DNA of 64,000 nucleotides from Haloglomus litoreum (GTDB lineage Archaea > Halobacteriota > Halobacteria > Halobacteriales > Haloarculaceae). Below the pieces are notes generated by a model. The model was not told the DNA's origin, searched no databases, and saw only the letters and a list, made by a program, of their open reading frames with translations. The translations under genes were made by a program, and so were the position numbers. Location of the stretch: assembly GCF_029338515.1 (NCBI RefSeq), contig NZ_CP119988.1, positions 1,736,001 to 1,800,000 of the forward strand, in the 5' to 3' direction. Positions 1 to 64,000 of this stretch are shown here, one piece after another (position 1 is the stretch's first letter; each line of letters begins with the position of its first letter).

Positions 1-27
1 ATACTCGTTCCACTCGAACGTTCATCC

Positions 28-204
28 ATGTCGATAGACACCGTTCGCGTGCGTCCCGACACCACCAGCACGCCCAGTCCCGACCGCCGCGTCTTCGACG
101 TGAGCGAACGCCCGCCTGCCGAGATCGTGGAGTACGCCCGCGACACCGACACGGACTGCTACCTCGAACGCAAGGGTGGCCGGACCTACCTGGTCGCGGA
201 CTGA
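28..204 (+). CDS. small conserved-looking hypothetical protein (58 aa)
   Basis: A short open frame runs from an ATG to TGA and encodes 58 residues. It is rich in Asp, Arg and Thr and ends in a compact segment (CYLERKGGRTYLVAD) that reads like one small beta-rich domain. Codon choice with G or C in third position matches the neighbours. It converges with rpl12, whose stop lies about 175 bp downstream. No family is recognised and the size is near the limit at which chance frames occur in GC-rich DNA, so the function is unknown. Confidence 0.5.
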   Translation: MSIDTVRVRPDTTSTPSPDRRVFDVSERPPAEIVEYARDTDTDCYLERKGGRTYLVAD

Positions 205-379
205 CGGCGAATCGACGATCCGGTAATCGGATTCTTTGTGGATCGCTCGACGAGCCGCAGCCGTGACTATCGGGTATCCGCGCTACCGCCGTAATCGGAT
301 CAGAATCACGCGGGGCGGTCGAGACACCCGTAGCTCCCCGGTGGCGTCGAAAGAAGTGGCGTGTCAGTCGGTGACCGAT

Positions 380-742
380 TCAGCCGAACAGCTCGCCGAG
401 GCCCTCGCCGCTGGCGTCGTCCTCGTCGTCGTCGTCGCCGCCCTCGTCGGCCTCGGCCTCCTCGGCCTCGTCGTCGTCGTCGCCGCCCTCGTCGGCCTCG
501 GCTTCCTCGGCCTCGGCACCGCCCGCGGCACCACCAGCGGCGCCGCCGGCACCGCCGGCCGGGACCGCAGCGGCCCCCTGGACGGCCTCCTCGATGTCGA
601 CGTCCTCCAGCGCGGCCACGAGGGCCTTGACGCGGGACTCGTCGACGTCGGCGCCGGCAGCCTCCAGCACGCCGGTCAGGTTGTCTTCGTTGATCTCTTC
701 GCCCGTCTCGTTCAGGATGAGTGCTGCGTAAACGTATTCCAT
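380..742 (-). CDS. rpl12: 50S ribosomal protein L12 (archaeal P1)
   Basis: Acidic stalk protein that recruits translation factors to the large subunit. The N-terminal dimerisation domain begins [14 protein letters not shown] and includes [17 protein letters not shown], as in other archaeal P1 proteins. A Gly/Ala hinge follows, then an acidic segment and the conserved factor-binding tail GLGELFG. At 120 residues it is of usual length. It is the last gene of the rpl1-rpl10-rpl12 operon and starts 5 nt after the rpl10 stop. The acidic hinge carries a 15-residue direct duplication. No Shine-Dalgarno motif is visible, which fits tight coupling to rpl10. Confidence 0.97.
426..515 (-). repeat. 45-bp tandem duplication in the rpl12 hinge
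   Basis: Two adjacent near-identical 45-bp units at about 426-470 and 471-515 encode two copies of a 15-residue acidic block ([15 protein letters not shown]). They differ at about one base. The repeat keeps the reading frame and lengthens the flexible linker before the factor-binding tail. Confidence 0.8.
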
Positions 743-747
743 TGTTG

Positions 748-1833
748 TCAGAACATCGCACCGAGTGCTTCGCCACCGTCGCCACCGTCGTCGTCATCGT
801 CGGTGTCGTCGGCGTCGGCCTCGGCGTCTTCGGTCTGGTCGTCCGCCTGTTCCTCCTCGTCCTCGGTGGCGTCCGTCTCGGTGTCGGGGGACGCGTCACC
901 GCCCGCCGGCTCGGGGGCAGTCCCCCGGAGCTCCTCGGGCAGCGCCTCGTCGTCGTCGATGACAGCCGCGAGCGCGCGGAGCTGCGAGTCGGCCCGCGCG
1001 ACGAGGTCCTCGGCCACGTCGGGCGACTCGATGGCCGCCTCGATGGCCAGCGAGCGCGCCTCGTTGGCGCCCTTGCCCAGCATGCTGGGGACCGTCTGCG
1101 CGGTCGGGTACCCGGCGTTGATGGACAGGTTCTGCGCGCGAGCGGCCGCGGTCTCGATGTCGGCCCGGTACTCCTCGATGTCGATGTCGAGGTCCTCCGG
1201 GTCGAACATGACGCCGTCGGAGACGACGCCACGGAGGTCGAGGCCGACCTCCTTGGGCTCGATGCCGAGCTCGCTCAGAACGTTGGCCAGGTCCGAGCTG
1301 ACCTCCTCGCCCGCCTCGAGGACGGTCGAGTCGGACATGACCTGGATGGAGCCGTCCTGGATGCGCGCGTCGGCGCCGACCTGCTGCAGCTCGCCCACGA
1401 ACGGTCCGGGGTCGATGCCCGTGTCACCCTCGGGGATGACGATGTCGTTGGGCGCGACCTCGCCGGCGTTGATGGGCGCGGGCGTCTTCGACGCCTCGAG
1501 CTGCTGGTAGAGTCCGAACGGGTTGTCGTTGGTCCCGATGAGGCCCACCTGGCCGGAGACGAACTCCGTCAGGTCCTCGAGGCCATCGTCGACCTCCTCC
1601 AGCGCCCGGACGAGCAGGGTGTTACGGGAGACGCGGAGTTCCGCGGTCCCGTAGAGCTCCCGGCGCATGTCCTGGAGCTGTCGCGAGGGGATCCCCGCGA
1701 TGTCCACGACGCCGACGCTCTCGTAGGACTCGATGGTCTCGACGAGGTCGTCGACCTCCTCGCGCTTCCACTCGGGGATGTGCTCGGTCTTGCGCTCGGC
1801 GGCCGCCTGGGCCTCGGCTTCCTCGGCGCTCAT
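748..1833 (-). CDS. rpl10: 50S ribosomal protein L10 (P0)
   Basis: Stalk base protein that binds 23S rRNA and anchors several L12 dimers. The N-terminal rRNA-binding domain is recognisable ([32 protein letters not shown], then [15 protein letters not shown]). The central archaeal/eukaryotic insertion and helical L12-binding spine follow, and the last 60 residues are an extremely acidic linker ending GEALGAMF, which parallels the L12 tail. Length (361 aa) is typical of haloarchaeal P0. The ATG overlaps the rpl1 stop by one base and a strong Shine-Dalgarno lies inside the end of rpl1, so translation is coupled. Confidence 0.97.
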
Positions 1834-2474
1834 CAGATGGGCACCTCCTTGGCCGGACCCATGGTGGTCTTGACGAAGATGCGGTCGATGTTCTGCGGCC
1901 CCTTCTCGAGGTCCGCGGTCATCCGCCGGACGATCACGTCGATGTTGTCGGCGATCTCGTCGGCGGTCATGTCCTCGGCGCCGACGCGGGTGTGGAAGGT
2001 GCGTCGGTCGCGCGAACGGACCTGGACCGTGTTCTTCATGCGGTTGACGGTCTCGACCACGTCCTCGTCCGGACTGAGGGGGGTCGGCATCTTCCCGCGC
2101 GGGCCCAGGACGGTCCCGAGGTAGCGACCGATGTCCTGCATCAGCGCCTGCTCGGCGATGAAGAAGTCGGTCTCCTCGGCGAGGTCCTTCGCCCGGTCGG
2201 TGTCGTCGCCGAGGTCCTCGAGGTCGTCGCTGTCGAGTACCTCGTCGGCGACGTCCTCGGCGCGGAGGGCGGTCTCCCCCTCGGCGAAGACGACGATACG
2301 TGTCTCCTGCCCCGTCCCGGATGGAAGGACGATACTCTCGTCGATCCGGTTACTGGGGTCGTCTAGGTCGATGTCCCGCAGATTGATGGCGAGGTCCACC
2401 GTCTCGCGGAAGTTCCGCGGCGGGGCCTCCTCCATCGCTTGCGCGACTGCGTTCTCTATATCCTGATCTGCCAT
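1833..2474 (-). CDS. rpl1: 50S ribosomal protein L1
   Basis: Binds the 23S rRNA L1 stalk and assists release of E-site tRNA. The 213-residue protein contains the signature [10 protein letters not shown] around residue 125 and the expected two-domain length. The ATG is preceded by a perfect GGAGGTGA, so unlike most genes here it appears to have a leader. It is first in the rpl1-rpl10-rpl12 operon. In Methanococcus the L1 protein represses its own operon by binding an rRNA-like mRNA site; I could not identify such a mimic in this leader by eye. Confidence 0.97.
1842..1848 (-). promoter_or_regulatory. ribosome binding site of rpl10
   Basis: GGAGGTG on the minus strand lies within the last codons of rpl1, about 9 nt before the rpl10 ATG. 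It permits reinitiation at the TGATG overlap. Confidence 0.7.
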
Positions 2475-2477
2475 CGT

Positions 2478-2485
2478 TCACCTCC
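2478..2485 (-). promoter_or_regulatory. ribosome binding site of rpl1
   Basis: GGAGGTGA on the minus strand is fully complementary to the 3' end of archaeal 16S rRNA and sits 3 nt before the rpl1 ATG. It fixes the start codon and shows that the transcript has a 5' leader. Confidence 0.8.
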
Positions 2486-2562
2486 GTAGTGCGCCGTAGG
2501 GCTACTACGGTGTGAAACAGGGTCCGACGGACGCCTGTCTCGTCGGAACCACGACGATGGCA

Positions 2563-2570
2563 CAGTTAAG
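2563..2570 (-). promoter_or_regulatory. putative TATA box of the rpl1 operon
   Basis: The minus strand reads CTTAACTG here, a haloarchaeal-type TATA element. Transcription would begin near 2540, giving a leader of about 65 nt before rpl1. This is a position-and-composition inference only. Confidence 0.4.
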
Positions 2571-2667
2571 TGCGTCGAAGCGAGAGAGCGTGCGTGAGGG
2601 ACTGACGCGGCCTGGGGGCCCGAGACGGCCCCAGGACTCGACCTGACGCACGCCGGACGCACCGGGT

Positions 2668-3372
2668 TCAGACGGGCAGGAACCCGCCGCCGAACACGTA
2701 CTCTGCGGCGGTGTCGGCGGCGAACAGGAAGAACAGCGCCGCCGAGCCGAGGTAGACGTACCGGCGCCGCTCGACGGTGATCAGGTGCGAGAGACGGTGC
2801 GAGACCAGCGCGGTCGCCAGACTCACCGGGATGATGACCAGCATCTCGCCCAGCCAGATGGCCGGATGCGCCCCGTACTGGACCGCCAGCCCGATGGTGA
2901 CGAGCTGGGTCTTGTCGCCGAACTCCCCGAACGCGCTGATGGTGAACGCCGGAACGAACCCCCGGTACCCCTCTGGAACCCGTTCGGTGATGGCCTCGGT
3001 CTGTGGTCCGGGCAGGGCGGTCCCCTCCGCGCTGGCGTCTTGCCCACCGTACTCACCGCTTCCATCCGTCGTCACGCCGTCGCCGCTCTCGTCCAGCCCG
3101 AGTGCCGTGTACGCGAGCACGACACCGAACAGCAAGAACAGCCCGCCGGTGATGGCGTCGAGGTAGACGGCCGGGAGCGCCCGCTGGAGTGCCTCACCGA
3201 AGACGATCTCGAGCGCGGTCCACCCCGCGAACGCCACGCCCGCGCCCGCGACGACGATGTAGGGGTTGTACTTCGTCGACAGCCCGGCGATGATGAGCTG
3301 GACCTTCTCGCCGGGGAGGACGAGCAACTGGAGCGTCGCGGCAGCCACGAGAACCTCCAGCCAACCGGCCAT
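2668..3372 (-). CDS. GDT1/TMEM165 (UPF0016) family cation transporter
   Basis: Six-helix inner-membrane protein built from two homologous halves. The second half holds the family hallmark E-x-G-D-K-T-Q (EFGDKTQL) and the first half carries the variant LPGEKVQL, with Glu in place of the usual Asp. Characterised members move Mn2+ or Ca2+ (GDT1, TMEM165, MneA). A roughly 45-residue acidic Gly/Ser-rich loop separates the halves. The ATG at 3372 is preferred over the GTG just before it. The gene sits between rpl11 and rpl1, an insertion into the usual stalk-gene order, with its own upstream A/T-rich stretch near 3450-3460. The ion carried is unknown. Confidence 0.85.
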   Translation of the reverse strand: MAGWLEVLVAAATLQLLVLPGEKVQLIIAGLSTKYNPYIVVAGAGVAFAGWTALEIVFGEALQRALPAVYLDAITGGLFLLFGVVLAYTALGLDESGDGVTTDGSGEYGGQDASAEGTALPGPQTEAITERVPEGYRGFVPAFTISAFGEFGDKTQLVTIGLAVQYGAHPAIWLGEMLVIIPVSLATALVSHRLSHLITVERRRYVYLGSAALFFLFAADTAAEYVFGGGFLPV

Positions 3373-3530
3373 CACTCACCACCCCACCGGGCAGCTCGAC
3401 GGTATCCACGTGCGCATCGGGGAGACGTATCCAATCGGAGGTGGTGACGACTGAAAAGTAATTCGGGCTACGCGCAAAACTGTAGCGGTCGCTCGGAGCG
3501 TCGAGCGAACAGGGAATCGAGAACGGGTCC

Positions 3531-4019
3531 CTACGCTGCCGCTTCGCTCGCGAAGACCTCGTCGTACTCGCCTGCGTCGATCCTCTCCTTGAACTCGCGG
3601 GGGTTCTCGCCCTCGATGGTGACGCCCAGCGAGGTGCAGGTGCCGGCGACCTCCTTGGCGGCGCCCTTCGCGTCGTAGGCGAGCAGGTCCGGGAGCTTCT
3701 GCTCGGCGATCTTCTTCAGCTGCTCGACGGTCATGTCGGCGACGAAGTCCTCCTGCGGGACGCCGCTGCCCGTCTCGAAGCCGAGCTCGTCCTTGATGAG
3801 TGCGGCCGTCGGCGGGACACCCACGTCGATGGAGAACGACCCGTCGTCCTCGTACTCGACCGTGACGGGGACCTCTGTCCCGTCGAACGCTGCGGTCTGT
3901 TCGTTGATCTCGTTGACGACCGCCTGCACGTCCACCGGGGTCGGCCCGAGTTCGGGGCCGAGCGGCGGGCCAGGGTTGGCCTGCCCGCCGGGGACGAGCA
4001 CTTCGATAGTTCCAGCCAT
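3531..4019 (-). CDS. rpl11: 50S ribosomal protein L11
   Basis: Binds the GTPase-centre RNA of 23S rRNA beneath the stalk. The start MAGTIEVLVPGG and the signature GQANPGPPLGPELGP are diagnostic. A longer frame extends upstream, but a TATA box 28 bp before this ATG and family conservation both favour 4019, giving 162 residues. The C-terminal RNA-binding domain (KKIAEQKLPDLLAYD, AGTCTSLGVTIEG) is complete. It is transcribed separately from rpl1, with the transporter gene in between. Confidence 0.97.
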   Translation of the reverse strand: MAGTIEVLVPGGQANPGPPLGPELGPTPVDVQAVVNEINEQTAAFDGTEVPVTVEYEDDGSFSIDVGVPPTAALIKDELGFETGSGVPQEDFVADMTVEQLKKIAEQKLPDLLAYDAKGAAKEVAGTCTSLGVTIEGENPREFKERIDAGEYDEVFASEAAA

Positions 4020-4042
4020 ACGTGTGTGCACCGACGCGGCGG

Positions 4043-4050
4043 GTTTAAGC
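4043..4050 (-). promoter_or_regulatory. TATA box of rpl11
   Basis: The minus strand reads GCTTAAAC, centred 28 bp before the rpl11 ATG and preceded by the A-rich AAATAAC (possible BRE). The spacing predicts a leaderless or nearly leaderless mRNA. Confidence 0.6.
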
Positions 4051-4164
4051 GTTATTTCTTCGCCCCGCGCGTGTGCCGGCGACCCAGCCCACCGCGGCGC
4101 CGGCCACGACACGCGCGAGGACCGGCCTCACGGCTGACCATCGGGGTCGACCTCGCGGTGGGTC

Positions 4165-4332
4165 TCACGGCCGGATATTGACCAGCACGATGCCCACGAT
4201 GCAGGTGGCCGCGACCAGGAGCCCGATCTGCTGGAGGCCGGTCCCGAAGGCGTACGCGAGGACGGTGTGCAGCAGGCCGACGAAGGCGACGGCACCGAGG
4301 AGGAGACTGGCGGCGAGCGCCCGCTTGTCCAT
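4165..4332 (-). CDS. small two-helix membrane protein
   Basis: 55 residues starting MDKRALAASLLLGAVAF. Two hydrophobic stretches, about residues 5-28 and 36-52, form a helical hairpin, and the protein ends VLVNIRP. A positive residue pair at the N-terminus suggests the N-terminus faces the cytoplasm. The frame is open further upstream through a tandem-repeat region, but nothing there resembles a protein domain, so the internal ATG is taken as the start. Function is unknown. Confidence 0.6.
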   Translation of the reverse strand: MDKRALAASLLLGAVAFVGLLHTVLAYAFGTGLQQIGLLVAATCIVGIVLVNIRP

Positions 4333-4434
4333 ACGGTGTGGAGTCGCCGCGCCGGCATAACGCCCGCGGAAGCGGCCGACGGCGGGGGGGAGCTGCCTCC
4401 ACGACGACACCCGTCGCAGACCCCCCGCTGGGTC

Positions 4435-4553
4435 GTCGGTCCCCACGGGGGCGTACCGACCGGGCCACAGGAGGGGGTACCGACCGGGCCCCACGAGGGC
4501 ATGGCATCCGGCCCCCGCGAGGGCGTGGCACCCGGCCCCCGAACGGGAACGCA
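4435..4553. repeat. imperfect 24-bp tandem repeat, about five units
   Basis: Five consecutive units of 23-24 bp at 4435-4457, 4458-4481, 4482-4505, 4506-4529 and 4530-4553 share the core CCGGGCC..CGAGGG. Divergence between units is moderate. The array fills the space between the small membrane gene and the GTPase gene. The period is a multiple of three, so it also reads as an 8-residue repeat, but neither strand gives a convincing protein. Confidence 0.75.
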
Positions 4554-4582
4554 TTTGAGTCCGGATGGCCCAGACTCAGGCA

Positions 4583-5695
4583 ATGGGCCTGGAAGACGAG
4601 ATCGAGGCGATCGAGGAGGAGATCGCCGAGACGCCGTACAACAAGTCCACGGAGGCCCACATCGGGCGGCTGAAGTCGAAGCTGGCGAAGAAGAAGGAGA
4701 AGCTCGAACAGCAGTCCGGCTCCGGCGGCGGTGGCGGCTACGCCGTCGAGAAGACCGGCGACGCCACGGTCGCGCTGGTGGGGTTCCCGTCGGTCGGCAA
4801 GTCCACCCTGCTGAACGCGCTCACGAACGCCGACAGCGAGGTCGGCTCCTACGAGTTCACCACGCTCGACGTCAACCCGGGGATGCTGAAGTACCGCGGC
4901 GCGAACATCCAGCTGATGGACGTGCCGGGGCTCATCGAGGGCGCCGCCTCCGGGCGCGGCGGCGGCCGCGAGGTCCTCTCGGTCGTCCGCACCGCCGACC
5001 TCGTCCTGTTCGTTCTCTCGGTGTTCGAGATCGACCAGTACGAGCGCCTCAGCGAGGAGCTGTACGCCAACAAGGTCCGGCTCGATACGGAGCCCGCCTC
5101 GGTCTCCATCACCAAGACCGGCCGCGGCGGCATCAAGCTCACCACCTCCGACAAGGTGAGCCTCGACGACGAGACCATCAAGGGCGTCCTCCGGGAGTAC
5201 GACTACATCAACGCCGACTGCACCATCCGCGAGGACCTCACCATCGACGAACTGGTCGACGCGCTGCAGGACAACCGCGTCTACCTCCCCTCCCGGGTCT
5301 GTGTCAACAAGACGGACCTCATCGAACCCGACTACAAGGACCAGGTAGACGCCGACCTCCGGGACCACGGCATCGACCCCGAGGACGCCGTCTTCATCAG
5401 CGCGGAGAAGGAGAAGGGCCTCGACGCGCTGAAGGAGGCCATCTGGGAGTCGCTCGGCCTCGTCCGCATCTACATGGACAAGCCCGGCCGCGGCGTCGAC
5501 TACGAGGAGCCCCTCATCCTCACCGAGGACGCCAAGACGGTCGACGACGCGCTCGACCGGCTCGGCGGCTCCTTCGACGAGCGCTTCAAGTTCGCCCGCG
5601 TCAGTGGGGACTCCGCGAAGCACGACGACCAGCAGGTCGGCCGCGACCACGAACTCGCAGACGAGGACGTGCTGCGCATCGTCGCCAGGAAGTAG
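4583..5695 (+). CDS. DRG-type (Obg superfamily) GTP-binding protein
   Basis: Cytoplasmic translation-associated GTPase of the archaeal/eukaryotic DRG branch. After a basic coiled N-terminus (MGLEDEIEAIEEEI...) the G1 loop GFPSVGKST lies at about residues 67-75, G3 is DVPG near 113, and G4 is NKTD near 248. The C-terminal TGS domain occupies about 295-370 (VRIYMDKPGRGVDYEEPLIL onward). The ATG at 4583 is chosen over an in-frame ATG 18 bp earlier because family members begin MGLE. Length (370 aa) is typical. Confidence 0.93.
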   Translation: MGLEDEIEAIEEEIAETPYNKSTEAHIGRLKSKLAKKKEKLEQQSGSGGGGGYAVEKTGDATVALVGFPSVGKSTLLNALTNADSEVGSYEFTTLDVNPGMLKYRGANIQLMDVPGLIEGAASGRGGGREVLSVVRTADLVLFVLSVFEIDQYERLSEELYANKVRLDTEPASVSITKTGRGGIKLTTSDKVSLDDETIKGVLREYDYINADCTIREDLTIDELVDALQDNRVYLPSRVCVNKTDLIEPDYKDQVDADLRDHGIDPEDAVFISAEKEKGLDALKEAIWESLGLVRIYMDKPGRGVDYEEPLILTEDAKTVDDALDRLGGSFDERFKFARVSGDSAKHDDQQVGRDHELADEDVLRIVARK

Positions 5696-5909
5696 CCCCG
5701 GCGTGGACCAGGCAGGTTCCACCGAGCCGCGAGACATCCGGCGACCGGGGCGCTCTACAGGGGTCGACCAGTGAATACAAGATCACAACTCTCTAGAAAC
5801 ATACTTAGGAACCAAAACATTCGAATATATTCATAGTTTCGGCTATTACTCACTTGATCGCCACTTTCCCGGTCGATGAACTGAAGCCCCGCGGCCCGTC
5901 CATCCCTGC
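5696..5909. other. A/T-rich intergenic region with no gene
   Basis: 214 bp between the GTPase gene and the oxidoreductase gene. Positions 5770-5870 are markedly richer in A and T than the surroundings and contain several TATA-like runs (TATATTC, CATACTTAGG) on the plus strand. It probably holds the terminator of the upstream gene and the promoter of the downstream one. No open frame or RNA gene is evident. Confidence 0.6.
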
Positions 5910-7058
5910 ATGGACCAGCAGGTCGCGGTCGTCGGCGCCGGGGCGGTCGGGACCACCGCCGCGCACGACCTCGCGGCGCGTGGCTGCGACGTGACGCTGT
6001 ACGAGGCCGAGACCGTCGGGTCGGGCGCCAGCGGCCGCGCGGCGGGCGTCTGCTACGACGCGTTCGCCGAGGACATCGACGCCGCCGTCGCCGACCGCGC
6101 CCTGGCGCGCTTCCGCGACCTCGACGCCGACCCCACCTTCGACTGGTCGTTCACGCCCTGCCCGTACGTCTGGCTCGCGCGCGAGGGCGACGACCGCCGG
6201 GCCGCGGCCATCCGTGAGCAGGTGCCCCGGATGCAGGCCCACGACCGCCGGGTCGACCTGCTCGACGGCGCCGACCTCGCGGCCGAGTTCCCGGCGCTCC
6301 GGGCCGACGTCGACGTCGCGGCCGTCGCGCGGGACGCGGGCCACGCCGACCCCGGAGCCTACACCGAGGCGATGGCGGAGCGGGCCGTCGCGGCCGGCGT
6401 CACGCTCCGCGAGGGGACGCCCGTCGAACTGCGAGCCGAGGTGGACCGCCCACACGTCGTCACGCCCGACGGGGCGGCCGCGCACGATACGGTCGTCGTG
6501 GCCGCAGGCGCGCACACGGGGCGACTGCTCGGGGACGCTGGGCTGCCGGTGCCCGTCAAGCCCTACCGCGTGCAGGCTGCGGTCACCGAACCAACGCCGC
6601 TCGCCGCCGCGGCGCCACAGCTCTACGACGCGACCGGGGGCTACTACTGCCGGCCCCGGGAGGGCGGACTCCTCGTCGGCGACGGGACCGAGCCGGTCGA
6701 GCGCGACCCCGACGACTGGGCCCGGGAGGCCGACGACTGGTTCGTCGCGGACTGTGGCGACCATCTCCGTGCCGCGTTCGGCGACGGACCCGCCGGGGAA
6801 CCGCCAGCCGTCGAGCGCGCCTGGGCCGGGCTCTGCACGGCGACCCCGGACGGCGACCCGCTGCTGGGCGAGCGTGCGCCCGGTGTGGTCGTCGCGGCCG
6901 GCTGGCAGGGCCACGGCTTCATGCGGGCGCCGGCGCTGGGCGAGCGAATCGCTCGCGGCGTCTGCGATGGGGAGTGGCTGACGCCGTTCGACCCGTCGCG
7001 GTTCGAGGGCGACGAGTCGTTCGAGATCGTCGAGGGGATGCTCGTCGAGGAATCGTGA
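5910..7058 (+). CDS. FAD-dependent oxidoreductase, glycine oxidase/D-amino-acid oxidase (DAO) family
   Basis: The N-terminus holds the Rossmann dinucleotide motif VAVVGAGAVGTTAAHDLAARG with a following acidic beta-strand end (LYEAE), then GSGASGRAAG, which packs against the FAD pyrophosphate. The C-terminal W-x-G-L-C-T-x-T-P-D and GWQGHGFMRAPALG segments match the DAO family flavin-contact region. At 382 residues it is complete. The substrate is probably an amine or amino acid but cannot be inferred from the neighbours, which are stress-related genes on the opposite strand. Confidence 0.85.
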   Translation: MDQQVAVVGAGAVGTTAAHDLAARGCDVTLYEAETVGSGASGRAAGVCYDAFAEDIDAAVADRALARFRDLDADPTFDWSFTPCPYVWLAREGDDRRAAAIREQVPRMQAHDRRVDLLDGADLAAEFPALRADVDVAAVARDAGHADPGAYTEAMAERAVAAGVTLREGTPVELRAEVDRPHVVTPDGAAAHDTVVVAAGAHTGRLLGDAGLPVPVKPYRVQAAVTEPTPLAAAAPQLYDATGGYYCRPREGGLLVGDGTEPVERDPDDWAREADDWFVADCGDHLRAAFGDGPAGEPPAVERAWAGLCTATPDGDPLLGERAPGVVVAAGWQGHGFMRAPALGERIARGVCDGEWLTPFDPSRFEGDESFEIVEGMLVEES

Positions 7059-7082
7059 GCGGCGCGGCGGGCCCGCTCGTCG

Positions 7083-7655
7083 TCACTCGTCGATGTCCGG
7101 GTCGTCCGGGCTGGCGCCGTCCGCGTCGTCCTCGTCGTCGGCCTCGATCTCGACCGGGTCGTCAGCCCGCTTCGGCACGAGGATGCGGACCGTCCCGCTG
7201 TCGGTGAGCGTCGCCTCGGCGGCGTCCACATCGACGTCGGCGCCCTCCGGGAGCGCGACCTCGCCCGACAGCGAGAGGCCGCGCCCGGGGACGTGGGTCT
7301 CGAACCCCTCCTGGAACTCGCGGAAGCGGTCGACCCGGACCGCGACGACGTTGCCCTCGTAGCGGACCTGCACGTCCTCGCGCTCGGCGCCGGGCGCGTC
7401 GAAGACCACGAGGTAGGCGTCGTCGGACTCCAGCAGGTCGGCCGCGAGCGGGCGGCGTTCCTGGACGCGGGCCGAGGCACGGCCGATGCCGTCCAGCACC
7501 GCCTCGCCGACGGATTCGCCGACCTCGCGGAGCGACGGGAGGTCGATGCCGGACCCCGAGTCGGATTCGACCTCCTCGAACTCCTCGTCGAACGCCTCCT
7601 CGAACGACTCGTCGAAGTCCCCGTCGAAGCCGTCGGCCTCGTCGTCGTCGCTCAC
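7083..7655 (-). CDS. Hsp20/alpha-crystallin-like protein
   Basis: 190 residues with a very acidic N-terminal tail of about 45 residues, a short amphipathic region (LPSLREVGESVGEAVLDGIG), an alpha-crystallin-type beta-sandwich (LVVFDAPGAEREDVQVRYEGN, EFQEGFETHVPGRGLSLSGEVALPEGADVDVDAAEATLTDSGTVRILVPK split over several strands) and an acidic C-terminus. This suggests a small heat-shock-like chaperone or assembly factor. It starts at a GTG that overlaps the upstream zinc-ribbon stop codon (GTGA), so the two are translationally coupled. Confidence 0.75.
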   Translation of the reverse strand: MSDDDEADGFDGDFDESFEEAFDEEFEEVESDSGSGIDLPSLREVGESVGEAVLDGIGRASARVQERRPLAADLLESDDAYLVVFDAPGAEREDVQVRYEGNVVAVRVDRFREFQEGFETHVPGRGLSLSGEVALPEGADVDVDAAEATLTDSGTVRILVPKRADDPVEIEADDEDDADGASPDDPDIDE

Positions 7656-7804
7656 GCGTTGATCGCCTCCACCTCGCCACCGCAGTACGGACAGCTGAAC
7701 GCCTCGGCGCCCGTCCCGTCGGGCATGTTGTAGGTGTAGTGCAGCTCCGCCATGTCGAGGTCGCAGCCCTCGTCGGCACACGTGATCTCGAGCGTCTTGG
7801 GCAT
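7652..7804 (-). CDS. small zinc-ribbon protein (50 aa)
   Basis: Fifty residues beginning MPKTLEITCADEGC, with two cysteine pairs (C-x4-C near residues 9-14 and CPYC at 38-41) that should bind one zinc ion. The intervening DLDMAELHYTYNMPDG resembles a haloarchaeal family of short zinc ribbons (DUF7559-like). It precedes and overlaps the Hsp20-like gene by 4 nt. A role as accessory or redox-sensing partner of that chaperone is inference only. Confidence 0.8.
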   Translation of the reverse strand: MPKTLEITCADEGCDLDMAELHYTYNMPDGTGAEAFSCPYCGGEVEAINA

Positions 7805-7981
7805 ACCCGGCCGTAGGCCCGCGCGACGTATCAAACTCCCGGGCGGGGCAATCCACGGCGCACGAGCGGTCGGTGGTGTTCGAGCGACGTCCTCCCGGCT
7901 GGTCGGTACGGGCGGGCGGGTCACCGCCGGTTCCGGTACCAGCGACCGCGGACGCCCCGCCCCGTCGTCGCGGCCGACCCG

Positions 7982-8386
7982 TCACCCGTCGCCGTCGAGC
8001 GCGGGCCCGTCGTCGCCGGGCTGGCGCTCGGCCGTCGCGAGCGGGGATCGCCCCCCGAACCGCTCGACCGTCGTGTCCACGATGGACAGCAGACTCTCCA
8101 GGTTCGCCCCGGCCGCGTAGCCGTCCTCGGCGTCGCGGAGGACGTCGTGCGCGACCAGTCGCGGGAGGTGGTCGTTCTCGAGGTCGGCCTTGACCGCGCT
8201 GGCGCTGCGCCCACCGAGTCGGCCCGGGGGGCGACCGTGCTCGGCGGCAGCGGTCATGGTCGCGAGCTCGCCGCTCGAGATCGGCTCGTTCGCCTCCTCG
8301 ACGGCCACCACGGCCGCGACACGCCGGCGCGCGCTCAGGAGGTGGAACGCGGTCACCGGACCGAGATCGGAGCTCGTCTCCGTCAC
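7982..8386 (-). CDS. DUF7344-type winged-helix protein
   Basis: 134 residues starting at GTG. The pattern FHLLSARRRVAAVVAVEEANEPISSGELA, then LENDHLPRLVAHDVLRDAEDGYAAG, is the haloarchaeal DUF7344 arrangement: a winged helix-turn-helix in which the recognition part handles a short N-terminal helix pair. The C-terminus is a variable linker. A TATA box centred 27 bp before the GTG supports this start and a leaderless message. It probably acts as a transcription regulator; the target is unknown. Confidence 0.75.
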   Translation of the reverse strand: MTETSSDLGPVTAFHLLSARRRVAAVVAVEEANEPISSGELATMTAAAEHGRPPGRLGGRSASAVKADLENDHLPRLVAHDVLRDAEDGYAAGANLESLLSIVDTTVERFGGRSPLATAERQPGDDGPALDGDG

Positions 8387-8409
8387 ATCGATGCTGACGA
8401 CTACCCGGG

Positions 8410-8417
8410 CATAAGTC
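8410..8417 (-). promoter_or_regulatory. TATA box of the DUF7344 gene
   Basis: The minus strand reads ACTTATGC, centred about 27 bp before the GTG start at 8386. The spacing fits a leaderless transcript. Confidence 0.5.
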
Positions 8418-8482
8418 TAGCGCCGACGAACCCCTGTCGATGGCCGATGGGTCGGCTGGCTCACCGAGCGCCGTCCGTCCAC

Positions 8483-8989
8483 TCAGCGCACGACCGTCAC
8501 GGGGACGGTCGACCGGCGGACGACGTTCTCGGCGACGCTGCCCAGCAACACCCGTGACAGGCCGGAGCGGCCGTGCGAGCCCATCACCACGTGGTCGATG
8601 CCGTTCGCCTCGTCCTCGGTGAACTCGACGATGACGCGGGACGGATTGCCGACCTCCGTGACGGTCTCGAGCTGGACGTCCCGGCCGTGGGCGCGCTCCT
8701 CGGCCGCCGCGAACAGTTCGTCGGCCTCGGCCTCGGCCTCCTCGAGCCACTCCTCCGACGAGGTGGGGATACCGGCCTGGGCGCCGTAGCCGGCCCGTGC
8801 CGGATTGATCACGTGCAGCAGGGTCAGCGTCGCGCCCTCGAACTCCGACAGCGCGTGCTGGAGGGCCGCGTGGGACTGCTCCGATCCATCGATGGGCACG
8901 AGGACCTTCTTCCGGCTGTCGTCCCCCTCGCTCCCCGCGCCGTCCTGTGCCGCCTCGGCGCCGGTGTCGTCGCTCGTCTCGTCGCTCAT
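8483..8989 (-). CDS. universal stress protein A family
   Basis: After an acidic 27-residue lead, the Usp fold begins KKVLVPIDGSEQSHAAL, and the ATP-binding signature G-x2-G-x9-G-S/T is present as GSHGRSGLSRVLLGSVAENVV. The ending RRSTVPVTVVR is the standard last beta-strand. The family is an ATP-binding cytosolic stress protein; Haloarchaea carry many paralogues. Single-gene transcription unit by context, divergent from the photolyase gene. Confidence 0.93.
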   Translation of the reverse strand: MSDETSDDTGAEAAQDGAGSEGDDSRKKVLVPIDGSEQSHAALQHALSEFEGATLTLLHVINPARAGYGAQAGIPTSSEEWLEEAEAEADELFAAAEERAHGRDVQLETVTEVGNPSRVIVEFTEDEANGIDHVVMGSHGRSGLSRVLLGSVAENVVRRSTVPVTVVR

Positions 8990-9126
8990 GGCGGCCGATG
9001 CGACCCCCCGGGCCGTAAATCGTCCGGGCGCTGGTCAGGGGGCGTACTCGCGTCCGGCGACCGTGGAATCGGCCGACGGCGTGGGGGACCCGAACCTGTA
9101 TGCGGTGCCCGCGAGTGGATCCGGAT

Positions 9127-10569
9127 ATGCGCCTGCACTGGCACCGGAGCGACCTGCGGGTCACGGACAACCGGGGACTGGCCGCCGCGGCCGGGGTCGA
9201 GGGTGCCGATCCCGCGCCGGGCGAGGGCGCCGTGCTGGGCCTGTTCGTCCTCGACGACGCCGTCCTCGACCACGCCTCGCCGCCCCGGGTCGCGTTCCTG
9301 CTCGACGCACTGGCGTCGCTCCACGACGCGTATCGCGACCGCGGCGGCGACCTCCTCGTCCGCCACGGGGACCCGACGGCGGTCCTCCCTGAGGTCGCCG
9401 CCGCGCACGACGCGACGGGCGTGGTCTGGAACCGTGGCTACTCCGGCCTGGCCCGCGAGCGCGACGCCGCCGTCCGCGACGCGCTCGACGACGCCGGCGT
9501 CCGGGTCGCCGCGTACCACGACGCGCTCCACCACGAACCCGGCTCGATTACCACCAACGCCGGCGAGCCGTACTCCGTCTACACCTACTTCTGGAAGAAG
9601 TGGCGCGACCGCGAGAAGGCCGACCCCTACCCCGCGCCGGAAGCGGACCAGCTCGCGACGCCCGACGACCCCGGGGACCTCCCGACGCTCGCCGACCTCG
9701 GCTTCGACGACCCCGCGGCCGAGGTGCCGCCGGCCGGCTACGAGGCGGCCCGCGAGCGCCTCGACGACTTCCTCGAGAGCGACGTCTACGAGTACGACGA
9801 CCGGCGCGACTACCCGGCCGACCGCTGTACCTCCCGGCTCTCCGCACACCTCCACTACGGGACCATCGGCGTGCGCGAGGTCTCCGAGGCGGTCGCCGCG
9901 GCACGGGCCGACGCGCCCGACGAGGCCGCCCGCGAGTCGGTCGACGAGTTCCGGAGCCAGCTGGCCTGGCGGGAGTTCTACCACCACGTCCTCAACTTCA
10001 ACCCCGAGGTGGTGACGGAGAACTACAAGCAGTACGAGCACGACATCGACTGGAACGAGCCCGGCGAGGAACTCGCCGCCTGGAAGCGCGGGGAGACGGG
10101 CTACCCCATCGTCGACGCGGGGATGCGCCAGCTACTGGCGGAGGCGTACATGCACAACCGCGTCCGGATGATCGTCGCCTCGTTCCTCACGAAGGACCTC
10201 CTGCTGGACTGGCGCCACGGCTACGCGCACTTCCGCGAGAAGCTGGTCGACCACGACACCGCCAACGACAACGGCGGCTGGCAGTGGGCCGCCTCGACCG
10301 GGACCGACGCCCAGCCGTACTTCCGCATCTTCAACCCGATGACGCAGGGCGAGCGCTACGACCCCGCCGCGGAGTACATCACACGCTACGTCCCCGAACT
10401 GGAGGGCGTCAACGCCGACGACATCCACTCCTGGCACGAACTCTCCCGCTCCGAGCGCGAGCAGCTGGCGCCCGAGTACCCCGCGCCCATCGTCGACCAC
10501 TCCGAGCGGCGCGAGCAGGCGCTGGCGATGTTCAAGCGCGCCCGTGGCGAGGACCCCGACGAGGAGTGA
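9127..10569 (+). CDS. phr: deoxyribodipyrimidine photolyase (cryptochrome/photolyase family)
   Basis: Light-driven repair of cyclobutane pyrimidine dimers. The N-terminal antenna-binding domain begins MRLHWHRSDLRVTDNRGL. The C-terminal FAD-binding domain includes WREFYHHVL, AGMRQL, HNRVRMIVASFLTKDL, the FAD-contacting NDNGGWQWAASTGTDAQPYF, and FNP. The ATG at 9127 is chosen because family members start directly at this strand; an upstream in-frame ATG would add nine unrelated residues. Length (480 aa) is typical of the haloarchaeal Phr2 type, to which it is closest by eye. Confidence 0.93.
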   Translation: MRLHWHRSDLRVTDNRGLAAAAGVEGADPAPGEGAVLGLFVLDDAVLDHASPPRVAFLLDALASLHDAYRDRGGDLLVRHGDPTAVLPEVAAAHDATGVVWNRGYSGLARERDAAVRDALDDAGVRVAAYHDALHHEPGSITTNAGEPYSVYTYFWKKWRDREKADPYPAPEADQLATPDDPGDLPTLADLGFDDPAAEVPPAGYEAARERLDDFLESDVYEYDDRRDYPADRCTSRLSAHLHYGTIGVREVSEAVAAARADAPDEAARESVDEFRSQLAWREFYHHVLNFNPEVVTENYKQYEHDIDWNEPGEELAAWKRGETGYPIVDAGMRQLLAEAYMHNRVRMIVASFLTKDLLLDWRHGYAHFREKLVDHDTANDNGGWQWAASTGTDAQPYFRIFNPMTQGERYDPAAEYITRYVPELEGVNADDIHSWHELSRSEREQLAPEYPAPIVDHSERREQALAMFKRARGEDPDEE

Positions 10570-10665
10570 CTGGCAGGGTATCTTCTGAATCTGTCGAATA
10601 TCGCGATAATGTGGTTGTTCTGGCAGAAATACAGAACGTAGCTGAGAAAGGATGCGTGGAACGGA
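10570..10665. terminator. A/T-rich convergent intergenic segment
   Basis: The photolyase and PAN genes converge here over 96 bp of reduced GC content with short T and A runs. It likely contains termination signals for both directions. No strong hairpin was seen. Confidence 0.35.
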
Positions 10666-11883
10666 TTACGCGAACGTCTTCGAGATCTCGTCCTCGTCCT
10701 CGTCGTCCTCCTGCTGGATCTTCTCCCAGGCCTGTTCGAAGTCCACGCGGCGGACCTCGGTGCGGTCGTCGCGGATGGCGAACATCCCGGCCTCCGTGCA
10801 GACTGCCTTGATGTCCGCCCCGGAGGCGTCGTCGGCCATCTCGGCGAGGGCCTCGTAATCCACGTCGTCGGCGATGTTCATGCTCCGGGTGTGGATCTTG
10901 AAGATGATCTCGCGGCCCTCGGCGTCGGGCTTGGGCACCTCGATGAGGCGGTCGAAGCGGCCCGGCCGGAGGATGGCCCGGTCGAGCATGTCGAAGCGGT
11001 TGGTGGCGGCGATGATGGAGATGTCACCGCGCTCGTCGAAGCCGTCCATCTCCGAGAGCAGCTGCATCATCGTCCGCTGGACCTCGGCGTCCCCGGAGGT
11101 CTTCGATTCGGTGCGCTTCGCGGCGATGGCGTCGATCTCGTCGATGAAGATGACGGCCGGCTGGTTCTGGCGGGCGAGTTCGAACAGGTCCCGGACGAGC
11201 TTCGCGCCCTCACCGATGAACTTGTGGACCAGCTCGGAGCCGGCCATCTTGATGAAGGTGGCGTCGGTCTGGTTGGCGACCGCTTTGGCGAGCATCGTCT
11301 TGCCCGTGCCCGGCGGGCCGTAGAGCAGGACGCCGCTCGGCGGGTCGATGCCGACCTCGGTGAACATCTCGGGGCTCTTGAGCGGGAGCTCGACCGTCTC
11401 GCGGACCTCCTCCATCTGCTCGTCGATGCCGCCGATGTCGTCGTAGCCGACGTCCGGCTTGTGCTCGACCTGCATCACGCGGGCGCGGACATCCGTCTCG
11501 TCGTCCAGCACCTTCACGATGGACAGTGAGTTGTTGACCGCCACGCGGTCGTCGGGCTCCAGGCGGTCGCGCATCTCGTCGGTGACCTCGGTGAGCGCCT
11601 CCTGGTTGTTGCCGTGCTGCTTGATGACGACCCCCTCGTCGGTCAGCTCCTGGACCGTCGCGACGAACAGCGGCGACTGCTTGAGCTTCTTGTTCTCGTG
11701 GGTGAGCCGCTCGAGCTTCTGCTGGTACTTGTTGTTCTCCGCGCTGGCGTCGAGGAGCTTGTCCCGCATCTCCTCGTTCTGCCCCTCCAGCACCTCCAAC
11801 CGCTCGCGGAGTGCCTCCACCTTCTCCTGCTGGGAGGCGTTCTCGTCGTACGGCATATCGACATCGTCCACGGCGTCGGTCAT
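10666..11883 (-). CDS. pan: proteasome-activating nucleotidase (PAN AAA+ ATPase)
   Basis: Unfolds substrates and feeds them to the 20S proteasome. Starting at MTDAVDDVDM it is 405 residues: a coiled coil (about 15-70), an OB domain (about 72-140), and an AAA+ module with Walker A GPPGTGKT at 189-196, Walker B FIDEID at 246-251 and the second region of homology ATNRFDMLDRAILRPGRFDR. The C-terminus is T-F-A, so the penultimate aromatic is Phe, not the Tyr of the canonical HbYX docking motif. A TATA box 28 bp before 11883 supports this start over an ATG at 11910. Confidence 0.96.
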   Translation of the reverse strand: MTDAVDDVDMPYDENASQQEKVEALRERLEVLEGQNEEMRDKLLDASAENNKYQQKLERLTHENKKLKQSPLFVATVQELTDEGVVIKQHGNNQEALTEVTDEMRDRLEPDDRVAVNNSLSIVKVLDDETDVRARVMQVEHKPDVGYDDIGGIDEQMEEVRETVELPLKSPEMFTEVGIDPPSGVLLYGPPGTGKTMLAKAVANQTDATFIKMAGSELVHKFIGEGAKLVRDLFELARQNQPAVIFIDEIDAIAAKRTESKTSGDAEVQRTMMQLLSEMDGFDERGDISIIAATNRFDMLDRAILRPGRFDRLIEVPKPDAEGREIIFKIHTRSMNIADDVDYEALAEMADDASGADIKAVCTEAGMFAIRDDRTEVRRVDFEQAWEKIQQEDDEDEDEISKTFA

Positions 11884-11906
11884 TGACAGGAAGTAGGGTG
11901 GTGTAC

Positions 11907-11915
11907 TCATAAGAG
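11907..11915 (-). promoter_or_regulatory. TATA box of pan
   Basis: The minus strand reads CTCTTATGA, centred about 28 bp before the ATG at 11883. It overlaps the alternative upstream ATG at 11910, which argues against that start. Confidence 0.55.
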
Positions 11916-12047
11916 GCTTCGGGTGGCCGCACTCGATACTCGGCGTCGCCCTTCCGTCTGCCGGCGTCGTGCGCGCTGCTGCGGTCCGATGGCCGCTCCC
12001 ATGGCCCCGCCCGCCGAGGGATGTACGATGGTAATTATCTAACTCGA

Positions 12048-12056
12048 AATTATTAT
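12048..12056 (+). promoter_or_regulatory. TATA box of the winged-helix gene
   Basis: AATTATTAT is centred about 29 bp before the ATG at 12081 within a short A/T-rich patch (12031-12057). Spacing indicates a leaderless mRNA. A second A/T run at 12032-12038 could be an operator or an additional promoter element. Confidence 0.55.
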
Positions 12057-12080
12057 GGCCGTCGCGTACGGAGCCGGAGT

Positions 12081-12407
12081 ATGACCGGACCGGACTCGGC
12101 GGCCGTGGCCGACGAGCGGGCGGAGTGGAGCCGGGAGACCGCAACGGGCCGTGAGGGAACGGGTGTGGACGCGGCGGATGCTCCCGGCTGGGAGACGGTC
12201 GCGGCGCTGCCCGCGAGCGCGAAGCTGGTGGCGCGGGTGCTGGAGCACGAGGGGCCGCTGAGCGGGACGGACCTCGCCGCGGAGACACGGCTCCCGCCCC
12301 GGACGGTGCGGTACGCCGTGGGGCGGCTGGAGGAGGCGGACGTCGTCAGCGAGGGGTTCTCCCTGCGGGACGCCCGCGAGAAGCGTTACCGGCTCCGGAT
12401 CGACTGA
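12081..12407 (+). CDS. winged-helix transcription regulator (MarR-like)
   Basis: 108 residues. After an acidic 40-residue N-terminus comes a compact winged helix: LPASAKLVARVLEHEGPLSG, TDLAAETRLPPRTVRYAVGRLEEADVV, then a wing ending REKRYRLRID. The recognition helix would be LPPRTVRYAVGRL. It is divergently arranged with pan, with about 200 bp between the starts. Whether it regulates pan or itself cannot be told from sequence. Confidence 0.85.
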   Translation: MTGPDSAAVADERAEWSRETATGREGTGVDAADAPGWETVAALPASAKLVARVLEHEGPLSGTDLAAETRLPPRTVRYAVGRLEEADVVSEGFSLRDAREKRYRLRID

Positions 12408-12568
12408 CTCGACCGCGGCTTGCCGACCACGGGTCGCCCGAGCCGGCCGCGGGGTCCCGGCTTCGGCCCGACTGCTCCGTGGACCACCGTCACGGCCGGA
12501 CGGTCGGGTGATGCCCGCCGGGCCCACCGTAACGCTTGAATCGGTCGGTGGCCAACGGCTGCCAACGA

Positions 12569-13201
12569 ATGCCGGACTGTGACTACTGCGGGGAGTCGTT
12601 CGGGAACGAGACGGCCCGGGACAAGCACCTGAAGGCCGAACACGCCGATGAACTGGGGCGCATCGACCGACGACGGCTGGGGATGGAGGACGAGGACGGG
12701 AGCACGCTCGGCGATGCGGCCGGCCCCATCGCGCTCGGGGCTATCGTCCTGTTCGCGGTCGCCATCATCGGCTATCTCGTCTTCTTCGCCGGGTCGGGCG
12801 GAGCGACGACACCGCACAACCTCGGGGGCGTCCACGGCCACGGGACCATCAACGTCACCGTGGTCGGTGAGAGCCTCGACTTCAGCCAGGGGGAGTACCA
12901 GGTGCAGGACCGGTACTGGCACTTCGAGGGCGGCAACGGTCGGTTCTGGCACGTCCACGGCGAGGGCGTCACCCTGGCGTACGCGCTGGACACCATCGGC
13001 ATCGGCGTGACCGACAACTCCGTCACCTATCAGGGTACCACCTACGAGGACTCGGACCCACAGTACGACGTGGAGGTGACCGTCGGCGGCGAGGACGTCG
13101 ACCCCTCGAGCTACGTACTCAGGGGCAACAGTCGGACGCCATCGGGCCGACAGACCGCCGCCGGGGCGCACATCCGTATCATCGTCACCCGGACCGGGTG
13201 A
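12569..13201 (+). CDS. C2H2 zinc-finger, single-helix membrane protein
   Basis: 210 residues from the ATG at 12569 (MPDCDYCGESFGNE). A classic C2H2 finger, C-x2-C-x12-H-x4-H, occupies about residues 4-25. A charged linker, one transmembrane helix (about 50-72, IALGAIVLFAVAIIGYLVFF) and an extracytoplasmic beta-rich domain follow, with three conserved-looking H/W-rich blocks (VHGHGTINVTVVG, RYWHFEGGN, RFWHVHGEG). The finger would face the cytoplasm. A TATA-like GCTTGAAT lies 30 bp before this ATG. Ligand and function are unknown; His-rich blocks could bind metal, which is inference. Confidence 0.75.
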   Translation: MPDCDYCGESFGNETARDKHLKAEHADELGRIDRRRLGMEDEDGSTLGDAAGPIALGAIVLFAVAIIGYLVFFAGSGGATTPHNLGGVHGHGTINVTVVGESLDFSQGEYQVQDRYWHFEGGNGRFWHVHGEGVTLAYALDTIGIGVTDNSVTYQGTTYEDSDPQYDVEVTVGGEDVDPSSYVLRGNSRTPSGRQTAAGAHIRIIVTRTG

Positions 13202-13334
13202 GCCCACCGGGAACCACGGGTCGTCGCCTGGCCCCTCCAGCCCCCGCCTGGTTGCAGTACATACCCCTCGATACCAGACAGTATCCGCTATCGCAACCAT
13301 TTAGGGCGTACTGTCGGAACATCCGGTCAGCGAC

Positions 13335-14339
13335 ATGACGAATCGACGTAAGTTCCTGAAAACGGTCGGCGCGACGGGCGCCCTCGGGCTCGTGGCGGGA
13401 TGTACCAGTGGCGGCGATGGTGGCGACGGTGGCGGGGGCGGTGACGGTGGCGACGGCGACGGCGGTGACGGTGGCGAACCCACACCGACGCCGACGCCGG
13501 TCCCGTTCGGCGACGGGCGGGCGACGTTCTACATGTCCCCGAGCGAACCCCAGTCGCTGATGGAGGCCCAGTACCAGCCGGTCAAGGAGCAACTCCAGAG
13601 CGAACTCGACGTGAACCGCGTGCCGCTCCAGTACGCCGCGGGCTACAGCGCGGTGCTCCAGACCCTGGGCGGCGGGGCGGGCGACATCGGTGAGACGGGC
13701 CCGTTCGCCGCGGCGCTGGGCGTCGCCAACGACCGCTGTGACATCATCCTCCAGCGGTTCGGCTACGGCTCCTGGACGTATGCGTCGGTCATCGTCACGC
13801 AGGAGGACTCGGACATCGAGTCCCTGTCGGACCTGGAGGGGGAGCGGGTGGCCTTCGCCGACCGGCTGTCGGCCTCCGGCGCGCTCTACCCGCTGTACAT
13901 GCTGAAGCAGGCCGGCCTCAGCATCGGCGACCTGCCCAACGACACGACGGACGCCGACTTCACGCCGCAGTTCTCCAGCCACGCCGAGGCCTTCGCGGCC
14001 CTGGAGCGCGGTCAGGTCGCGGCCGCCGGCGTCGGGAAGTTCATCTCGCTCAACGACGACCGCGAGCTCAAGAGCGGCTTCCGCTACGTCAAGGAGACCG
14101 ACGGCATCCCGCGGGCGCCCATCGTCGTCAGCCCCGAGCTCTCGGACGAGGAGCAGAACGCGGTCAAGGAGGCCCTCATCGAGGCCCCCGAATCGATGTA
14201 CCTCGGCGAGGACGGCGAGGCCGACACCGACGACGACCTCTGGTTCAGCGACGTCCGCGAGGCGAGCAACGAGACCTACGAGCCCGTCGTCGAGGTCGCC
14301 AACGAGCTGGGCATCACCGCCGAGCTGCTCGACCAGTAA
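13335..14339 (+). CDS. phnD: phosphonate/phosphate-type ABC transporter substrate-binding lipoprotein
   Basis: The Tat-type signal has twin Arg at residues 4-5 and a lipobox LVAGC with Cys23, followed by a long Gly/Asp linker. The mature domain is PhnD/SsuA-like: FYMSPSEPQSLMEAQYQPVKEQL, then QYAAGYSAVLQTL and FADRLSASGALYPLYMLKQAG, the anion-binding cleft region of phosphonate binding proteins. First gene of phnD-phnC-phnE. A T-run follows the stop. Phosphonate, phosphite or phosphate are all possible substrates. Confidence 0.88.
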   Translation: MTNRRKFLKTVGATGALGLVAGCTSGGDGGDGGGGGDGGDGDGGDGGEPTPTPTPVPFGDGRATFYMSPSEPQSLMEAQYQPVKEQLQSELDVNRVPLQYAAGYSAVLQTLGGGAGDIGETGPFAAALGVANDRCDIILQRFGYGSWTYASVIVTQEDSDIESLSDLEGERVAFADRLSASGALYPLYMLKQAGLSIGDLPNDTTDADFTPQFSSHAEAFAALERGQVAAAGVGKFISLNDDRELKSGFRYVKETDGIPRAPIVVSPELSDEEQNAVKEALIEAPESMYLGEDGEADTDDDLWFSDVREASNETYEPVVEVANELGITAELLDQ

Positions 14340-14382
14340 CCCGAACGACCGATTTTTCACCGCTCTGCGGTACACCCAACAC

Positions 14383-15180
14383 ATGCCAAGCGTCTCGCTC
14401 CAGAACGTCACGAAACGGTACGGCGAGGACACCGTCGCCCTCGACGGCGTCTCGCTCGATATCGACTCCGGCGAGTTCGTCGTCGTCCTCGGTCCCTCGG
14501 GGGCCGGGAAGTCGACTCTCCTGCGTATCCTCAACGGACTCACCCAGCCGACCGAGGGAAGCGTCAGCATCGGCGGTCAGCCCGTCTCGGCCACCGGCAG
14601 CGAGGTCGGGATGGTGTTCCAGATGCACTACCTCATCGAGTCCATCTCCGCCTACCGGAACGCCCTGACGGGGGCCCTGGGCCGGACCGGAACGCTCCGC
14701 AGCGCGCTCACCCTGAACGAGCGCGAGGACAAGCGCGAGGCGCTCCGGGCGCTGGACACCGTCGGCCTGCTGCAGGAGGCCGAGCAGCGCGCCGGGTCCA
14801 TGTCCGGCGGCCAGAAACAGCGCGTCGGCATCGCCCGCGCGCTGGTCCAGCAGCCCTCGCTGCTGCTCGCCGACGAGCCGGTCTCCAGCCTCGACCCGAA
14901 GGCCGCACGCGACGTGATGAACTACATGAAGCAGGCGGCCAGGGAGCGTGACCTGACGACCCTGGCGAGCCTCCACCAGGTCAACATCGCCCGCGAGTTC
15001 GGCGACCGCTTCGTCGGCATCCGGGACGGGAGCATCATCTTCGACGGGGACCGCGAGGCGCTGACCATGGACGTGGTCGACCGGCTCTACTACGGCGAGG
15101 AGACAGACGGTGCGTTCAGCGAGGGGGGAGACGGTGAGGCGGCCGCGGCCGAGAGCGTCACCGGGGGTGTGGAGTCGTGA
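14383..15180 (+). CDS. phnC: phosphonate-type ABC transporter ATP-binding protein
   Basis: 265 residues with Walker A GPSGAGKST at about 37-45, Q-loop VFQMHYL, signature MSGGQKQRVGIARAL and Walker B LLLADEPVSSLDP. The spacing FQMHYLIESISAYRNALTGALG is characteristic of PhnC. An acidic C-terminal tail of about 25 residues extends past the ATPase. Energises uptake with PhnD and PhnE. Its stop overlaps the phnE GTG start by 4 nt. Confidence 0.93.
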   Translation: MPSVSLQNVTKRYGEDTVALDGVSLDIDSGEFVVVLGPSGAGKSTLLRILNGLTQPTEGSVSIGGQPVSATGSEVGMVFQMHYLIESISAYRNALTGALGRTGTLRSALTLNEREDKREALRALDTVGLLQEAEQRAGSMSGGQKQRVGIARALVQQPSLLLADEPVSSLDPKAARDVMNYMKQAARERDLTTLASLHQVNIAREFGDRFVGIRDGSIIFDGDREALTMDVVDRLYYGEETDGAFSEGGDGEAAAAESVTGGVES

Positions 15181-16181
15181 GCAGCGACTCCGTCGACGAG
15201 ATCCTGGGACGCATCGAGCGCCGGTTCGCCATCCGACGGCTCCTGACGCTCGCCGCCATCGCGCTGGCGGCGGCCACCGTCTACTTCGGGACCGGGTTCC
15301 TCGGGAGCCGCCCCGTCCCCGACATCATCCGGTTCGCGCAGTTCGACTTCTTCTTCCAGGAGTTCGCGAAGTACCTGCGGCCGAACTTCATCGACTTCAC
15401 GCTGTACACCCGGGAGAACGAGATCGGCGGCCTCCGGGCCATCGTCGTCAGCCTGTCGCGCCCGATGACCATCGTCGAGACGATCCAGTCGCTGCGGAGC
15501 AGCCTCATCGTCTCGGCGGTCGTGATGACGCTCTCTATCGGTATCGTCGGCACAATCCTCGGGTTCCCGTTCGCGCTGTTCTTCGGCGTGCTGGGCTCCG
15601 AGCGGGTCACGCCGTTCCCCTTCAACTTCGGGTTCCGCGGCGTGATGTCGACCATCCGCGCCGTCCCGGCGCTGGTCTGGGTGTTCATCTTCGCCGCGCT
15701 CGTCCCGCTCTCGCCGCTGACGGCGATGCTCGCGGTCGCCACCGACACCGTCGGCAACCTCGGCCGCCTGTTCACGGACGAGCTGGAGGAGATCGACGAG
15801 GGGCCCATCGAGGCCATCCGCTCGACGGGCGCCTCCCGGCCGCAGGTCATCAACTTCGGGATGCTCTCGCAGGTCTCCTCCTCGTTCGTCGCCTGGACGC
15901 TCTACATCCTCGAGATCAACACCCGCATCGCGGTCTCCCTGGGTGTCGTCGGGGCCGGCGGGCTCGGCCAGTACATCCAGCAGAACCTCAACCTGTTCAA
16001 CTCGTTCCGCGCCGGCGCCGGGCTGCTGACGCTGCTCGTGCTCGTGCTCTCCATCGAGCTGCTCTCCTCCCGGCTCCGCGCCCGGCTCCGCCCCTCGGAG
16101 CACGACTCGAAGGGGTTCATCGACGCGCTCCGCGACCTGGGTGACGGGAACAAGTGGCTCGGCCGCGGGACCGACCGGTAA
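15177..16181 (+). CDS. phnE: phosphonate-type ABC transporter permease
   Basis: Starts at a GTG overlapping the phnC stop (GTGA). The 334 residues hold an N-terminal helix (RLLTLAAIALAAATVYFGTG), periplasmic loop, and a binding-protein-dependent transport domain with helices at SSLIVSAVVMTLSIGIVGTI, FRGVMSTIRAVPALVWVFIF and the EAA-loop sequence EEIDEGPIEAIRSTGASRPQ. PhnE ends with LLTLLVLVLSIELLSS. No C-P lyase genes accompany the operon. Confidence 0.92.
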   Translation: MSSDSVDEILGRIERRFAIRRLLTLAAIALAAATVYFGTGFLGSRPVPDIIRFAQFDFFFQEFAKYLRPNFIDFTLYTRENEIGGLRAIVVSLSRPMTIVETIQSLRSSLIVSAVVMTLSIGIVGTILGFPFALFFGVLGSERVTPFPFNFGFRGVMSTIRAVPALVWVFIFAALVPLSPLTAMLAVATDTVGNLGRLFTDELEEIDEGPIEAIRSTGASRPQVINFGMLSQVSSSFVAWTLYILEINTRIAVSLGVVGAGGLGQYIQQNLNLFNSFRAGAGLLTLLVLVLSIELLSSRLRARLRPSEHDSKGFIDALRDLGDGNKWLGRGTDR

Positions 16182-16196
16182 CCGGCCTCTCGGGGC

Positions 16197-16808
16197 TCAG
16201 AACTCCCCGAGCCGCGACTGCCCGCCCCCCTCCTCGTCCAGTCCCGCCAGCGCGACCGCCTCGTCCAGCGCGTCGGCGAACGTGCTCTCCTGACTCCGGT
16301 CGTACAGCGTCGCCGCCGGGTGGACACAGAGCAGGACCCGGTAGCTCCCGTCGCCGACACGGGCGTCGTGGACGGTGCCGGCCTCCTTCGTCACCGCCAC
16401 CGACCGCTCGAGCAGGTGCTGGGCGGGGACCTTCCCGAGCGTCACGACGAGTTCGGGGTCGACCTGCCGGAGCTCCGCGGCGAGGTAGCCCTTGCAGTTG
16501 GCGAGTTCGTCCCGTTTCGGGTCGCGGTTGTCCGGTGGTCGGCAGCGCACGCAGTTGGTGATGCGGACGTCCCGGCGCGCCAGCCCGCGGTCGCGGAGGG
16601 CCTCGGTCAGCACGTCGCCCGAGCGGCCGACGAACGGCTCGCCCTGCTCGTCCTCGCTGGCGCCGGGGGCCTCGCCGACGAACACGAGGTCGGCGTCCGT
16701 CGGGCCGATCCCGTTGACGATGCGCGAGCGCGACTCGCACAGCTCCGGGCACGCCTCACAGGCCGTCACCGCGACACCATCCATCTCGCCTGGCAGCGAT
16801 TCGCTCAT
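16197..16808 (-). CDS. family 4 uracil-DNA glycosylase (4Fe-4S)
   Basis: Removes uracil from DNA in base-excision repair. The catalytic motif GEAPGASEDEQG lies near residue 45, and the substrate-binding HPAATL appears near 170. Iron-sulphur cysteines are CEAC near residues 17-20 and the pair NCVRC...NC spaced about 16 residues, as in thermophilic/archaeal UDGa. The start ATG at 16808 is chosen; one more in-frame ATG lies 12 bp upstream and one downstream at about 16784. Length 203 aa. Confidence 0.9.
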   Translation of the reverse strand: MSESLPGEMDGVAVTACEACPELCESRSRIVNGIGPTDADLVFVGEAPGASEDEQGEPFVGRSGDVLTEALRDRGLARRDVRITNCVRCRPPDNRDPKRDELANCKGYLAAELRQVDPELVVTLGKVPAQHLLERSVAVTKEAGTVHDARVGDGSYRVLLCVHPAATLYDRSQESTFADALDEAVALAGLDEEGGGQSRLGEF

Positions 16809-16887
16809 GTCGGCCCGCACTCGGGGCCGCTACTAAGCCCCCGCGGTCGCGCGGAGCGACGCTACCGGTGGGAGGCGGACTGCTGCC

Positions 16888-17460
16888 TCACTCGGATTCC
16901 CGTCGCCGGAAGTCGTCGCCGCCGCGGGCGCAGAGCCTGGCCACGCGGACGGGTTCGGGGCGGCCGCCTTCGGGGGTGAACCGGGCCACCACCTCGCGGG
17001 CCGTCTCGTCGTCGCAACCGACCGCCCGGACGAAGCAGGTCTCGTCGTTGACAGTCACCCGTTCGCGGGGCGGCTGGCGCTCGTAGACCGAGAGCCGGCG
17101 CTCGCGCCCGTCGGGGTCGTCGGCGAACGCATCGCGGAGCGCCGGCTCCAGCCCGTCGCTCGCCTCGAAGGAGACCGACAGCACCGGCCGCTCGACGGCC
17201 TCGTGGATGGCGTGCAGGTCGAGGACGTTGAACCACGCGGGGGCGATGCCCGCCACGATGACGTACCGGACGTCCTCCCGGTCGAGAAGCCCCCAGCAGT
17301 CGACGACCGTGTCGGTAGCGTCCGTGCCGCCGACCGTCCAGGAATCCAGTACGAGGTCCTCGAAGGTGCGGTCCGCGCGGACCACGGCCCCGGCGACGGT
17401 CGCCGACCGGTCCCCCGCGGCCGACTCGGCCACGCCGAGCGCGCGGACCCCGTCCGTCAC
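16888..17460 (-). CDS. DUF99 (UPF0215) family protein, endonuclease V-like fold
   Basis: 190 residues from a GTG start. RALGVAESAAGDRSATVAGAVVR and LDSWTVGGTDATDTVVD, then VRYVIVAGIAPAWFNVLDL, match the archaeal DUF99 family, whose fold resembles endonuclease V/RNase H; catalytic activity in the family is not established to my knowledge. It begins 1 nt after the stop of the small DUF5786 gene and is almost certainly co-transcribed with it. Confidence 0.8.
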   Translation of the reverse strand: MTDGVRALGVAESAAGDRSATVAGAVVRADRTFEDLVLDSWTVGGTDATDTVVDCWGLLDREDVRYVIVAGIAPAWFNVLDLHAIHEAVERPVLSVSFEASDGLEPALRDAFADDPDGRERRLSVYERQPPRERVTVNDETCFVRAVGCDDETAREVVARFTPEGGRPEPVRVARLCARGGDDFRRRESE

Positions 17461-17461
17461 C

Positions 17462-17665
17462 TCAGGAACCCTGCTCTTCCTGCTGGTCCTTGATGTCCTT
17501 GAGCTTGTTCAGCAACTCGTCGCTGTCCGTGTCCCCGAACTCGTAGTTCACGTCGCCGCGGTGGTCGTGTTCGGCCGTGTTCATCCCCTCCTCGTCCTCG
17601 AAGTCGGTGTCGATCTCCTGGTTCTCCTGTTCCGACTCGTCGTAGCTCCCGAAGCCCATGTCCAT
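17462..17665 (-). CDS. DUF5786 small acidic protein
   Basis: 67 residues beginning MDMGFGSYDESEQENQEI, highly acidic, with a C-terminal helix DELLNKLKDIKDQQ. This is the typical haloarchaeal DUF5786 pattern (short, acidic, MGxYDE start, amphipathic end). A TATA box centred 27 bp before the ATG supports the start and a leaderless message. Probably intrinsically disordered; function unknown. Operon with the DUF99 gene. Confidence 0.85.
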   Translation of the reverse strand: MDMGFGSYDESEQENQEIDTDFEDEEGMNTAEHDHRGDVNYEFGDTDSDELLNKLKDIKDQQEEQGS

Positions 17666-17687
17666 CCGACCCTAGTGAATTGTTCGT

Positions 17688-17695
17688 GATAAATG
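17688..17695 (-). promoter_or_regulatory. TATA box of the DUF5786-DUF99 operon
   Basis: The minus strand reads CATTTATC, centred about 27 bp before the ATG at 17665. Confidence 0.5.
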
Positions 17696-17807
17696 GTGCG
17701 CCGGTCACCGGGTGGGACTGTTACGTCGGCGAGCCGACCCGAGTGAAACGTTGACAGGGTTCCGTCCGGTCGACGTCTTCTCCGCCTCGAACCGTTCGTC
17801 CGGCCCG

Positions 17808-18665
17808 CTATACGTAGATGTAGCCCTCGATCGGGTCGCACCGTGCGCGGTCGATCGCGAGGTCGGGCAGGTTCCGCGCCACGGCCACTGCACCGACGAG
17901 CGCGTCGAGCGCGTCGCCGCCGCTGTCGGCGAGGATGCGCTCACGGGAGACCCCCTCCAGCGTCACGCCACGGTCGAGCACCCCGTCGAGGATACGCTCG
18001 CGTCGGGTGCGCGCTCCGGGATACTGGTCGCCCTTGTACTTGCGGTCGGGGAGGCCGAGGTCGCGCAGGGTCGCCGCGGGGTACACCTCGACCAGCGAGG
18101 GGTCGGCGACATCGGGAATCATCGGCCGGACGGCGACGGCGTCGCGCTCGACGAGTGGCCCGACCAGGTCCCGGAGGCCGTGGAGTGTCTGGTAGCGGGT
18201 GATGAACGAGTACGGCGAGGAGGCACCAGTCGGGCCGTCGGTGGCGCGCTTCAGTTCGACGCCGTCGGCGTCGCTGCCGCGGGCCCGCTCCTTCAGTGCC
18301 GACTGGAACGACCGGCCGTCGGCGTCGGCGAACGTCTCGCGGACCCACTCGAGAGCCGCCCGCCAGTCGCCAGTCGCCGTCACCTCGTCGGGGAGCACCG
18401 TCGCCGGGAGCCCGAACGAGCAGTCCAGCCCCGTCACCTGCCGTGCCGTCGCGCCCCCGTGCTCGCCGCGGAGGAACCGCCTGAGTCCCTCGAGCACCGG
18501 CTCGCGGCCGGTGGCGTCGAACGCCTCGCTCGCCGGGCGCGCGGCCGTGACGCGGAGTTCGAGGTCGCCGTCGGCCGACGGGCTCCCCGGACACCGTCCG
18601 GAGACGAGCCAGATGTCCTCCCCGGGCTCCGCACTCCCGCTGAAGTCGACGCCGTGGACGTGCAC
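17808..18665 (-). CDS. DUF429 family predicted nuclease
   Basis: 285 residues from a GTG (HVHGVDFSGS...). The opening G-V-D-F-S-G strand and the later GLDCSFGLPATV and VEVYPAATLRDLG blocks correspond to the DUF429 RNase H-like fold, with the acidic residues of the first strand (VDFS) and the late DALDALVGAVAVA helix providing the expected metal-site Asp positions. No ATG precedes the domain until 18923, which would add 86 unlikely residues. It is divergent from the first Tat lipoprotein gene; no functional link is evident. Confidence 0.75.
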   Translation of the reverse strand: MHVHGVDFSGSAEPGEDIWLVSGRCPGSPSADGDLELRVTAARPASEAFDATGREPVLEGLRRFLRGEHGGATARQVTGLDCSFGLPATVLPDEVTATGDWRAALEWVRETFADADGRSFQSALKERARGSDADGVELKRATDGPTGASSPYSFITRYQTLHGLRDLVGPLVERDAVAVRPMIPDVADPSLVEVYPAATLRDLGLPDRKYKGDQYPGARTRRERILDGVLDRGVTLEGVSRERILADSGGDALDALVGAVAVARNLPDLAIDRARCDPIEGYIYV

Positions 18666-18805
18666 GGTCGTACCTGGCGCGGCGGCATCGAGAATCCGTC
18701 GCCCGGCCGCTCCGTGCCGTTCGGAACGGGGTCGGCGGGAGGGTGGCCGGTTCCCGAGGTGGAGACACCGAAGACACTTACCGGAGCAGGCGGCACCGGC
18801 TGGTG

Positions 18806-20908
18806 ATGAGTCCCAAACGTCGCGACGTCCTCCGTGCCGGGGGCGTCGCAGCCCTCCTGAGTGGCGGCCTCGCCGGCTGTATCGAGGACGCCACGGACGC
18901 GCCCGGTGAGGAGCGACCCCCATACGCCGACTGGCTGTTCGACACGGGGACCCTGTTCGAGGCGTCGTTCCGCGGCTTCTACAGTGTCGACGTGACCGCC
19001 TACCGCGAGCAGCAGGCCGCCCTGCCGGCCCCGTTCAACGAGACCGTCGAGCGGGTCGCCCGGGAGTACGACGGCGTCGCGGTCGATGACTTCGACCGGG
19101 TGACCGGGCTCGGTGCGTTCGCCGACCCCGACCCAGACGACCACGGCGACGAGCAGTACGTCATGACGAGTGTCGGGGCCGGTAGCTTCGACGTCGGTGC
19201 CGTGAGCGATGCCGTCGCGTCGGAGACGTCGCTCGAAGCGGCCGGGAGCCTCGAGGGGTACGACCTCTACACGGAGCGCAACCGCTACCGGCCGGGGGAG
19301 ACACAGGCGGCCGCCGTCGCCGACGACGCGGTTATCCTGGCGCTGGCGAACGCCGGCGGCGGCTACCGCGATTCGCCGGCGGGCGAGACCCCGCCGGAAC
19401 CATCCGGAACCCCGGCGGGCGGGGTGAGTGCCGAACGGGCCGCCGAACTGCACGCCGAGGCGGGCGCCGACGGCTCCGGTGGACTCCTCGCCGCGAACGA
19501 CCGGCTCGGCCGGCTCGCCGACGCACTCGACGGCCCAATCGTCGGCGGCCTGGCGTTCGACGCGTCCACGCTCCGCGAACGGCTCGGGTTCCACCGGCCC
19601 GATGCCAGGACCGCCACGCCGGCGGCGGACGGCCGCGACGGGAACGACGACGGCGGGGCCACCAGCGAGACGCCCCCACCCACGCCGACGGTGAGCGACT
19701 CCGGCCCCAGTCCGGTCGAGCGCCACCTCCGGCGGGTCACGCTGGGGCTGACGGCGTTCGGCGGGAGCGCCGACGCCTCGGGCGCCAGCAGCGGCGAGGT
19801 CGTCTTCCGGCTGCTGTACGAGGACGAGTCCGCCGCGAGCGACGGGGCCGACGCGGTGCGGGGCCTCCGGGACGCGCTCCGCGCCGAGACGGAGGCGTTC
19901 ACCGTGCCCGAGGTCGGCGTGACGGCCGACGGTGCGGCCGTCGCGGTGACGGTCACGGGCGACCCGTCGGCGTTCTACGAGGAACTGGGCTTCGGCGGCC
20001 GCGAGGAGCCCCGGCCGCGCGCGCCACAGGTCTCGTTCACCTTCGACCGGCGCGAGGACGGCCGCGTGACCGTCACGCACGACGGCGGCGACGAGGTCGG
20101 CACGGAGGGCACCATCGGGCTCCTCTACGAATCCGAGGACGAGGGCATCGAGCGCCGGTGGCAGCCCGACGACGGGTCCGTCACCGCCGGCGACTCGATC
20201 ACGACGGACCGGCCGGTCACCGGGATGCTCCGGGTCATCTGGACCTCCGCGAACGGTGGTTCGTCGGCGACGCTGGGGCTCTACCGCCCGCCGGAGGGGG
20301 ATGAGGTCCCCCGGGTCGCCTTCGCCTTCGAGATCGACGCCGAGAACCGGGTCACCGTCACGCACGAGGGCGGCGACGCCATCGACCGGTCCCTCGTCGT
20401 GGTCTACGACGCTCTGGGAGGCAGCGGCAAGGAGCTGTGGGAGCCCGACGACGGTGCCATCACCGCCGGCGACTCGTTCACCACCGAGAACGGCCTCGCG
20501 GAGGACGGCTCCGTGCGGGTCCTGTGGGACGGCCCCGACCCCACCGTCCTGGCGGAGTACCACACCGGGGCGACGCCGACGCCCCGTCGCACCCGGACAG
20601 CCTCGGCCGACGACACGCCGACGCGTACGCCCCGCGAGCGGACGGACACGGCGACGCCCCGGGAGACGACCGAGACGCGGACCGCGACACCGCGAGAGTC
20701 GACCGAGACGCGGACCGCGACGCCCCGGGAGGCCACAGAGACCCGGACCACGACGCCGCAGCGGACGCGGACCACGACGGCGGAGGACCGGGGAACCCCG
20801 ACCCGGACGGCGACCGACACGGGGACCGGGACCGCCACGGACACCCCGACCGCCACCGAATCCGCGACCCCGACCCCCGTCGAGGACGGGACGCCGACCA
20901 CGAACTGA
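18806..20908 (+). CDS. Tat lipoprotein with two pilin-like beta domains and a Thr-rich tail
   Basis: 700 residues. Tat signal (Arg5-Arg6) and lipobox GLAGC with Cys25 place it outside the membrane. Residues about 30-390 form an unrecognised domain that shares motifs with the next gene. Two homologous beta domains follow (PQVSFTFDRREDGRVTVTHD and PRVAFAFEIDAENRVTVTHE), each with a W-P/E-D-D-G...AGDS closing motif; they resemble the mature part of haloarchaeal type IV pilins. The last 110 residues are a Thr/Arg/Pro stalk or linker with an 11-residue tandem repeat. Function unknown; cell-surface location is well supported. Confidence 0.8.
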   Translation: MSPKRRDVLRAGGVAALLSGGLAGCIEDATDAPGEERPPYADWLFDTGTLFEASFRGFYSVDVTAYREQQAALPAPFNETVERVAREYDGVAVDDFDRVTGLGAFADPDPDDHGDEQYVMTSVGAGSFDVGAVSDAVASETSLEAAGSLEGYDLYTERNRYRPGETQAAAVADDAVILALANAGGGYRDSPAGETPPEPSGTPAGGVSAERAAELHAEAGADGSGGLLAANDRLGRLADALDGPIVGGLAFDASTLRERLGFHRPDARTATPAADGRDGNDDGGATSETPPPTPTVSDSGPSPVERHLRRVTLGLTAFGGSADASGASSGEVVFRLLYEDESAASDGADAVRGLRDALRAETEAFTVPEVGVTADGAAVAVTVTGDPSAFYEELGFGGREEPRPRAPQVSFTFDRREDGRVTVTHDGGDEVGTEGTIGLLYESEDEGIERRWQPDDGSVTAGDSITTDRPVTGMLRVIWTSANGGSSATLGLYRPPEGDEVPRVAFAFEIDAENRVTVTHEGGDAIDRSLVVVYDALGGSGKELWEPDDGAITAGDSFTTENGLAEDGSVRVLWDGPDPTVLAEYHTGATPTPRRTRTASADDTPTRTPRERTDTATPRETTETRTATPRESTETRTATPREATETRTTTPQRTRTTTAEDRGTPTRTATDTGTGTATDTPTATESATPTPVEDGTPTTN
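20663..20761 (+). repeat. 33-bp (11-residue) tandem repeat in the lipoprotein tail
   Basis: Three in-frame units at 20663-20695, 20696-20728 and 20729-20761 encode E-x-T-E-T-R-T-x-T-P-R/Q. The flanking sequence is similarly Thr-rich. Such segments in haloarchaeal surface proteins are often O-glycosylated spacers. Confidence 0.8.
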
Positions 20909-20992
20909 GCCGCGGAACCCGCCGGCCGGCGGGGGGTTACAGCCGACGATTCGAACACAAGACGTTTGCCGGGCCTGCCTGAACGAGCGGTA

Positions 20993-22405
20993 ATGGCTCC
21001 CGACAGACGCGACGTCCTCCGCGCGAGCGGCGGGTTCGCAGCCCTCCTGACCGGCCTGGCGGGCTGTACCGAGCAGATCGACGACGCGACCGGCGGCGGT
21101 GGCCCGCAGCCCCCGGGATACGCGAGCACGCTGCTCGACCCGGCTGCCCTGGTGTCGACCGAGTCGCGGTTGTTCGTCTCGGTCGACGCGTCGGCCTACG
21201 CAGAGCAGAAGGCCGCGCTCCCGCAGCAGTTCCGCGAGAGCGTCGACCAGACGACGAGCGACATCGAGGGGACCGACCCCACCGACGCCGACCGCGTGAG
21301 CGCGGTGTTCGGCACCGACCCGGGCGAACGACGGGAGTACGGCGACGAGTCGAGCGTCTACTCCGGCATCGCGACCGGGAGTTTCGACGCCGAGACGCTC
21401 CGCTCGCAGGCCGAGAGCGGCGAGCGCCTGACCAGCCGTGGCGAGTACGAGGGATACAGCCTCTACGGTGGCCCCAGCGAGTACGACTACACCCGGACGA
21501 CGGCGGTGGCCATCTCGGCCGAGGCACTGGTCGGCGCGACGGTGGACGTTCCCGACCCGAGCGGGGGGTCGGACGGATCGGAGCTGAGCGCCACCCCCGA
21601 CGGCGCCACCACCGCCATCGACGCGGTGAAGGCCCACATCGACACGTTCGGTGGCGGCGGGAGTCCGCTCGCCGATGCCGACCTCGCGACGGAGATGCTC
21701 GCACAGACGGACGGGAGCCCGCTCATCGCCGGGGCGCTCACCGACGGCGCGACCATCCGGCGGAGCTACTTCGGCGACGGCCAGGGCGGCACGCGCGAGC
21801 CCGAGGACGAACTCGGCCGCGACGTCATGGCACTCACGCAGGACCTGGCCGGCGTCGTGGGCACGGGCGCAGCCCCCGAGACCACCTCGGCCGAGACCAC
21901 CGTCCGGCTGTACTACGACAGCGAGGACGTGGTGAGCGACCGGGCCGAGACGCTCCGGTCGGCCATCGAGACGGCGAAGGCCCGCTCCGACGACGTGACG
22001 CCCCCGGAGACGGAGGTCGGCACGCAGGGCCAGGCGGTCCTCCTCACCATCACGGGCGACCCGCAGCGGCTCTCCGAGGAGTTCGGCTTCGGCGAGTCGA
22101 GCGGCGGCGGGAGTTCCCGTGGCACGCCCGTCGAGGCTCCGCAGGTCGCGTTCGCCTTCGAGTACGCCAGCGACGGCACGCTGACGATCCAACACGAGGG
22201 CGGGGACACCGTGACCACGGACCTCGACGTCAGGTACGAGGCCGACGGGGAGGTACAGATGGAGACTTGGACCGCCCCCGAGGACGGCATCTCGGCCGGC
22301 GAGACCTACACCACGGACATGGCGGTCGACTCCGGGAGCGATGTCCTCGTTCTCTGGCGCGGCGAGAACGCGAGCGCGGTGCTGGCGCAGTCCGAGGCGC
22401 CCTGA
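20993..22405 (+). CDS. Tat lipoprotein with one pilin-like beta domain (paralogue of the upstream gene)
   Basis: 470 residues, Tat signal with Arg5-Arg6 and lipobox GLAGC at Cys25; the signal peptide is nearly identical to that of the gene at 18806 (RRDVLRA..GFAALLTGLAGC). The body shares V-S/D-A-Y-x-E-Q-x-A-A-L-P, YEGYxLY and V-x-I/V-T-G-D-P motifs with that protein. A single terminal beta domain (PQVAFAFEYASDGTLTIQHE) is present and the Thr-rich tail is missing. The pair arose by tandem duplication. No function is recognised. Confidence 0.8.
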   Translation: MAPDRRDVLRASGGFAALLTGLAGCTEQIDDATGGGGPQPPGYASTLLDPAALVSTESRLFVSVDASAYAEQKAALPQQFRESVDQTTSDIEGTDPTDADRVSAVFGTDPGERREYGDESSVYSGIATGSFDAETLRSQAESGERLTSRGEYEGYSLYGGPSEYDYTRTTAVAISAEALVGATVDVPDPSGGSDGSELSATPDGATTAIDAVKAHIDTFGGGGSPLADADLATEMLAQTDGSPLIAGALTDGATIRRSYFGDGQGGTREPEDELGRDVMALTQDLAGVVGTGAAPETTSAETTVRLYYDSEDVVSDRAETLRSAIETAKARSDDVTPPETEVGTQGQAVLLTITGDPQRLSEEFGFGESSGGGSSRGTPVEAPQVAFAFEYASDGTLTIQHEGGDTVTTDLDVRYEADGEVQMETWTAPEDGISAGETYTTDMAVDSGSDVLVLWRGENASAVLAQSEAP

Positions 22406-22483
22406 CGCTCGTCACGTCTCCCTCCACACCACTCGCACGCCGCTGCCGAACGTTTGATACCCCCTGGGGCCCCCGGTCCGGGC

Positions 22484-23203
22484 ATGCAGGTCGAACTCCT
22501 CGATTGCACGCCGGACCCCGAGGAACTCGTCTGTCGCGCGGCCCGCGGTGACTACTCCTCGGACTGGGTCGGGAGCGACGTCCCGTTCGCCGAGGTGATG
22601 GAGCCGGTCGAGGGCGACACCATCGACGAGAAGAAGCAGACGCTGATGGACCACCTGATGCGCTCTGGCCACTGGGGACCGTTCGAGCACCCCTCCGCAA
22701 CGTTCGCCGTCCGCGGGGTCAGCCGCTCGTGCATGGCCCAGATCACCCGCCACCGCCACGCGTCCTTCGACGTGATGAGCCTCCGCTACGTCGAACTCTC
22801 CGGCGAGGAGCCCCTGGAGGAGCGGTTCACCTACCCCGAGACGTTCGAATCGGACGAGGTCGTCTCCCGGGAGGGCGTCGAGGAGATCGAGCTGTCAGCC
22901 GAGGAGCGCGGCGAACTCGCCGACGAGGTCTACCAGAAGTGCATCGACGCGTACACCGACCTCGTCGAGGCCGGCGTCCCGAAGGAGGACGCCCGGATGC
23001 TGCTCCCCATCGGGACGAAGGTGAACATGACCTTCTCGATGAACGCGCGGGCGCTGATGCACCTGCTCAACATGCGGATGAAGGGCGACGCCCAGTGGGA
23101 GGTCAGACACCTCTCCGAGCGCGTGCTGGAGGAGGCGAAGGAGTGGATGCCGTACACGTTCGAGCGGTACGAGGAGAAGCACCCGCAGCCGCTGTCGCCG
23201 TAG
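22484..23203 (+). CDS. thyX: flavin-dependent thymidylate synthase
   Basis: Makes dTMP from dUMP with methylenetetrahydrofolate (or its archaeal analogue), FAD and NADPH. The ThyX motif R-H-R-x7-S is present at residues 89-99 (RHRHASFDVMS), followed by LRY. Further family blocks are FEHPSATFAVRGVSRSC and LLPIGTKVNMTFSMNARAL with the dUMP-binding RALMHLLNMR. The ATG at 22484 gives 239 residues, normal for the family. Stands alone between lipoprotein genes. Confidence 0.96.
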   Translation: MQVELLDCTPDPEELVCRAARGDYSSDWVGSDVPFAEVMEPVEGDTIDEKKQTLMDHLMRSGHWGPFEHPSATFAVRGVSRSCMAQITRHRHASFDVMSLRYVELSGEEPLEERFTYPETFESDEVVSREGVEEIELSAEERGELADEVYQKCIDAYTDLVEAGVPKEDARMLLPIGTKVNMTFSMNARALMHLLNMRMKGDAQWEVRHLSERVLEEAKEWMPYTFERYEEKHPQPLSP

Positions 23204-23211
23204 CGGACCGG

Positions 23212-23847
23212 TCAGGGGTCGTCCGCCCCACCCGGCCACAGGGACACGACGCCCTCCGTGTCCACCACCGGTTCCGGGTGGTCCCACGCGAGGTAGTGGC
23301 GGAACCGGGGACGATGGGGGACGTCGAACACGAGCTGCAGGCGGACCGACTCCCCCGGCGCCAGGCCGTCGTACCACACGAGCGGGCGGATGCCAGGCGC
23401 GCCGTCCGGCTGGCGGAGGCGGTCGAAGGGCACGCCCCGGAGCGAGTGGAGGTGACGGTAGATTCCGCCCGCCAGCTGCAGCCGGAAGACGGTGTCACGG
23501 ACCGCCGGCAGCCGCTCGTCGCCGGTGTTCTCGATGGTGAAGTCGTAGGCGAGGTAGCGGCCGCGCTCGGGGTCGACGCTCGCGGTGCCGTCCTCTCCCT
23601 CGTAGGACACCGAGGCGAAGGCGGTCCAGCGCCGTGCCGTGACGCGGGTGCCGTCGGCGGCCGTCGCGCTCGCCCCGAGGACACGGGCGGCCGGAGCGGG
23701 GCCCGGACGCCGCGTCGGACTGGGGCTCGCGGTCGCCGTCGGTGTCCCCGCCAGGGAATCGTCGCCGTCGACCCCATCGCTGCAGCCGGCGACACAGAGC
23801 GCCGCGCCGGGGGCGAGCGCGCGCAGGACCCGGCGGCGGCTATGCAC
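23212..23847 (-). CDS. Tat lipoprotein, possible DUF4352-like domain
   Basis: 211 residues with triple Arg (4-6), hydrophobic core and lipobox CVAGC at Cys22, then a Thr/Pro linker. The mature domain has the order of an immunoglobulin-like fold with the recurring F-T-I-E-N-T-G-D strand and LVWYDGLAPGESVRLQLVFDVP near the end, which is the usual terminal strand of DUF4352-like extracellular domains. The assignment to that family is by pattern only. It converges with thyX, separated by 8 bp. Confidence 0.7.
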   Translation of the reverse strand: MHSRRRVLRALAPGAALCVAGCSDGVDGDDSLAGTPTATASPSPTRRPGPAPAARVLGASATAADGTRVTARRWTAFASVSYEGEDGTASVDPERGRYLAYDFTIENTGDERLPAVRDTVFRLQLAGGIYRHLHSLRGVPFDRLRQPDGAPGIRPLVWYDGLAPGESVRLQLVFDVPHRPRFRHYLAWDHPEPVVDTEGVVSLWPGGADDP

Positions 23848-24212
23848 ATCCGGTCATCGGCAGGTCCGGACAGGAAGGTTGTGGCTCGGCGGTATCGGGC
23901 CCCAGCTCCGTGTCCGTCACCGCCCCGTGATGTCGACCTCGCTAGCGGCGAAGGTGCCGCAGACGCCGCCGACGGTACTGAGGACGAGCACGTAGGCGGC
24001 GAGCAGCGCGCCCCCGGCCCTCTCGTCGTGCCGCCGGGTCGCCGGTACCGTCTGACATATCGGGCCGTTGCGCGCAGAGCGGCAAGAAATTCCCGCCGGC
24101 GGCCACGACGCCCGGCCGTCGACCGTCCAGGATGCCCGACCGTCGACCGGCCAGGTAACCGAACCACGACTCGGCGCGGGGATTAACGTGGACGGCGCCC
24201 GGAGGAACGCGC
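23848..24212. other. intergenic region holding one frameshifted small gene and a promoter
   Basis: 365 bp between a lipoprotein gene and the FAD/Fe-S dehydrogenase. The minus strand of 23917-24058 holds the broken membrane-protein frame described separately. A TATA-like GATTAACG at 24181-24188 lies about 29 bp before the ATG at 24213. A short direct repeat with GACCGTCGACCGxCCAGG character occurs near 24110-24155. No RNA gene was seen. Confidence 0.5.
23917..24058 (-). pseudogene. small one-helix membrane protein, apparently frameshifted
   Basis: A plausible start (MSDGTGDPAA) opens at 24058 in one frame, while a convincing membrane segment (GALLAAYVLVLSTVGGVCG) followed by TFAASEVDITGR and a stop lies in another frame of the same strand. 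The two parts join naturally at an ACCCGGCGGC stretch near 24020. The summed length of 142 nt is one base off a multiple of three. Either a genuine one-base indel or an assembly error; no functional assignment. Confidence 0.35.
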
Positions 24213-27200
24213 ATGGCAACCGAGGAGTCGGACCCCGCCGCGGACCCGCGGGCCGACTACGACTACGTGGGTGGTGGTGCGCCCGAGGAACACGTCGACC
24301 TGGTGGCGGGCCTCCGCGAGCGGGTGGCGGGCGAGGTCCGGTTCGACGAGTTCACGCGCTCGCTGTATGCGACGGACGCCTCCGCCTACGAGGTGACACC
24401 CGTCGGCGTGGTGCTCCCTCGGGACACCGAGGACGTGGCGGCGACGGTCGAGTTCTGTGCCGAGGAGGGTGTGCCGGTCCTCCCTCGCGGCGGCGGCACG
24501 TCGCTGGCCGGCCAGTCGGTGAACGAGGCGGTCGTCCTGGACTTCACGGCCGAGATGGACGCCATCGTCGAGGTCGACCCCGACGGGCGGACGGCGACGG
24601 CCCAGCCGGGCTGTCTGCTGGGGGACCTGAACGCCCGCCTCGCGGAGCACGACCTGAAGTTCGCCCCGGACCCGGCGTGGGGCGACAAATCCGCCATCGG
24701 CGGTGCCGTCGGTAACAACTCCACGGGCGCGCACTCGCTCCAGTACGGCAAGACCGACGCCTACGTCGAGTCCTGCGAGGTCGTCCTCGCGGACGGGACG
24801 ACCGCGACGTTCGGGGAGACGACGGTCGGCGACCTGCGACGCCAGGCCGAGAGCGACTGGTCCATCCGCGCCAAGGTCGCGAAACGGGTGCTCCGCCTGC
24901 TGGAGGCCGAGGCCGGCGCCATCGACGACGCGTTCCCCGACCTGAAGCGGAACGTCTCCGGCTACAACCTCGACGCGCTCGTCGCGGACGCCTACGAGGG
25001 GCTCCACCGCGACCCGGGGGACCTGGGGGTGGGCGACCGGGGCGCCGGCCGCGACGACGGCCCCAGCGACGGTAGCGGCGACGTCGAACCGCTGCCCGAC
25101 GACGCGACGGTGAACCTCGCGAAACTGCTGTGCGGCTCGGAGGGGACCCTCGCCGTCGTTACGGAGGTGACGGTGTCGCTGGAACCCGTCCCCGAGACGA
25201 AGTCGGTCGCGCTGCTGGGCTACGAGGACCTCGTGACCGCGATGGAGGACGTGGCGCCCATCCTCGACCACGACCCCGCCGCGGTCGAGGTGCTGGACGA
25301 CGTGCTGCTGGACCTCGCGCGGGACACGACGGAGTTCGGCGACCTCGTGCGGGACCTCGCGCCCCGCGGGACCGGGGCCGTGCTGCTGGTGGAGTTCTAC
25401 GCCCCCGACGACGGGACGGGCCGCGAGCGTGTGGCCGACCTGTTCGCCGACCGGGCACGTCACCTCGACGCGGAGCCGGCGGCCGAGCCGCCGGGCGAGG
25501 CGCCGGCCAGCGACGACCCGGGGCGCGCCACCTTCGCCCGCGAGGCACACGACGACGACGACCGGGCGCGCTTCTGGAAGCTCCGCAAGTCCGGCCTCCC
25601 CATCCTGCTGGGCCGCACCAGCGACGCGAAGCACATCTCCTTCGTCGAGGACTGCGCGGTCCCGCCCGAGCGACTGCCCGAGTACGTCGCGGACTTCCGC
25701 GAGGTGCTGGAGCGCCACGACACGTACGCCTCCTTCTACGCCCACGCCGGGCCGGGCTGTCTCCACGTCCGGCCGCTGGTGAACACGAAGACCGTGGAGG
25801 GGGTCATGCGGATGCAGTCCATCGCCGACGACGTGACCGACCTCGTCGTCGAGTACGGCGGCTCGGTCTCGGGCGAGCACGGCGACGGCCGCGCCCGCTC
25901 GGGGTGGAACCGGAAGCTGTACGGCGACCACGTATACCGGATCTTCCGCGACCTGAAGGCGACCTTCGACCCGGAGGGGCTGCTCAACCCGGGCCAGATC
26001 TGCGGCGACGTGGACATGACCGAGAACCTCCGGTTCTCACCGGAGTACGAGTTCGACGCCGGCGTCCTCGCGGGTGCGGACGCGGGCGACGGGGGCGACG
26101 ACACCGGCGACGGCGACAGCGGCGCCGGCTTCGAGCCCACCCTCTCGTGGGACAACGAGAACGGCTTCCAGGGGATGGTCGAACTCTGTCACGGCTGCGG
26201 GGGCTGCCGCGGGCCACAGGAGACGACGGGCGGCGTGATGTGCCCCACCTACCGCGCGGCCGACGAGGAGATCCAGGCGACCCGGGGGCGCGCGAACGCA
26301 CTCCGGCAGCTCCTCTCGGGCGACCTCGACCCCGAGACGGCCGACGAGGAGTTCCTCCACGAGGTGATGGACCTCTGTGTCGGCTGCAAGGGGTGTGCCC
26401 GGGACTGTCCCTCGCAGGTCGACATGGCGAAGCTCAAGGCCGAGGTCGAGCACGCCGCCCACGAGCAGGGCGGGACACCCCACCGCCGCGACCGCCTCTT
26501 CGCCAACGTGTTCGACCTCTCGGCTGCCGGCTCGCGGTTCGCGCCGCTCGTGAACGCGCTGGGGTCGCTCCCCGGGAGCGGCTGGCTGGCCGAGAAGACG
26601 CTCGGCATCGCCCGCGAGCGCGATCTCCCGGCGTTCGCGAGCGAGTCGTTCGTCGACTGGTTCGAAGCCCGCGAGCCGGCCATCGCGGCCGATGGCGCCG
26701 CCCACCGGGTCGTCCTCCTGCCGGACCCGTACTCGACGTACGTCACGCCGGAGGTGGCTCGCGCCGCCGTCGAGGTCCTCGAAGCCGCCGGCGTCCACGT
26801 CGCCCTCGCGGAGCCACTCCCGTCGGGCCGGGCGGCCCACTCGAAGGGCTTCCTCGACACGGCCCGCGAGCGGGCCCGCGACGTGGTGGCCGAACTCGCG
26901 CCACGGGTCGAGGACGGCTACGACGTGGTCGTCGTGGAGCCCACCGACGCCGTGATGGTGCAGTCGGACTACGGCGACCTCCTGTCTGGCACGGCCGTCG
27001 AGCTGGTCCGCGAGTACACGCACGGCGTCTGCGAGTACCTCGACCGCCACGACCTCGACCGGGACGTGGCGTTCGACGCCGACGGGGCCGTCGGCGAGGG
27101 TGCTGAGCACGCCCCGCTCGCCGGGTCGCTGGCCTACCACGGCCACTGCCACCAGAAGGCGACGAAGAAGGACCACCACGCGGTGGGTGTCCTCCGGCGT

Positions 27201-27449
27201 GCCGGCTTCGAGGTGGACCCGCTCGACTCGACCTGCTGTGGGATGGCCGGCTCCTTCGGCTACGAGGCCGAGCACTACTCGATGAGCCGGGCGGTCGGAG
27301 AACTGCTGTTCGAGCAGGTCGAGACCAGCCCGGCCGAGACGGTGGTTGCACCGGGGGCGTCGTGCCGGACGCAACTCGACGACTGGGAGGGGCTGGACGA
27401 GCGACCGCCGCATCCCGTCGAGGTGCTGGCCGCTGCGCTGTCTGAGTAG
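24213..27449 (+). CDS. FAD-binding and 4Fe-4S oxidoreductase (D-lactate dehydrogenase/GlpC fusion)
   Basis: 1078 residues. An FAD-binding PCMH domain lies at about 50-270 (LPRGGGTSLAGQ, GAVGNNSTGAHS), followed by the oxidase C-terminal domain (HAGPGCLHVRPLVNTK, SGEHGDGRARSGW). Two ferredoxin-type clusters begin near residues 657 (CHGCGGC) and 720 (CVGCKGC..DC). Two CCG domains of the GlpC/HdrB kind close the protein, one with GHCHQKAT and one with TCCGMAGSFGYE near 1006. This architecture oxidises D-lactate or other 2-hydroxy acids and passes electrons to the membrane. Leaderless start is likely from TATA spacing. Confidence 0.88.
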   Translation: MATEESDPAADPRADYDYVGGGAPEEHVDLVAGLRERVAGEVRFDEFTRSLYATDASAYEVTPVGVVLPRDTEDVAATVEFCAEEGVPVLPRGGGTSLAGQSVNEAVVLDFTAEMDAIVEVDPDGRTATAQPGCLLGDLNARLAEHDLKFAPDPAWGDKSAIGGAVGNNSTGAHSLQYGKTDAYVESCEVVLADGTTATFGETTVGDLRRQAESDWSIRAKVAKRVLRLLEAEAGAIDDAFPDLKRNVSGYNLDALVADAYEGLHRDPGDLGVGDRGAGRDDGPSDGSGDVEPLPDDATVNLAKLLCGSEGTLAVVTEVTVSLEPVPETKSVALLGYEDLVTAMEDVAPILDHDPAAVEVLDDVLLDLARDTTEFGDLVRDLAPRGTGAVLLVEFYAPDDGTGRERVADLFADRARHLDAEPAAEPPGEAPASDDPGRATFAREAHDDDDRARFWKLRKSGLPILLGRTSDAKHISFVEDCAVPPERLPEYVADFREVLERHDTYASFYAHAGPGCLHVRPLVNTKTVEGVMRMQSIADDVTDLVVEYGGSVSGEHGDGRARSGWNRKLYGDHVYRIFRDLKATFDPEGLLNPGQICGDVDMTENLRFSPEYEFDAGVLAGADAGDGGDDTGDGDSGAGFEPTLSWDNENGFQGMVELCHGCGGCRGPQETTGGVMCPTYRAADEEIQATRGRANALRQLLSGDLDPETADEEFLHEVMDLCVGCKGCARDCPSQVDMAKLKAEVEHAAHEQGGTPHRRDRLFANVFDLSAAGSRFAPLVNALGSLPGSGWLAEKTLGIARERDLPAFASESFVDWFEAREPAIAADGAAHRVVLLPDPYSTYVTPEVARAAVEVLEAAGVHVALAEPLPSGRAAHSKGFLDTARERARDVVAELAPRVEDGYDVVVVEPTDAVMVQSDYGDLLSGTAVELVREYTHGVCEYLDRHDLDRDVAFDADGAVGEGAEHAPLAGSLAYHGHCHQKATKKDHHAVGVLRRAGFEVDPLDSTCCGMAGSFGYEAEHYSMSRAVGELLFEQVETSPAETVVAPGASCRTQLDDWEGLDERPPHPVEVLAAALSE

Positions 27450-27577
27450 GATAAATACTCGGATATATTTATAACTCAATTACTTTTGCATTTGTCGACT
27501 TAGTAAGTATATTATGGGTTGTATCTGGACATTATTCGATTCGTCTGTTCGTCGAACGTCCGCCGGTCTCTGTGAGG
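27450..27577. terminator. A/T-rich convergent terminator region
   Basis: 128 bp between the dehydrogenase and the ABC permease, which converge. The first 80 bp are strikingly A/T-rich with runs such as TATATTTATAA and a T5 run, a profile consistent with intrinsic archaeal termination in one or both directions. No hairpin or gene. Confidence 0.5.
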
Positions 27578-29068
27578 TCAATCAGTTCTCCTGGCGAACA
27601 CACGGGACAGGACCGCAATCCCGAGCAGATGAACCACGGCCCCGGCGAGGAGATACACTCCCCACGACGAGTCACCGGCGACACCGGCGACGATGGCCTT
27701 GACCGGCCAGAACGCCGGGAACACCCCGGCGAGGAACTGGTACGGCTCCGGCACCACCGCCACCACCAGGGCGGGCCCGAGGACGACGAGGTTGACGAGT
27801 TTGCTGATGGCGATCCCCTCGATGGTGTTCGAGGCCACCGTGCCGAAGGCCAGCGCGATGATTGGCCCGCCGAGCGCTCCGACGGCTGCCGACCCCAGGA
27901 GGACCGCCGGCGGGATCGGGACGAGGCCGACGACGGCGAGTGCCGGGAGCGTCGCCGCGAGACTGAGCACGTAGGCCGAAACACCGCGATACAGCAGATA
28001 GCCGCGGCCGGAGAGCGGGCTCAGACGGTAGGCGGTGAGGACACCCTGTTCGCGGTCCTCGAGGACGAACATCCCGACGACGAACCCGTAGATGGCGGGG
28101 CCGAACAGCGCGAGACTCCCGGCTATCTCCGGGTAGAAATCCTCCAGCGTGAGGATGGGAGCGCTCAGGTCCGCCACCGTCGGGGCGGCGAGTCGGACGA
28201 CGGCGGCGAGTGCGAGCGGCCCGACGGCCGCGATGCCCAGCATCGGGTCCCGGACCCAGTTCCGGAGGTCCGCGACCACCATCCCCAGCCAGGGCGACCG
28301 CGACTGGCCCCAGGAGGGCCGCTGGTGCTGCCGGGCGGCCGGGGTCTCCTGACGGCCCAGTTGCCGCCTGGGGTCCCCACCGCGGACGATGTGCCGACGG
28401 AAGGTCCGGCGCGCGCCGAGGTACGCGACCGCGTTCCCCAAGAGGAGGTAGCCGAAGCCGTAGCCCACCTCCCACGGTGCGAGCGGGCGGAAGCCGCCTT
28501 CGACGAGGAGGAGCACTGGCTGGGCGGGCAGCAGGTAGAACAGGGGCGTCTCGACGAGGCCGACGTACCCGAACAGCGGGAGGAACAGAACCGTCCCCCA
28601 GCCGACCGCGCTGATGAAGTACTCGTTGACGGAGTCGTACCGGGCGACCGCGGTGAAGCCGATCAGCACGAAGAGCGACGCCGAGAGTGCGACGCCGGGG
28701 ACGAGGACCGCCAGCCCGGGAACCCGGCCGTGGCCGACGACGGCGACGAGCGTCGTGGCGAGGACCGCGAGGACCGACAGCGTTCCGGCCTTCGAGACGA
28801 GGTACCCCCGGTCGCCGATGGGCGACGTCACCAGCGCGTCCAGCACGCCCTCCTCCTTCTCGAACAGGACCACCGCGGCGATGAAGTAGAACCCGAGTAC
28901 CGTCGGGTCGGTCACGATGAGCAACACTGCGGCGTCGGTGCGGAGTTCCGGCCCGAGCAGGCGGAGTCCGACGATGAACACCACCGTGAGGACCGCGTAG
29001 ACGGTGTAGAACCCGTATCTGACCTGGAGCCGAGCGTCCCACGCCATCATCGACCCGAGTCGTCTCAC
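27578..29068 (-). CDS. ABC-2 type transporter permease, double-domain fusion
   Basis: About 496 residues with roughly twelve hydrophobic helices in two six-helix halves. The first half begins MMAWDARLQVRYGFYTVYAV and the second LGMVVADLRNWVRDPMLGI; each has an exporter-type segment with acidic turn (VVLFEKEEGVLDALVTSPI and GMFVLEDREQGVLTAYRLSP). A hydrophilic 50-residue linker joins them. Possible starts are GTG 29068, ATG 29050 or GTG 29119; 29068 is a compromise. It is the last gene of a five-gene exporter operon and would partner the ATPase encoded immediately upstream. Confidence 0.8.
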   Translation of the reverse strand: MRRLGSMMAWDARLQVRYGFYTVYAVLTVVFIVGLRLLGPELRTDAAVLLIVTDPTVLGFYFIAAVVLFEKEEGVLDALVTSPIGDRGYLVSKAGTLSVLAVLATTLVAVVGHGRVPGLAVLVPGVALSASLFVLIGFTAVARYDSVNEYFISAVGWGTVLFLPLFGYVGLVETPLFYLLPAQPVLLLVEGGFRPLAPWEVGYGFGYLLLGNAVAYLGARRTFRRHIVRGGDPRRQLGRQETPAARQHQRPSWGQSRSPWLGMVVADLRNWVRDPMLGIAAVGPLALAAVVRLAAPTVADLSAPILTLEDFYPEIAGSLALFGPAIYGFVVGMFVLEDREQGVLTAYRLSPLSGRGYLLYRGVSAYVLSLAATLPALAVVGLVPIPPAVLLGSAAVGALGGPIIALAFGTVASNTIEGIAISKLVNLVVLGPALVVAVVPEPYQFLAGVFPAFWPVKAIVAGVAGDSSWGVYLLAGAVVHLLGIAVLSRVFARRTD

Positions 29069-29135
29069 GGCGCGGGCACCTCCCAGGGGACATGGGCGGC
29101 CCACACCCACGGCCGCCACGTCGACGCGGTCCCCG

Positions 29136-29990
29136 TCATGTCAGCTCGGTCCCCGTCACCTCGATGAACACGTCCTCGAGGGTCGCCTCGTCCGTGTGGA
29201 TCGTCTCTATCTGGCCGCCCTGGAGGAGCTGCTGGAACCCCGAATCGTCACCGAGGTCCGTGAGGGGGAACTGTCGTTCGGTGAGAGTTCCGTCGGTGCG
29301 GTACTCGACCCGGACGGTCGGCGTGCCGTGTTCGAGTTTCAGCGTTCGCGGCGTGTCGACGGCCGCGAGGCGGCCATCGACGATGAACGCGACGCGGTCA
29401 CAGAGCCGGTCGGCGACCGCCATGTCGTGGGTCGTCAGGAAGACGGTCGTCCCGTCGTCCTGGAGGTCGGTGATGACGCGCTGCACTGCCCGCGCGTTGC
29501 TCGGGTCGATACCCGCCGTCGGTTCGTCGAGGAAGACCAGCCCGGGGTCGTGGACGAGCGCGCGGACGAAGTTCAGCCGCATCTGCATCCCCTTCGAGTA
29601 CGTCCCCACGCGACGGTCGGCCGCGTCGGCCAGTCCGACCCGTTCGAGGAGGTCCGTCGGGTCACGTGCGAACCCCCCGTGGAGCGAGGCGAACAGTTCG
29701 AGGTTCTCGCTGCCGGTCAGCTTCCGGTAGAGGTTCGGCGTCTCGGCGGAGACGCCGATACGCTCGTACAGCGTACGCCCCCACTCGCGGACCGGCCGGT
29801 CGAGCACCGTCGCGTCGCCGTCGTAGTCGTCGAGGAGCCCGATGAGCACCTTCTGGGTGGTGCTCTTCCCCGCGCCGCTCGGACCGAGGAACCCGAACAC
29901 CTCGCCGTCCCGCACCGAGAAGTCGAGGCCGCGGAGTGCGGGCCGGTCGGCCCCCGAGTACGTGTACCGCAGTCCACGGACGTCGATCAT
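29136..29990 (-). CDS. ABC transporter ATP-binding protein (exporter, ABC-2 type)
   Basis: 284 residues with Walker A GPSGAGKST at about 36-44, signature YSKGMQMRLNFVRAL and Walker B LVFLDEPTAGIDPSNAR. The signature Y-S-K-G-M-x-x-R is typical of exporter ATPases of the CcmA/DrrA type. The stretch after about residue 215 is a C-terminal regulatory extension. It is co-directional with the double permease and separated from the upstream ATPase by 75 bp. Confidence 0.92.
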   Translation of the reverse strand: MIDVRGLRYTYSGADRPALRGLDFSVRDGEVFGFLGPSGAGKSTTQKVLIGLLDDYDGDATVLDRPVREWGRTLYERIGVSAETPNLYRKLTGSENLELFASLHGGFARDPTDLLERVGLADAADRRVGTYSKGMQMRLNFVRALVHDPGLVFLDEPTAGIDPSNARAVQRVITDLQDDGTTVFLTTHDMAVADRLCDRVAFIVDGRLAAVDTPRTLKLEHGTPTVRVEYRTDGTLTERQFPLTDLGDDSGFQQLLQGGQIETIHTDEATLEDVFIEVTGTELT

Positions 29991-30064
29991 TGTCGGGGAG
30001 ACGGTGGCGTGTGGGTAATACCTGGGGCATCGCCCACTCCGGCACCGGCAGCGTCACGGGTCCC

Positions 30065-30805
30065 TCATTCCGCTTCCGAGGCCGCCTCCACCACCCGCTC
30101 GACGTAGAACTCCTGCAGGTCGTCGTCCGGCACGTCGATGTCGTCCCGCGGCGCGTCCAGCAGCACCTCGCCGTCGTGGACGATGGTCAGGTGGTCCACG
30201 GCGGCGGCGAACTGCCCGAGGTTGTGGGTCGAGACGACCACCCCGTGGCCGGCGTCCCGGTACTCAGCCAGGAACTCGACCAACCGGAGCTTCGTCACGT
30301 CGTCCAGGTCCCCGAGCGGCTCGTCCAGCAGCAGGTACGCGGGCTCCTTCTGGAGCGCGAGCGCGAGGTCGAGCTTCCGGCTGTAGCCGCCCGACAGCTC
30401 CCCGGCGATGCGGTCGCGGACCACGTCGAGACCGAGTCGATCGAGCACCGTCTCGGCCCACCCATCGTCGGCGGCCGCCAGCGCGCCGAACACCGACAGG
30501 TTCTCCGCGACCGTCAGCTGGTCGTAGTGTGAGGGACGCTGGAACGCCGTCCCGAGGCGCACGTCGGGAACCGACACCTCGCCGGCTGAGGGCTCGACCA
30601 GTCCCAGGAGCGTCCGCAGCAGCGTCGTCTTCCCGGAGCCGTTCGGGCCGACGAGGCAGTGGAAGGTCTCCGGGTCGACGGTCACGTCGACCCCGTCGAG
30701 GGCCATCACGGTCCCGTAGCGCTTGCGCAACCCCGAGACGCGGATGGGGTCGATAGCGGTCGGGTCCGTGTGCGGCATCGTCGACGATGGTTGGTCCCCG
30801 CTCAT
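30065..30805 (-). CDS. ABC transporter ATP-binding protein
   Basis: 246 residues with Walker A GPNGSGKTT, signature LSGGYSRKLDLALAL and Walker B YLLLDEPLGDLDD. The Gln of the Q-loop (AFQRPSHYDQLTV) and a switch His (VVSTHNLGQ) are present. It begins 1 nt after the stop of the permease gene at 30807 and presumably serves that permease. The N-terminal 20 residues are a variable extension. Confidence 0.92.
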   Translation of the reverse strand: MSGDQPSSTMPHTDPTAIDPIRVSGLRKRYGTVMALDGVDVTVDPETFHCLVGPNGSGKTTLLRTLLGLVEPSAGEVSVPDVRLGTAFQRPSHYDQLTVAENLSVFGALAAADDGWAETVLDRLGLDVVRDRIAGELSGGYSRKLDLALALQKEPAYLLLDEPLGDLDDVTKLRLVEFLAEYRDAGHGVVVSTHNLGQFAAAVDHLTIVHDGEVLLDAPRDDIDVPDDDLQEFYVERVVEAASEAE

Positions 30806-30806
30806 C

Positions 30807-31874
30807 TCAGGTCCCCCGCTCGTAGGCGAGCAGCGAGAGCTTCAGCGGCACGAGCATCGCGAGCGCGAACAGGGCGATACCGGCGAGCCAGGTCGCGAAC
30901 TCCGTCACGGGGAGGCCCCGGAGCGCGGTCCCCCGCACCGTGAGCATCGCGTAGTGGGTCGGCACCAGTCGGATGACCTCGCGCCGGAGCGGCGAGAAGA
31001 ACCCGACGGGGTAGACGAGCCCGGAGAACCCGAGGAAGCCGAACAGGACGAGCACGTTGAACAGCCGGCCCGTCGTCCCGAAGCCCGACGCGAAGGTGAC
31101 GGCCGTGGCGATGGCCCCGCACGCGAGGAACGTCAGGCCGTACGCCAGGACCGCCCCGGGTGCGAGCAGGTTCACGCCGTAGCCCAGCGCGACGCCGATG
31201 CCGTGGAAGACGAGCAAGGGTACCGCGAGCAGGGCCGTGAAGAAGGCGAGCTTCGCCGCCACCACCGTATCGAGGGAGGTCTCCACCCGGAGCCGGTCGA
31301 GGACGGCCTCCTCGCGGGCGAGGTTGTACGGCAGGTAGGCGAACGCGAACGTGAGGACGATGATCATCAGGAACGTCGGGAGCAGGTACGAGGAGAGCTT
31401 GCGCTCCTCGCCGGCGATCTCGCGCTGGACCACCACGCGCTTGTCGAGCTGGCGGTTCATCGTCCCCGCGACGACGCTGACGAGGGCCTGCGACGGCTCC
31501 CGGTACGGTGTCACGTCGCCGTCGATGGTGACGGTCATGTTCACCTGCTCGACCTCGGGGTCGTCGAGGTCCGGCGGCACCGAGACGACGGCGTACACCG
31601 ATTCGCGCCGGAGGTCGCGCATCGCGGCGGCCTCGGAGTCGTACTGGATGGGCTTCGAGAACAGCCGGAACGACGCCGCGACCACGTCGTACTCGGAGTC
31701 GGAGACATCCTCCCCCGCGACGACGGCGACCGGCGCGTCCTTCGGGAGCACGTGCTGGAAGAACACGGAGGCGCCCGCGAAGGCGGCCGGCAGGAGTATC
31801 AGGACGAACAGCAGCGCCAGCACGCGGTGTCGGCTCCACAGCAGCTCCTTCCGGAGGACGGTTCGCAGGCTCAT
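30807..31874 (-). CDS. ABC-2 family transporter permease
   Basis: 355 residues. One N-terminal helix (VLALLFVLILLPAAFAGASVFF) is followed by an extracytoplasmic domain of about 140 residues and then five helices ending LALAMLVPLKLSLLAYERGT. This is the ABC2_membrane_3 (YhgE/DrrB-like) layout with a large external loop. The ATG overlaps the stop of the upstream gene (ATGA), indicating coupled translation, and the ATPase gene follows after 1 nt. The cargo is unknown. Confidence 0.85.
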   Translation of the reverse strand: MSLRTVLRKELLWSRHRVLALLFVLILLPAAFAGASVFFQHVLPKDAPVAVVAGEDVSDSEYDVVAASFRLFSKPIQYDSEAAAMRDLRRESVYAVVSVPPDLDDPEVEQVNMTVTIDGDVTPYREPSQALVSVVAGTMNRQLDKRVVVQREIAGEERKLSSYLLPTFLMIIVLTFAFAYLPYNLAREEAVLDRLRVETSLDTVVAAKLAFFTALLAVPLLVFHGIGVALGYGVNLLAPGAVLAYGLTFLACGAIATAVTFASGFGTTGRLFNVLVLFGFLGFSGLVYPVGFFSPLRREVIRLVPTHYAMLTVRGTALRGLPVTEFATWLAGIALFALAMLVPLKLSLLAYERGT

Positions 31875-32995
31875 GCGGGCTCCTCGCGGGTCGCGTCGAT
31901 GTCACCGCTCGTCGGTTCGGGCGCGGCGAGCGACTGCGGCTCGGGCTGGTTCCGGAACAGACCCCGGACGAGAACCCGGAGGCCCCGGGGCGAGGACTCG
32001 TAGCTCGTGACGACCGTCCGGCCCTCGACGTCGAGGCGGACCCGCCGGAGTTCCGTCTTCAGCGTCCGGTTCGAGGATTCGAACAGGTAGAACGACTGCC
32101 CCGCGGACATGATGTTCCGCACGTCGTCGGCGCTCTCGGCGTCGGCGCTCGTGATGCGGATACGGACGCGGATGTCCGGCGTCGCGCTGGCGTTCCCCCG
32201 ATCGGTCCGGTTCAGCGTGTAGCTCGTCCCGACGTACTCGACGGTGCGGACGGCCGGCCCGACGAACGGGTAGTCGGGGACCGTCTCCGGCCGGAAGCGG
32301 TAGGCGAACCGGACGTAGCCGTCGTCGGTGTCCTCGTAGCGCCGGCGGAGTTCGCCGCCGAGCGTCGTGGGGTCGGCCTCCGGGTCGGCACGGGCGATGG
32401 CCACGTCGACGGCGTCCGAGACTGCCGTCCCGTTCCCGATGGCCAGCAGGCGCGGTCCCTCGCGCGGGATGGGTCCGCCCTCGGCGCCACCATCGAGGAC
32501 GGCGACGGCCGGGCCACGCTCCGAGCGGTAGATGGTGAACCCGCGGCGCGTCTCCGTCTCGAACGTGACGCCGCGGCGGGCGGCGAGGGCGTCGGTGGTC
32601 TCCTCGGCGCTCCAGTTCGCGACGACCAGTCGGGCGCCGTACGGCTCGCCGTGGCGGCCGAAGTAGGTGACGTGGCTCGCGGCCGCCGGGTCGAGACTCG
32701 CGTTCGCCGGCGGGTCGAGCGCCAGCGTCCGGAGGTAGGGCGGCCCGCTGTAGAACTGGACGGCACCCTGGAAGGCGAGCGAGGCACGCGTCCCGTTCCT
32801 CACGGCGGGGTCCGAGCGGAACTCGGTCGTGTTCAGTGTGCCGACGTAGTCGCTCCCGGCAGGGACGTTCTCGGTCGGTTCGTACGGGTCGGGTGGTGGC
32901 GGCTCGGCCCCGAGGACGACCGCTCCGACACAGACACCGCCGAGGAGCAGCGCCACGGCACCGGCGACGGCCAGCGCCTGTGTGTCCGGGGTCAC
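31871..32995 (-). CDS. N-terminally anchored extracytoplasmic protein of the exporter operon
   Basis: 374 residues from a GTG. A single N-terminal hydrophobic helix (ALAVAGAVALLLGGVCVGAVVLG) anchors a large outside domain with repeated strands and N-glycosylation sequons (NTTEF, NRTD, NRTL, NASLD). Near its end a hydrophobic stretch SYESSPRGLRVLVRGLF precedes a Pro/Glu-rich tail. No family is recognised. It is the first gene of the operon and overlaps the permease start, so it is likely a periplasmic-side (pseudoperiplasmic) partner or substrate receptor of that exporter. Confidence 0.7.
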   Translation of the reverse strand: MTPDTQALAVAGAVALLLGGVCVGAVVLGAEPPPPDPYEPTENVPAGSDYVGTLNTTEFRSDPAVRNGTRASLAFQGAVQFYSGPPYLRTLALDPPANASLDPAAASHVTYFGRHGEPYGARLVVANWSAEETTDALAARRGVTFETETRRGFTIYRSERGPAVAVLDGGAEGGPIPREGPRLLAIGNGTAVSDAVDVAIARADPEADPTTLGGELRRRYEDTDDGYVRFAYRFRPETVPDYPFVGPAVRTVEYVGTSYTLNRTDRGNASATPDIRVRIRITSADAESADDVRNIMSAGQSFYLFESSNRTLKTELRRVRLDVEGRTVVTSYESSPRGLRVLVRGLFRNQPEPQSLAAPEPTSGDIDATREEPA

Positions 32996-33157
32996 GGGGA
33001 CGCACCTCGTCCGGCCCCGAGGGCGGGAGGAGAGAGGGACGCGGCGGGCGGGGAACCTGCCATGGCCGTGCGGTCGTCGGGTCACGGTTTAGGCCTGTCG
33101 GGACCCACGCCGGCGAGAGCCGGGAGACACATACCGGAGCGCTCCGAGGCGCCGACG

Positions 33158-34369
33158 ATGACCGGGCCCTCCACGCTCAGCCGCCGCGGCGCGCTCGCCG
33201 CTGGCGGTGGCCTCCTCGCCAGCATCGCCGCAGCGGGCCTCACCCCCGCGCAGGTCCGCCCAGAGATGCGCCTCGCGCCGACGGCCGACTTCGGCTCCTG
33301 GCCCGCCCGCAAGCGTGGCCCCCGGCGGACCGGCTACCAGCCCGAGCCGGGGCCCCGGTCGGGCGCGAGCGTGCGCTGGCGGTTCCTGACCCCCCGAGAC
33401 CCGACCGCATCGCCGGGCATCGTCGCCACGCCCCAGCAGGTGCTCGCGGTCGGCGCATCGTCCACGTTCGCGCTGCGCCCCGACGACGGCTCGCTCGCCT
33501 GGCAGACCGGCCACCGCGAGCGCGACCCCATCGGCCGCGACGGCCGCAACGAGTTCGTCCAGTCCGGGCCGCAGCTGGCGGCCGGCCACGCGCTCACGGT
33601 CGCGGACGTCTCCCTGTACGGGCTGGACGGTTCGACGGGGTCCGGCGAGTGGGCGTACGCGACGAACAGCAGTTTCCGCGAGGTACTGGCCGTCGGCAAC
33701 ACCGTCTTCCTCTTCTCGCTTGTCGACGGCGTCGACCGGCTCGTGGCCCTCTCGGCCGAGACGGGACTCCCGTACTGGCAGCTCGAGGAGCGGGTCGCCC
33801 CGCTGGCGTACGCGCCGGACGAGGGGCTGCTGGTGACCGTCCAGCTGTTCGACGACCTCGCGGAGGGGAGCTTCGAGGGGCGGGACCCCGCGACCGGCTC
33901 CCAGGAGTGGTCGACGACCATCGAGGGGATGTCGTCGCTGGCCGGTTCCCCGGCCGTCGCGAGGGGGCGGGTCTACCTCGCTGCCGGGTCGGTGTACGCC
34001 CTCGATGCGACCGACGGGACGGAGGTCTGGCGGGCGCCGTTCGATACCGAGCGGTTCGGCGACCCGGTGACCGACGGCGACCGCGTCTACGTCACGAACG
34101 ACCAGGGTGCCGCGGCGTTCGACGCGGCGACCGGCGAGGAGCGATGGGTTGCTGACGTGCCGGTCAACGGCTTCGCGACGCCCGCCGTCGCCGACGACCG
34201 CATCTACCTTCCAGTCGAGGACGGCGTGGTGGCACTCGCGACGGGCGACGGCGCCCGGGCGTTCGACGTATCCTTCCCGGGCGGCCCGCCATCGGGGATG
34301 GCCGTCGCGGACGGCACGCTCTACGTCCGCAACGAGCGCGGGGTCTTCGCGCTGGAGGGGGAGCGATGA
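33158..34369 (+). CDS. secreted PQQ/beta-propeller-repeat protein (Tat substrate)
   Basis: 403 residues. The Tat signal LSRRGALAAGGGLLASIAAAG has no lipobox cysteine. The mature part is a beta-propeller of PQQ-like repeats (for example VYALDATDGTEVWRAPFD, AAFDAATGEERWVADVP, LVALSAETGLPYWQLEERV). PQQ-binding residues cannot be confirmed by eye, and many such haloarchaeal propellers are not PQQ enzymes. Start chosen at the ATG that opens the Tat peptide. It overlaps the next gene by 4 nt (ATGA). Confidence 0.85.
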   Translation: MTGPSTLSRRGALAAGGGLLASIAAAGLTPAQVRPEMRLAPTADFGSWPARKRGPRRTGYQPEPGPRSGASVRWRFLTPRDPTASPGIVATPQQVLAVGASSTFALRPDDGSLAWQTGHRERDPIGRDGRNEFVQSGPQLAAGHALTVADVSLYGLDGSTGSGEWAYATNSSFREVLAVGNTVFLFSLVDGVDRLVALSAETGLPYWQLEERVAPLAYAPDEGLLVTVQLFDDLAEGSFEGRDPATGSQEWSTTIEGMSSLAGSPAVARGRVYLAAGSVYALDATDGTEVWRAPFDTERFGDPVTDGDRVYVTNDQGAAAFDAATGEERWVADVPVNGFATPAVADDRIYLPVEDGVVALATGDGARAFDVSFPGGPPSGMAVADGTLYVRNERGVFALEGER

Positions 34370-34830
34370 GCGCCGACGACGCGGCCGCGGACCGGCCGCA
34401 GGAACCGCCCGGGACCGCAGAGCGCGTCGGCTACGCCATCGCGTACTTCATCCTGCTCGGGTTCTCGGTCGGCGGCGCCGTCCGGGGCGTCACGGGGACG
34501 CTGCTGTTCTCGCCGGCGGTGGGGGCGACGACCGCCGTCGGCGCCGTCACGACAGCCGGCGTCGCGGGACTCCTGTCGGGGCTCCGCCACCCGCCGTCGA
34601 CGGGCCGAGTGCTCGCCTTCTCCTTCGTCGCGGTGCTGCTGCAGGTCGCACTCGGGGCGCTCCTGGTGCCGTCGGTCGGCGACCTCCGTGGGTCGCTGTA
34701 CGTCGCAGCGGACGTGGGCCTGACGTGGCTCGCCGCGCTCTCGTTCTCGTGGGCGCTGGTCTTCGGTATCGACTGGTCCGGCGCGCGGGCCCGCCTGCGT
34801 GCCCACCTCCGGGGCGAGCGGGACGACTGA
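34366..34830 (+). CDS. four-helix membrane protein
   Basis: 154 residues overlapping the propeller gene stop (ATGA). Hydrophobic segments lie at about 22-43, 46-70, 80-99 and 110-134, with an acidic N-terminus and an Arg-rich C-terminal end (ARARLRAHLRGERDD). It is not assignable to a family by eye. Coupling suggests that it anchors or works with the secreted propeller protein. Confidence 0.7.
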   Translation: MSADDAAADRPQEPPGTAERVGYAIAYFILLGFSVGGAVRGVTGTLLFSPAVGATTAVGAVTTAGVAGLLSGLRHPPSTGRVLAFSFVAVLLQVALGALLVPSVGDLRGSLYVAADVGLTWLAALSFSWALVFGIDWSGARARLRAHLRGERDD

Positions 34831-34903
34831 CGGGGCTCGAACCGGCGACGCCCCGCGCCGGCCACACGACACCGATTTCACGCCGCCGCTCGGAGGACCG
34901 GGC

Positions 34904-35620
34904 ATGACCGACACCGCGCGCCGCTACGACGCCGTCTTCTGGGACATCGGCGGCGTCATCATCGAACTCGCGTCCATCCGTGAGGGGTACGCCGCCTTCC
35001 TTGGGGAGCTGGCAGAAGAGCACGACCTGGACCCGGAAGCGACCCGCGACCGCTGGAAGGCTGCGCTCGGCGAGCACTTCCGCGCCGGCGAGGGGACCGA
35101 GTACCAGACCGCCAGGGAGGGCTACCGGAAGGCGACCGAGGCCGTCTTCGAGGCCGCCGGACGGGAGCCCCCGGCCGAGTCCGAGTGGCGCCCCGTCCTC
35201 GAACGCTGCTCGGACGAGACGCTCCGCACCGAACCGGGGGCGGTCGAGACCATCCGCGCGCTGGACGAGGCTGGCGTCTACCAGGCCGTCATCAGCGACG
35301 TGGATACGGCGGAGGCCGAGTCCATGTTCGAGCAGCTCGGCATCGCGGACCACTTCGCCCACGTCACCACCTCGGAGGCGGTCGGCTACAAGAAGCCCGA
35401 CAGCCGGATGTTCGAGACGGCGCTGGCGAAGGCCGCCGACCACGGCATCGACCCTGCGGATGGGGTGATGGTCGGTGACCGCTACGGCCACGACATCGAG
35501 GGCGCGAGCGCGCTGGGACTCTCGGCCATCGCCTACGGCGAGGACGCCGCCGGTGCGGAGGCGGACCACGTCGTCACGGACCTCCGAGACATCCTCGAAA
35601 TCGTCGGAGTTTCCGAGTAA
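34904..35620 (+). CDS. HAD superfamily hydrolase
   Basis: 238 residues. The nucleophile motif FWDIGGVI at about residues 11-18 has Gly at the second Asp position, as in YihX-type HADs. The cap domain follows, then motif II VISDVDT, motif III Lys (GYKKPDSRMFE) and motif IV VGDRYGHDIEGA. It probably dephosphorylates a small phosphorylated metabolite. Start ATG at 34904 is favoured because it opens directly on the fold. Not clearly linked to the neighbours. Confidence 0.85.
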   Translation: MTDTARRYDAVFWDIGGVIIELASIREGYAAFLGELAEEHDLDPEATRDRWKAALGEHFRAGEGTEYQTAREGYRKATEAVFEAAGREPPAESEWRPVLERCSDETLRTEPGAVETIRALDEAGVYQAVISDVDTAEAESMFEQLGIADHFAHVTTSEAVGYKKPDSRMFETALAKAADHGIDPADGVMVGDRYGHDIEGASALGLSAIAYGEDAAGAEADHVVTDLRDILEIVGVSE

Positions 35621-35743
35621 TCGCGACACTCGTTCGGAAATCAGGGGAGTTCAGAGCAAACATCGGCCGGGTGGTTGTCGCGCGGCCGTTGTGCTCGTCC
35701 CGGTGCCGTCGTGGCATAAACGGCCGCTGTTGTGCCGGATAAA

Positions 35744-35753
35744 CGCTTAAGCG
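35744..35753 (+). promoter_or_regulatory. TATA box of the SDR gene (palindromic CGCTTAAGCG)
   Basis: The perfect 10-bp palindrome is centred about 30 bp before the ATG at 35779. Its AT core serves as the TATA element and suggests a leaderless message. An A/T-rich copy (GGATAAACG) sits just upstream. Confidence 0.5.
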
Positions 35754-35778
35754 ACGTCCACGGAATAGGCCGGTCGCA

Positions 35779-36564
35779 ATGGACTTCGGAATCGAGGACC
35801 GTGTCGCCATCGTCACCGGTGGCGCCGGACGTATCGGGAGCGAGGACTGCCGCGTACTCGCCCAGGAGGGCGCCGACGTGGTCGTGCTCGACGTGGCCGA
35901 GGAGAAGGCCGAGAACGTCGCCGACGAGATCAACAGCGGCGAGGAGTACCGCGGCGACGCGCTCGCCGTCGAGTGCGACCTCACCGACCGCACGGACGTC
36001 GAGGCGACGGTCGAGGCCATCGAGGAGGAACTGGGGTCGACGGACATCCTCATCAACAACGCCGGGATGGTCGACGCCCGTGACCGTGTCGAGAACTTCG
36101 ACGACGACATCTGGGACCGCGACATGGCGGTCAACCTCACCGGCGCGTACAACATCACGCGCGAGGTCTACCCCCGCATGAAGGAGCAGGAGTGGGGCCG
36201 CATCGTCAACATGTCCTCGATGGCGGGCTGGCAGGGCGGCTTCGGCCAGGCCTCCTACTCCGCGACGAAGGCGGCTCTCATCGGCTTCGCGAAGACGCTC
36301 GCGCTCGAGGGCGCCCAGCACGGCGTCACCTCCAACGCCATCGCGCCCAGCATCGTCGTCGGCGCGCTCGCCGACATGGACATCGAGATGCTCGAACAGA
36401 CCGACGAGCACTTCGCCCGCATCGCGAAGGCCACGCCGATGCGCAAGCTCGGCAAGGAGGAGGACGTCGCCAACCTCATCGGCTTCCTCTGCTCCGAGCA
36501 GGCCAACTACATCACCGGCCAGGTCGTCGGCGTGACCGGCGGTATCGACCTCTTCTCCTTCTGA
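35779..36564 (+). CDS. short-chain dehydrogenase/reductase (FabG-like)
   Basis: 261 residues. Cofactor motif VTGGAGRIGSEDCRV (T-G-x3-G-x-G in variant form), NNAGMVD and the catalytic Ser-Tyr-Lys set: SSMAGWQGG with Ser, and YSATKAAL with Tyr and Lys. The C-terminus VTGGIDLFSF is usual. FabG-like enzymes reduce 3-oxoacyl thioesters or other ketones. The following SCP2 and acyl-CoA genes suggest a lipid role. An acidic D rather than R near the second strand (LDVAEEKAE) favours NAD(H) over NADP(H). Confidence 0.88.
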   Translation: MDFGIEDRVAIVTGGAGRIGSEDCRVLAQEGADVVVLDVAEEKAENVADEINSGEEYRGDALAVECDLTDRTDVEATVEAIEEELGSTDILINNAGMVDARDRVENFDDDIWDRDMAVNLTGAYNITREVYPRMKEQEWGRIVNMSSMAGWQGGFGQASYSATKAALIGFAKTLALEGAQHGVTSNAIAPSIVVGALADMDIEMLEQTDEHFARIAKATPMRKLGKEEDVANLIGFLCSEQANYITGQVVGVTGGIDLFSF

Positions 36565-36595
36565 GCTTTTTTGGCGGCTCGGGTACCGCTCGCGG

Positions 36596-36612
36596 GCCGG
36601 CCTTCGGCCGGC
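36596..36612. other. GC-rich hairpin after the SDR gene
   Basis: GCCGGCC and GGCCGGC flank the loop TTC, a perfect 7-bp stem. Together with the T6 run just before it, it marks the end of the SDR transcript. Confidence 0.6.
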
Positions 36613-36730
36613 ACCGCGTCGGGTACCACTCGCCGCAAAAAACGTTCAGAAAAAATGCCGCTGGCTCCCAGCGGTCGCCAGCGGAGAAACGCGCTCGCTT
36701 CGCTCGCGCGTACAGAGATTGAATCTCTGT

Positions 36731-36808
36731 GTCACGGTCGCGGTCCTGTTGCCGGTGTCACGGTCGTGGTCCCGTTGCTGGTGTCGTAGGCGTGGGTCCG
36801 CTGTCCGT
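36731..36808 (+). repeat. 26-bp tandem repeat, three units
   Basis: Units start at 36731, 36757 and 36783. The first two differ at three or four positions, while the third is more diverged. All share GTC..GGTC.. and end in GGT or CGT. They follow directly after the 9-bp inverted repeat. Confidence 0.65.
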
Positions 36809-36949
36809 GGCACGAGTCGTCCTCAGTCAGTGCCGCCGATGCCGAAGCGGCGGGTCGCCGTCAGACCCAGCCATCGCTGGGGGACACTTAAACCACCCGT
36901 CGATTGAATCCACAACGGTCAGGTGGTGATAACACGAGGCACGTAACGG

Positions 36950-37450
36950 ATGAGCGAAGTTCCGTTCCCCAGCCAGGCCTGGTTCGACGAGTACAAGGAC
37001 GCGATCAACAACAACGAGGAGTACGCCGAGGCGGCAGCCGACTGGGGTGTCGGCTTCGACGGTGACTTCCTGTTCATCACCGAGGGGATGCCCATCGACG
37101 ACATCGACATGGACGCGCTCCCCGACGACCTCCGCGAGGAGATGGAGCAGTACGTCGACGGCGACACCGGCTACACGCTCGTCGGGCTCGAGGGCGGCAA
37201 GTGCACCGACGCCCGTCTCATCGAGGACCCCGACGACGTGGAGGCCGGCTTCATCCTCCGTGCCGACTACGCCGTCTGGAAGGACCTCCTGCGGGGCAAC
37301 ATCGGCGCCATCGACGGTATGATGTCCGGCAAGTTCGAGCTCGAGGGCGACATGAACAAGGTCATGCAGTACTCGCAGGCCGCCGCGACGCTGACCGACA
37401 TCTCCTCGGGCATCGACTGCTACTTCGTCGACGAGGAGTACGCGAAATAA
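36950..37450 (+). CDS. SCP2 sterol-binding domain protein
   Basis: 166 residues. The single domain has the pattern of SCP2 lipid-carrier proteins: a leading helix (WFDEYKDAINNNEEYAEAAADW), a central beta sheet (GYTLVGLEGGKCTDARLI, AGFILRADYAVWKDLL), the conserved D-A-V-W-K-D-L...G-x-I-D-G-M-x-S-G-K-F block and a terminal helix (DMNKVMQYSQAAATL). SCP2 proteins bind fatty acyl chains or steroids. In haloarchaea they commonly sit beside fatty-acid genes. It converges with the acyl-CoA synthetase gene. Confidence 0.88.
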   Translation: MSEVPFPSQAWFDEYKDAINNNEEYAEAAADWGVGFDGDFLFITEGMPIDDIDMDALPDDLREEMEQYVDGDTGYTLVGLEGGKCTDARLIEDPDDVEAGFILRADYAVWKDLLRGNIGAIDGMMSGKFELEGDMNKVMQYSQAAATLTDISSGIDCYFVDEEYAK

Positions 37451-37481
37451 GCCAGCGGCTTGCTGCCCGCCGTGCGACCGC

Positions 37482-39311
37482 TCAGGCGTACAGCCCCTCG
37501 ATGCGATCGGCGTGGCGCTCCTCGATGGTTCCGCGGCGCTTCTTGAGTGTCGGCGTCAGTTCCTCGCTCTCGACCGCGAAGGCCGCCGGCAGGAGGTCGA
37601 ACCGCTTGACCCGCTCGTAGTCCGCCAGCGTCTCGTTCGCGGCGTCGACCTCGCGCTGGAACAGGTCCCGGACCGCCCGCTCGTCGAGGAGTTCCTCCGG
37701 AACGCCGGCTACGTCACCCAGGTCGTTCCGGGGGCAGGCGTCGGCATCGACGGCGATACCCTCCTCGGCGGCGAACTCGAGCAGCAGATCGTAGTTCGGC
37801 TGCAGGATGGCGGTGACGTACTTGCGCCCCTCGGCGACGACCATCGCGTCCGCGACGAACGGGGACCGCCGGAGCGTGTTCTCGACGGGGCCCGGGTAGA
37901 CGTTCTTCCCGGTGTCGAGCACCTGCAGGCGCTTCTTCCGGTCGACGATGCGGAGGTGTTCGCCCCGCCACTCGCCGATGTCGCCGGTGTGGTACCAGCC
38001 GTCCGCGTCGAACGAGGCGGCGGTGTTGGCCTCGTCGCTCCAGTAGCCGGGCGTCACGTTCGGCCCGCGGGCCAGCACCTCGCCGTCGGGGGCGAGTTTG
38101 AGCTCCGCACCCGCGACGGGCAGGCCGACGGTGCCGGGATGGAAGTCATCCAGGCGGGTGAACGTCAGGGCGGCCGTCGTCTCCGTGGCGCCGTACCCCT
38201 CCAGCAGCGGGACGCCGATGCCCCAGAAGAAGTGGAGCACCTCGGCGTCGAGGCTCGCGGAGCCGGTGCCCGCGTACCGGACGTCACCGAGGCCCAGCTG
38301 GTCCCGCACCGTGCTGTAGACGAGACGGTCCGCGATGGCGTGTCGCGCCCGGAGCGACACCGTCACCGAATCGGTCTCGATGGCGCGGCCGTACTCGACC
38401 GCGAGCGCGAGTGCCCACTCGCCGATGCGCTGCTTCGCGCCCTCCGCCGCGGAGATGCTCTCGCGGACCCCGTCGTACATCCGGCGGTAGATGCGCGGGA
38501 CGGCGCTGAACGTCTCCGGGTGGACCGCCTGCAGGTCCTCCACGAGCGACTCGACCGCGATGTAGGCGCCGGCCGAGCCCCAGTTGATGCCCGCGTACGC
38601 GATGACCCGCTGCATGATGTGGTTGAGCGGCAGGTACACCGGCCCCACGTCGCCCGGGCCGGTCGGGGGGAGCATCGCCTCCCACTGCGCGACCTGCGAG
38701 AGGAGGTTCTGGTGCGTGATGACCACGCCCTTCGGCATACCGGTCGTGCCCGAGGTGTAGACGATGGTGAACGTGTCGTCCATCGCCGCGTCGAGGCCCG
38801 GAAGGGGGTCCGGCGCCTCGCCGGTCGGGAGGGCCTCGATGTCGATGACCACCTCGACGCTCTCGCGGGCCTCGATGGGCAGCGACTCGGGGTCCTCGGC
38901 CACAAGCACGCGTGCCCCGGAGTCCGTCAGGACGTGCTCGGTCTGCTCGGGGCTGAACGAGGGATAGACCGGGACGAGGACGAGGCCCGCGAGGAGGCAC
39001 GAGTGGTCGAGGAGGGTCCACTCGTAGCGCGTCTCGGCGCGGACGGCCACCCGGTCACCCGGCGCGACGTGCTCCAGCAGGCCGCCCGCCACCGCCCGTG
39101 CCTCCTCGGCCACCTCGCGGTATGTCTTCGGCGCGAATGGGCCATGCTCCCCGTCGGTACCCTCGCGGCGGACGTAGACCGCCGGCTCGTCGGCGAAGGC
39201 CTCGACGCGGTCGAGATACCACCGGGCGACGGGACCCTCGATGCCGGAGAGGTCACCACCGCTGTGGATGTCGGAGTCGAGACTGGTGGTCGATGCGGTC
39301 TCTGTAGCCAT
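37482..39311 (-). CDS. AMP-dependent acyl-CoA synthetase
   Basis: Activates a carboxylic acid to acyl-CoA through an acyl-adenylate. Of 609 residues, the core motif TIVYTSGTTGMPKGVVITH lies near 190, with GYGATETTAALTF near 370, GWYHTGDIGEWRG and the hinge region DRKKRLQVLDTGKNVYPGPVE near 480, and the catalytic Lys region at the C-terminus. The DRKKxLQxxxGKNxxP signature places it with long- or medium-chain synthetases (FAA/FadD-like). It belongs to the minus-strand lipid block with the acyl-CoA dehydrogenase. Confidence 0.92.
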   Translation of the reverse strand: MATETASTTSLDSDIHSGGDLSGIEGPVARWYLDRVEAFADEPAVYVRREGTDGEHGPFAPKTYREVAEEARAVAGGLLEHVAPGDRVAVRAETRYEWTLLDHSCLLAGLVLVPVYPSFSPEQTEHVLTDSGARVLVAEDPESLPIEARESVEVVIDIEALPTGEAPDPLPGLDAAMDDTFTIVYTSGTTGMPKGVVITHQNLLSQVAQWEAMLPPTGPGDVGPVYLPLNHIMQRVIAYAGINWGSAGAYIAVESLVEDLQAVHPETFSAVPRIYRRMYDGVRESISAAEGAKQRIGEWALALAVEYGRAIETDSVTVSLRARHAIADRLVYSTVRDQLGLGDVRYAGTGSASLDAEVLHFFWGIGVPLLEGYGATETTAALTFTRLDDFHPGTVGLPVAGAELKLAPDGEVLARGPNVTPGYWSDEANTAASFDADGWYHTGDIGEWRGEHLRIVDRKKRLQVLDTGKNVYPGPVENTLRRSPFVADAMVVAEGRKYVTAILQPNYDLLLEFAAEEGIAVDADACPRNDLGDVAGVPEELLDERAVRDLFQREVDAANETLADYERVKRFDLLPAAFAVESEELTPTLKKRRGTIEERHADRIEGLYA

Positions 39312-39409
39312 AACGGTACGTACGGAGGGTGAGCATGGACAAATAGTTATCCGCGGAGAGGGCCCCGAAAAGTGATGTTCCGTTCGTCCCGGAGACAGCG
39401 ACGGTGCCG

Positions 39410-40624
39410 TTACTTGTACGCGGCCGTCCCGGTCAGCTCCTTCCCGACGATGAGCTTCTGGATCTCCGTCGTCCCGTCGGGGATGGTCATCACGCGGGCG
39501 TCGCGGTAGTACCGCTCCAATCGCCGCTCGGTCTTCAGCCCCTCGCCGCCGAACACCTGGATGGCCTCGTCGGTCACGTCCTTCGAGCGCTCACAGCAGT
39601 AGCCCTTCGCGAGCGACGTGAGTCGACGGGCCTCCGGCGCGCCCTCCTCCAGCGCCTCGGCCGCGCGGCGGGCCGTCTGGCGCGAGGAGACGAGCGCGGC
39701 GTTCATGTCGTACAGCTTCTCTTGGACGAGCTGGTGGCCGGCGATGGACTTCCCGAACGTCTCGCGCTCGTCGACGTACTCCAGTGCCTCCTCGAAGGCG
39801 GCCTGCATGATGCCGACGGCCATGAACGCCATCCCCGTCCGCATGAAGGAGAACGTGGCGTTCAGCGGCTTCTGCCGCGCGAACAGGTCGGTGACGCTCT
39901 CCGGGAACGGGACGATGTCGGTCATCTCGTTGCCGTCGGCCATCGCGTTCCCGACGATGTTCATCAGCTTGTTCTCCGGCGGGACCTCACAGCCGGTGAA
40001 GTCCATCCGGGCGTTGTTGACGCCCTTCCAGCCCAGCTTCTGGATGGATTCGCTCTCCCAGGGCTGGTGCTCGTAGTCGACCAGGAACATATCGGAGACG
40101 CCGGTCTGTTCGTCCTCGGCGACCACGAGGGCCACGTCGGCGATGCCGCCGTTGCCGACCCACGTCTTCTGGCCCTTGAGGGTGTACATGTCCTCGTCCT
40201 CGTCGTACTCGGCGACGACGTTCGGGCGGGCGGTGTCGCTGCCGCCCTCGGGTTCGGTGACGGCCAGACAGCCGATGCACTGGCCGTCCTCCAGGCGCGG
40301 GAGCATCGTCTCGCGGGTCCGCTCGCTCGCGTGCTCGACGAACACGGCCGGGAACGACATCTGGAGCGCGACGTTCAGCGACGGCCAGACCCGCGAGATC
40401 TCCTCGCTCGCGATGGCGAACCGCCACAGGTCTCCGAAGTACTCCTGGACGGTGTCTGGGTCGTGGCCGACGCCCAGTTCCCGGAGGTCGTTCATGTAGC
40501 CGAGCATCCGGTCCCGGCTCATCGGCCCGTTCCGGTCCAGTTCGTCGACGTCGGGCTGGACCTCGGTCTCCATGTACTCACGGAGGTCCCGTTTGAACGC
40601 CTGCTGGTCCTCGCTCAACTGCAT
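39410..40624 (-). CDS. acyl-CoA dehydrogenase
   Basis: FAD-dependent alpha,beta-dehydrogenation of an acyl-CoA thioester. About 404 residues from the ATG at 40624 (MQLSEDQQAFKRDLREYM); a GTG 9 bp earlier is possible. The FAD- and substrate-contact blocks are CLAVTEPEGGSDTA and KTWVGNGGIADVALV. The helical C-terminal domain has RETFGKSIAGHQLVQEKL and DEAIQVFGGEGLKTERRLERYYRDARV, where the Glu/Gly region near FGGEG includes the usual catalytic-base helix. Ends GTTEIQKLIVGKELTG. Substrate chain is unknown. Confidence 0.93.
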   Translation of the reverse strand: MQLSEDQQAFKRDLREYMETEVQPDVDELDRNGPMSRDRMLGYMNDLRELGVGHDPDTVQEYFGDLWRFAIASEEISRVWPSLNVALQMSFPAVFVEHASERTRETMLPRLEDGQCIGCLAVTEPEGGSDTARPNVVAEYDEDEDMYTLKGQKTWVGNGGIADVALVVAEDEQTGVSDMFLVDYEHQPWESESIQKLGWKGVNNARMDFTGCEVPPENKLMNIVGNAMADGNEMTDIVPFPESVTDLFARQKPLNATFSFMRTGMAFMAVGIMQAAFEEALEYVDERETFGKSIAGHQLVQEKLYDMNAALVSSRQTARRAAEALEEGAPEARRLTSLAKGYCCERSKDVTDEAIQVFGGEGLKTERRLERYYRDARVMTIPDGTTEIQKLIVGKELTGTAAYK

Positions 40625-40952
40625 CAGGCCCACCCCCGGACGCGGCGGCGGAGTCGGTTCACGAGCGGTGCGGCGGTGAAGGTGATGTTCGGTGCCATCG
40701 TGCGCTCACGGGCGGTGGCCCGTCTGCTACCATCTAGGGGTAGCAGATGGATTGGTCCTGTCCCATCAGTTGCGCGGGTCTTTATGACAAACTCCGAGTC
40801 CGTTTCCGAGTGTGGCTCCGGCGGCGGGTCGTGGGGTGGGGTGATAACTCAGCTGGATCGCCAATTATCGATGAGATGCGGAATCGAGAACAGAATATCG
40901 GGGTACAGTGATGTAACTCGGAATGCGAGCGAATAATCGGAGTGGCTGTCGG
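40625..40952. promoter_or_regulatory. 328-bp regulatory region upstream of the acyl-CoA dehydrogenase
   Basis: No gene is seen. The segment holds a 25-bp inverted repeat at 40723-40747, a TATA-like element on the minus strand at about 40782-40790 (CATAAAGAC) and an A/T-rich patch at 40840-40940 that may terminate the small gene ending at 40953. Transcription from that TATA would place the inverted repeat in the 5' leader. Confidence 0.5.
40723..40747. promoter_or_regulatory. inverted repeat TCTGCTACC-N7-GGTAGCAGA
   Basis: Two perfect 9-bp arms (40723-40731 and 40739-40747) separated by 7 nt lie about 100 bp before the acyl-CoA dehydrogenase start. Size and symmetry suit the operator of a dimeric regulator, or a leader hairpin. 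A second overlapping pairing (CCATCT with AGATGG) is possible. Confidence 0.6.
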
Positions 40953-41267
40953 CTACGGTGCCGACAGTGCTTCGGCGTTCGGATGGAGGATGCGATACTC
41001 CCCGGCGTCGACCGCGACGACGGCCCAGTCGTAGTCGGGCGCGAGCGACACGAGTCGGTCCCGCACCGTCGTTGCGCGGTCCTCCTCGGCCACGAAACAC
41101 CGGAGCCGGCCGTGTGTCGGTGCGTCGGACGGGTCGGCGGTCGTCACGTAGACGGTCCGCCACTTGCGCTCCGCGCGCAGTTCCTCGCCCTCTTTCTCGA
41201 CCTCGTACCCGAGATCGGAGAAGATACTCCGTGCCTCGTCCAGCAGTGGTGTGCTAACGACACCCAT
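40953..41267 (-). CDS. conserved-looking hypothetical protein (104 aa)
   Basis: Starts MGVVSTPLLDEARSIFSDLGYEVE and ends DWAVVAVDAGEYRILHPNAEALSAP. Alternating strands and helices suggest a small alpha/beta domain of about 95 residues, similar to the haloarchaeal DUF7116-like group by general shape only. A TATA element centred 30 bp before the ATG supports this start over an upstream frame. It sits between the dehydrogenase and BKACE genes on the same strand. Confidence 0.65.
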   Translation of the reverse strand: MGVVSTPLLDEARSIFSDLGYEVEKEGEELRAERKWRTVYVTTADPSDAPTHGRLRCFVAEEDRATTVRDRLVSLAPDYDWAVVAVDAGEYRILHPNAEALSAP

Positions 41268-41293
41268 TCGTTCGAGGGTAACGTTGCTGGTGT

Positions 41294-41302
41294 GATAAGC
41301 TT
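41294..41302 (-). promoter_or_regulatory. TATA box of the 104-residue gene
   Basis: The minus strand reads AAGCTTATC, centred about 30 bp before the ATG at 41267. Confidence 0.5.
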
Positions 41303-41391
41303 TTGCACGGATACAGCGAGCTGGGAACGAGCCCCGGAATCGTGTGGCCCTCTGCCGGGGACGCACCCGCCGGCCACGAGCCGCAGAACGG

Positions 41392-42282
41392 CTACAGATG
41401 CGGCGGCTCGATCTCCATCAGGTCGGCGGCCTCGGCGGGCGTGGCGGGTTCGCGCCCGACGTTCCGGGTCATCTCCGCGGCCTTCGCGACGAGTTCGGGG
41501 TTCGTGGACATCTCGCCGTTCGGGAGGTAGAAGTTGTCCTCCAGCCCGACGCGGATGTTGCCGCCCATCGCGAGCGCCGCCGAGACGAGCTGCCACTGCT
41601 CGCGGGAGATGCCGATGACCTGCCAGGTCGCGTCGTCCGGCAGCTGTCGGACCTGGTGGGCCAGGTTCTCGACGGTCGGCGGGATGCCCCCGAGGACGCC
41701 CATCACGAGCGAGAAGTTGATCGGCGCCTCCAGCTCGCCGTTCTTGACGAACGGGCGGATGTTCCCGATGTGGCCCGTGTCGAAGCACTCCAGCTCCGGC
41801 TTGACGCCGTTCTCGCGCATGGTGGTGAGGAACTCCCGGATCTCGTTGAACGGGTTCTCGAACACCATGTCGAAGACGAAGTCGTCGCGCGAGTCGCTGT
41901 ACTTCGCGTAGTTCATGGAGCCCATGTTCAGCGCCGCGATGTCCGGCTTGACCTCGCGGATGTACTCGGTCCGGGACTCGACCGGCTCGTGCATCGCGCC
42001 CGTCGAGAAGTTGATGAGGATGTCCGTGCGCTCGCGGACCTCGTCGTAGATCCGCTGGTAGACCTCGGTGTCGAACGTCGGACTGCCGTTCCCGGTCCGG
42101 GCGTGGATGTGCGCGACTGCGGCGCCGTTCTCGCGGGCCGCGGCGGCGTCCTCGGCGATCTCCTCGGGCGTGTAGGGGATCGCCTCGCACTGGTCGCGCG
42201 TGGTGAGCGCGCCCGTGAGCGACGCGCTGATGATAGCCTTGTCCGGGTCGTTGCCTTTGACGGATTCCTGCTCGATTGCCAT
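41392..42282 (-). CDS. beta-keto acid cleavage enzyme (BKACE, DUF849 family)
   Basis: 296 residues. BKACE members condense a beta-keto acid with acetyl-CoA to give acetoacetate and a new acyl-CoA, as in 3-keto-5-aminohexanoate cleavage. The TIM-barrel zinc-site pattern is visible: IISASLTGALTT, then AAVAHIHART with the metal His pair, LINFSTGAM, and ELECFDTGHI with the Glu. DUF849 usually shows H-x-H and E at these places. It lies 64 bp after the enoyl-CoA hydratase in the same direction, so the two are probably one operon. Confidence 0.87.
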   Translation of the reverse strand: MAIEQESVKGNDPDKAIISASLTGALTTRDQCEAIPYTPEEIAEDAAAARENGAAVAHIHARTGNGSPTFDTEVYQRIYDEVRERTDILINFSTGAMHEPVESRTEYIREVKPDIAALNMGSMNYAKYSDSRDDFVFDMVFENPFNEIREFLTTMRENGVKPELECFDTGHIGNIRPFVKNGELEAPINFSLVMGVLGGIPPTVENLAHQVRQLPDDATWQVIGISREQWQLVSAALAMGGNIRVGLEDNFYLPNGEMSTNPELVAKAAEMTRNVGREPATPAEAADLMEIEPPHL

Positions 42283-42346
42283 TGTGATGTAGCGGTGGTA
42301 TCGCGGCGGTGTGGTGGTCGGCGAGCGATGCGGTGGCGGTAACGGG

Positions 42347-43153
42347 TCAGCGGCCCTTCCACTCCGGTTCGGAGTCAGTGAGGAACGCGTTGATGCCCTC
42401 CTCGGTGTCGTCGCTCATCGCGATGAGCGAGATGATCTCGCGCATGTACGAGAGCGCCTCGTCGAACCCCATGTCGCGCTGGTTGTAGTAGGACTGCTTG
42501 CCCACCTCGATCATCACCGGCGAGGAGTTCGCCAGCGAGTCCACGAGGTCGTCCAGCTCCGCCTCGAAGTGGTCGGCCTCGACGACCTCCGTGACGAAGC
42601 CGATCTCGTAGGCCTTCTGTGGGTCGATGTGCTCGCCCGTGAACAGCAGGTGGAGCGCCTGCTTCTCGTTGACCGTCCGCATGATGGGGACGAGCGCCTG
42701 GGCCGGGAACAGGCCGATGTCGACCTCGGGCGTGCCGAAGGTGGCGTCGTCGCTCGTGAGGATGACGTCACACGCGGCCGCCAGGCCCATGCCGCCGGCG
42801 AGGCAGTACCCCTCGACGGCGGCGACGACGAGGACGTTCGCGTCGACGATGGCCTCGATGAGGTTCGCCATCCCGGAGAAGCCGTCGCGATAGGCCATCG
42901 GGCCCTGCCCCATGTTCGAGGCCATCCCCTTGATGTCGCCGCCGGCACAGAAGGTGCCGGCGGCGCCGCGGACGACCACGACACGCGTCTCGTCCTCGGA
43001 GGCCGCCGCGAGTGTGTCCTCCAGGCCGCCGATGACGGCGTCGTTCAGCGAGTTCCGGTCCTCGTACCGGTCGATGGTGGCGCGAGCCACCAGCCCGTCG
43101 TCGCTGACGGAGACGTCGAGGTCCTCGTTCGACAGTTCGTCGGCGTCTACCAT
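42347..43153 (-). CDS. enoyl-CoA hydratase/isomerase (crotonase) family
   Basis: 268 residues from ATG 43153. Crotonase signature blocks are VVVRGAAGTFCAGGDIKGMA for the first oxyanion-hole strand, AVEGYCLAGGMGLAAACDVI for the second, and PEVDIGLFPAQALVPIMRT. The acidic residues of hydratases occur near the conserved G-L-F-P region, where the usual Glu appears as Asp/Ile here, so hydration versus isomerisation or another crotonase reaction cannot be fixed. First gene of the pair with BKACE. Confidence 0.88.
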   Translation of the reverse strand: MVDADELSNEDLDVSVSDDGLVARATIDRYEDRNSLNDAVIGGLEDTLAAASEDETRVVVVRGAAGTFCAGGDIKGMASNMGQGPMAYRDGFSGMANLIEAIVDANVLVVAAVEGYCLAGGMGLAAACDVILTSDDATFGTPEVDIGLFPAQALVPIMRTVNEKQALHLLFTGEHIDPQKAYEIGFVTEVVEADHFEAELDDLVDSLANSSPVMIEVGKQSYYNQRDMGFDEALSYMREIISLIAMSDDTEEGINAFLTDSEPEWKGR

Positions 43154-43178
43154 GTGCCCGGGCTTGCGACGGGTTACC

Positions 43179-43186
43179 ACTATACG
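43179..43186 (-). promoter_or_regulatory. TATA box of the enoyl-CoA hydratase-BKACE unit
   Basis: The minus strand reads CGTATAGT, centred about 29 bp before the ATG at 43153. Supports that start and a leaderless mRNA. Confidence 0.55.
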
Positions 43187-43242
43187 ATTTCGGAACCCGG
43201 AAAATAGGCCACTGGTTGAACCGTGCGTATGTTCTTCAGCGT

Positions 43243-45738
43243 TTACTCGCCGGGCCACTTCGGGAACTCGTCGGCCTCGCCGCCGTCGGAGGTGACCTCC
43301 GACGAGCCCTGGCCGCTGGCCTCACCACCGCCGGACGCGGTCCGCTCCTCGGGCGGCTGGAACTGCTTGGCCCCGTCCCCGCTGGCATCCGCGACGCTTT
43401 GCCCCGCGTCGACATCGCCCGTGCCGCGCGGCACGTCAGTCGGCTCGTGGTCCAGCGCCGTCGTACTCGCACCCACGGACGACCCCTCGTCGGCCTGCGC
43501 CGCCTCGGCGTCGATGAACTCCGCGTCGTCGTCCGGTGCGAGGACGTCGTCCGTCGCCGCCGATGAGGCGTCCGAGTCGGTCGAGGTCGACTGCGCTGTG
43601 GTGGTCGCGTCCTCCCCGTGCCGGTCGGTCGACTGCGTCCCGGACGGCGCTCCGGTCTCGCGCTCACCCGTCGGCTCGGCTCGACGCTCGTGGTCCTCGA
43701 TGAACGCGTCCTCCACGGCCTCGATCGCGTCGGCGAGTTCGTCCTCGGAGAGCCGGTCGTCGTGGGCCTCCCGGAGGTGGGCCGCGAGCCGGCAGCCGTA
43801 CCGCCCCCGACCCGCGTGCGCCACGAGGTCGGACTGGCGGAGCGTCCGGTTCCGGCTGTAGGCGCGGGTCCGGTCGCCGTCGCCGCCCGCCGCGACGTGG
43901 GCGTCGACCGGGTCGCTGGCGCCCGCCTCGCGGTAGTGGGCCAGCATCCGCCGGGTGACCTCGTCGAACCCCCGGACGGTCGCCTTCACCTCGCGCACGA
44001 CCTCGCGCTCGAACCCGGGGTCCGAGGCCTCGACGACCGTCTCGACGGTCGAGGGCTCCGCCTCGGCCGCCCGCTCGGCCGCGTCGAACTCCGGCCAGCC
44101 GTCGTCGCCCCCGTCGGCACCCGCTACGCCCGAGGCGGTCGGCGGCTCGGAGCCGTCGTCGGGCCTCCGTGGCTCGTCGGCCGCGTCCGTGGGAGTGGTA
44201 TCGTCGGCCGCGTCGGTCGGCCCGTCGGCCGTCGTCTCGCTCCTCTCCGCAGCCTCCTCGCTGCGCGCCTCGCTGGTCCCCTCCAGCGCCTCGAACGCCG
44301 CGTCGATGTCGGCGGCGGTGCTCTCCGCGGGGACGCTGTCCGTCGACCGCGTGCGCTGGTCGCCGTCGTCCCCGGCCTCGGGCGCCGTTCCCGTGGCCCC
44401 GTCTGCCGGCGCGTCGTCGTCGGCCGCCGCGCGCTCGTCCGCTTCGGGCCACCCCGGCGGCGCGGTGGTCTCGGTCTCCGGCTCGTCAGGGTCGGCTGCT
44501 GCGCCGTCGGCGTCCCCGTCCTCGGCACCCGCGGCCAGGGCCTCCGCCTCCGCCTCGAGGTACTCGTCGGTCGGGTTGGCCGGCCGTCGGGTCGCCTCCA
44601 TGTGCTCGCCGCGGAGCGCCTGCTTGCGCCAGTCGTCCATCTCTGTCTGCGTGCCGACGGTCACGTCGGTGCGGAAGGCGCGGCCGGAGGCGTGCTCGAT
44701 CATCGCCCGCGAGAACCGCTCGGCCATCTTCGAGAGGTCCTTCGCCTCCGAGAGCTCCTCCTCCAGCTCCTCGATGCGTTCCTCCTTGTCGGCGACCTTG
44801 CGCTCGAGTTCCTGGATGCGCGACTCCCGGCGCTCCTCGGCCTCCGAGATGGCCTCGAGGTCCTGTACGAGGTCGCTGCTGACGGACTTCAGTTCGGGTC
44901 GCTCGAAGTCGTCCAGGCCGGGCGTGGCCCCCGCGTCGAAGGTCTCCTTGCGGTCGAACTGGACCCGGCGTACGCGCTCGGACCAGTCCGTGAGGACGAA
45001 CGCCTCGCCGTCGTCCATGCCCTCGATGGCGTCGGCGTACTCCCGCCCGAGGATGCGGCTGACGACCTTCGTGTCGTTCTCCCAGGTGAGGCGGTGCCAG
45101 ACGAGCCAGTCGCACTGCGTGATGAAGTCCTTCTTCACGTCGGCCGGGCGCTGGGAGACACCGACGACGCCGAGGCCGTGCTTGCGGCCGCGCTTGGCCG
45201 CCTTGATGAGCATCCGCCCGCACTCGTCGAGGCCGCCGCCCTCCGGGATGTACTCGTGGACCTCCTCGACGACGAGGAGGAACGGCTGCTTGAGCTTCTT
45301 CTCCTTCGCGAACAGGTTGCGCGCGACCGCCGTCAGCAGGTCCCGCGCGTCGGACTCGTCGAGGAACGAGGAGACGTCGAGGATGATGGGGACGTTCTGT
45401 TCGAGTGCCAGCTCCGCGAGTTTGCCGGCGTGCTCCTCGTTCACGACGAGGTCGCACTCCTCGTCGGCGCCGACGTGGAGGATCTCGTACTCCTCCTTCA
45501 GCCCGTAGTACTCCCCGTCTATGTCGACGATCATCACCGGGAGCCCCCGGTCGAGCAGCTTCTCGATGACGACGCTCGCGGTGTTGGACTTCCCGCCCCC
45601 CGACTTCCCGGTCACGAACCCGCGGCCGGTCATCAGTTCGACCACGGGGAGTTCGACCTCGTTGCCCGCGGGGGCGTCCGCGGCCACCCCCTCGCTCGTC
45701 TCGCCGACCCGGATCGTCTCGTTGTCCTCGTCGCCCAT
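43243..45738 (-). CDS. HerA-like (FtsK/HerA) ATPase with disordered acidic regions
   Basis: 831 residues. Walker A GKSGGGKSNT is at 44-53 and Walker B FLLVVEEVHEY near 165; KAAKRGRKHGLGVVGVSQRP carries the sensor and arginine region of HerA translocases. A coiled coil (about 300-345, ISEAEERRESRIQELERKVA) leads into a long Asp/Glu/Ala-rich segment (about 375-585). A helical C-terminal domain of about 120 residues (TRRMLAHYREAGAS, RQSDLVAHAGRGRYG) looks like a winged helix, followed by another acidic tail. No NurA nuclease is nearby. DNA translocase or transaction factor by family. Confidence 0.82.
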   Translation of the reverse strand: MGDEDNETIRVGETSEGVAADAPAGNEVELPVVELMTGRGFVTGKSGGGKSNTASVVIEKLLDRGLPVMIVDIDGEYYGLKEEYEILHVGADEECDLVVNEEHAGKLAELALEQNVPIILDVSSFLDESDARDLLTAVARNLFAKEKKLKQPFLLVVEEVHEYIPEGGGLDECGRMLIKAAKRGRKHGLGVVGVSQRPADVKKDFITQCDWLVWHRLTWENDTKVVSRILGREYADAIEGMDDGEAFVLTDWSERVRRVQFDRKETFDAGATPGLDDFERPELKSVSSDLVQDLEAISEAEERRESRIQELERKVADKEERIEELEEELSEAKDLSKMAERFSRAMIEHASGRAFRTDVTVGTQTEMDDWRKQALRGEHMEATRRPANPTDEYLEAEAEALAAGAEDGDADGAAADPDEPETETTAPPGWPEADERAAADDDAPADGATGTAPEAGDDGDQRTRSTDSVPAESTAADIDAAFEALEGTSEARSEEAAERSETTADGPTDAADDTTPTDAADEPRRPDDGSEPPTASGVAGADGGDDGWPEFDAAERAAEAEPSTVETVVEASDPGFEREVVREVKATVRGFDEVTRRMLAHYREAGASDPVDAHVAAGGDGDRTRAYSRNRTLRQSDLVAHAGRGRYGCRLAAHLREAHDDRLSEDELADAIEAVEDAFIEDHERRAEPTGERETGAPSGTQSTDRHGEDATTTAQSTSTDSDASSAATDDVLAPDDDAEFIDAEAAQADEGSSVGASTTALDHEPTDVPRGTGDVDAGQSVADASGDGAKQFQPPEERTASGGGEASGQGSSEVTSDGGEADEFPKWPGE

Positions 45739-45849
45739 GTTGTTACGAGCGGGGCGCTCCGGGCACAAGAACCCGCGTCAGACGTGCGACCGACGGCCCC
45801 CGAACCGTCACCGTCGGACTGGTTCCCGTGGCGCGAGAAGCGGAACGAA

Positions 45850-45857
45850 GCTTAAGA
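45850..45857 (+). promoter_or_regulatory. TATA box of the AMP-forming ligase at 45882
   Basis: GCTTAAGA is centred about 28 bp before the ATG at 45882. Confidence 0.55.
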
Positions 45858-45881
45858 GATCGCCGGCAATACACGCCCACG

Positions 45882-47573
45882 ATGTCACACCAGGAGTCCC
45901 AGCCGAACCTCGCCGACTACGAGCAGGAGTACGGATCGTTCGAGTGGGACCAGCTCTACGCCGAGGCCGACTGGTCCGCGCCGGACGAACTGAACATCGC
46001 ACACGAGACCGTCGACCGGCACGCCGCGGCGACGCCCGAGCGGACCGCCCTCCAGTACGTCGGTGCGGACGGGGAGGAGGAGACGGTCACGTTCGCCGAC
46101 CTGGCGGCCGAGTCCAACCGGTTCGCCAACGTCCTCGACGACCTCGTCGACCGTGGCGACCGCGTCTTCTCGTACATGCCGCGCGTCCCCGAGCACTACG
46201 CCGCGCTCATCGGGACGCTGAAGACGGGCGCCGTCTGGGGCAGTGTCAACGAGCGCTTCGGCCCGGACGGCATCGCCTACCGCCTCGACGACTGCGACGC
46301 GAAGGTCGTCGTCACGACGACCGGCAACCGCGACACCGTCGCCGAGGCGATGGAGCAGATTCCAAGTGTCGAGCAGGTCATCGTGGTCGACGATGCCGAG
46401 GGCGCGGCCCGCGACGGCGACCTCGACTACCACGAGGCACTCGCCGACGCGGCCGACGAGTTCGAGACCGTCCGCACGAGCGGCGAGGACGACGCGCTGC
46501 TGTACTACACGTCCGGGACGACCGGCCCCGCGAAGGGCGTCCTGCACAAGCACCGCTGGGTGGCAGGCGTGGCCGCGACCCAGCAGTTCGCGGTGGACCT
46601 CCGACCGGGGGAGGACCTCTACTGGTCGACCGGCGACCTCGGATGGCTCACCGGCCCCATCAACACGCTCGGCGCGTGGTTCTGGGGCACCCCGCTGTTC
46701 ACCTACGAGGACGAGTTCGACCCCGAGGCGTGGGCGAAACTGCTCGACGACTACCCCATCACCGTGCTGTTCTCGGTCCCCACCGCGTACCGGATGCTCC
46801 GCGAGCACGAGTCCGTCCTCGGCGGCGTCGACCTCGACCTCCGGCACGCGCTCTCCATCGGCGAGCCCCTCTCCGCGGGCGTCGTCGAGTGGGGCGAGGA
46901 GACGCTCGGCGTCACCATCCACGACACCTACGGCCAGACGGAGACGGGGAACATGGTCATCAACAACTACCCGTCGATGGAGCTGAAGCCCGGCAGCATG
47001 GGTCGGCCGCTCCCGGGCGTCGAGGCCGCCGTCGTCGACCCCGAGACCGGTGAGGTGCTGGAGCCCGGTGAGACCGGCGAGATCGCCGAGCGGGGCGACT
47101 ACCCCTGCTTCTTCGCCGGGTACTGGGAGAAGCCGGACAAGACCGCCGACTGCTTCGTCGACGGCCCCGACGGCGAGTGGTACCTCTCCGGTGACCTCGG
47201 CCACGTCGACGAGGACGGCTACTTCTGGTTCGAGGGCCGTGCCGACGACGTCATCATCTCCTCGGGCTACCGCATCGGCCCGTTCGAGGTGGAGTCGGCG
47301 CTCGGCGAGCACCCCTCGGTCGCCGAGGGCGCCGTCGTCCCGAAGCCGGACCGCCAGCGCGGGACCATCGTGAAGGCCTACGTCCGACTCGTCGAGGGGA
47401 CGGAGGGCACCGACGACCTGAAGGAGGACATCAAGGAGCACGTCCGGAACGAGCTGGCGGCCCACGAGTACCCGCGCGAGATCGAGTTCGTCGACGAACT
47501 CCCGAAGACGGTCACCGGGAAGATCCGCCGGACCGAGCTCCGGGACCGCACCGAGGACCCGACGGCGGACTGA
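45882..47573 (+). CDS. acetyl-CoA synthetase-like AMP-forming ligase
   Basis: 563 residues from the ATG supported by the TATA box. Adenylation motifs are LLYYTSGTTGPAKGVLHKH (near 205), DTYGQTETGNMVINNYP, YLSGDLGHVDEDGYFWFEGR and the C-terminal PKTVTGKIRRTELR, whose Lys is catalytic for adenylate formation. Absent is the full-length Acs N-terminal extension, and the overall pattern resembles medium-chain acyl or propionyl/acetyl ligases (AcsM-like). It is likely to feed acyl-CoA into the neighbouring degradation genes; the substrate is unconfirmed. Confidence 0.9.
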   Translation: MSHQESQPNLADYEQEYGSFEWDQLYAEADWSAPDELNIAHETVDRHAAATPERTALQYVGADGEEETVTFADLAAESNRFANVLDDLVDRGDRVFSYMPRVPEHYAALIGTLKTGAVWGSVNERFGPDGIAYRLDDCDAKVVVTTTGNRDTVAEAMEQIPSVEQVIVVDDAEGAARDGDLDYHEALADAADEFETVRTSGEDDALLYYTSGTTGPAKGVLHKHRWVAGVAATQQFAVDLRPGEDLYWSTGDLGWLTGPINTLGAWFWGTPLFTYEDEFDPEAWAKLLDDYPITVLFSVPTAYRMLREHESVLGGVDLDLRHALSIGEPLSAGVVEWGEETLGVTIHDTYGQTETGNMVINNYPSMELKPGSMGRPLPGVEAAVVDPETGEVLEPGETGEIAERGDYPCFFAGYWEKPDKTADCFVDGPDGEWYLSGDLGHVDEDGYFWFEGRADDVIISSGYRIGPFEVESALGEHPSVAEGAVVPKPDRQRGTIVKAYVRLVEGTEGTDDLKEDIKEHVRNELAAHEYPREIEFVDELPKTVTGKIRRTELRDRTEDPTAD

Positions 47574-47606
47574 GCGGGCCGTCGAGGGCCGCCGTCGAGG
47601 CCGCTC

Positions 47607-47828
47607 TCACGCCGATTCGGGAGCCTCGAAGAAGCGGTTGTAGAGGACCGCGAACCCGAGGAACACCGCGAGCGCGCCGATGGCGGCACCGAGCCAGTCG
47701 CCGAAGGGCACCCCCACGGCGAGGAGGATCTGGGCGAGCGCGCCCCCGCCGGCGAACATCGCCGCGATGACGAGCAGCCCCAGGAAGAGGCGGGCTACGA
47801 ACGTGTCCTCGATTGATGGTGCGGCCAT
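47607..47828 (-). CDS. small two-helix membrane protein
   Basis: 73 residues. Helices at about 14-37 (LFLGLLVIAAMFAGGGALAQIL) and 45-64 (LGAAIGALAVFLGFAVLYNRF) surround a short Gly/Asp turn. Ends with an acidic tail (FEAPESA). It converges on the ligase gene. No known family; probably a minor inner-membrane subunit or regulator. Confidence 0.65.
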   Translation of the reverse strand: MAAPSIEDTFVARLFLGLLVIAAMFAGGGALAQILLAVGVPFGDWLGAAIGALAVFLGFAVLYNRFFEAPESA

Positions 47829-47883
47829 GGTCGGAACGGCGTCTGTGATCGGGATAGGTCTTCGGGACGCGGCGGGACCGTGG

Positions 47884-48159
47884 TCACTCGGCCCGGACGA
47901 CCCAGTGGTCCTCGTCCAGCCGCTCCAGGCGTGACACCTCGCGCATCCGAACGACGTAGCCGGTCGGCTGGCGCTCGGTCTCGTGGGCGGCGTCGACGCG
48001 GACGAGGTTCCCGATGACCTGCGCGGAGGGCGGCTTCTGGGCCGCGCCGCAGTCGTAGATGGTGATGAACTCGTTCCCGTCGTCGGTCTCGTAGACGATG
48101 ATGTGGGCGTGCCGCGGGAGCCGCCACGCGTCCTCGCCGGCGACGGGGAGTTTGTTCAC
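47884..48159 (-). CDS. hypothetical protein (91 aa)
   Basis: From a GTG the protein reads MNKLPVAGEDAWRLPRHAHIIVYETDDGNEF in successive strands, with a central YDCGAA, and ends RLERLDEDHWVVRAE. The strand-rich pattern suggests a small beta-barrel. A longer frame to 48213 adds Arg/Pro-rich residues that look non-coding. The family is not recognised. Transcribed divergently from the MTH865-like gene with the hairpin region between. Confidence 0.55.
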   Translation of the reverse strand: MNKLPVAGEDAWRLPRHAHIIVYETDDGNEFITIYDCGAAQKPPSAQVIGNLVRVDAAHETERQPTGYVVRMREVSRLERLDEDHWVVRAE

Positions 48160-48458
48160 GGTGTCTCCTGGGGGTGGGCGGACGAAAGTGCGTCGGTCCC
48201 ACGCTGCCGACACGCCGGGAACACGAGACCGCCCGGCTGTCCTCGAGCCGGGCGGTCGCGGTGACCGTCGTCAGGGACCACTGCCCCCCGGAGCGGCGGC
48301 TCGTCGAGCGGGGCGACACCTGCGGCGACCTGCCCCGGGCGTGGCTTCGAGGCCGCGCTCGGAAGCGGCTGCCGCCGGTCTCCACCGGGCTCGGACTAAA
48401 AAGCCCGCAGTTGACAGGCAGCAAGGATACGGCCGAGCCCCCCGAGGGAACGGTTGCT
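48160..48458. other. 299-bp intergenic region with a perfect 12-bp hairpin
   Basis: Between two divergent genes. It contains the inverted repeat at 48227-48257 and a TATA-like CTAAAAAG at 48395-48402 that would serve the MTH865-like gene with a leader of about 30 nt. A longer frame running through this segment in the plus direction lacks protein-like character. Confidence 0.55.
48227..48257. other. perfect 12-bp hairpin, 7-nt loop
   Basis: GACCGCCCGGCT (48227-48238) pairs exactly with AGCCGGGCGGTC (48246-48257) around GTCCTCG. There is no adjacent T-run, so it is not a classic terminator. It could be an operator, an RNA structure or an insertion remnant. Confidence 0.65.
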
Positions 48459-48713
48459 ATGGCGGACAAGGAGAACGTACGACAGCAGTTCCGTGAAGCG
48501 TTCGAGGGTGCCGACTACCCTGTCAACAGCCCGATGGACCTCGTGCCGGCCCTGCCGAACGGCCCCGGTACGACGTTCGAGATCGGTGACGAGACCATCA
48601 CCGCGATGGAGCTCAACCAGGAGGCCTCCGGTCAGGCGGACTATCCCTACGACAGCGTCGACGAGCTGGTCGACGCCCTCATCGACGGGATGGAAGACGA
48701 AGGCTACTTCTAG
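48459..48713 (+). CDS. MTH865-like family protein
   Basis: 84 residues starting MADKENVRQQFREAFEGADYPVNSPMDL. It matches the archaeal MTH865 pattern: a short helical domain in two pairs, with F-E-G-A-x-Y-P-V-N-S-P-M-D-L-V-x-A-L-P-x-G near the N-terminus and DELVDALIDGMEDEGYF at the end. The structure known for the family is EF-hand-like without established function. Start is fixed by the family-typical MADKENVR. Confidence 0.85.
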   Translation: MADKENVRQQFREAFEGADYPVNSPMDLVPALPNGPGTTFEIGDETITAMELNQEASGQADYPYDSVDELVDALIDGMEDEGYF

Positions 48714-48922
48714 AGCCACGCGCTCGGACGAGCGCGCTCTTCTCGGACCAGGGACCGCTGGCGCGCCGGGGACCGGTAGCGCCGGTCGACCACAGCCACA
48801 GCGCCCGGTATTAGTGACCCGTCAATCCCCGGATTCTGGCCGGTAGCGGCCGCGCTCGTGGGGATACGCGGACCGAGAACCGAAGGACATAGGGGGCTAC
48901 GGTCGGCAAGCCGGGCGTATAG

Positions 48923-50938
48923 ATGCAGGACCTGGATGGGACCATCGGACAGGGACGAGGCGAGCCGGACTGGCTCCGGGCCGAGCGGGAGTACGAGGAC
49001 GAGGTCATCGGGGACGACACGCTCGGCGAGCTGTTCGTCGCCAGCGCCCGCCGGAACAGCCGCCGGGACGCCCAGTGGTACAAGGGTGGCGTCTACGACC
49101 GCACGATGACCGGCGTCGCCTACCCGGAGGCGCTGGACGGCGAGTTCGCCGCGCTCACCTACGCCGACATGCTGGACGTGGTGCAGACGCTCTCGGCGGG
49201 CTTCGTCGACCTCGGCGTCGAGCACGGCGACCGCGTCGGGATGTTCGCCAACACGCGGATGGAGTGGGCCCAGTGTGACTTCGCCCTCCTCTCGGCGGGC
49301 GCCACCGTCACGACGGTCTACACCGAGTCCGAGCCGCCGCGGGTCCAGTACCTGCTCGGTGACCCGGGCGCGACGGGCGTGGTCTGCGAGAACGAGGCCC
49401 TGCTGGAGCGCGTCGTCCAGGTGGAGGACGACCTGGACGTGGAGTTCGCGGTCGTGATGGACGCGTTCGAGGCGCCCGAGAGCGACCTCGACGTCTACTC
49501 CCTGGCCGACGTGTACGAGCGGGGCCAGGAGACCTTCGACGAGGACTCGTTCCAGGAGCGTCTCGACGCCTGCGACCTCGACGACCTCGCGTCGCTCGTC
49601 TACACCTCCGGCACCACGGGCGACCCGAAGGGCGTGGAGCTGACCCACGGCAACTTCCGGGCGAACGTCAACCAGGTGCGCAGACGCTTCGGCCCCCGCC
49701 CGGACAAGGACCCCGACCTGCCCGTCATCGACGAGAACACCCGCACGCTGTCGTTCCTGCCGCTGGCGCACGTCTTCGAGCGGCTGGCGGGCCACTTCTC
49801 GATGTTCGCGACCGGCGGCACCGTCGCCTACGCCGAGTCGCCGGACACGGTGGGCGACGACCTGGAGAAGGTCCAGCCCTCGGGCGCGACGAGCGTGCCC
49901 CGGGTGTACGAGCGCATCTTCGACCAGATGCGCGAGCAGGCGTCCGGCTCGGACGTCAAGGAGCGCATCTTCCAGTGGTCGCTGGACGTGGCCCGTGACT
50001 ACGGCCGCATCAAGCGCGATCCCGACGAGGAGCCCGACCTCGGCCTCCGTGTCAAGCACGCCATCGCCGACAGGCTCGTCTACAGCGACGTGCGCGAGGG
50101 CGTCGGCGGTCGCATCGACTCGTTCATCTCGGGAGGCGGCTCGCTCTCGAAGGAGCTCGCCCAGATGTTCGACGGGATGGACATCCCCATCAACGAGGGG
50201 TACGGGCTGACCGAGACCGCACCCGTCGTCTCCACCAATCCGGCCGAGGCACCGAAGCACGGCACGCTCGGCCCGCCGGTCGTCGACTGCGAGGTCATGG
50301 TCGACGAGTCGGTCGTCAGCCAGGAGCGCCGCGAGGAGGCCGACGGCCAGGTGGGTGAACTGCTCGTCCGCGGCCCGAACGTGTTCGAGGGCTACTGGAA
50401 CAAGCCCGAGGCGACCGAGGACGCCTTCACCGAGGCCGAGGACGGCGGCGACCCCTGGTTCCGCACCGGCGACATCATCACCATCGACGAGGACGGCTAC
50501 CTCGTCTACACCGACCGCCTGAAGACCCTCATCGTGCTCGACACCGGGAAGAACATCGCGCCCCAGCCCATCGAGGACGAGTTCTCCACCTCCGAGCGCG
50601 TCGAGCAGGTGATGGTGACCGGCGACGACGAGAAGTTCATCGGCGCCATCATCGTCCCGAACTTCGAGCAGGTGCGCCGCTGGGCCGACAAGCAGGGCAT
50701 CGACCTGCCCGACGATCCAGAGGCCATCTGCGAGGACGACCGCGTCCACGACTACATCGCCGAGGAGGTCGACCGCGTCAACGCCGAGTTCGCCAAGCAC
50801 GAGCGCATCAAGGCGTTCCGGCTCGTCCCCGTCGAGTGGACCGCCGAGAACGACTACCTCACCCCGTCGATGAAGAAGAAGCGCCGCGCCATCCGCGACG
50901 GCTTCGGCGAGTACATCGACAGCATCTACGAGGACTGA
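48923..50938 (+). CDS. long-chain fatty-acid-CoA ligase (AMP-forming)
   Basis: 671 residues with the adenylation signature SLVYTSGTTGDPKGVELTHGN (split across 230-250), FLPLAHVFERLAGH, INEGYGLTETAPVVSTNP, WFRTGDIITIDEDGYLVYTDR and LKTLIVLDTGKNIAPQPIEDEF. The LAHVFER and TGKNIAPQPIE blocks are specific for long-chain FACL/FAA synthetases. C-terminal LTPSMKKKRRAIRDGFGEYI includes the usual basic end. Third AMP-forming ligase in the locus; converts long-chain fatty acids to acyl-CoA. Confidence 0.93.
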   Translation: MQDLDGTIGQGRGEPDWLRAEREYEDEVIGDDTLGELFVASARRNSRRDAQWYKGGVYDRTMTGVAYPEALDGEFAALTYADMLDVVQTLSAGFVDLGVEHGDRVGMFANTRMEWAQCDFALLSAGATVTTVYTESEPPRVQYLLGDPGATGVVCENEALLERVVQVEDDLDVEFAVVMDAFEAPESDLDVYSLADVYERGQETFDEDSFQERLDACDLDDLASLVYTSGTTGDPKGVELTHGNFRANVNQVRRRFGPRPDKDPDLPVIDENTRTLSFLPLAHVFERLAGHFSMFATGGTVAYAESPDTVGDDLEKVQPSGATSVPRVYERIFDQMREQASGSDVKERIFQWSLDVARDYGRIKRDPDEEPDLGLRVKHAIADRLVYSDVREGVGGRIDSFISGGGSLSKELAQMFDGMDIPINEGYGLTETAPVVSTNPAEAPKHGTLGPPVVDCEVMVDESVVSQERREEADGQVGELLVRGPNVFEGYWNKPEATEDAFTEAEDGGDPWFRTGDIITIDEDGYLVYTDRLKTLIVLDTGKNIAPQPIEDEFSTSERVEQVMVTGDDEKFIGAIIVPNFEQVRRWADKQGIDLPDDPEAICEDDRVHDYIAEEVDRVNAEFAKHERIKAFRLVPVEWTAENDYLTPSMKKKRRAIRDGFGEYIDSIYED

Positions 50939-51111
50939 CCGCGACGCCCGCTCTCGAGGCCCGCTGCCGCACGATGCCGACGCCGGGCCGCCCGTCACGG
51001 GGCGACGACAACCGGCAAAACCGTTATATCCCCCATTCTCGAGGGTTTGAACGAGATGGACGCACGTGTGGGGTCGTCCACAGCCCAGGTCAGACCGTCC
51101 GTGAGCCCCCG

Positions 51112-52257
51112 ATGAGCGACGACAGCCCCCGCGACGAACTGGCAAGCGGGACCGTCGAGGACGGGGACGACCCCCGGGCCGTCGGTGCCGGCCACCTGCT
51201 CGCGCTCGCGGATCGGCTGGACGAGGTCATCTGGGTGATGCGGGCGGATTTCTCCGAGGTACTCTACGTCAACCGGGCGTTCGAGGAGCTGTGGGGCTAC
51301 AGCCGGCGAGAGATGAGCGACTCGATAGAGGGCCACCTCGATGCGATCCACCCGGAGGACCGCGACGACGTCCGCGAGGCGATGGCCCAGCAGGCCGCGG
51401 CCGTCGCCGACGGCCGGGACGAGGAGGTCCACTACGACTTCCGCCTCCGTCGTGACGACCAGGTCCGGTGGATCGAGTCGGTCGCTTTCTCCATCCAGGG
51501 CGGCATGAACCACGAACCGGCCATCGGCGGCATCTCTCGCGACGTGACCGAACGGGTGCGGCGCGAGCGACGGCTCCAGGAGCAGGTCGAACGGCTGGAC
51601 CAGGCGACCAGCTTCATCACCCACGACCTCCGGAACCCGCTGAACGTCGCGCAGGGGCGCCTGGAGCAGTACCGCGCCACCGCCGACCCCGAGAACCTCG
51701 ACGCCGTGGCCGAGGCCATCGACCGCATCGAGGCCATCACGACTGACATGCTCGAGCTCGTGAGTCTCGAATCCTCGGACGAGCCCCGACGGCCCGTCGA
51801 TGTGGGGACGATCGCCCGGCGAGCGTGGAACACCGTCGACACCCGGGAGGCCGAACTGGTGGTCGTGGACGACGTGACCGTGATGGCCGACGCCAGTCAC
51901 CTCCGGTCCCTGCTGGAGAACCTGATCCGGAACGCGGTGGGCCACGGTGGCGACGATGTGACGGTCCGCGTCGGGGCACTCCCCGGCGGGGCGGGGTTCT
52001 ACCTCGAGGACTCCGGGCGGGGCATCCCCGAACCGGAGCGGGAGTCGGCGCTGGAACACGGCTACTCGACCGGCTACAGCGGCACCGGAACCGGTCTGAC
52101 CATCGTCCGCCGGGTCGCGGAGGCCCACGGCTGGGACATGTCGCTGGCCGAGAGCGCCGAGGGCGGGCTCAGGGTCGAGTTCGGACACGAGAGCGGGGCG
52201 ACAGCGGACGGGGGCGTGGACGAGTCCGAAGACGGGTGGTTCGACGCGGCGGACTGA
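51112..52257 (+). CDS. PAS-domain sensor histidine kinase
   Basis: 381 residues, soluble: no transmembrane segment. A PAS/PAC region covers about 28-150 (EVLYVNRAFEELWGYSRREM, IGGISRDVTERVRRER). The H-box FITHDLRNPLN puts the phosphorylated His at about 171. The HATPase domain has N box LLENLIRNAVGHG, G1 DSGRGIPEPE and G2 TGTGLTIVRR. No receiver domain or response-regulator gene lies beside it; the adjacent bat-type regulator on the other strand is a possible output partner. A TATA-like GTTATATCC at 51022-51030 implies a leader of about 60 nt. Confidence 0.9.
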   Translation: MSDDSPRDELASGTVEDGDDPRAVGAGHLLALADRLDEVIWVMRADFSEVLYVNRAFEELWGYSRREMSDSIEGHLDAIHPEDRDDVREAMAQQAAAVADGRDEEVHYDFRLRRDDQVRWIESVAFSIQGGMNHEPAIGGISRDVTERVRRERRLQEQVERLDQATSFITHDLRNPLNVAQGRLEQYRATADPENLDAVAEAIDRIEAITTDMLELVSLESSDEPRRPVDVGTIARRAWNTVDTREAELVVVDDVTVMADASHLRSLLENLIRNAVGHGGDDVTVRVGALPGGAGFYLEDSGRGIPEPERESALEHGYSTGYSGTGTGLTIVRRVAEAHGWDMSLAESAEGGLRVEFGHESGATADGGVDESEDGWFDAAD

Positions 52258-52262
52258 CCGCG

Positions 52263-52913
52263 TCAGGGGACGAGCCGCTTCAGCACCGCCGACTCGATCT
52301 TCCGGAGGTGCTCACCCACGGTGCCGGAGGAGAGGTCCAGTTCGTCGGCGAGTTCCTGGTAGTTGGTCTGCCGGGGCTCCTCGTAGTAGCCCATCTCGAC
52401 GGCTGTCCGGAGGATCTCGCGCTGGCGTTCGGTGAGCTGGTCGCCCGAGTCGGGCTGGTCCGGGTCGTACTCTCCAGTGGAGAGGAACTTCAGTCCCAGC
52501 CCCTCGGGCACGTCCCCGATGGCCTCGCGGATGGCGCGCTGGTTGCCGATGGCACGGACCTCCAGCGCCCCGCGGTCGGTGTAGCGCATCGGCGTGTCCA
52601 GGACAAGTTCGCGCCGCTGGGGGACGCTGTACAGCTGCTGCAGGTCCTCATCGGCGGTGATGCGCGAGTACGAGAAGATGCCCGTCTCCGAGACCGAGAG
52701 GTCGTACGAGATGACGTCCGGGTTGTCGCCGACCAGTTGCTCCAGGCGGTCGGCGTCGCCGGAGAACTCCAGCAGCACGACCGCGGAGCCGTCCTCGAGC
52801 ACGTTGAAGTGGTGGATGGCCTCCCGGTGCACGTCGGGGTCGTCGGCCACCGCGCCGTCGGCCGGGTGGAGATAGCGCCCCCGCGGGATGAGCAGGAAGT
52901 CGACGTACCTCAT
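52263..52913 (-). CDS. bat-type (HTH_10) transcriptional regulator
   Basis: 216 residues: an N-terminal ligand-sensing-like alpha/beta region of about 150 residues (MRYVDFLLIPRGRYLHP...) and a C-terminal bacterio-opsin-activator-type helix-turn-helix (LTERQREILRTAVEMGYYE, then NYQELADELDLSSGTVGEHLRK split over the helix pair). TATA element centred 28 bp before the ATG supports the start. It converges with the histidine kinase gene, 5 bp apart. Confidence 0.92.
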   Translation of the reverse strand: MRYVDFLLIPRGRYLHPADGAVADDPDVHREAIHHFNVLEDGSAVVLLEFSGDADRLEQLVGDNPDVISYDLSVSETGIFSYSRITADEDLQQLYSVPQRRELVLDTPMRYTDRGALEVRAIGNQRAIREAIGDVPEGLGLKFLSTGEYDPDQPDSGDQLTERQREILRTAVEMGYYEEPRQTNYQELADELDLSSGTVGEHLRKIESAVLKRLVP

Positions 52914-52937
52914 ATCTGCGGTTCGAGGGAGTCCAGC

Positions 52938-52943
52938 GTTATG
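52938..52943 (-). promoter_or_regulatory. TATA box of the bat-type regulator
   Basis: The minus strand reads CATAAC, centred about 28 bp before the ATG at 52913. Confidence 0.45.
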
Positions 52944-53125
52944 AGGGTTGTGAGGTCGACGCCGCTCCCGCGCCCGCCGAAGCCGCGAATTCCCTGGACA
53001 AAATGTACGATTGAATCGGTAATTCGTGGTTTATCTAGTAAATCGGATTCTATCCCGCAAGTGGGTATCCTTCGGCAGATATCAGGGTTTCCTGCTCGGG
53101 GACCGCACGAGGGAGGACTGGCGTG

Positions 53126-54445
53126 TTACTCGCCGCGCAACTGCTTCATGTGGTCGATACGCGACTGCACGAGGTCGGCTTTCCCGATGTCGTGGCGCAC
53201 GCGCAGCCCCTCCTCGCCGGCCTCGGCGAGCGCGGCCTCGGCCAGTTCCTCGGCCGCGGCGATGGTGTCGGCCACCCCGACCACGGCGAACGACCGGGAG
53301 GTCGTGGTGAACACGGCGCCGTCGTCGCGCGCGTCGACGCTGGCGTAGAACAGCTGGGCCCCCACCTCGGCCGCCGACTCCTCGTCGATTCGGACCTCGG
53401 CACCGGCCTCGGGGTCGGTCGGGTAGCCCGCGGGGACGGCGTACTTGCAGACGGTCGCCTGCGCGTCGAACGCGAGTTCCGGCAGGTCCGCCCCGGCGCG
53501 CGCATCGCGCAGGAGTTCGACGAAGTCCGTCTCCAGCACGGGCAGCGTGTTCATCGCCTCCGGGTCGCCGAAGCGGGCGTTGAACTCGACGACCTTCGGC
53601 CCGTCGGCCGTGAGCATGAACTGGCCGTAGAGGATGCCCTTGTACTCCGGCATGGCGTCGACGACGGCCTCGATGACCTCGACGGCGTCGTCGTAGTCGG
53701 CCTCGGTCATGAACGGCAGCTCGAACGAGGCGTCCGTGTACGAGCCCATCCCGCCGGTGTTGGGGCCCTCGTCGCCCTCGTAGGCGCGCTTGTGGTCCTG
53801 GACAGCGGGCGAGGTGCGGACCGAGCCGTTGGCGACGAACGCCTGGACCGTGAACTCCTCGCCGACGAGGCGCTCCTCGACGACCCACTCGTCGTAGTCG
53901 CTCTCGCGGACGTACTCGACGGCCTCGGACTGCGTGAGCTGGTCGCCCGTCACCCGGACGCCCTTCCCGCCCGTCAGGCCGCGGGGCTTGACCGCCACGT
54001 CGTGGTCCACGGAGGCGACGTAGTCGGCGGCCGCGTCGGCGTCCTCGAAGGCCTCGAACGCCGGGCAGCCCGGGATGGCCTCGTCGCGCATGAACTCCCG
54101 CTGGAAGCGCTTGTCCGTCTCGATGCGGGCCTCGTCCGCTTTGGGGGCGAACGCGTAGATGCCGGCCTCGTCGAGGGCGTCGGTCACGCCCGCCTGCAGC
54201 GGCGCCTCCGGTCCGACGACCGCGAGGGTGGCGCCCACGTCCTGTGCGACCCCGACCACGGCGTCGGGGTCGGTCTCGGACTCGACGACGTGGTACTCCT
54301 CGGCCAGCGCGTCGATGCCGGGGTTGCGGTTCGACGCACACGCGTACAGCGTGGCGTCCGCGGCCCGGTCGACGGCCCGCGCGACGGCGTGCTCGCGCCC
54401 GCCGCCGCCGACCAGCAGGACCCGCTCGTGCTTGCTCGTGCTCAT
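53126..54445 (-). CDS. purD: phosphoribosylamine-glycine ligase
   Basis: Second step of de novo purine synthesis (GARS), joining glycine to phosphoribosylamine with ATP. The 439 residues open LLVGGGGREHAVARAV; the ATP-grasp domain shows VAVKPRGLTGGKGVRVT, EEFTVQAF and the metal-binding EFNARFGDPEAMNTLP. Length is standard. It is unaccompanied by other pur genes here. An A/T-rich intergenic stretch (52985-53060) separates it from the bat-type regulator. The strand pair with the kinase is unrelated. Confidence 0.96.
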   Translation of the reverse strand: MSTSKHERVLLVGGGGREHAVARAVDRAADATLYACASNRNPGIDALAEEYHVVESETDPDAVVGVAQDVGATLAVVGPEAPLQAGVTDALDEAGIYAFAPKADEARIETDKRFQREFMRDEAIPGCPAFEAFEDADAAADYVASVDHDVAVKPRGLTGGKGVRVTGDQLTQSEAVEYVRESDYDEWVVEERLVGEEFTVQAFVANGSVRTSPAVQDHKRAYEGDEGPNTGGMGSYTDASFELPFMTEADYDDAVEVIEAVVDAMPEYKGILYGQFMLTADGPKVVEFNARFGDPEAMNTLPVLETDFVELLRDARAGADLPELAFDAQATVCKYAVPAGYPTDPEAGAEVRIDEESAAEVGAQLFYASVDARDDGAVFTTTSRSFAVVGVADTIAAAEELAEAALAEAGEEGLRVRHDIGKADLVQSRIDHMKQLRGE

Positions 54446-54558
54446 GGGCGAGTCGCGGCGCGGGTCCCCCCTAAGGGTTGCTTTCCGACGTGGTGCCGGC
54501 CTCGGCTGCCTTCACCGCGTGGCGCCAGCTTCAGCCGTCCCCGTCGTCCGTGGTGGCC

Positions 54559-55476
54559 TCAGCCGTCCCCGTCGCCTGTCGCCGGGTCGGGGAGCCCGAC
54601 CTGCAGGCTCAGGTCGTACGCGTGCTCGCCCGAGACCCACTCGAAGACGAGCCTCCGGGCGCGACGCTCGGTCCGGACCCCGTCGTGGTCGGTCTCCAGC
54701 GCCACGTTGGTCGCGCCGTCGAGTTCGGGGCTCTCCGGGCAGCCCCAGAACAGCGGGTCCTCGGTCCCGCGGAGCGTGTAGTAGTCGACGTCGCCGGGCG
54801 TCTCGTCGGCGTTCAGCCGCGCGAGCGGGTGGTCCTCGTCACGGTCGTAGTCGTCCCGGAGGAAGGGGGTCACCTTGTAGGTGTCCTCGGACATCCCGGC
54901 GTTGTCGGCCCAGCGGTTCAGCACGGAGCCGTGGTTGGCCCCAGCGAGGCCGACGACGCTGTCGACGTGGTCGTACTCGTCGTACTCGGAGAGCCACCAC
55001 CGGGCGCCGGTCACGCCCAGGCTGTGGGCCACCACCGACACCGCATCGGCGCCGGTCTCGTTGCGGACCTGGTCGACGAAGTCGGCCAGCGAGGCCGCCA
55101 TCTCCCGGTGGCTCGGGCTGCCGTCGCGGAACGTCACCGCCCACAGCTCGTCGCCGAGGTAGCCACGCTGCAGGAAGAACTCCGCGTGGGCCTCCCAGTC
55201 GCAGGCGTCGCGCTGGTTGCCGTGGACGAACACGACCGGGGTCCGCTCCGCCCCCGGTTCGGTGCCGTGGTGGTCGTGGCCGCCCCAGCCGCCGTACAGG
55301 CCGCCGGTGTTCCAGGGGAGCCGCGTGGCGTCGGCCCGCTCGCGGTCGCACTCGTCGTGGCACCCGCCGTGGCGCCGCGCGCGCTTCAGTTCTCGCAGGT
55401 TCGCCCGCAGATCTGCCGAGAATGGCCAGCCGCGTGAGCCGTTGGCAAGAGACACGTTCGCATCCCACGGGCACAT
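54559..55476 (-). CDS. alpha/beta hydrolase, lipase-like
   Basis: 305 residues. The strand-turn PVVFVHGNQRDACDWEAH carries the oxyanion-hole H-G, and the nucleophile elbow AHSLGVTGARWWL supplies Ser. Asp in GTEDPLFWG and a C-terminal His (ALETDHDGV) complete the triad. The first 60 residues hold a His/Cys-rich segment (RHGGCHDECDRERAD) that may bind metal. Family resembles class-2 lipases. No signal peptide is evident. Divergent from the DUF255 gene. Confidence 0.78.
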   Translation of the reverse strand: MCPWDANVSLANGSRGWPFSADLRANLRELKRARRHGGCHDECDRERADATRLPWNTGGLYGGWGGHDHHGTEPGAERTPVVFVHGNQRDACDWEAHAEFFLQRGYLGDELWAVTFRDGSPSHREMAASLADFVDQVRNETGADAVSVVAHSLGVTGARWWLSEYDEYDHVDSVVGLAGANHGSVLNRWADNAGMSEDTYKVTPFLRDDYDRDEDHPLARLNADETPGDVDYYTLRGTEDPLFWGCPESPELDGATNVALETDHDGVRTERRARRLVFEWVSGEHAYDLSLQVGLPDPATGDGDG

Positions 55477-55563
55477 CCTATAGCTGTTTCGACCAGTGAC
55501 CGCCCGCCGTCCGGGGCATTGCCCCGGCCGATGGCTTTTGCGGGTCGCCACCGAACCCCCTGT

Positions 55564-57795
55564 ATGCCCACCGTCGACCGCAACCGCCTGGACGATGCTG
55601 CCTCCCCCTACCTTCAGCAGCACGCCGACAACCCCGTCAACTGGCAGCCCTGGGACGACGAGGCGCTCGCGGCCGCCCGCGAGCAGGACGTGCCGGTCTT
55701 CCTCTCGGTCGGCTACTCCGCCTGCCACTGGTGTCACGTGATGGAGGAGGAGAGCTTCGAGGACGACGAGGTCGCCGGCGTCCTCAACGAGTCGTTCGTC
55801 CCCATCAAGGTGGACCGCGAGGAGCGCCCGGACATCGACTCGCTGTACATCACGGTCTGCCAGCTCGTTCGCGGGCAGGCCGGGTGGCCGCTGTCGGTCT
55901 TCCTCACGCCCGAGGGGAAGCCGTTCTACGTGGGGACCTACTTCCCGAAGGAGGCCACGCGCGGCCAGCCCGGCTTCCTGCAGCTCCTGCGCGACGTGCG
56001 CGACAACTGGTCGGACCCCGAGGAGCGCGAGGAGATCGAGGACCGTGCCGAGCAGTGGGCCGCGGCCGCGCGCGGCGAGCTGGAGGACGTCCCCGACCAG
56101 CCCGGGACGGCGCCGGACGCGGCGTTCCTCGACGCCGCCGCCTCGGCCGCACTCCGGTCGGCCGACCGCCAGCACGGCGGCTTCGGGCAGGGCCAGAAGT
56201 TCCCCCAGCCCGGCCGCCTGCACGTCCTCCTGCGCGCGCACGACCGCGCGGGGCGGGACACCTACCGCGAGGTCGTCGAGGAGACGCTGGACGCGATGGC
56301 GAACAACGGTCTGTACGACCACCTCGGCGGCGGCTTCCACCGCTACTGCGTGGACCGCTCGTGGACGGTGCCGCACTTCGAGAAGATGCTGTACGACAAC
56401 GCCGAGATCCCGCGCGCGTTCCTCGCGGGCTACCAGGTCACCGGCGAGGAACGCTACGCGGCGGTGGTCCGGGAGACGTTCGCCTTCCTCGACCGCGAGC
56501 TGCGCCACCCCGACGGTGGGTTCTACGCCACGCTCGACGCCCGGAGCCCGCCGCTCGACGGCCGCTCGGGGGAGGCCGGCGAACTGGAGGAGGGGGCCTT
56601 CTACGCCTGGACGCCCGACGAGGTCCGCGCGGCCCTCGACACGTCCGGCGACCACGACGACCTCGACGCCGACCTCCTGTGCGACCGCTTCGGCGTCACC
56701 GGCGCGGGCAACTTCGAGGCGGGCCTGTCGGTCCTCACCCGCGCCGCCGATATCGAGGTTCTCGCGGGCGAGTACGGGCTCGACACGACCGAGGTCTCCG
56801 AACGCCTGGACGCGTCCACCCGGACACTCCGCGAGGCCCGCGCCGACCGCCCCCGGCCCCGCCGCGACGAGAAGGTGCTGGCGGGCTGGAACGGACTCGC
56901 CATCGCCGCGCTCGCCGAGGGCGCCCTCGTCCTCGAGGACGACCGCTGGGCCGGGCTCGCCACGGACGCCCTGGACTTCGTCCGTGACCGCCTGTGGGAC
57001 GCCGACGGCGTGCCGGCGGGCAGCGCGGATGGGGACTCGGGCGAGGCGGTCGGTCGGCTCCAGCGCCGCTGGAAGGACGGTGATGCCGGCATCGACGGGT
57101 ACCTCGAGGACTACGCGTTCCTCGGGCGCGGGGCGCTGGCCTGCTACGAGGCGACCGGTGGGGTCGAGCACCTCGCGTTCGCGCTCGATCTGGCGCGCTG
57201 CATCGAGGCCTCGTTCTGGGACGCCGACCGCGGGACGCTCTACTTCACGCCGGCCGGCGGTGAGTCCCTGGTCGCGCGGCCGCAGGAGCTCGGCGACTCC
57301 TCGACCCCGTCGAGCGCGGGCGTCGCCACGTCCCTGCTCGCCGCGCTCGACGGCTTCGTCGACCACGACCGCTTCGGCGACGTGGCCGAGGCCGTCGTCG
57401 GCACCCACGCCTCGACGCTGGAGTCGAACCCGCTCAAGCACCCGACGCTGACGCTGGCGGCCGACGACGTGGCCGTCGGGCCGCTCGAACTGACCATCGC
57501 GTCGGAGGACGACCTCCCGGACGCCTGGCGCGCGACGCTCGCGCGTACCTACCTGCCCGGGCGCCTGCTCGCGCCCCGGCCGGCGACCGACGACGCGCTC
57601 GCGGAGTGGCTCGACACGCTCGGGGGCGAGCGCGCACCGCCCATCTGGGCCGACCGTGGCGCGCGCGACGGCGAGCCGACGGTGTACGCCTGTCGGTCGC
57701 GTACCTGCTCGCCGCCGACCCACGACCTCGCGGGGGCGCTGGAGTGGGCTGCGGACCTCGGGCCCGGCGGGTCCGACCCCGACGGGGGTGAGTGA
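55564..57795 (+). CDS. DUF255 (YyaL/spermatogenesis-associated) thioredoxin-domain protein
   Basis: 743 residues. The N-terminal thioredoxin-like domain carries the redox motif CHWC at 54-57 in the conserved surroundings LSVGYSACHWCHVMEEESF. The C-terminal two-thirds is an alpha/alpha-barrel resembling glycoside hydrolase or N-acylglucosamine epimerase folds (GFGQGQKFPQPGRL, GLYDHLGGGFHRYC, WTVPHFEKMLYDNA, GWNGLAIAALAEG). The activity of the family is unknown. It is coupled to the following lipoprotein by GTGA overlap. Confidence 0.92.
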   Translation: MPTVDRNRLDDAASPYLQQHADNPVNWQPWDDEALAAAREQDVPVFLSVGYSACHWCHVMEEESFEDDEVAGVLNESFVPIKVDREERPDIDSLYITVCQLVRGQAGWPLSVFLTPEGKPFYVGTYFPKEATRGQPGFLQLLRDVRDNWSDPEEREEIEDRAEQWAAAARGELEDVPDQPGTAPDAAFLDAAASAALRSADRQHGGFGQGQKFPQPGRLHVLLRAHDRAGRDTYREVVEETLDAMANNGLYDHLGGGFHRYCVDRSWTVPHFEKMLYDNAEIPRAFLAGYQVTGEERYAAVVRETFAFLDRELRHPDGGFYATLDARSPPLDGRSGEAGELEEGAFYAWTPDEVRAALDTSGDHDDLDADLLCDRFGVTGAGNFEAGLSVLTRAADIEVLAGEYGLDTTEVSERLDASTRTLREARADRPRPRRDEKVLAGWNGLAIAALAEGALVLEDDRWAGLATDALDFVRDRLWDADGVPAGSADGDSGEAVGRLQRRWKDGDAGIDGYLEDYAFLGRGALACYEATGGVEHLAFALDLARCIEASFWDADRGTLYFTPAGGESLVARPQELGDSSTPSSAGVATSLLAALDGFVDHDRFGDVAEAVVGTHASTLESNPLKHPTLTLAADDVAVGPLELTIASEDDLPDAWRATLARTYLPGRLLAPRPATDDALAEWLDTLGGERAPPIWADRGARDGEPTVYACRSRTCSPPTHDLAGALEWAADLGPGGSDPDGGE

Positions 57796-58352
57796 CCCGG
57801 CGGATGGGCGCTCGCCGACGGACCGTGGCTCTCCCACTCGCGCTCCTGGTGGTGCTCGCGGGCTGCGGGAGCGCCGGTAGCGGGCCGACGACACCCCCCG
57901 CGGGGACACTGACCCCGGCCCCGGTCCCCAGTGACGACGGCCTCGTGGGTGGGACGCCGACGGCCGACCAGCGCGTCGGGGCCTTCGCCATCGGCCCGAC
58001 CGAACCGCTCTGCCCGAGTGAGGTGGGCGAGGAGGGCAAGGACTACCCGGAGACCGTCGAGCGGGCGGTCACCATCGAGGGGAACTGGTCGGACGCCACC
58101 GGGGCCGCACGGCTCGCGGAACGGGCTGCGGCGGCCGGCCTCGGCGGGCCGCCACCCGAGATGGTCCCGGTCCCGGGTGGGCAGCGCCCCGTCACGCTCC
58201 TCGGCGAGACGTTCGACCCCGCGTCCCGGTTCGGCGTCGAGCGGTACGCGCTCGCCACCACCAGCGGGAACCGGTCGCTGGACGCCATCGTGCTCGCACC
58301 CGACGGGAACCGGACGACGGTCCGGCTGTACGCGCTCACCGGGTTCTGCTGA
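57792..58352 (+). CDS. small lipoprotein (Tat-like) of unknown function
   Basis: 186 residues from a GTG that overlaps the DUF255 stop; an ATG at 57804 is an alternative. Basic N-terminus (RRMGARRR), hydrophobic core and lipobox LVVLAGC (Cys about 25) identify a lipoprotein, followed by a Thr/Pro-rich spacer. The body contains a repeated G-N-R/W-S-D/L motif but no known domain. The C-terminus ends GFC. Coupling to the DUF255 gene suggests a joint function at the membrane. Confidence 0.72.
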   Translation: MTRRMGARRRTVALPLALLVVLAGCGSAGSGPTTPPAGTLTPAPVPSDDGLVGGTPTADQRVGAFAIGPTEPLCPSEVGEEGKDYPETVERAVTIEGNWSDATGAARLAERAAAAGLGGPPPEMVPVPGGQRPVTLLGETFDPASRFGVERYALATTSGNRSLDAIVLAPDGNRTTVRLYALTGFC

Positions 58353-58370
58353 GAAGTGGGGCTGGCGGGG

Positions 58371-58793
58371 TCAGATATCCCGGTCAGCCAGCTGCTCGGC
58401 GAGCGAGACGAGGATGGGGACCGGCTCCTCCTCGACGAACCGCGCGAGCTCCTCGCCATCACGCTCGATCACGACCGTCGGGATGAGCTCGATACCGTAC
58501 TCCTCGACGAGCGGGCCGGTCTTGGAGCCGTCGTCCAGCTTCTCGACGGGATAGTGCTCGACGCGGTCGCCGGTGATGCCCGCGGCCTCGAGCGCGGCGC
58601 CGAAGTCGGGGAGCTGCTTGCGGCAGTCCTTGCACCAGTCACCGCCCCAGACCTTCACGACGGCGTCGGCGGGGAGTCCGGCGAGCGTCTCGACAGCGTC
58701 CGAGTACGACGCCTCGTCCCACGCCGGGTTCGGCCGCATCGTCTCCAGACGGTCCCCCGCGGGCTCCGTTGCCTCGTTCCGTTGGTCGACCAT
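58371..58793 (-). CDS. thioredoxin-fold protein
   Basis: 140 residues. The active site WCKDC (Cys at about 54 and 57) sits in VVKVWGGDWCKDCRKQLPDF, a thioredoxin-like surrounding, and the cis-Pro loop is IELIPTVVIERDGEE. The start at 58793 is chosen over 58805. Likely reduces disulphides of nearby exported or cytosolic partners. It converges on the lipoprotein gene. Confidence 0.88.
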   Translation of the reverse strand: MVDQRNEATEPAGDRLETMRPNPAWDEASYSDAVETLAGLPADAVVKVWGGDWCKDCRKQLPDFGAALEAAGITGDRVEHYPVEKLDDGSKTGPLVEEYGIELIPTVVIERDGEELARFVEEEPVPILVSLAEQLADRDI

Positions 58794-58875
58794 ACCGGCA
58801 GACACGGCACCGGGCGGGTTAAGCGACGCGCTCCCGGGAACCGCCGAGCGGGGGCCGGCCGTCGGAGCCTGCCGA

Positions 58876-60189
58876 TCACCGCCAGAGGCGCAGCACGCCG
58901 TCCGAACGCGCCACGCCGAGCACGAGGTGGTCGCCCACCGTCACGGCGTGGAGGTTCGAGGCGACCCGCCCGCCCACCGGGACGCTCCACGCCGCCTCGG
59001 CGCCATCGGCCGTCCGCCGGATGCCGACCAGCCGCTCCCGGGCGTCGTCCGGGACGATCAGTTCGAATCGGCCGTCGCCGTCCGCGTCCGCGGCGACGGC
59101 CCCATCGAGAACCCGCGACCCGATGGCGTGTGAGGAGACGCCGTCGAGCGTGGCGGCGATGCGGAGCCGGGCCCCGTCCAGTCGGTAGAACTCGGCCGTC
59201 CCGCCGATGTGTGGGGTCCGCACGACGGCCACCTCCGGGCGTCCGTCGGGCGGGAACGGCGCGACCGCGAGTTGATGCCGCCAGCGGAAGCCCGAGCCCA
59301 CGGCCGGGCCGGCCGCTACCCGGTCGCCGGCCAGGCTGTAGACCGCGACCCGTGCGCCGGCCGCGGCGTCCGCCTCGGTGACGACCACCTCGGGTCGTCC
59401 ATCCGCCGACAGGTCCGCCACGATGGGTGCCTGGCCCTCGATGACGGCCGTCCCCGGCACGGACACCCGCTCCACGACGGCCGCTGCGGCGGGGTCGACC
59501 ACCGAGAAGCCGCCGGCCTCGATGCGGTCCCCGAGCGCGCCGTGGCCGTACCGGTCGGTCGCATCCGAGAGCACGACCACGCGTGGGTCCGTCCCGGACC
59601 CACCCGGGGCCAGCACCGGGTACGCATCGGGTGGGGCCGCAACGTCGAGCCGGTGGGTGCGGTCGGGACCGACGATGACGAGCGCCCCATCGTCGGCGAC
59701 GAACGTGCGAGGACCGTCCGGCAGCCGGAGGGGATGCGAGACCCCCGAGGTGCCGGGCGGGACCGGTGGCACGACCGGCCCGTCCGCGTCGGCCCCGAGC
59801 GTCGGGGGTTGCCCGGGCGACAGGTCGGCTCTCACGGCCGTCCGGGCCGCGCCGGTCCCGTCCACGCGGTGGGCGACCGCGGCGCCCTCGTCCTCGACGG
59901 TGACCCAGTAACTGCCCGCCCCGTCCCGCGCCGGCACCGCCACGACCCATCGCGGCTGGCCGCCCAGGTCCAGCCGGACGTCGAGTGGCTCGGTCCCCGG
60001 CATCCCGCCGGTCCCCGCTGCCACCCGGTTGCCGCTCGGGGTCAGATGGGTCGTCCGCGGTGGGGTGGTGGGGCCGGCGACGGTCCCCAGCGCAGCCGTC
60101 CCGGTGGGGGTGCGCTCGCGGCTCCGGAAGCCACAGCCGGCGAGGGCGGCGCCCCCGAGGAGCGCGAGGACGGCCCGTCGATGGTACAC
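58876..60189 (-). CDS. FG-GAP/VCBS-repeat lipoprotein (Tat)
   Basis: 437 residues from a GTG. Signal peptide with Arg-Arg (MYHRRAVLALLGGAALAGC) and lipobox Cys19 export it via Tat. The mature chain has a large unassigned half and two or more D-x-D-x-D/G calcium-loop repeats characteristic of integrin-like FG-GAP propellers (DLSADGRPEVVVTE, DADGDGRFELIVPD). Binding partner unknown. No ATG precedes the signal. Confidence 0.78.
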   Translation of the reverse strand: MYHRRAVLALLGGAALAGCGFRSRERTPTGTAALGTVAGPTTPPRTTHLTPSGNRVAAGTGGMPGTEPLDVRLDLGGQPRWVVAVPARDGAGSYWVTVEDEGAAVAHRVDGTGAARTAVRADLSPGQPPTLGADADGPVVPPVPPGTSGVSHPLRLPDGPRTFVADDGALVIVGPDRTHRLDVAAPPDAYPVLAPGGSGTDPRVVVLSDATDRYGHGALGDRIEAGGFSVVDPAAAAVVERVSVPGTAVIEGQAPIVADLSADGRPEVVVTEADAAAGARVAVYSLAGDRVAAGPAVGSGFRWRHQLAVAPFPPDGRPEVAVVRTPHIGGTAEFYRLDGARLRIAATLDGVSSHAIGSRVLDGAVAADADGDGRFELIVPDDARERLVGIRRTADGAEAAWSVPVGGRVASNLHAVTVGDHLVLGVARSDGVLRLWR

Positions 60190-60241
60190 GCTCCCCGCTG
60201 CGTCGCCCCGTGCGATAAACCTCGGCGTCGGGGACGGGGGC

Positions 60242-60664
60242 TCAGAGACGCTCGCGCAGGTGTTCGAGGAGCGTGTGTCGGTGACAGCGCTTCCCGTCGC
60301 CCTCGAAGCAGACCAGCCAGATGTCCTCGCCGTCGTCGACGCGGGCGGCGAGGTCGGCCAGTGCCTCGGCAGCCGCCCCGTCGGCATCGAGGTACTCGCG
60401 GTACCGACGCGCGAAATCGGTCTCCTCCCAGGCCGCGTTGTGGGCCCCCTCGTCGCACATGCCGCGGCGCTTCAGCTCCGCCGTCCGGTCTTTCGCCTCG
60501 TCGAGGAGCGCCTCCGGAGGCCCGAGAGCGGGTCGGTTCTCGTCCGTCGCGGCCCGGAACCAGCCCGTCGGCCGTCGGACCACGCCGACGAGGCTGGCGT
60601 CGCCGGGGTCGACCAGGTCGTGCTGGAGCGCCGCGACGTACGTCTCGTCCACGGTTCCGGTCAT
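60242..60664 (-). CDS. DUF488 family protein
   Basis: 140 residues from ATG 60664. ASLVGVVRRPTGWFR, FARRYREYL and the terminal CFEGDGKRCHRHTLLEHL are the conserved DUF488 blocks, with C-x-E...C-H-R-H reminiscent of a metal or nucleotide site. The activity is not established. A start at 60712 would add 16 unlike residues. It stands between an exported lipoprotein gene and the RAD55-like gene. Confidence 0.83.
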   Translation of the reverse strand: MTGTVDETYVAALQHDLVDPGDASLVGVVRRPTGWFRAATDENRPALGPPEALLDEAKDRTAELKRRGMCDEGAHNAAWEETDFARRYREYLDADGAAAEALADLAARVDDGEDIWLVCFEGDGKRCHRHTLLEHLRERL

Positions 60665-60754
60665 CGTCGGGGACTGGGCTCGCGGGGCTACTGAAACCTG
60701 GCGACGGTTCAACCACGTGACGGGGCGGCCCTCACTCGAACGACCGGGCGGGCG

Positions 60755-61381
60755 TCACGCGATGTCCCGGGAGGTGTCGATGGCGACCTCCTCGGACAGC
60801 TCCAGCTTGATGATGTCGTTGAGCGCACGGCCGCCACGGAACTTCGGTACCGCGAGGCGGTTCTCGATGTCGTCGCCGCTCTCGATGGTCTTCAGGTCGA
60901 AGACGATGTCCGCCATGTGGAGGGTGGTGTCCCGGAGGGGCGGGATGGAGTGGCCGTCCAGACAGTGGAGCAGCGCCAGCGAGCCGGTGTTGTAGATGTG
61001 GTTCTGGAGTTCGTTCATGAAGTTCCGGAACCGGGCCGGCTCCTGGCTCTCGAGGATGTTCAGCGGGTCGACGATGAGGTTCGAGGACTCCGGGAGCGCC
61101 GACACCAGCTTGGCGGCGTTGTCCAGCGGCGCCTCCCCGGCCACGTCACGGACGGTCGGGCTGCCGGTGGTCGTGGGGGAGTTGGCGATGGAGTCCGACA
61201 CCGCGTCGCCGGTCCGGTCCAGCGAGATGTACAGGGTGCCGCGGGTGGCGGTGAGTTCGTAGAGGAACAGCTCGGCCTGGCTCGCGGGAGCGGCGGTGAG
61301 AGCGACGATGCTACCGGCGGGGATCCCTCCATCGAGCTTCCGGTCGAGCACCTCGATGCCAGTCCGAAGCCGGTCCGCCAT
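60755..61381 (-). CDS. RAD55/KaiC-like protein with degenerate P-loop
   Basis: 208 residues beginning MADRLRTGIEVLDRKLDGGIPAGS, the usual RAD55 opening. Walker A should follow but reads LTAAPASQAELFLYELTA, lacking the Gly-Lys-Ser/Thr, so ATP hydrolysis is doubtful. Walker B-like LIVDPLNILES and the RecA-fold strand pattern are intact. Haloarchaea encode many such inactive paralogues, often regulatory. TATA element centred 29 bp before the ATG gives a leaderless start. Confidence 0.82.
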   Translation of the reverse strand: MADRLRTGIEVLDRKLDGGIPAGSIVALTAAPASQAELFLYELTATRGTLYISLDRTGDAVSDSIANSPTTTGSPTVRDVAGEAPLDNAAKLVSALPESSNLIVDPLNILESQEPARFRNFMNELQNHIYNTGSLALLHCLDGHSIPPLRDTTLHMADIVFDLKTIESGDDIENRLAVPKFRGGRALNDIIKLELSEEVAIDTSRDIA

Positions 61382-61405
61382 TGTGGGACTGGTTTACTCT
61401 ACTGC

Positions 61406-61414
61406 GATTTAACA
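61406..61414 (-). promoter_or_regulatory. TATA box of the RAD55-like gene
   Basis: The minus strand reads TGTTAAATC, centred about 29 bp before the ATG at 61381. Confidence 0.6.
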
Positions 61415-61545
61415 GTTCTGGCCCCCTGGGTCGGTGGCGCCGTACTGTGAACCCCCGAATCTGAGCGATAGCGGTCTCCTGGAGAGGGGTGAGGTCACTT
61501 GGGGATCTATCGAATCGGGCCGGCGGACCCGGACATCGACGTGCC

Positions 61546-61554
61546 TTCATATAG
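61546..61554 (+). promoter_or_regulatory. putative TATA box of the pyrBI operon
   Basis: TTCATATAG is the best TATA-like element upstream of pyrB. It implies a transcript leader of about 40 nt before the ATG at 61619, unlike the leaderless genes in the window. No attenuator hairpin is evident in the leader. Confidence 0.45.
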
Positions 61555-61618
61555 GGTGTCTGCGGGTCGGACACCGGGGGTCGGGGGATTCAAGACGGCG
61601 GGGGGCGCCTTTCCGGTA

Positions 61619-62536
61619 ATGCGGCACGACCACCTCATCAGCGCCAGACAGCTCTCGCGGGGCGACGTGGAGACGGTGCTGGACCGCGCCGCCGAGTTCG
61701 ACGCCGGCGAGCGTGTCGCCCGGGACGACGACCTGCTCGGGCTGTGCTTCTTCGAGCCGTCGACACGGACGAAGATGAGCTTCGACACCGCGATGAAACG
61801 TCTCGGCGGCGACACCGTCGACATGGGCACCGTCGAGTCGTCGTCGGTCAAGAAGGGCGAGTCGCTGGCGGACACCGTCCGCGTCGTCGCGGGGTACGCC
61901 GACGCGCTGGTCCTGCGCCACCCCAGCGAGGGCGCGGCGAAACTGGCCAGCGAGTTCGTCGACGTCCCCGTCATCAACGCCGGCGACGGCGCCGGCCAGC
62001 ACCCGACCCAGACCCTGCTCGACCTCTACACCATCCGCGAGAACGCCGGCCTCGACGACATCACGGTCGGCATCATGGGCGACCTGAAGTACGGCCGGAC
62101 GGTCCACTCCCTGGCCGAGGCGCTCACGGAGTTCGACGTCCGGCAGCACTTCATCAGCCCGGAGTCGCTCCGGCTCCCGCGGAACGTCCGCTACGACCTC
62201 CACGAGGCGGGCGCCGACGTGCGCGAGCACACCGATCTCGCGGGCATCCTGCCCGAGCTGGACGTCCTGTACGTCACGCGCATCCAGCGCGAGCGGTTCC
62301 CCGACGAGAACGAGTACCGGGAGGTCGCCGGCGAGTACCGCATCGATGCCGACACCCTCGACGCGGCGCGCGAGGACCTGACCGTGATGCATCCGCTGCC
62401 TCGGGTGGACGAGATCGCGCCCGACGTCGACGAGACCGACCACGCGACCTACTTCGAACAGGCCCACAACGGCGTCCCCGTACGGATGGCGCTGCTGGAC
62501 CTGATGCTCTCCGGGGACGGGGGTGATGGCCGATGA
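61619..62536 (+). CDS. pyrB: aspartate carbamoyltransferase catalytic subunit
   Basis: Commits carbamoyl phosphate to pyrimidine synthesis. The carbamoyl-phosphate motif [12 protein letters not shown] occupies about 45-55, the loop [12 protein letters not shown] follows, and the aspartate site [11 protein letters not shown] and [10 protein letters not shown] are intact. The start at 61619 ([13 protein letters not shown]) is family-typical, discarding an upstream frame extension. Length 305 aa. Stop overlaps the pyrI ATG (ATGA). Confidence 0.97.
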
Positions 62537-63000
62537 CCGACGCCGACCAGGAGCTGCGTGTCTCGAAGATCGTCAACGGGACCGTCATCGACCACATCGC
62601 GGCCGGCCAGGCGCTCAACGTCCTCGCCATCCTCGACATCGACGGGTCCGGCGGCGAGGAGGTCTCGGTCGGGATGAACGTCCCCTCCGACCGGCTGGGC
62701 CGCAAGGACATCGTGAAGGTCGAGGGCCGGGAGCTGAGCCCCGCCGAGGTCGACGTCCTCTCGCTCATCGCCCCCGCCGCGACCATCAACATCGTCCGCG
62801 ACTACGACGTGGTCGAGAAGAGCCGCGTCACGCGCCCCGAGGTGGTGACGGGCATCCTCTCCTGCCCGAACACGAACTGCATCTCGACCGCGGGCGAGCC
62901 CGTCGAGTCGCGGTTCGAGGTCCTCGACGACGCCGTCCGGTGTGGTTACTGCGACGAGTTGCTCCGGGAGGACCTGGCGGCCCACATCGCGACCGACTGA
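62533..63000 (+). CDS. pyrI: aspartate carbamoyltransferase regulatory subunit
   Basis: 155 residues. The allosteric domain ([34 protein letters not shown]-type block) binds nucleotides, and the zinc domain carries Cys111, Cys116, Cys137 and Cys140, which link to PyrB. The ATGA overlap with pyrB indicates coupled expression, giving the heteromeric enzyme with feedback control. Confidence 0.97.
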
Positions 63001-63370
63001 GCGAGGCTGTGCCTATCGGTGGAACGAACACACTGATACAATTGCAACAAACTCTTTATATGGTATACGGGCGATATTAATCGCGAATTTCTACAACATG
63101 TGCCGGGAGTCCCGTTCTATGAATTTCTACCGCTGTCTCCCGATGTCGTCGACCAGCCCCCCAGCCGTTCGACCGCGTCGACGGCACCGGTCCCGGAGAC
63201 GTAGGTGATGGGCTCGACGCCGTAGGCGCCGCGGTGGGGGCCACGGCGGGGACGCCCCCTCGGTCGGCGAACGCCGACGCGAACGCTGGGCCCCTGCTCG
63301 ACAGGCGGGGCGACGGGGCGGTCGGGCGAAGAACGGCCGGTTTATGTCGGGTCATCACGGACGTTCGACC
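63001..63370. other. 370-bp region: A/T-rich terminator, gene remnant and promoter
   Basis: The first 110 bp after pyrI are A/T-rich with a TATA-like TTTATATGG and several T runs, consistent with termination. A decayed minus-strand coding segment spans about 63127-63310 (see separate entry). A TATA-like TTTATG at 63341-63346 lies 28 bp before the aminotransferase ATG. No intact gene or RNA is visible. Confidence 0.5.
63127..63310 (-). pseudogene. C-terminal remnant of an unidentified protein, broken by frameshifts
   Basis: Protein-like segments occur in three frames in order: AFASAFADRGGVPAVAPT, then GAYGVEPITYVSGTGAVDAVERLGG, then LVDDIGRQR and a stop at 63127. The changes fall at homopolymer runs (C5 near 63240 and G6 near 63155). 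The family could not be named. Either a decayed gene tail or sequencing errors in homopolymers. No matching upstream start region is present before the divergent aminotransferase gene. Confidence 0.4.
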
Positions 63371-64000
63371 ATGCAACGCCCACAGGTCGGCGAGCTATCG
63401 CCACCGGACCGGCTGCTGATGGGCCCCGGCCCGAGCGAGGTCCATCCGCGGACGCTCCGCGCGATGGCTGCGCCCCCCGTCGGCCACCTCGACCCCGCGT
63501 TCATCGAGGTGATGGACGAGACACAGGAACTGCTGCGCCACGTCCTCCGGACCGAGAACCAGTGGACCATCCCGGTCTCCGGGACCGGGAGCGCGTCGAT
63601 GGAGGCCGCCATCGGAAACCTCACCCGCCCCGGCGACACGGTGCTGGTCCCGTCGAACGGCTACTTCGGTGACCGGATGGCCGCGATGGTCCGGCGCGCC
63701 GGCGGCGAGCCCGTCCGCGTCGACGCGCCGTGGGGCGAGCCGCTCGACCCCGACGACGTGAACGAGGCGTTCGCCGAGCACGACCCGGACCTGTTCGGCT
63801 TCGTCCACGCCGAGACCTCCACCGGCGTCAAGCAGCCCGACGTGCCCGCACTCACCGACATCGCCCATGACAACGACGCGCTGGTCATCGCGGACGTGGT
63901 CACGTCGCTGGGCGGCGTCGAGTTCCGGATGGACGAGTGGGGCGTCGATGCGGCCTACTCGGCCGGCCAGAAGTGCCTCTCCTGCCCGCCCGGCGCGTCG
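63371..64000 (+). CDS. class V aminotransferase (serine/alanine-pyruvate or -glyoxylate type), 3' truncated by window
   Basis: 210 residues are inside the window. The opening LLMGPGPSEVHPRTLRAM, ISGTGSxSMEAAIGNL-like VSGTGSASMEAAIGNLT and the PLP-Lys region AYSAGQKCLSCPPG are class V features, and the aspartate partner is DVVTSLGGVEF. The family includes serine-pyruvate and alanine-glyoxylate aminotransferases. A TATA element 28 bp before the ATG suggests a leaderless transcript. The C-terminal domain lies outside the window. Confidence 0.92.
   Translation, partial: MQRPQVGELSPPDRLLMGPGPSEVHPRTLRAMAAPPVGHLDPAFIEVMDETQELLRHVLRTENQWTIPVSGTGSASMEAAIGNLTRPGDTVLVPSNGYFGDRMAAMVRRAGGEPVRVDAPWGEPLDPDDVNEAFAEHDPDLFGFVHAETSTGVKQPDVPALTDIAHDNDALVIADVVTSLGGVEFRMDEWGVDAAYSAGQKCLSCPPGAS

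Follow-up and report, generated by a model that had tools for sequence, protein, structure and literature searches.

The five-gene block on the minus strand at positions 27578-32995 of the window (the whole stretch of 64,000 nucleotides analysed here, one piece of the 4.7-Mb, ~70% GC genome of Haloglomus litoreum) is best read as two independent exporters lying side by side: A-B-C, a type V exporter probably handling a lipid or another hydrophobic cargo, and D-E, an acquired efflux cassette. We give this reading as a whole a probability slightly above one half (about 0.55); the gene content of the locus, the linkage of A-B-C, the absence of D-E from congeners and the predicted folds are regarded as demonstrated. 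All five open reading frames (Table 1) were confirmed; they score well as coding sequence and their GC3 is high. The preliminary description of co-directional genes for an anchored protein, a permease, an ATPase, a second ATPase and a double-length permease was accurate in each of these points. Gene A shares 4 bases with B and a single base separates B from C, whereas gaps of 74 and 85 bases lie between C and D and between D and E, respectively. A PQQ/BamB-like beta-propeller gene (33266-34369) is divergent from A, the upstream region being common to both; this gene is present in two genomes of the collection (G001 and G002) and was not called in G003 or in Haloglomus irregulare.

Table 1. Features of the exporter locus, in positions of the window
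Feature	Positions	Strand	Remarks
Gene A, extracytoplasmic protein with an anchor, 374 aa, GTG start	31871-32995	-	Helix at 10-28, then TP0453-like alpha/beta ectodomain (predicted); unnamed family of Halobacteria
Gene B, ABC-2 permease of 355 aa with an ectodomain separating the first two of its six helices	30807-31874	-	PF12698, E 1.6e-20; type V exporter fold (model pLDDT 85.5)
Gene C, ABC ATPase that pairs with B, 246 aa	30065-30805	-	PF00005; adjoins B in relatives
Gene D, ABC ATPase, DrrA-like, 284 aa, partner of E	29136-29990	-	PF00005; drrA 227 bits, below cut-off; upstream of E elsewhere
Gene E, double permease in one fused chain, 490 aa with 12 hydrophobic segments	27578-29050	-	PF24686, E 1.8e-42; N half of fluoroquinolone-exporter type
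Replaced segment	27450-30064	.	Holds D-E in the window; congeners have an oppositely oriented HD-domain gene there
Candidate promoter element of A-B-C, GACAGGCCTAAACC	33086-33099	-	GACAGGCATAAACC in congener L047; sequence comparison

A-B-C is a conserved haloarchaeal unit. Gene B was found in 43 of the 292 genomes of the class (19 of 78 genera) and gene A in 57 of them (25 genera); A lies directly upstream of B, on the same strand, in 36 of 45 B loci, and C directly downstream of B in the neighbourhoods examined. The three genes are also carried by Halobacterium salinarum (L081). Nine B loci had no detected A, some of them at contig ends or on split contigs, and 44 of 80 matches to the A family stand alone, indicating that not every B-C pair requires A.

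From their domains and the model of B, B and C are predicted to form an ABC-2, or type V, exporter, with B as the membrane domain (PF12698, 73.9 bits over a cut-off of 31.6) and C as the nucleotide-binding domain (PF00005, E 3.8e-25, 89.5 bits over a cut-off of 25). The model of B matches many type V chains (Z 17-22). The best is ABCH-9C of Tribolium in its ceramide-bound form, which aligns with almost the entire chain at Z 22.1, although the rmsd is large; ABCG, KpsM, NosY and ABCA chains come next. The sequence profile of B found no solved structure. For C, sequence comparison places the nucleotide domains of ABCA lipid transporters (ABCA4, A7, A3 and A1) closest among solved structures. B-C resembles the type V or NatB-type exporters (NatAB, LnrLMN, ABCH-9C, ABCG and ABCA) in the fold and ectodomain position of B and in the nucleotide domain of C, whereas A-B-C differs from them in its separate anchored partner, A, and in its archaeal lineage.

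The anchored protein had been described as matching no known family, and this was borne out by Pfam and NCBIfam, in neither of which a family for A was found; outside Halobacteria only marginal matches were obtained. By sequence, A found just two designed proteins among solved structures (E above 0.1). The relatives of A have the ectodomain in common and the anchor varies, about half of them having a plain N-terminal helix and about half a lipobox, often of Tat type. Nearly every relative is anchored in one of these two ways, and the property that the family retains is its tethering at the outer face; no conserved set of catalytic residues was found in A. One relative of 665 aa (L058, 8476-10473), directly upstream of B, carries two tandem ectodomains. 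Membership of A in DUF3352 (PF11832) was considered and rejected: the likeness was weak and confined to two of 48 A relatives (E 0.013), the window's own A was unmatched, and no match over the cut-off was obtained in 247 genomes of the phylum. A is a conserved, unnamed family, and it is the part of the locus worth pursuing.

Two tandem genes elsewhere in the window (18806-20908 and 20993-22405) encode Tat-lipoproteins, 35% alike, with an N-terminal part distantly related to A followed by Pilin_N-like domains. The relation to A was detected with a profile E of 9.4e-6 for the first of them, and with a profile-profile probability of 91.6%; the pair occupies the same region in all four congener genomes.

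Structure prediction of the anchored protein, proposed as a check in the preliminary description, yielded a confident model of mixed alpha/beta architecture (built with 48 relatives; pLDDT 80.6, pTM 0.79). Against solved structures its sole clear match was TP0453 of Treponema pallidum (PDB 3k8g-3k8j), with a Foldseek E of 6.9e-8 and a probability of 1.00; the match spans residues 35-343 of the predicted fold and superposes 225 residues with Z 11.4, an rmsd of 4.5 A and 12-13% identity, against Z 5.2 for the next fold. The TiME, RseB and PsbP folds, with Z near 5 and well below TP0453, were taken as background. A search to E 10 with a profile of 48 A sequences did not recover any chain of TP0453, and with no detectable sequence relation the two proteins have only the fold in common. 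TP0453, which enters membranes by way of amphipathic helices and has been proposed as a carrier of lipids and glycolipids (PMC5421087), is like A a membrane-tethered extracytoplasmic protein. Unlike TP0453, A has in the window a transmembrane anchor and partners an ABC exporter, and it belongs to archaea.

The predicted fold of A, the nearest structural neighbour of B and the nearest relatives of C all hint at a lipid or hydrophobic substrate, and by analogy the most likely cargo of A-B-C would be a lipid or another hydrophobic or amphipathic molecule. Each of these three hints is a likeness only. Type V exporters handle many cargoes, including drugs and sugars, the rmsd and the identity of the match between A and TP0453 (given above) also weigh against a lipid cargo, and the carrier role of TP0453 is itself proposed and unproven. 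No consistent lipid-gene neighbour of A-B-C was seen in the neighbourhoods read. In such a scheme, B would dimerise and be powered by two C subunits, and A, tethered outside beside the exporter, would take over the emerging molecule, acting like the proposed lipid carrier TP0453, or would open and close over the exit. A more specific proposal is tentative, and we would sooner expect it to fail than to hold: A-B-C would be an undescribed archaeal machine for the export of lipids or glycolipids, its cargo being received on the outer side of the membrane by an anchored, TP0453-like carrier of a family absent from databases.

Alternatively, A-B-C may be a protective pump for the efflux of drugs or peptides, comparable to LnrLMN or NatAB, with A acting as a sensor or capturing substrate, and so reporting stress on the envelope. 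B has the layout of NatB and LnrMN, and NatAB and LnrLMN are type V/VI hybrids with the ectodomain between helices 1 and 2 (PMC11466899); the patchy presence of B (19 of 78 genera) would also fit a role in defence or stress. However, neither a sensor kinase nor a regulator was consistently found beside A-B-C in the neighbourhoods read, and the fold of A matches a proposed lipid carrier and not a sensor. Such a pump is less likely than not.

A comparison with NosDFY, in which A-B-C would be an energised transporter that supplies a maturing extracytoplasmic enzyme with one of its parts, and A the partner at the outer face, is considerably less probable. The plan of extracytoplasmic partner, type V permease and ATPase is common to both systems, and NosY matches the model of B with Z 18.3. 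On the other hand, A is predicted to be an alpha/beta protein like TP0453 and lacks the beta-helix of NosD, no conserved enzyme neighbour was found in the neighbourhoods read, and the locus has no nitrous oxide reductase cluster.

The second exporter, D-E, differs from A-B-C in distribution and in likely function. E carries the FLQE3 permease domain (PF24686, 146 bits over a cut-off of 60), and its description as a double-length permease with fused halves proved right, since one half is homologous to the other (41% over 63 aa, E 7e-7). In every intact relative E is likewise one fused open reading frame of about 482-516 aa; fusion is thus the rule in haloarchaea and not special to the window. 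A search of solved structures with the sequence profile of E returned none. The closest known system, the mycobacterial Rv2686c-Rv2687c-Rv2688c, shares with D-E the PF24686 permease domain and the combination of an ATPase with two permease halves, but encodes the halves in two separate genes, whereas D-E has both in one polypeptide. Overexpression of Rv2686c-2688c in a mycobacterial host lowers quinolone accumulation, and deletion of a homologue was without effect (PMC8829022). A pair of D subunits on a single fused E permease would make a complete, self-contained efflux pump, which would export drugs.

E was found in 20 of the 292 class genomes, spread over 18 of 78 genera, a few of these copies being fragments, and D lies upstream of it here and in nearly all relatives; one E permease (L060, 6979-8526) has no detectable adjoining D. 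A TetR-like gene stands next to D-E in eight of 18 neighbourhoods (L111, L112, L113, L114, L115, L118, L119 and L120), four of them confirmed by Pfam and one, beside a plasmid-borne E copy in Halobaculum limi, annotated as TetR. In the window, no TetR regulator lies beside D-E. The tree of E mixes families and does not track taxonomy. D-E is a patchy cassette of fluoroquinolone-exporter type that moves between genomes.

That D-E is separate from A-B-C is evident among the nearest relatives of the window genome; in the collection, Haloglomus halophilum and Haloglomus irregulare are among them. Three congeners (L047, L048 and L049) carry A, B and C at 67-90% identity, in unchanged order and setting, and lack D-E; between C and a gene for an FAD-linked oxidase they have instead an HD-domain gene, read from the other strand. 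In the site alignment, homology to the window is lost precisely where C ends and returns where the FAD-linked oxidase gene ends, in both cases at the stop codon, except that in L049 the match on the C side extends ~30 bases further. The HD-domain gene was not found elsewhere in the window's genome, which holds only a 37% relative, so D-E takes its place: the cassette was acquired in the window species at a site where relatives carry the HD-domain gene. GC and GC3 of D-E are close to those of A-C, and base composition thus gives no sign of a recent transfer. In Haloglomus irregulare (L070), a different gene follows C.

Neither A nor B was found near E in the 18 other E neighbourhoods read, and Halorarius litoreus (G011), which has both sets, carries them ~1.5 Mb apart. 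B and E occur together in four of the 292 genomes, against 2.9 expected (P 0.34). The absence of D-E from congeners, its lack of linkage elsewhere and the chance-level co-occurrence indicate that the adjacency in the window is a local event. These neighbourhoods rule out a conserved five-gene system, an outcome that the preliminary description had itself named as counting against the novelty of the block, and with co-occurrence at chance level they leave the suggestion of sequential handling by two exporters of one operon unsupported. The earlier idea of an unknown anchored partner in a two-exporter system survives in part: the partner is unnamed, but it belongs to B-C only, and the joint system does not stand. 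That all five genes form one functional operon exporting a complex molecule in two steps, as their shared strand and order, the gaps of 74 and 85 bases around D and the lack of an opposing gene in between might suggest, is very improbable and already largely refuted by these same comparisons.

Little is known about how lipids and other hydrophobic compounds reach the archaeal cell surface. Recognising D-E as an acquired neighbour keeps a false "five-gene system" out of annotation. A-B-C, for its part, is a conserved set of three genes that can be deleted, its partner family is unnamed, and the predicted fold gives it a concrete hypothesis.
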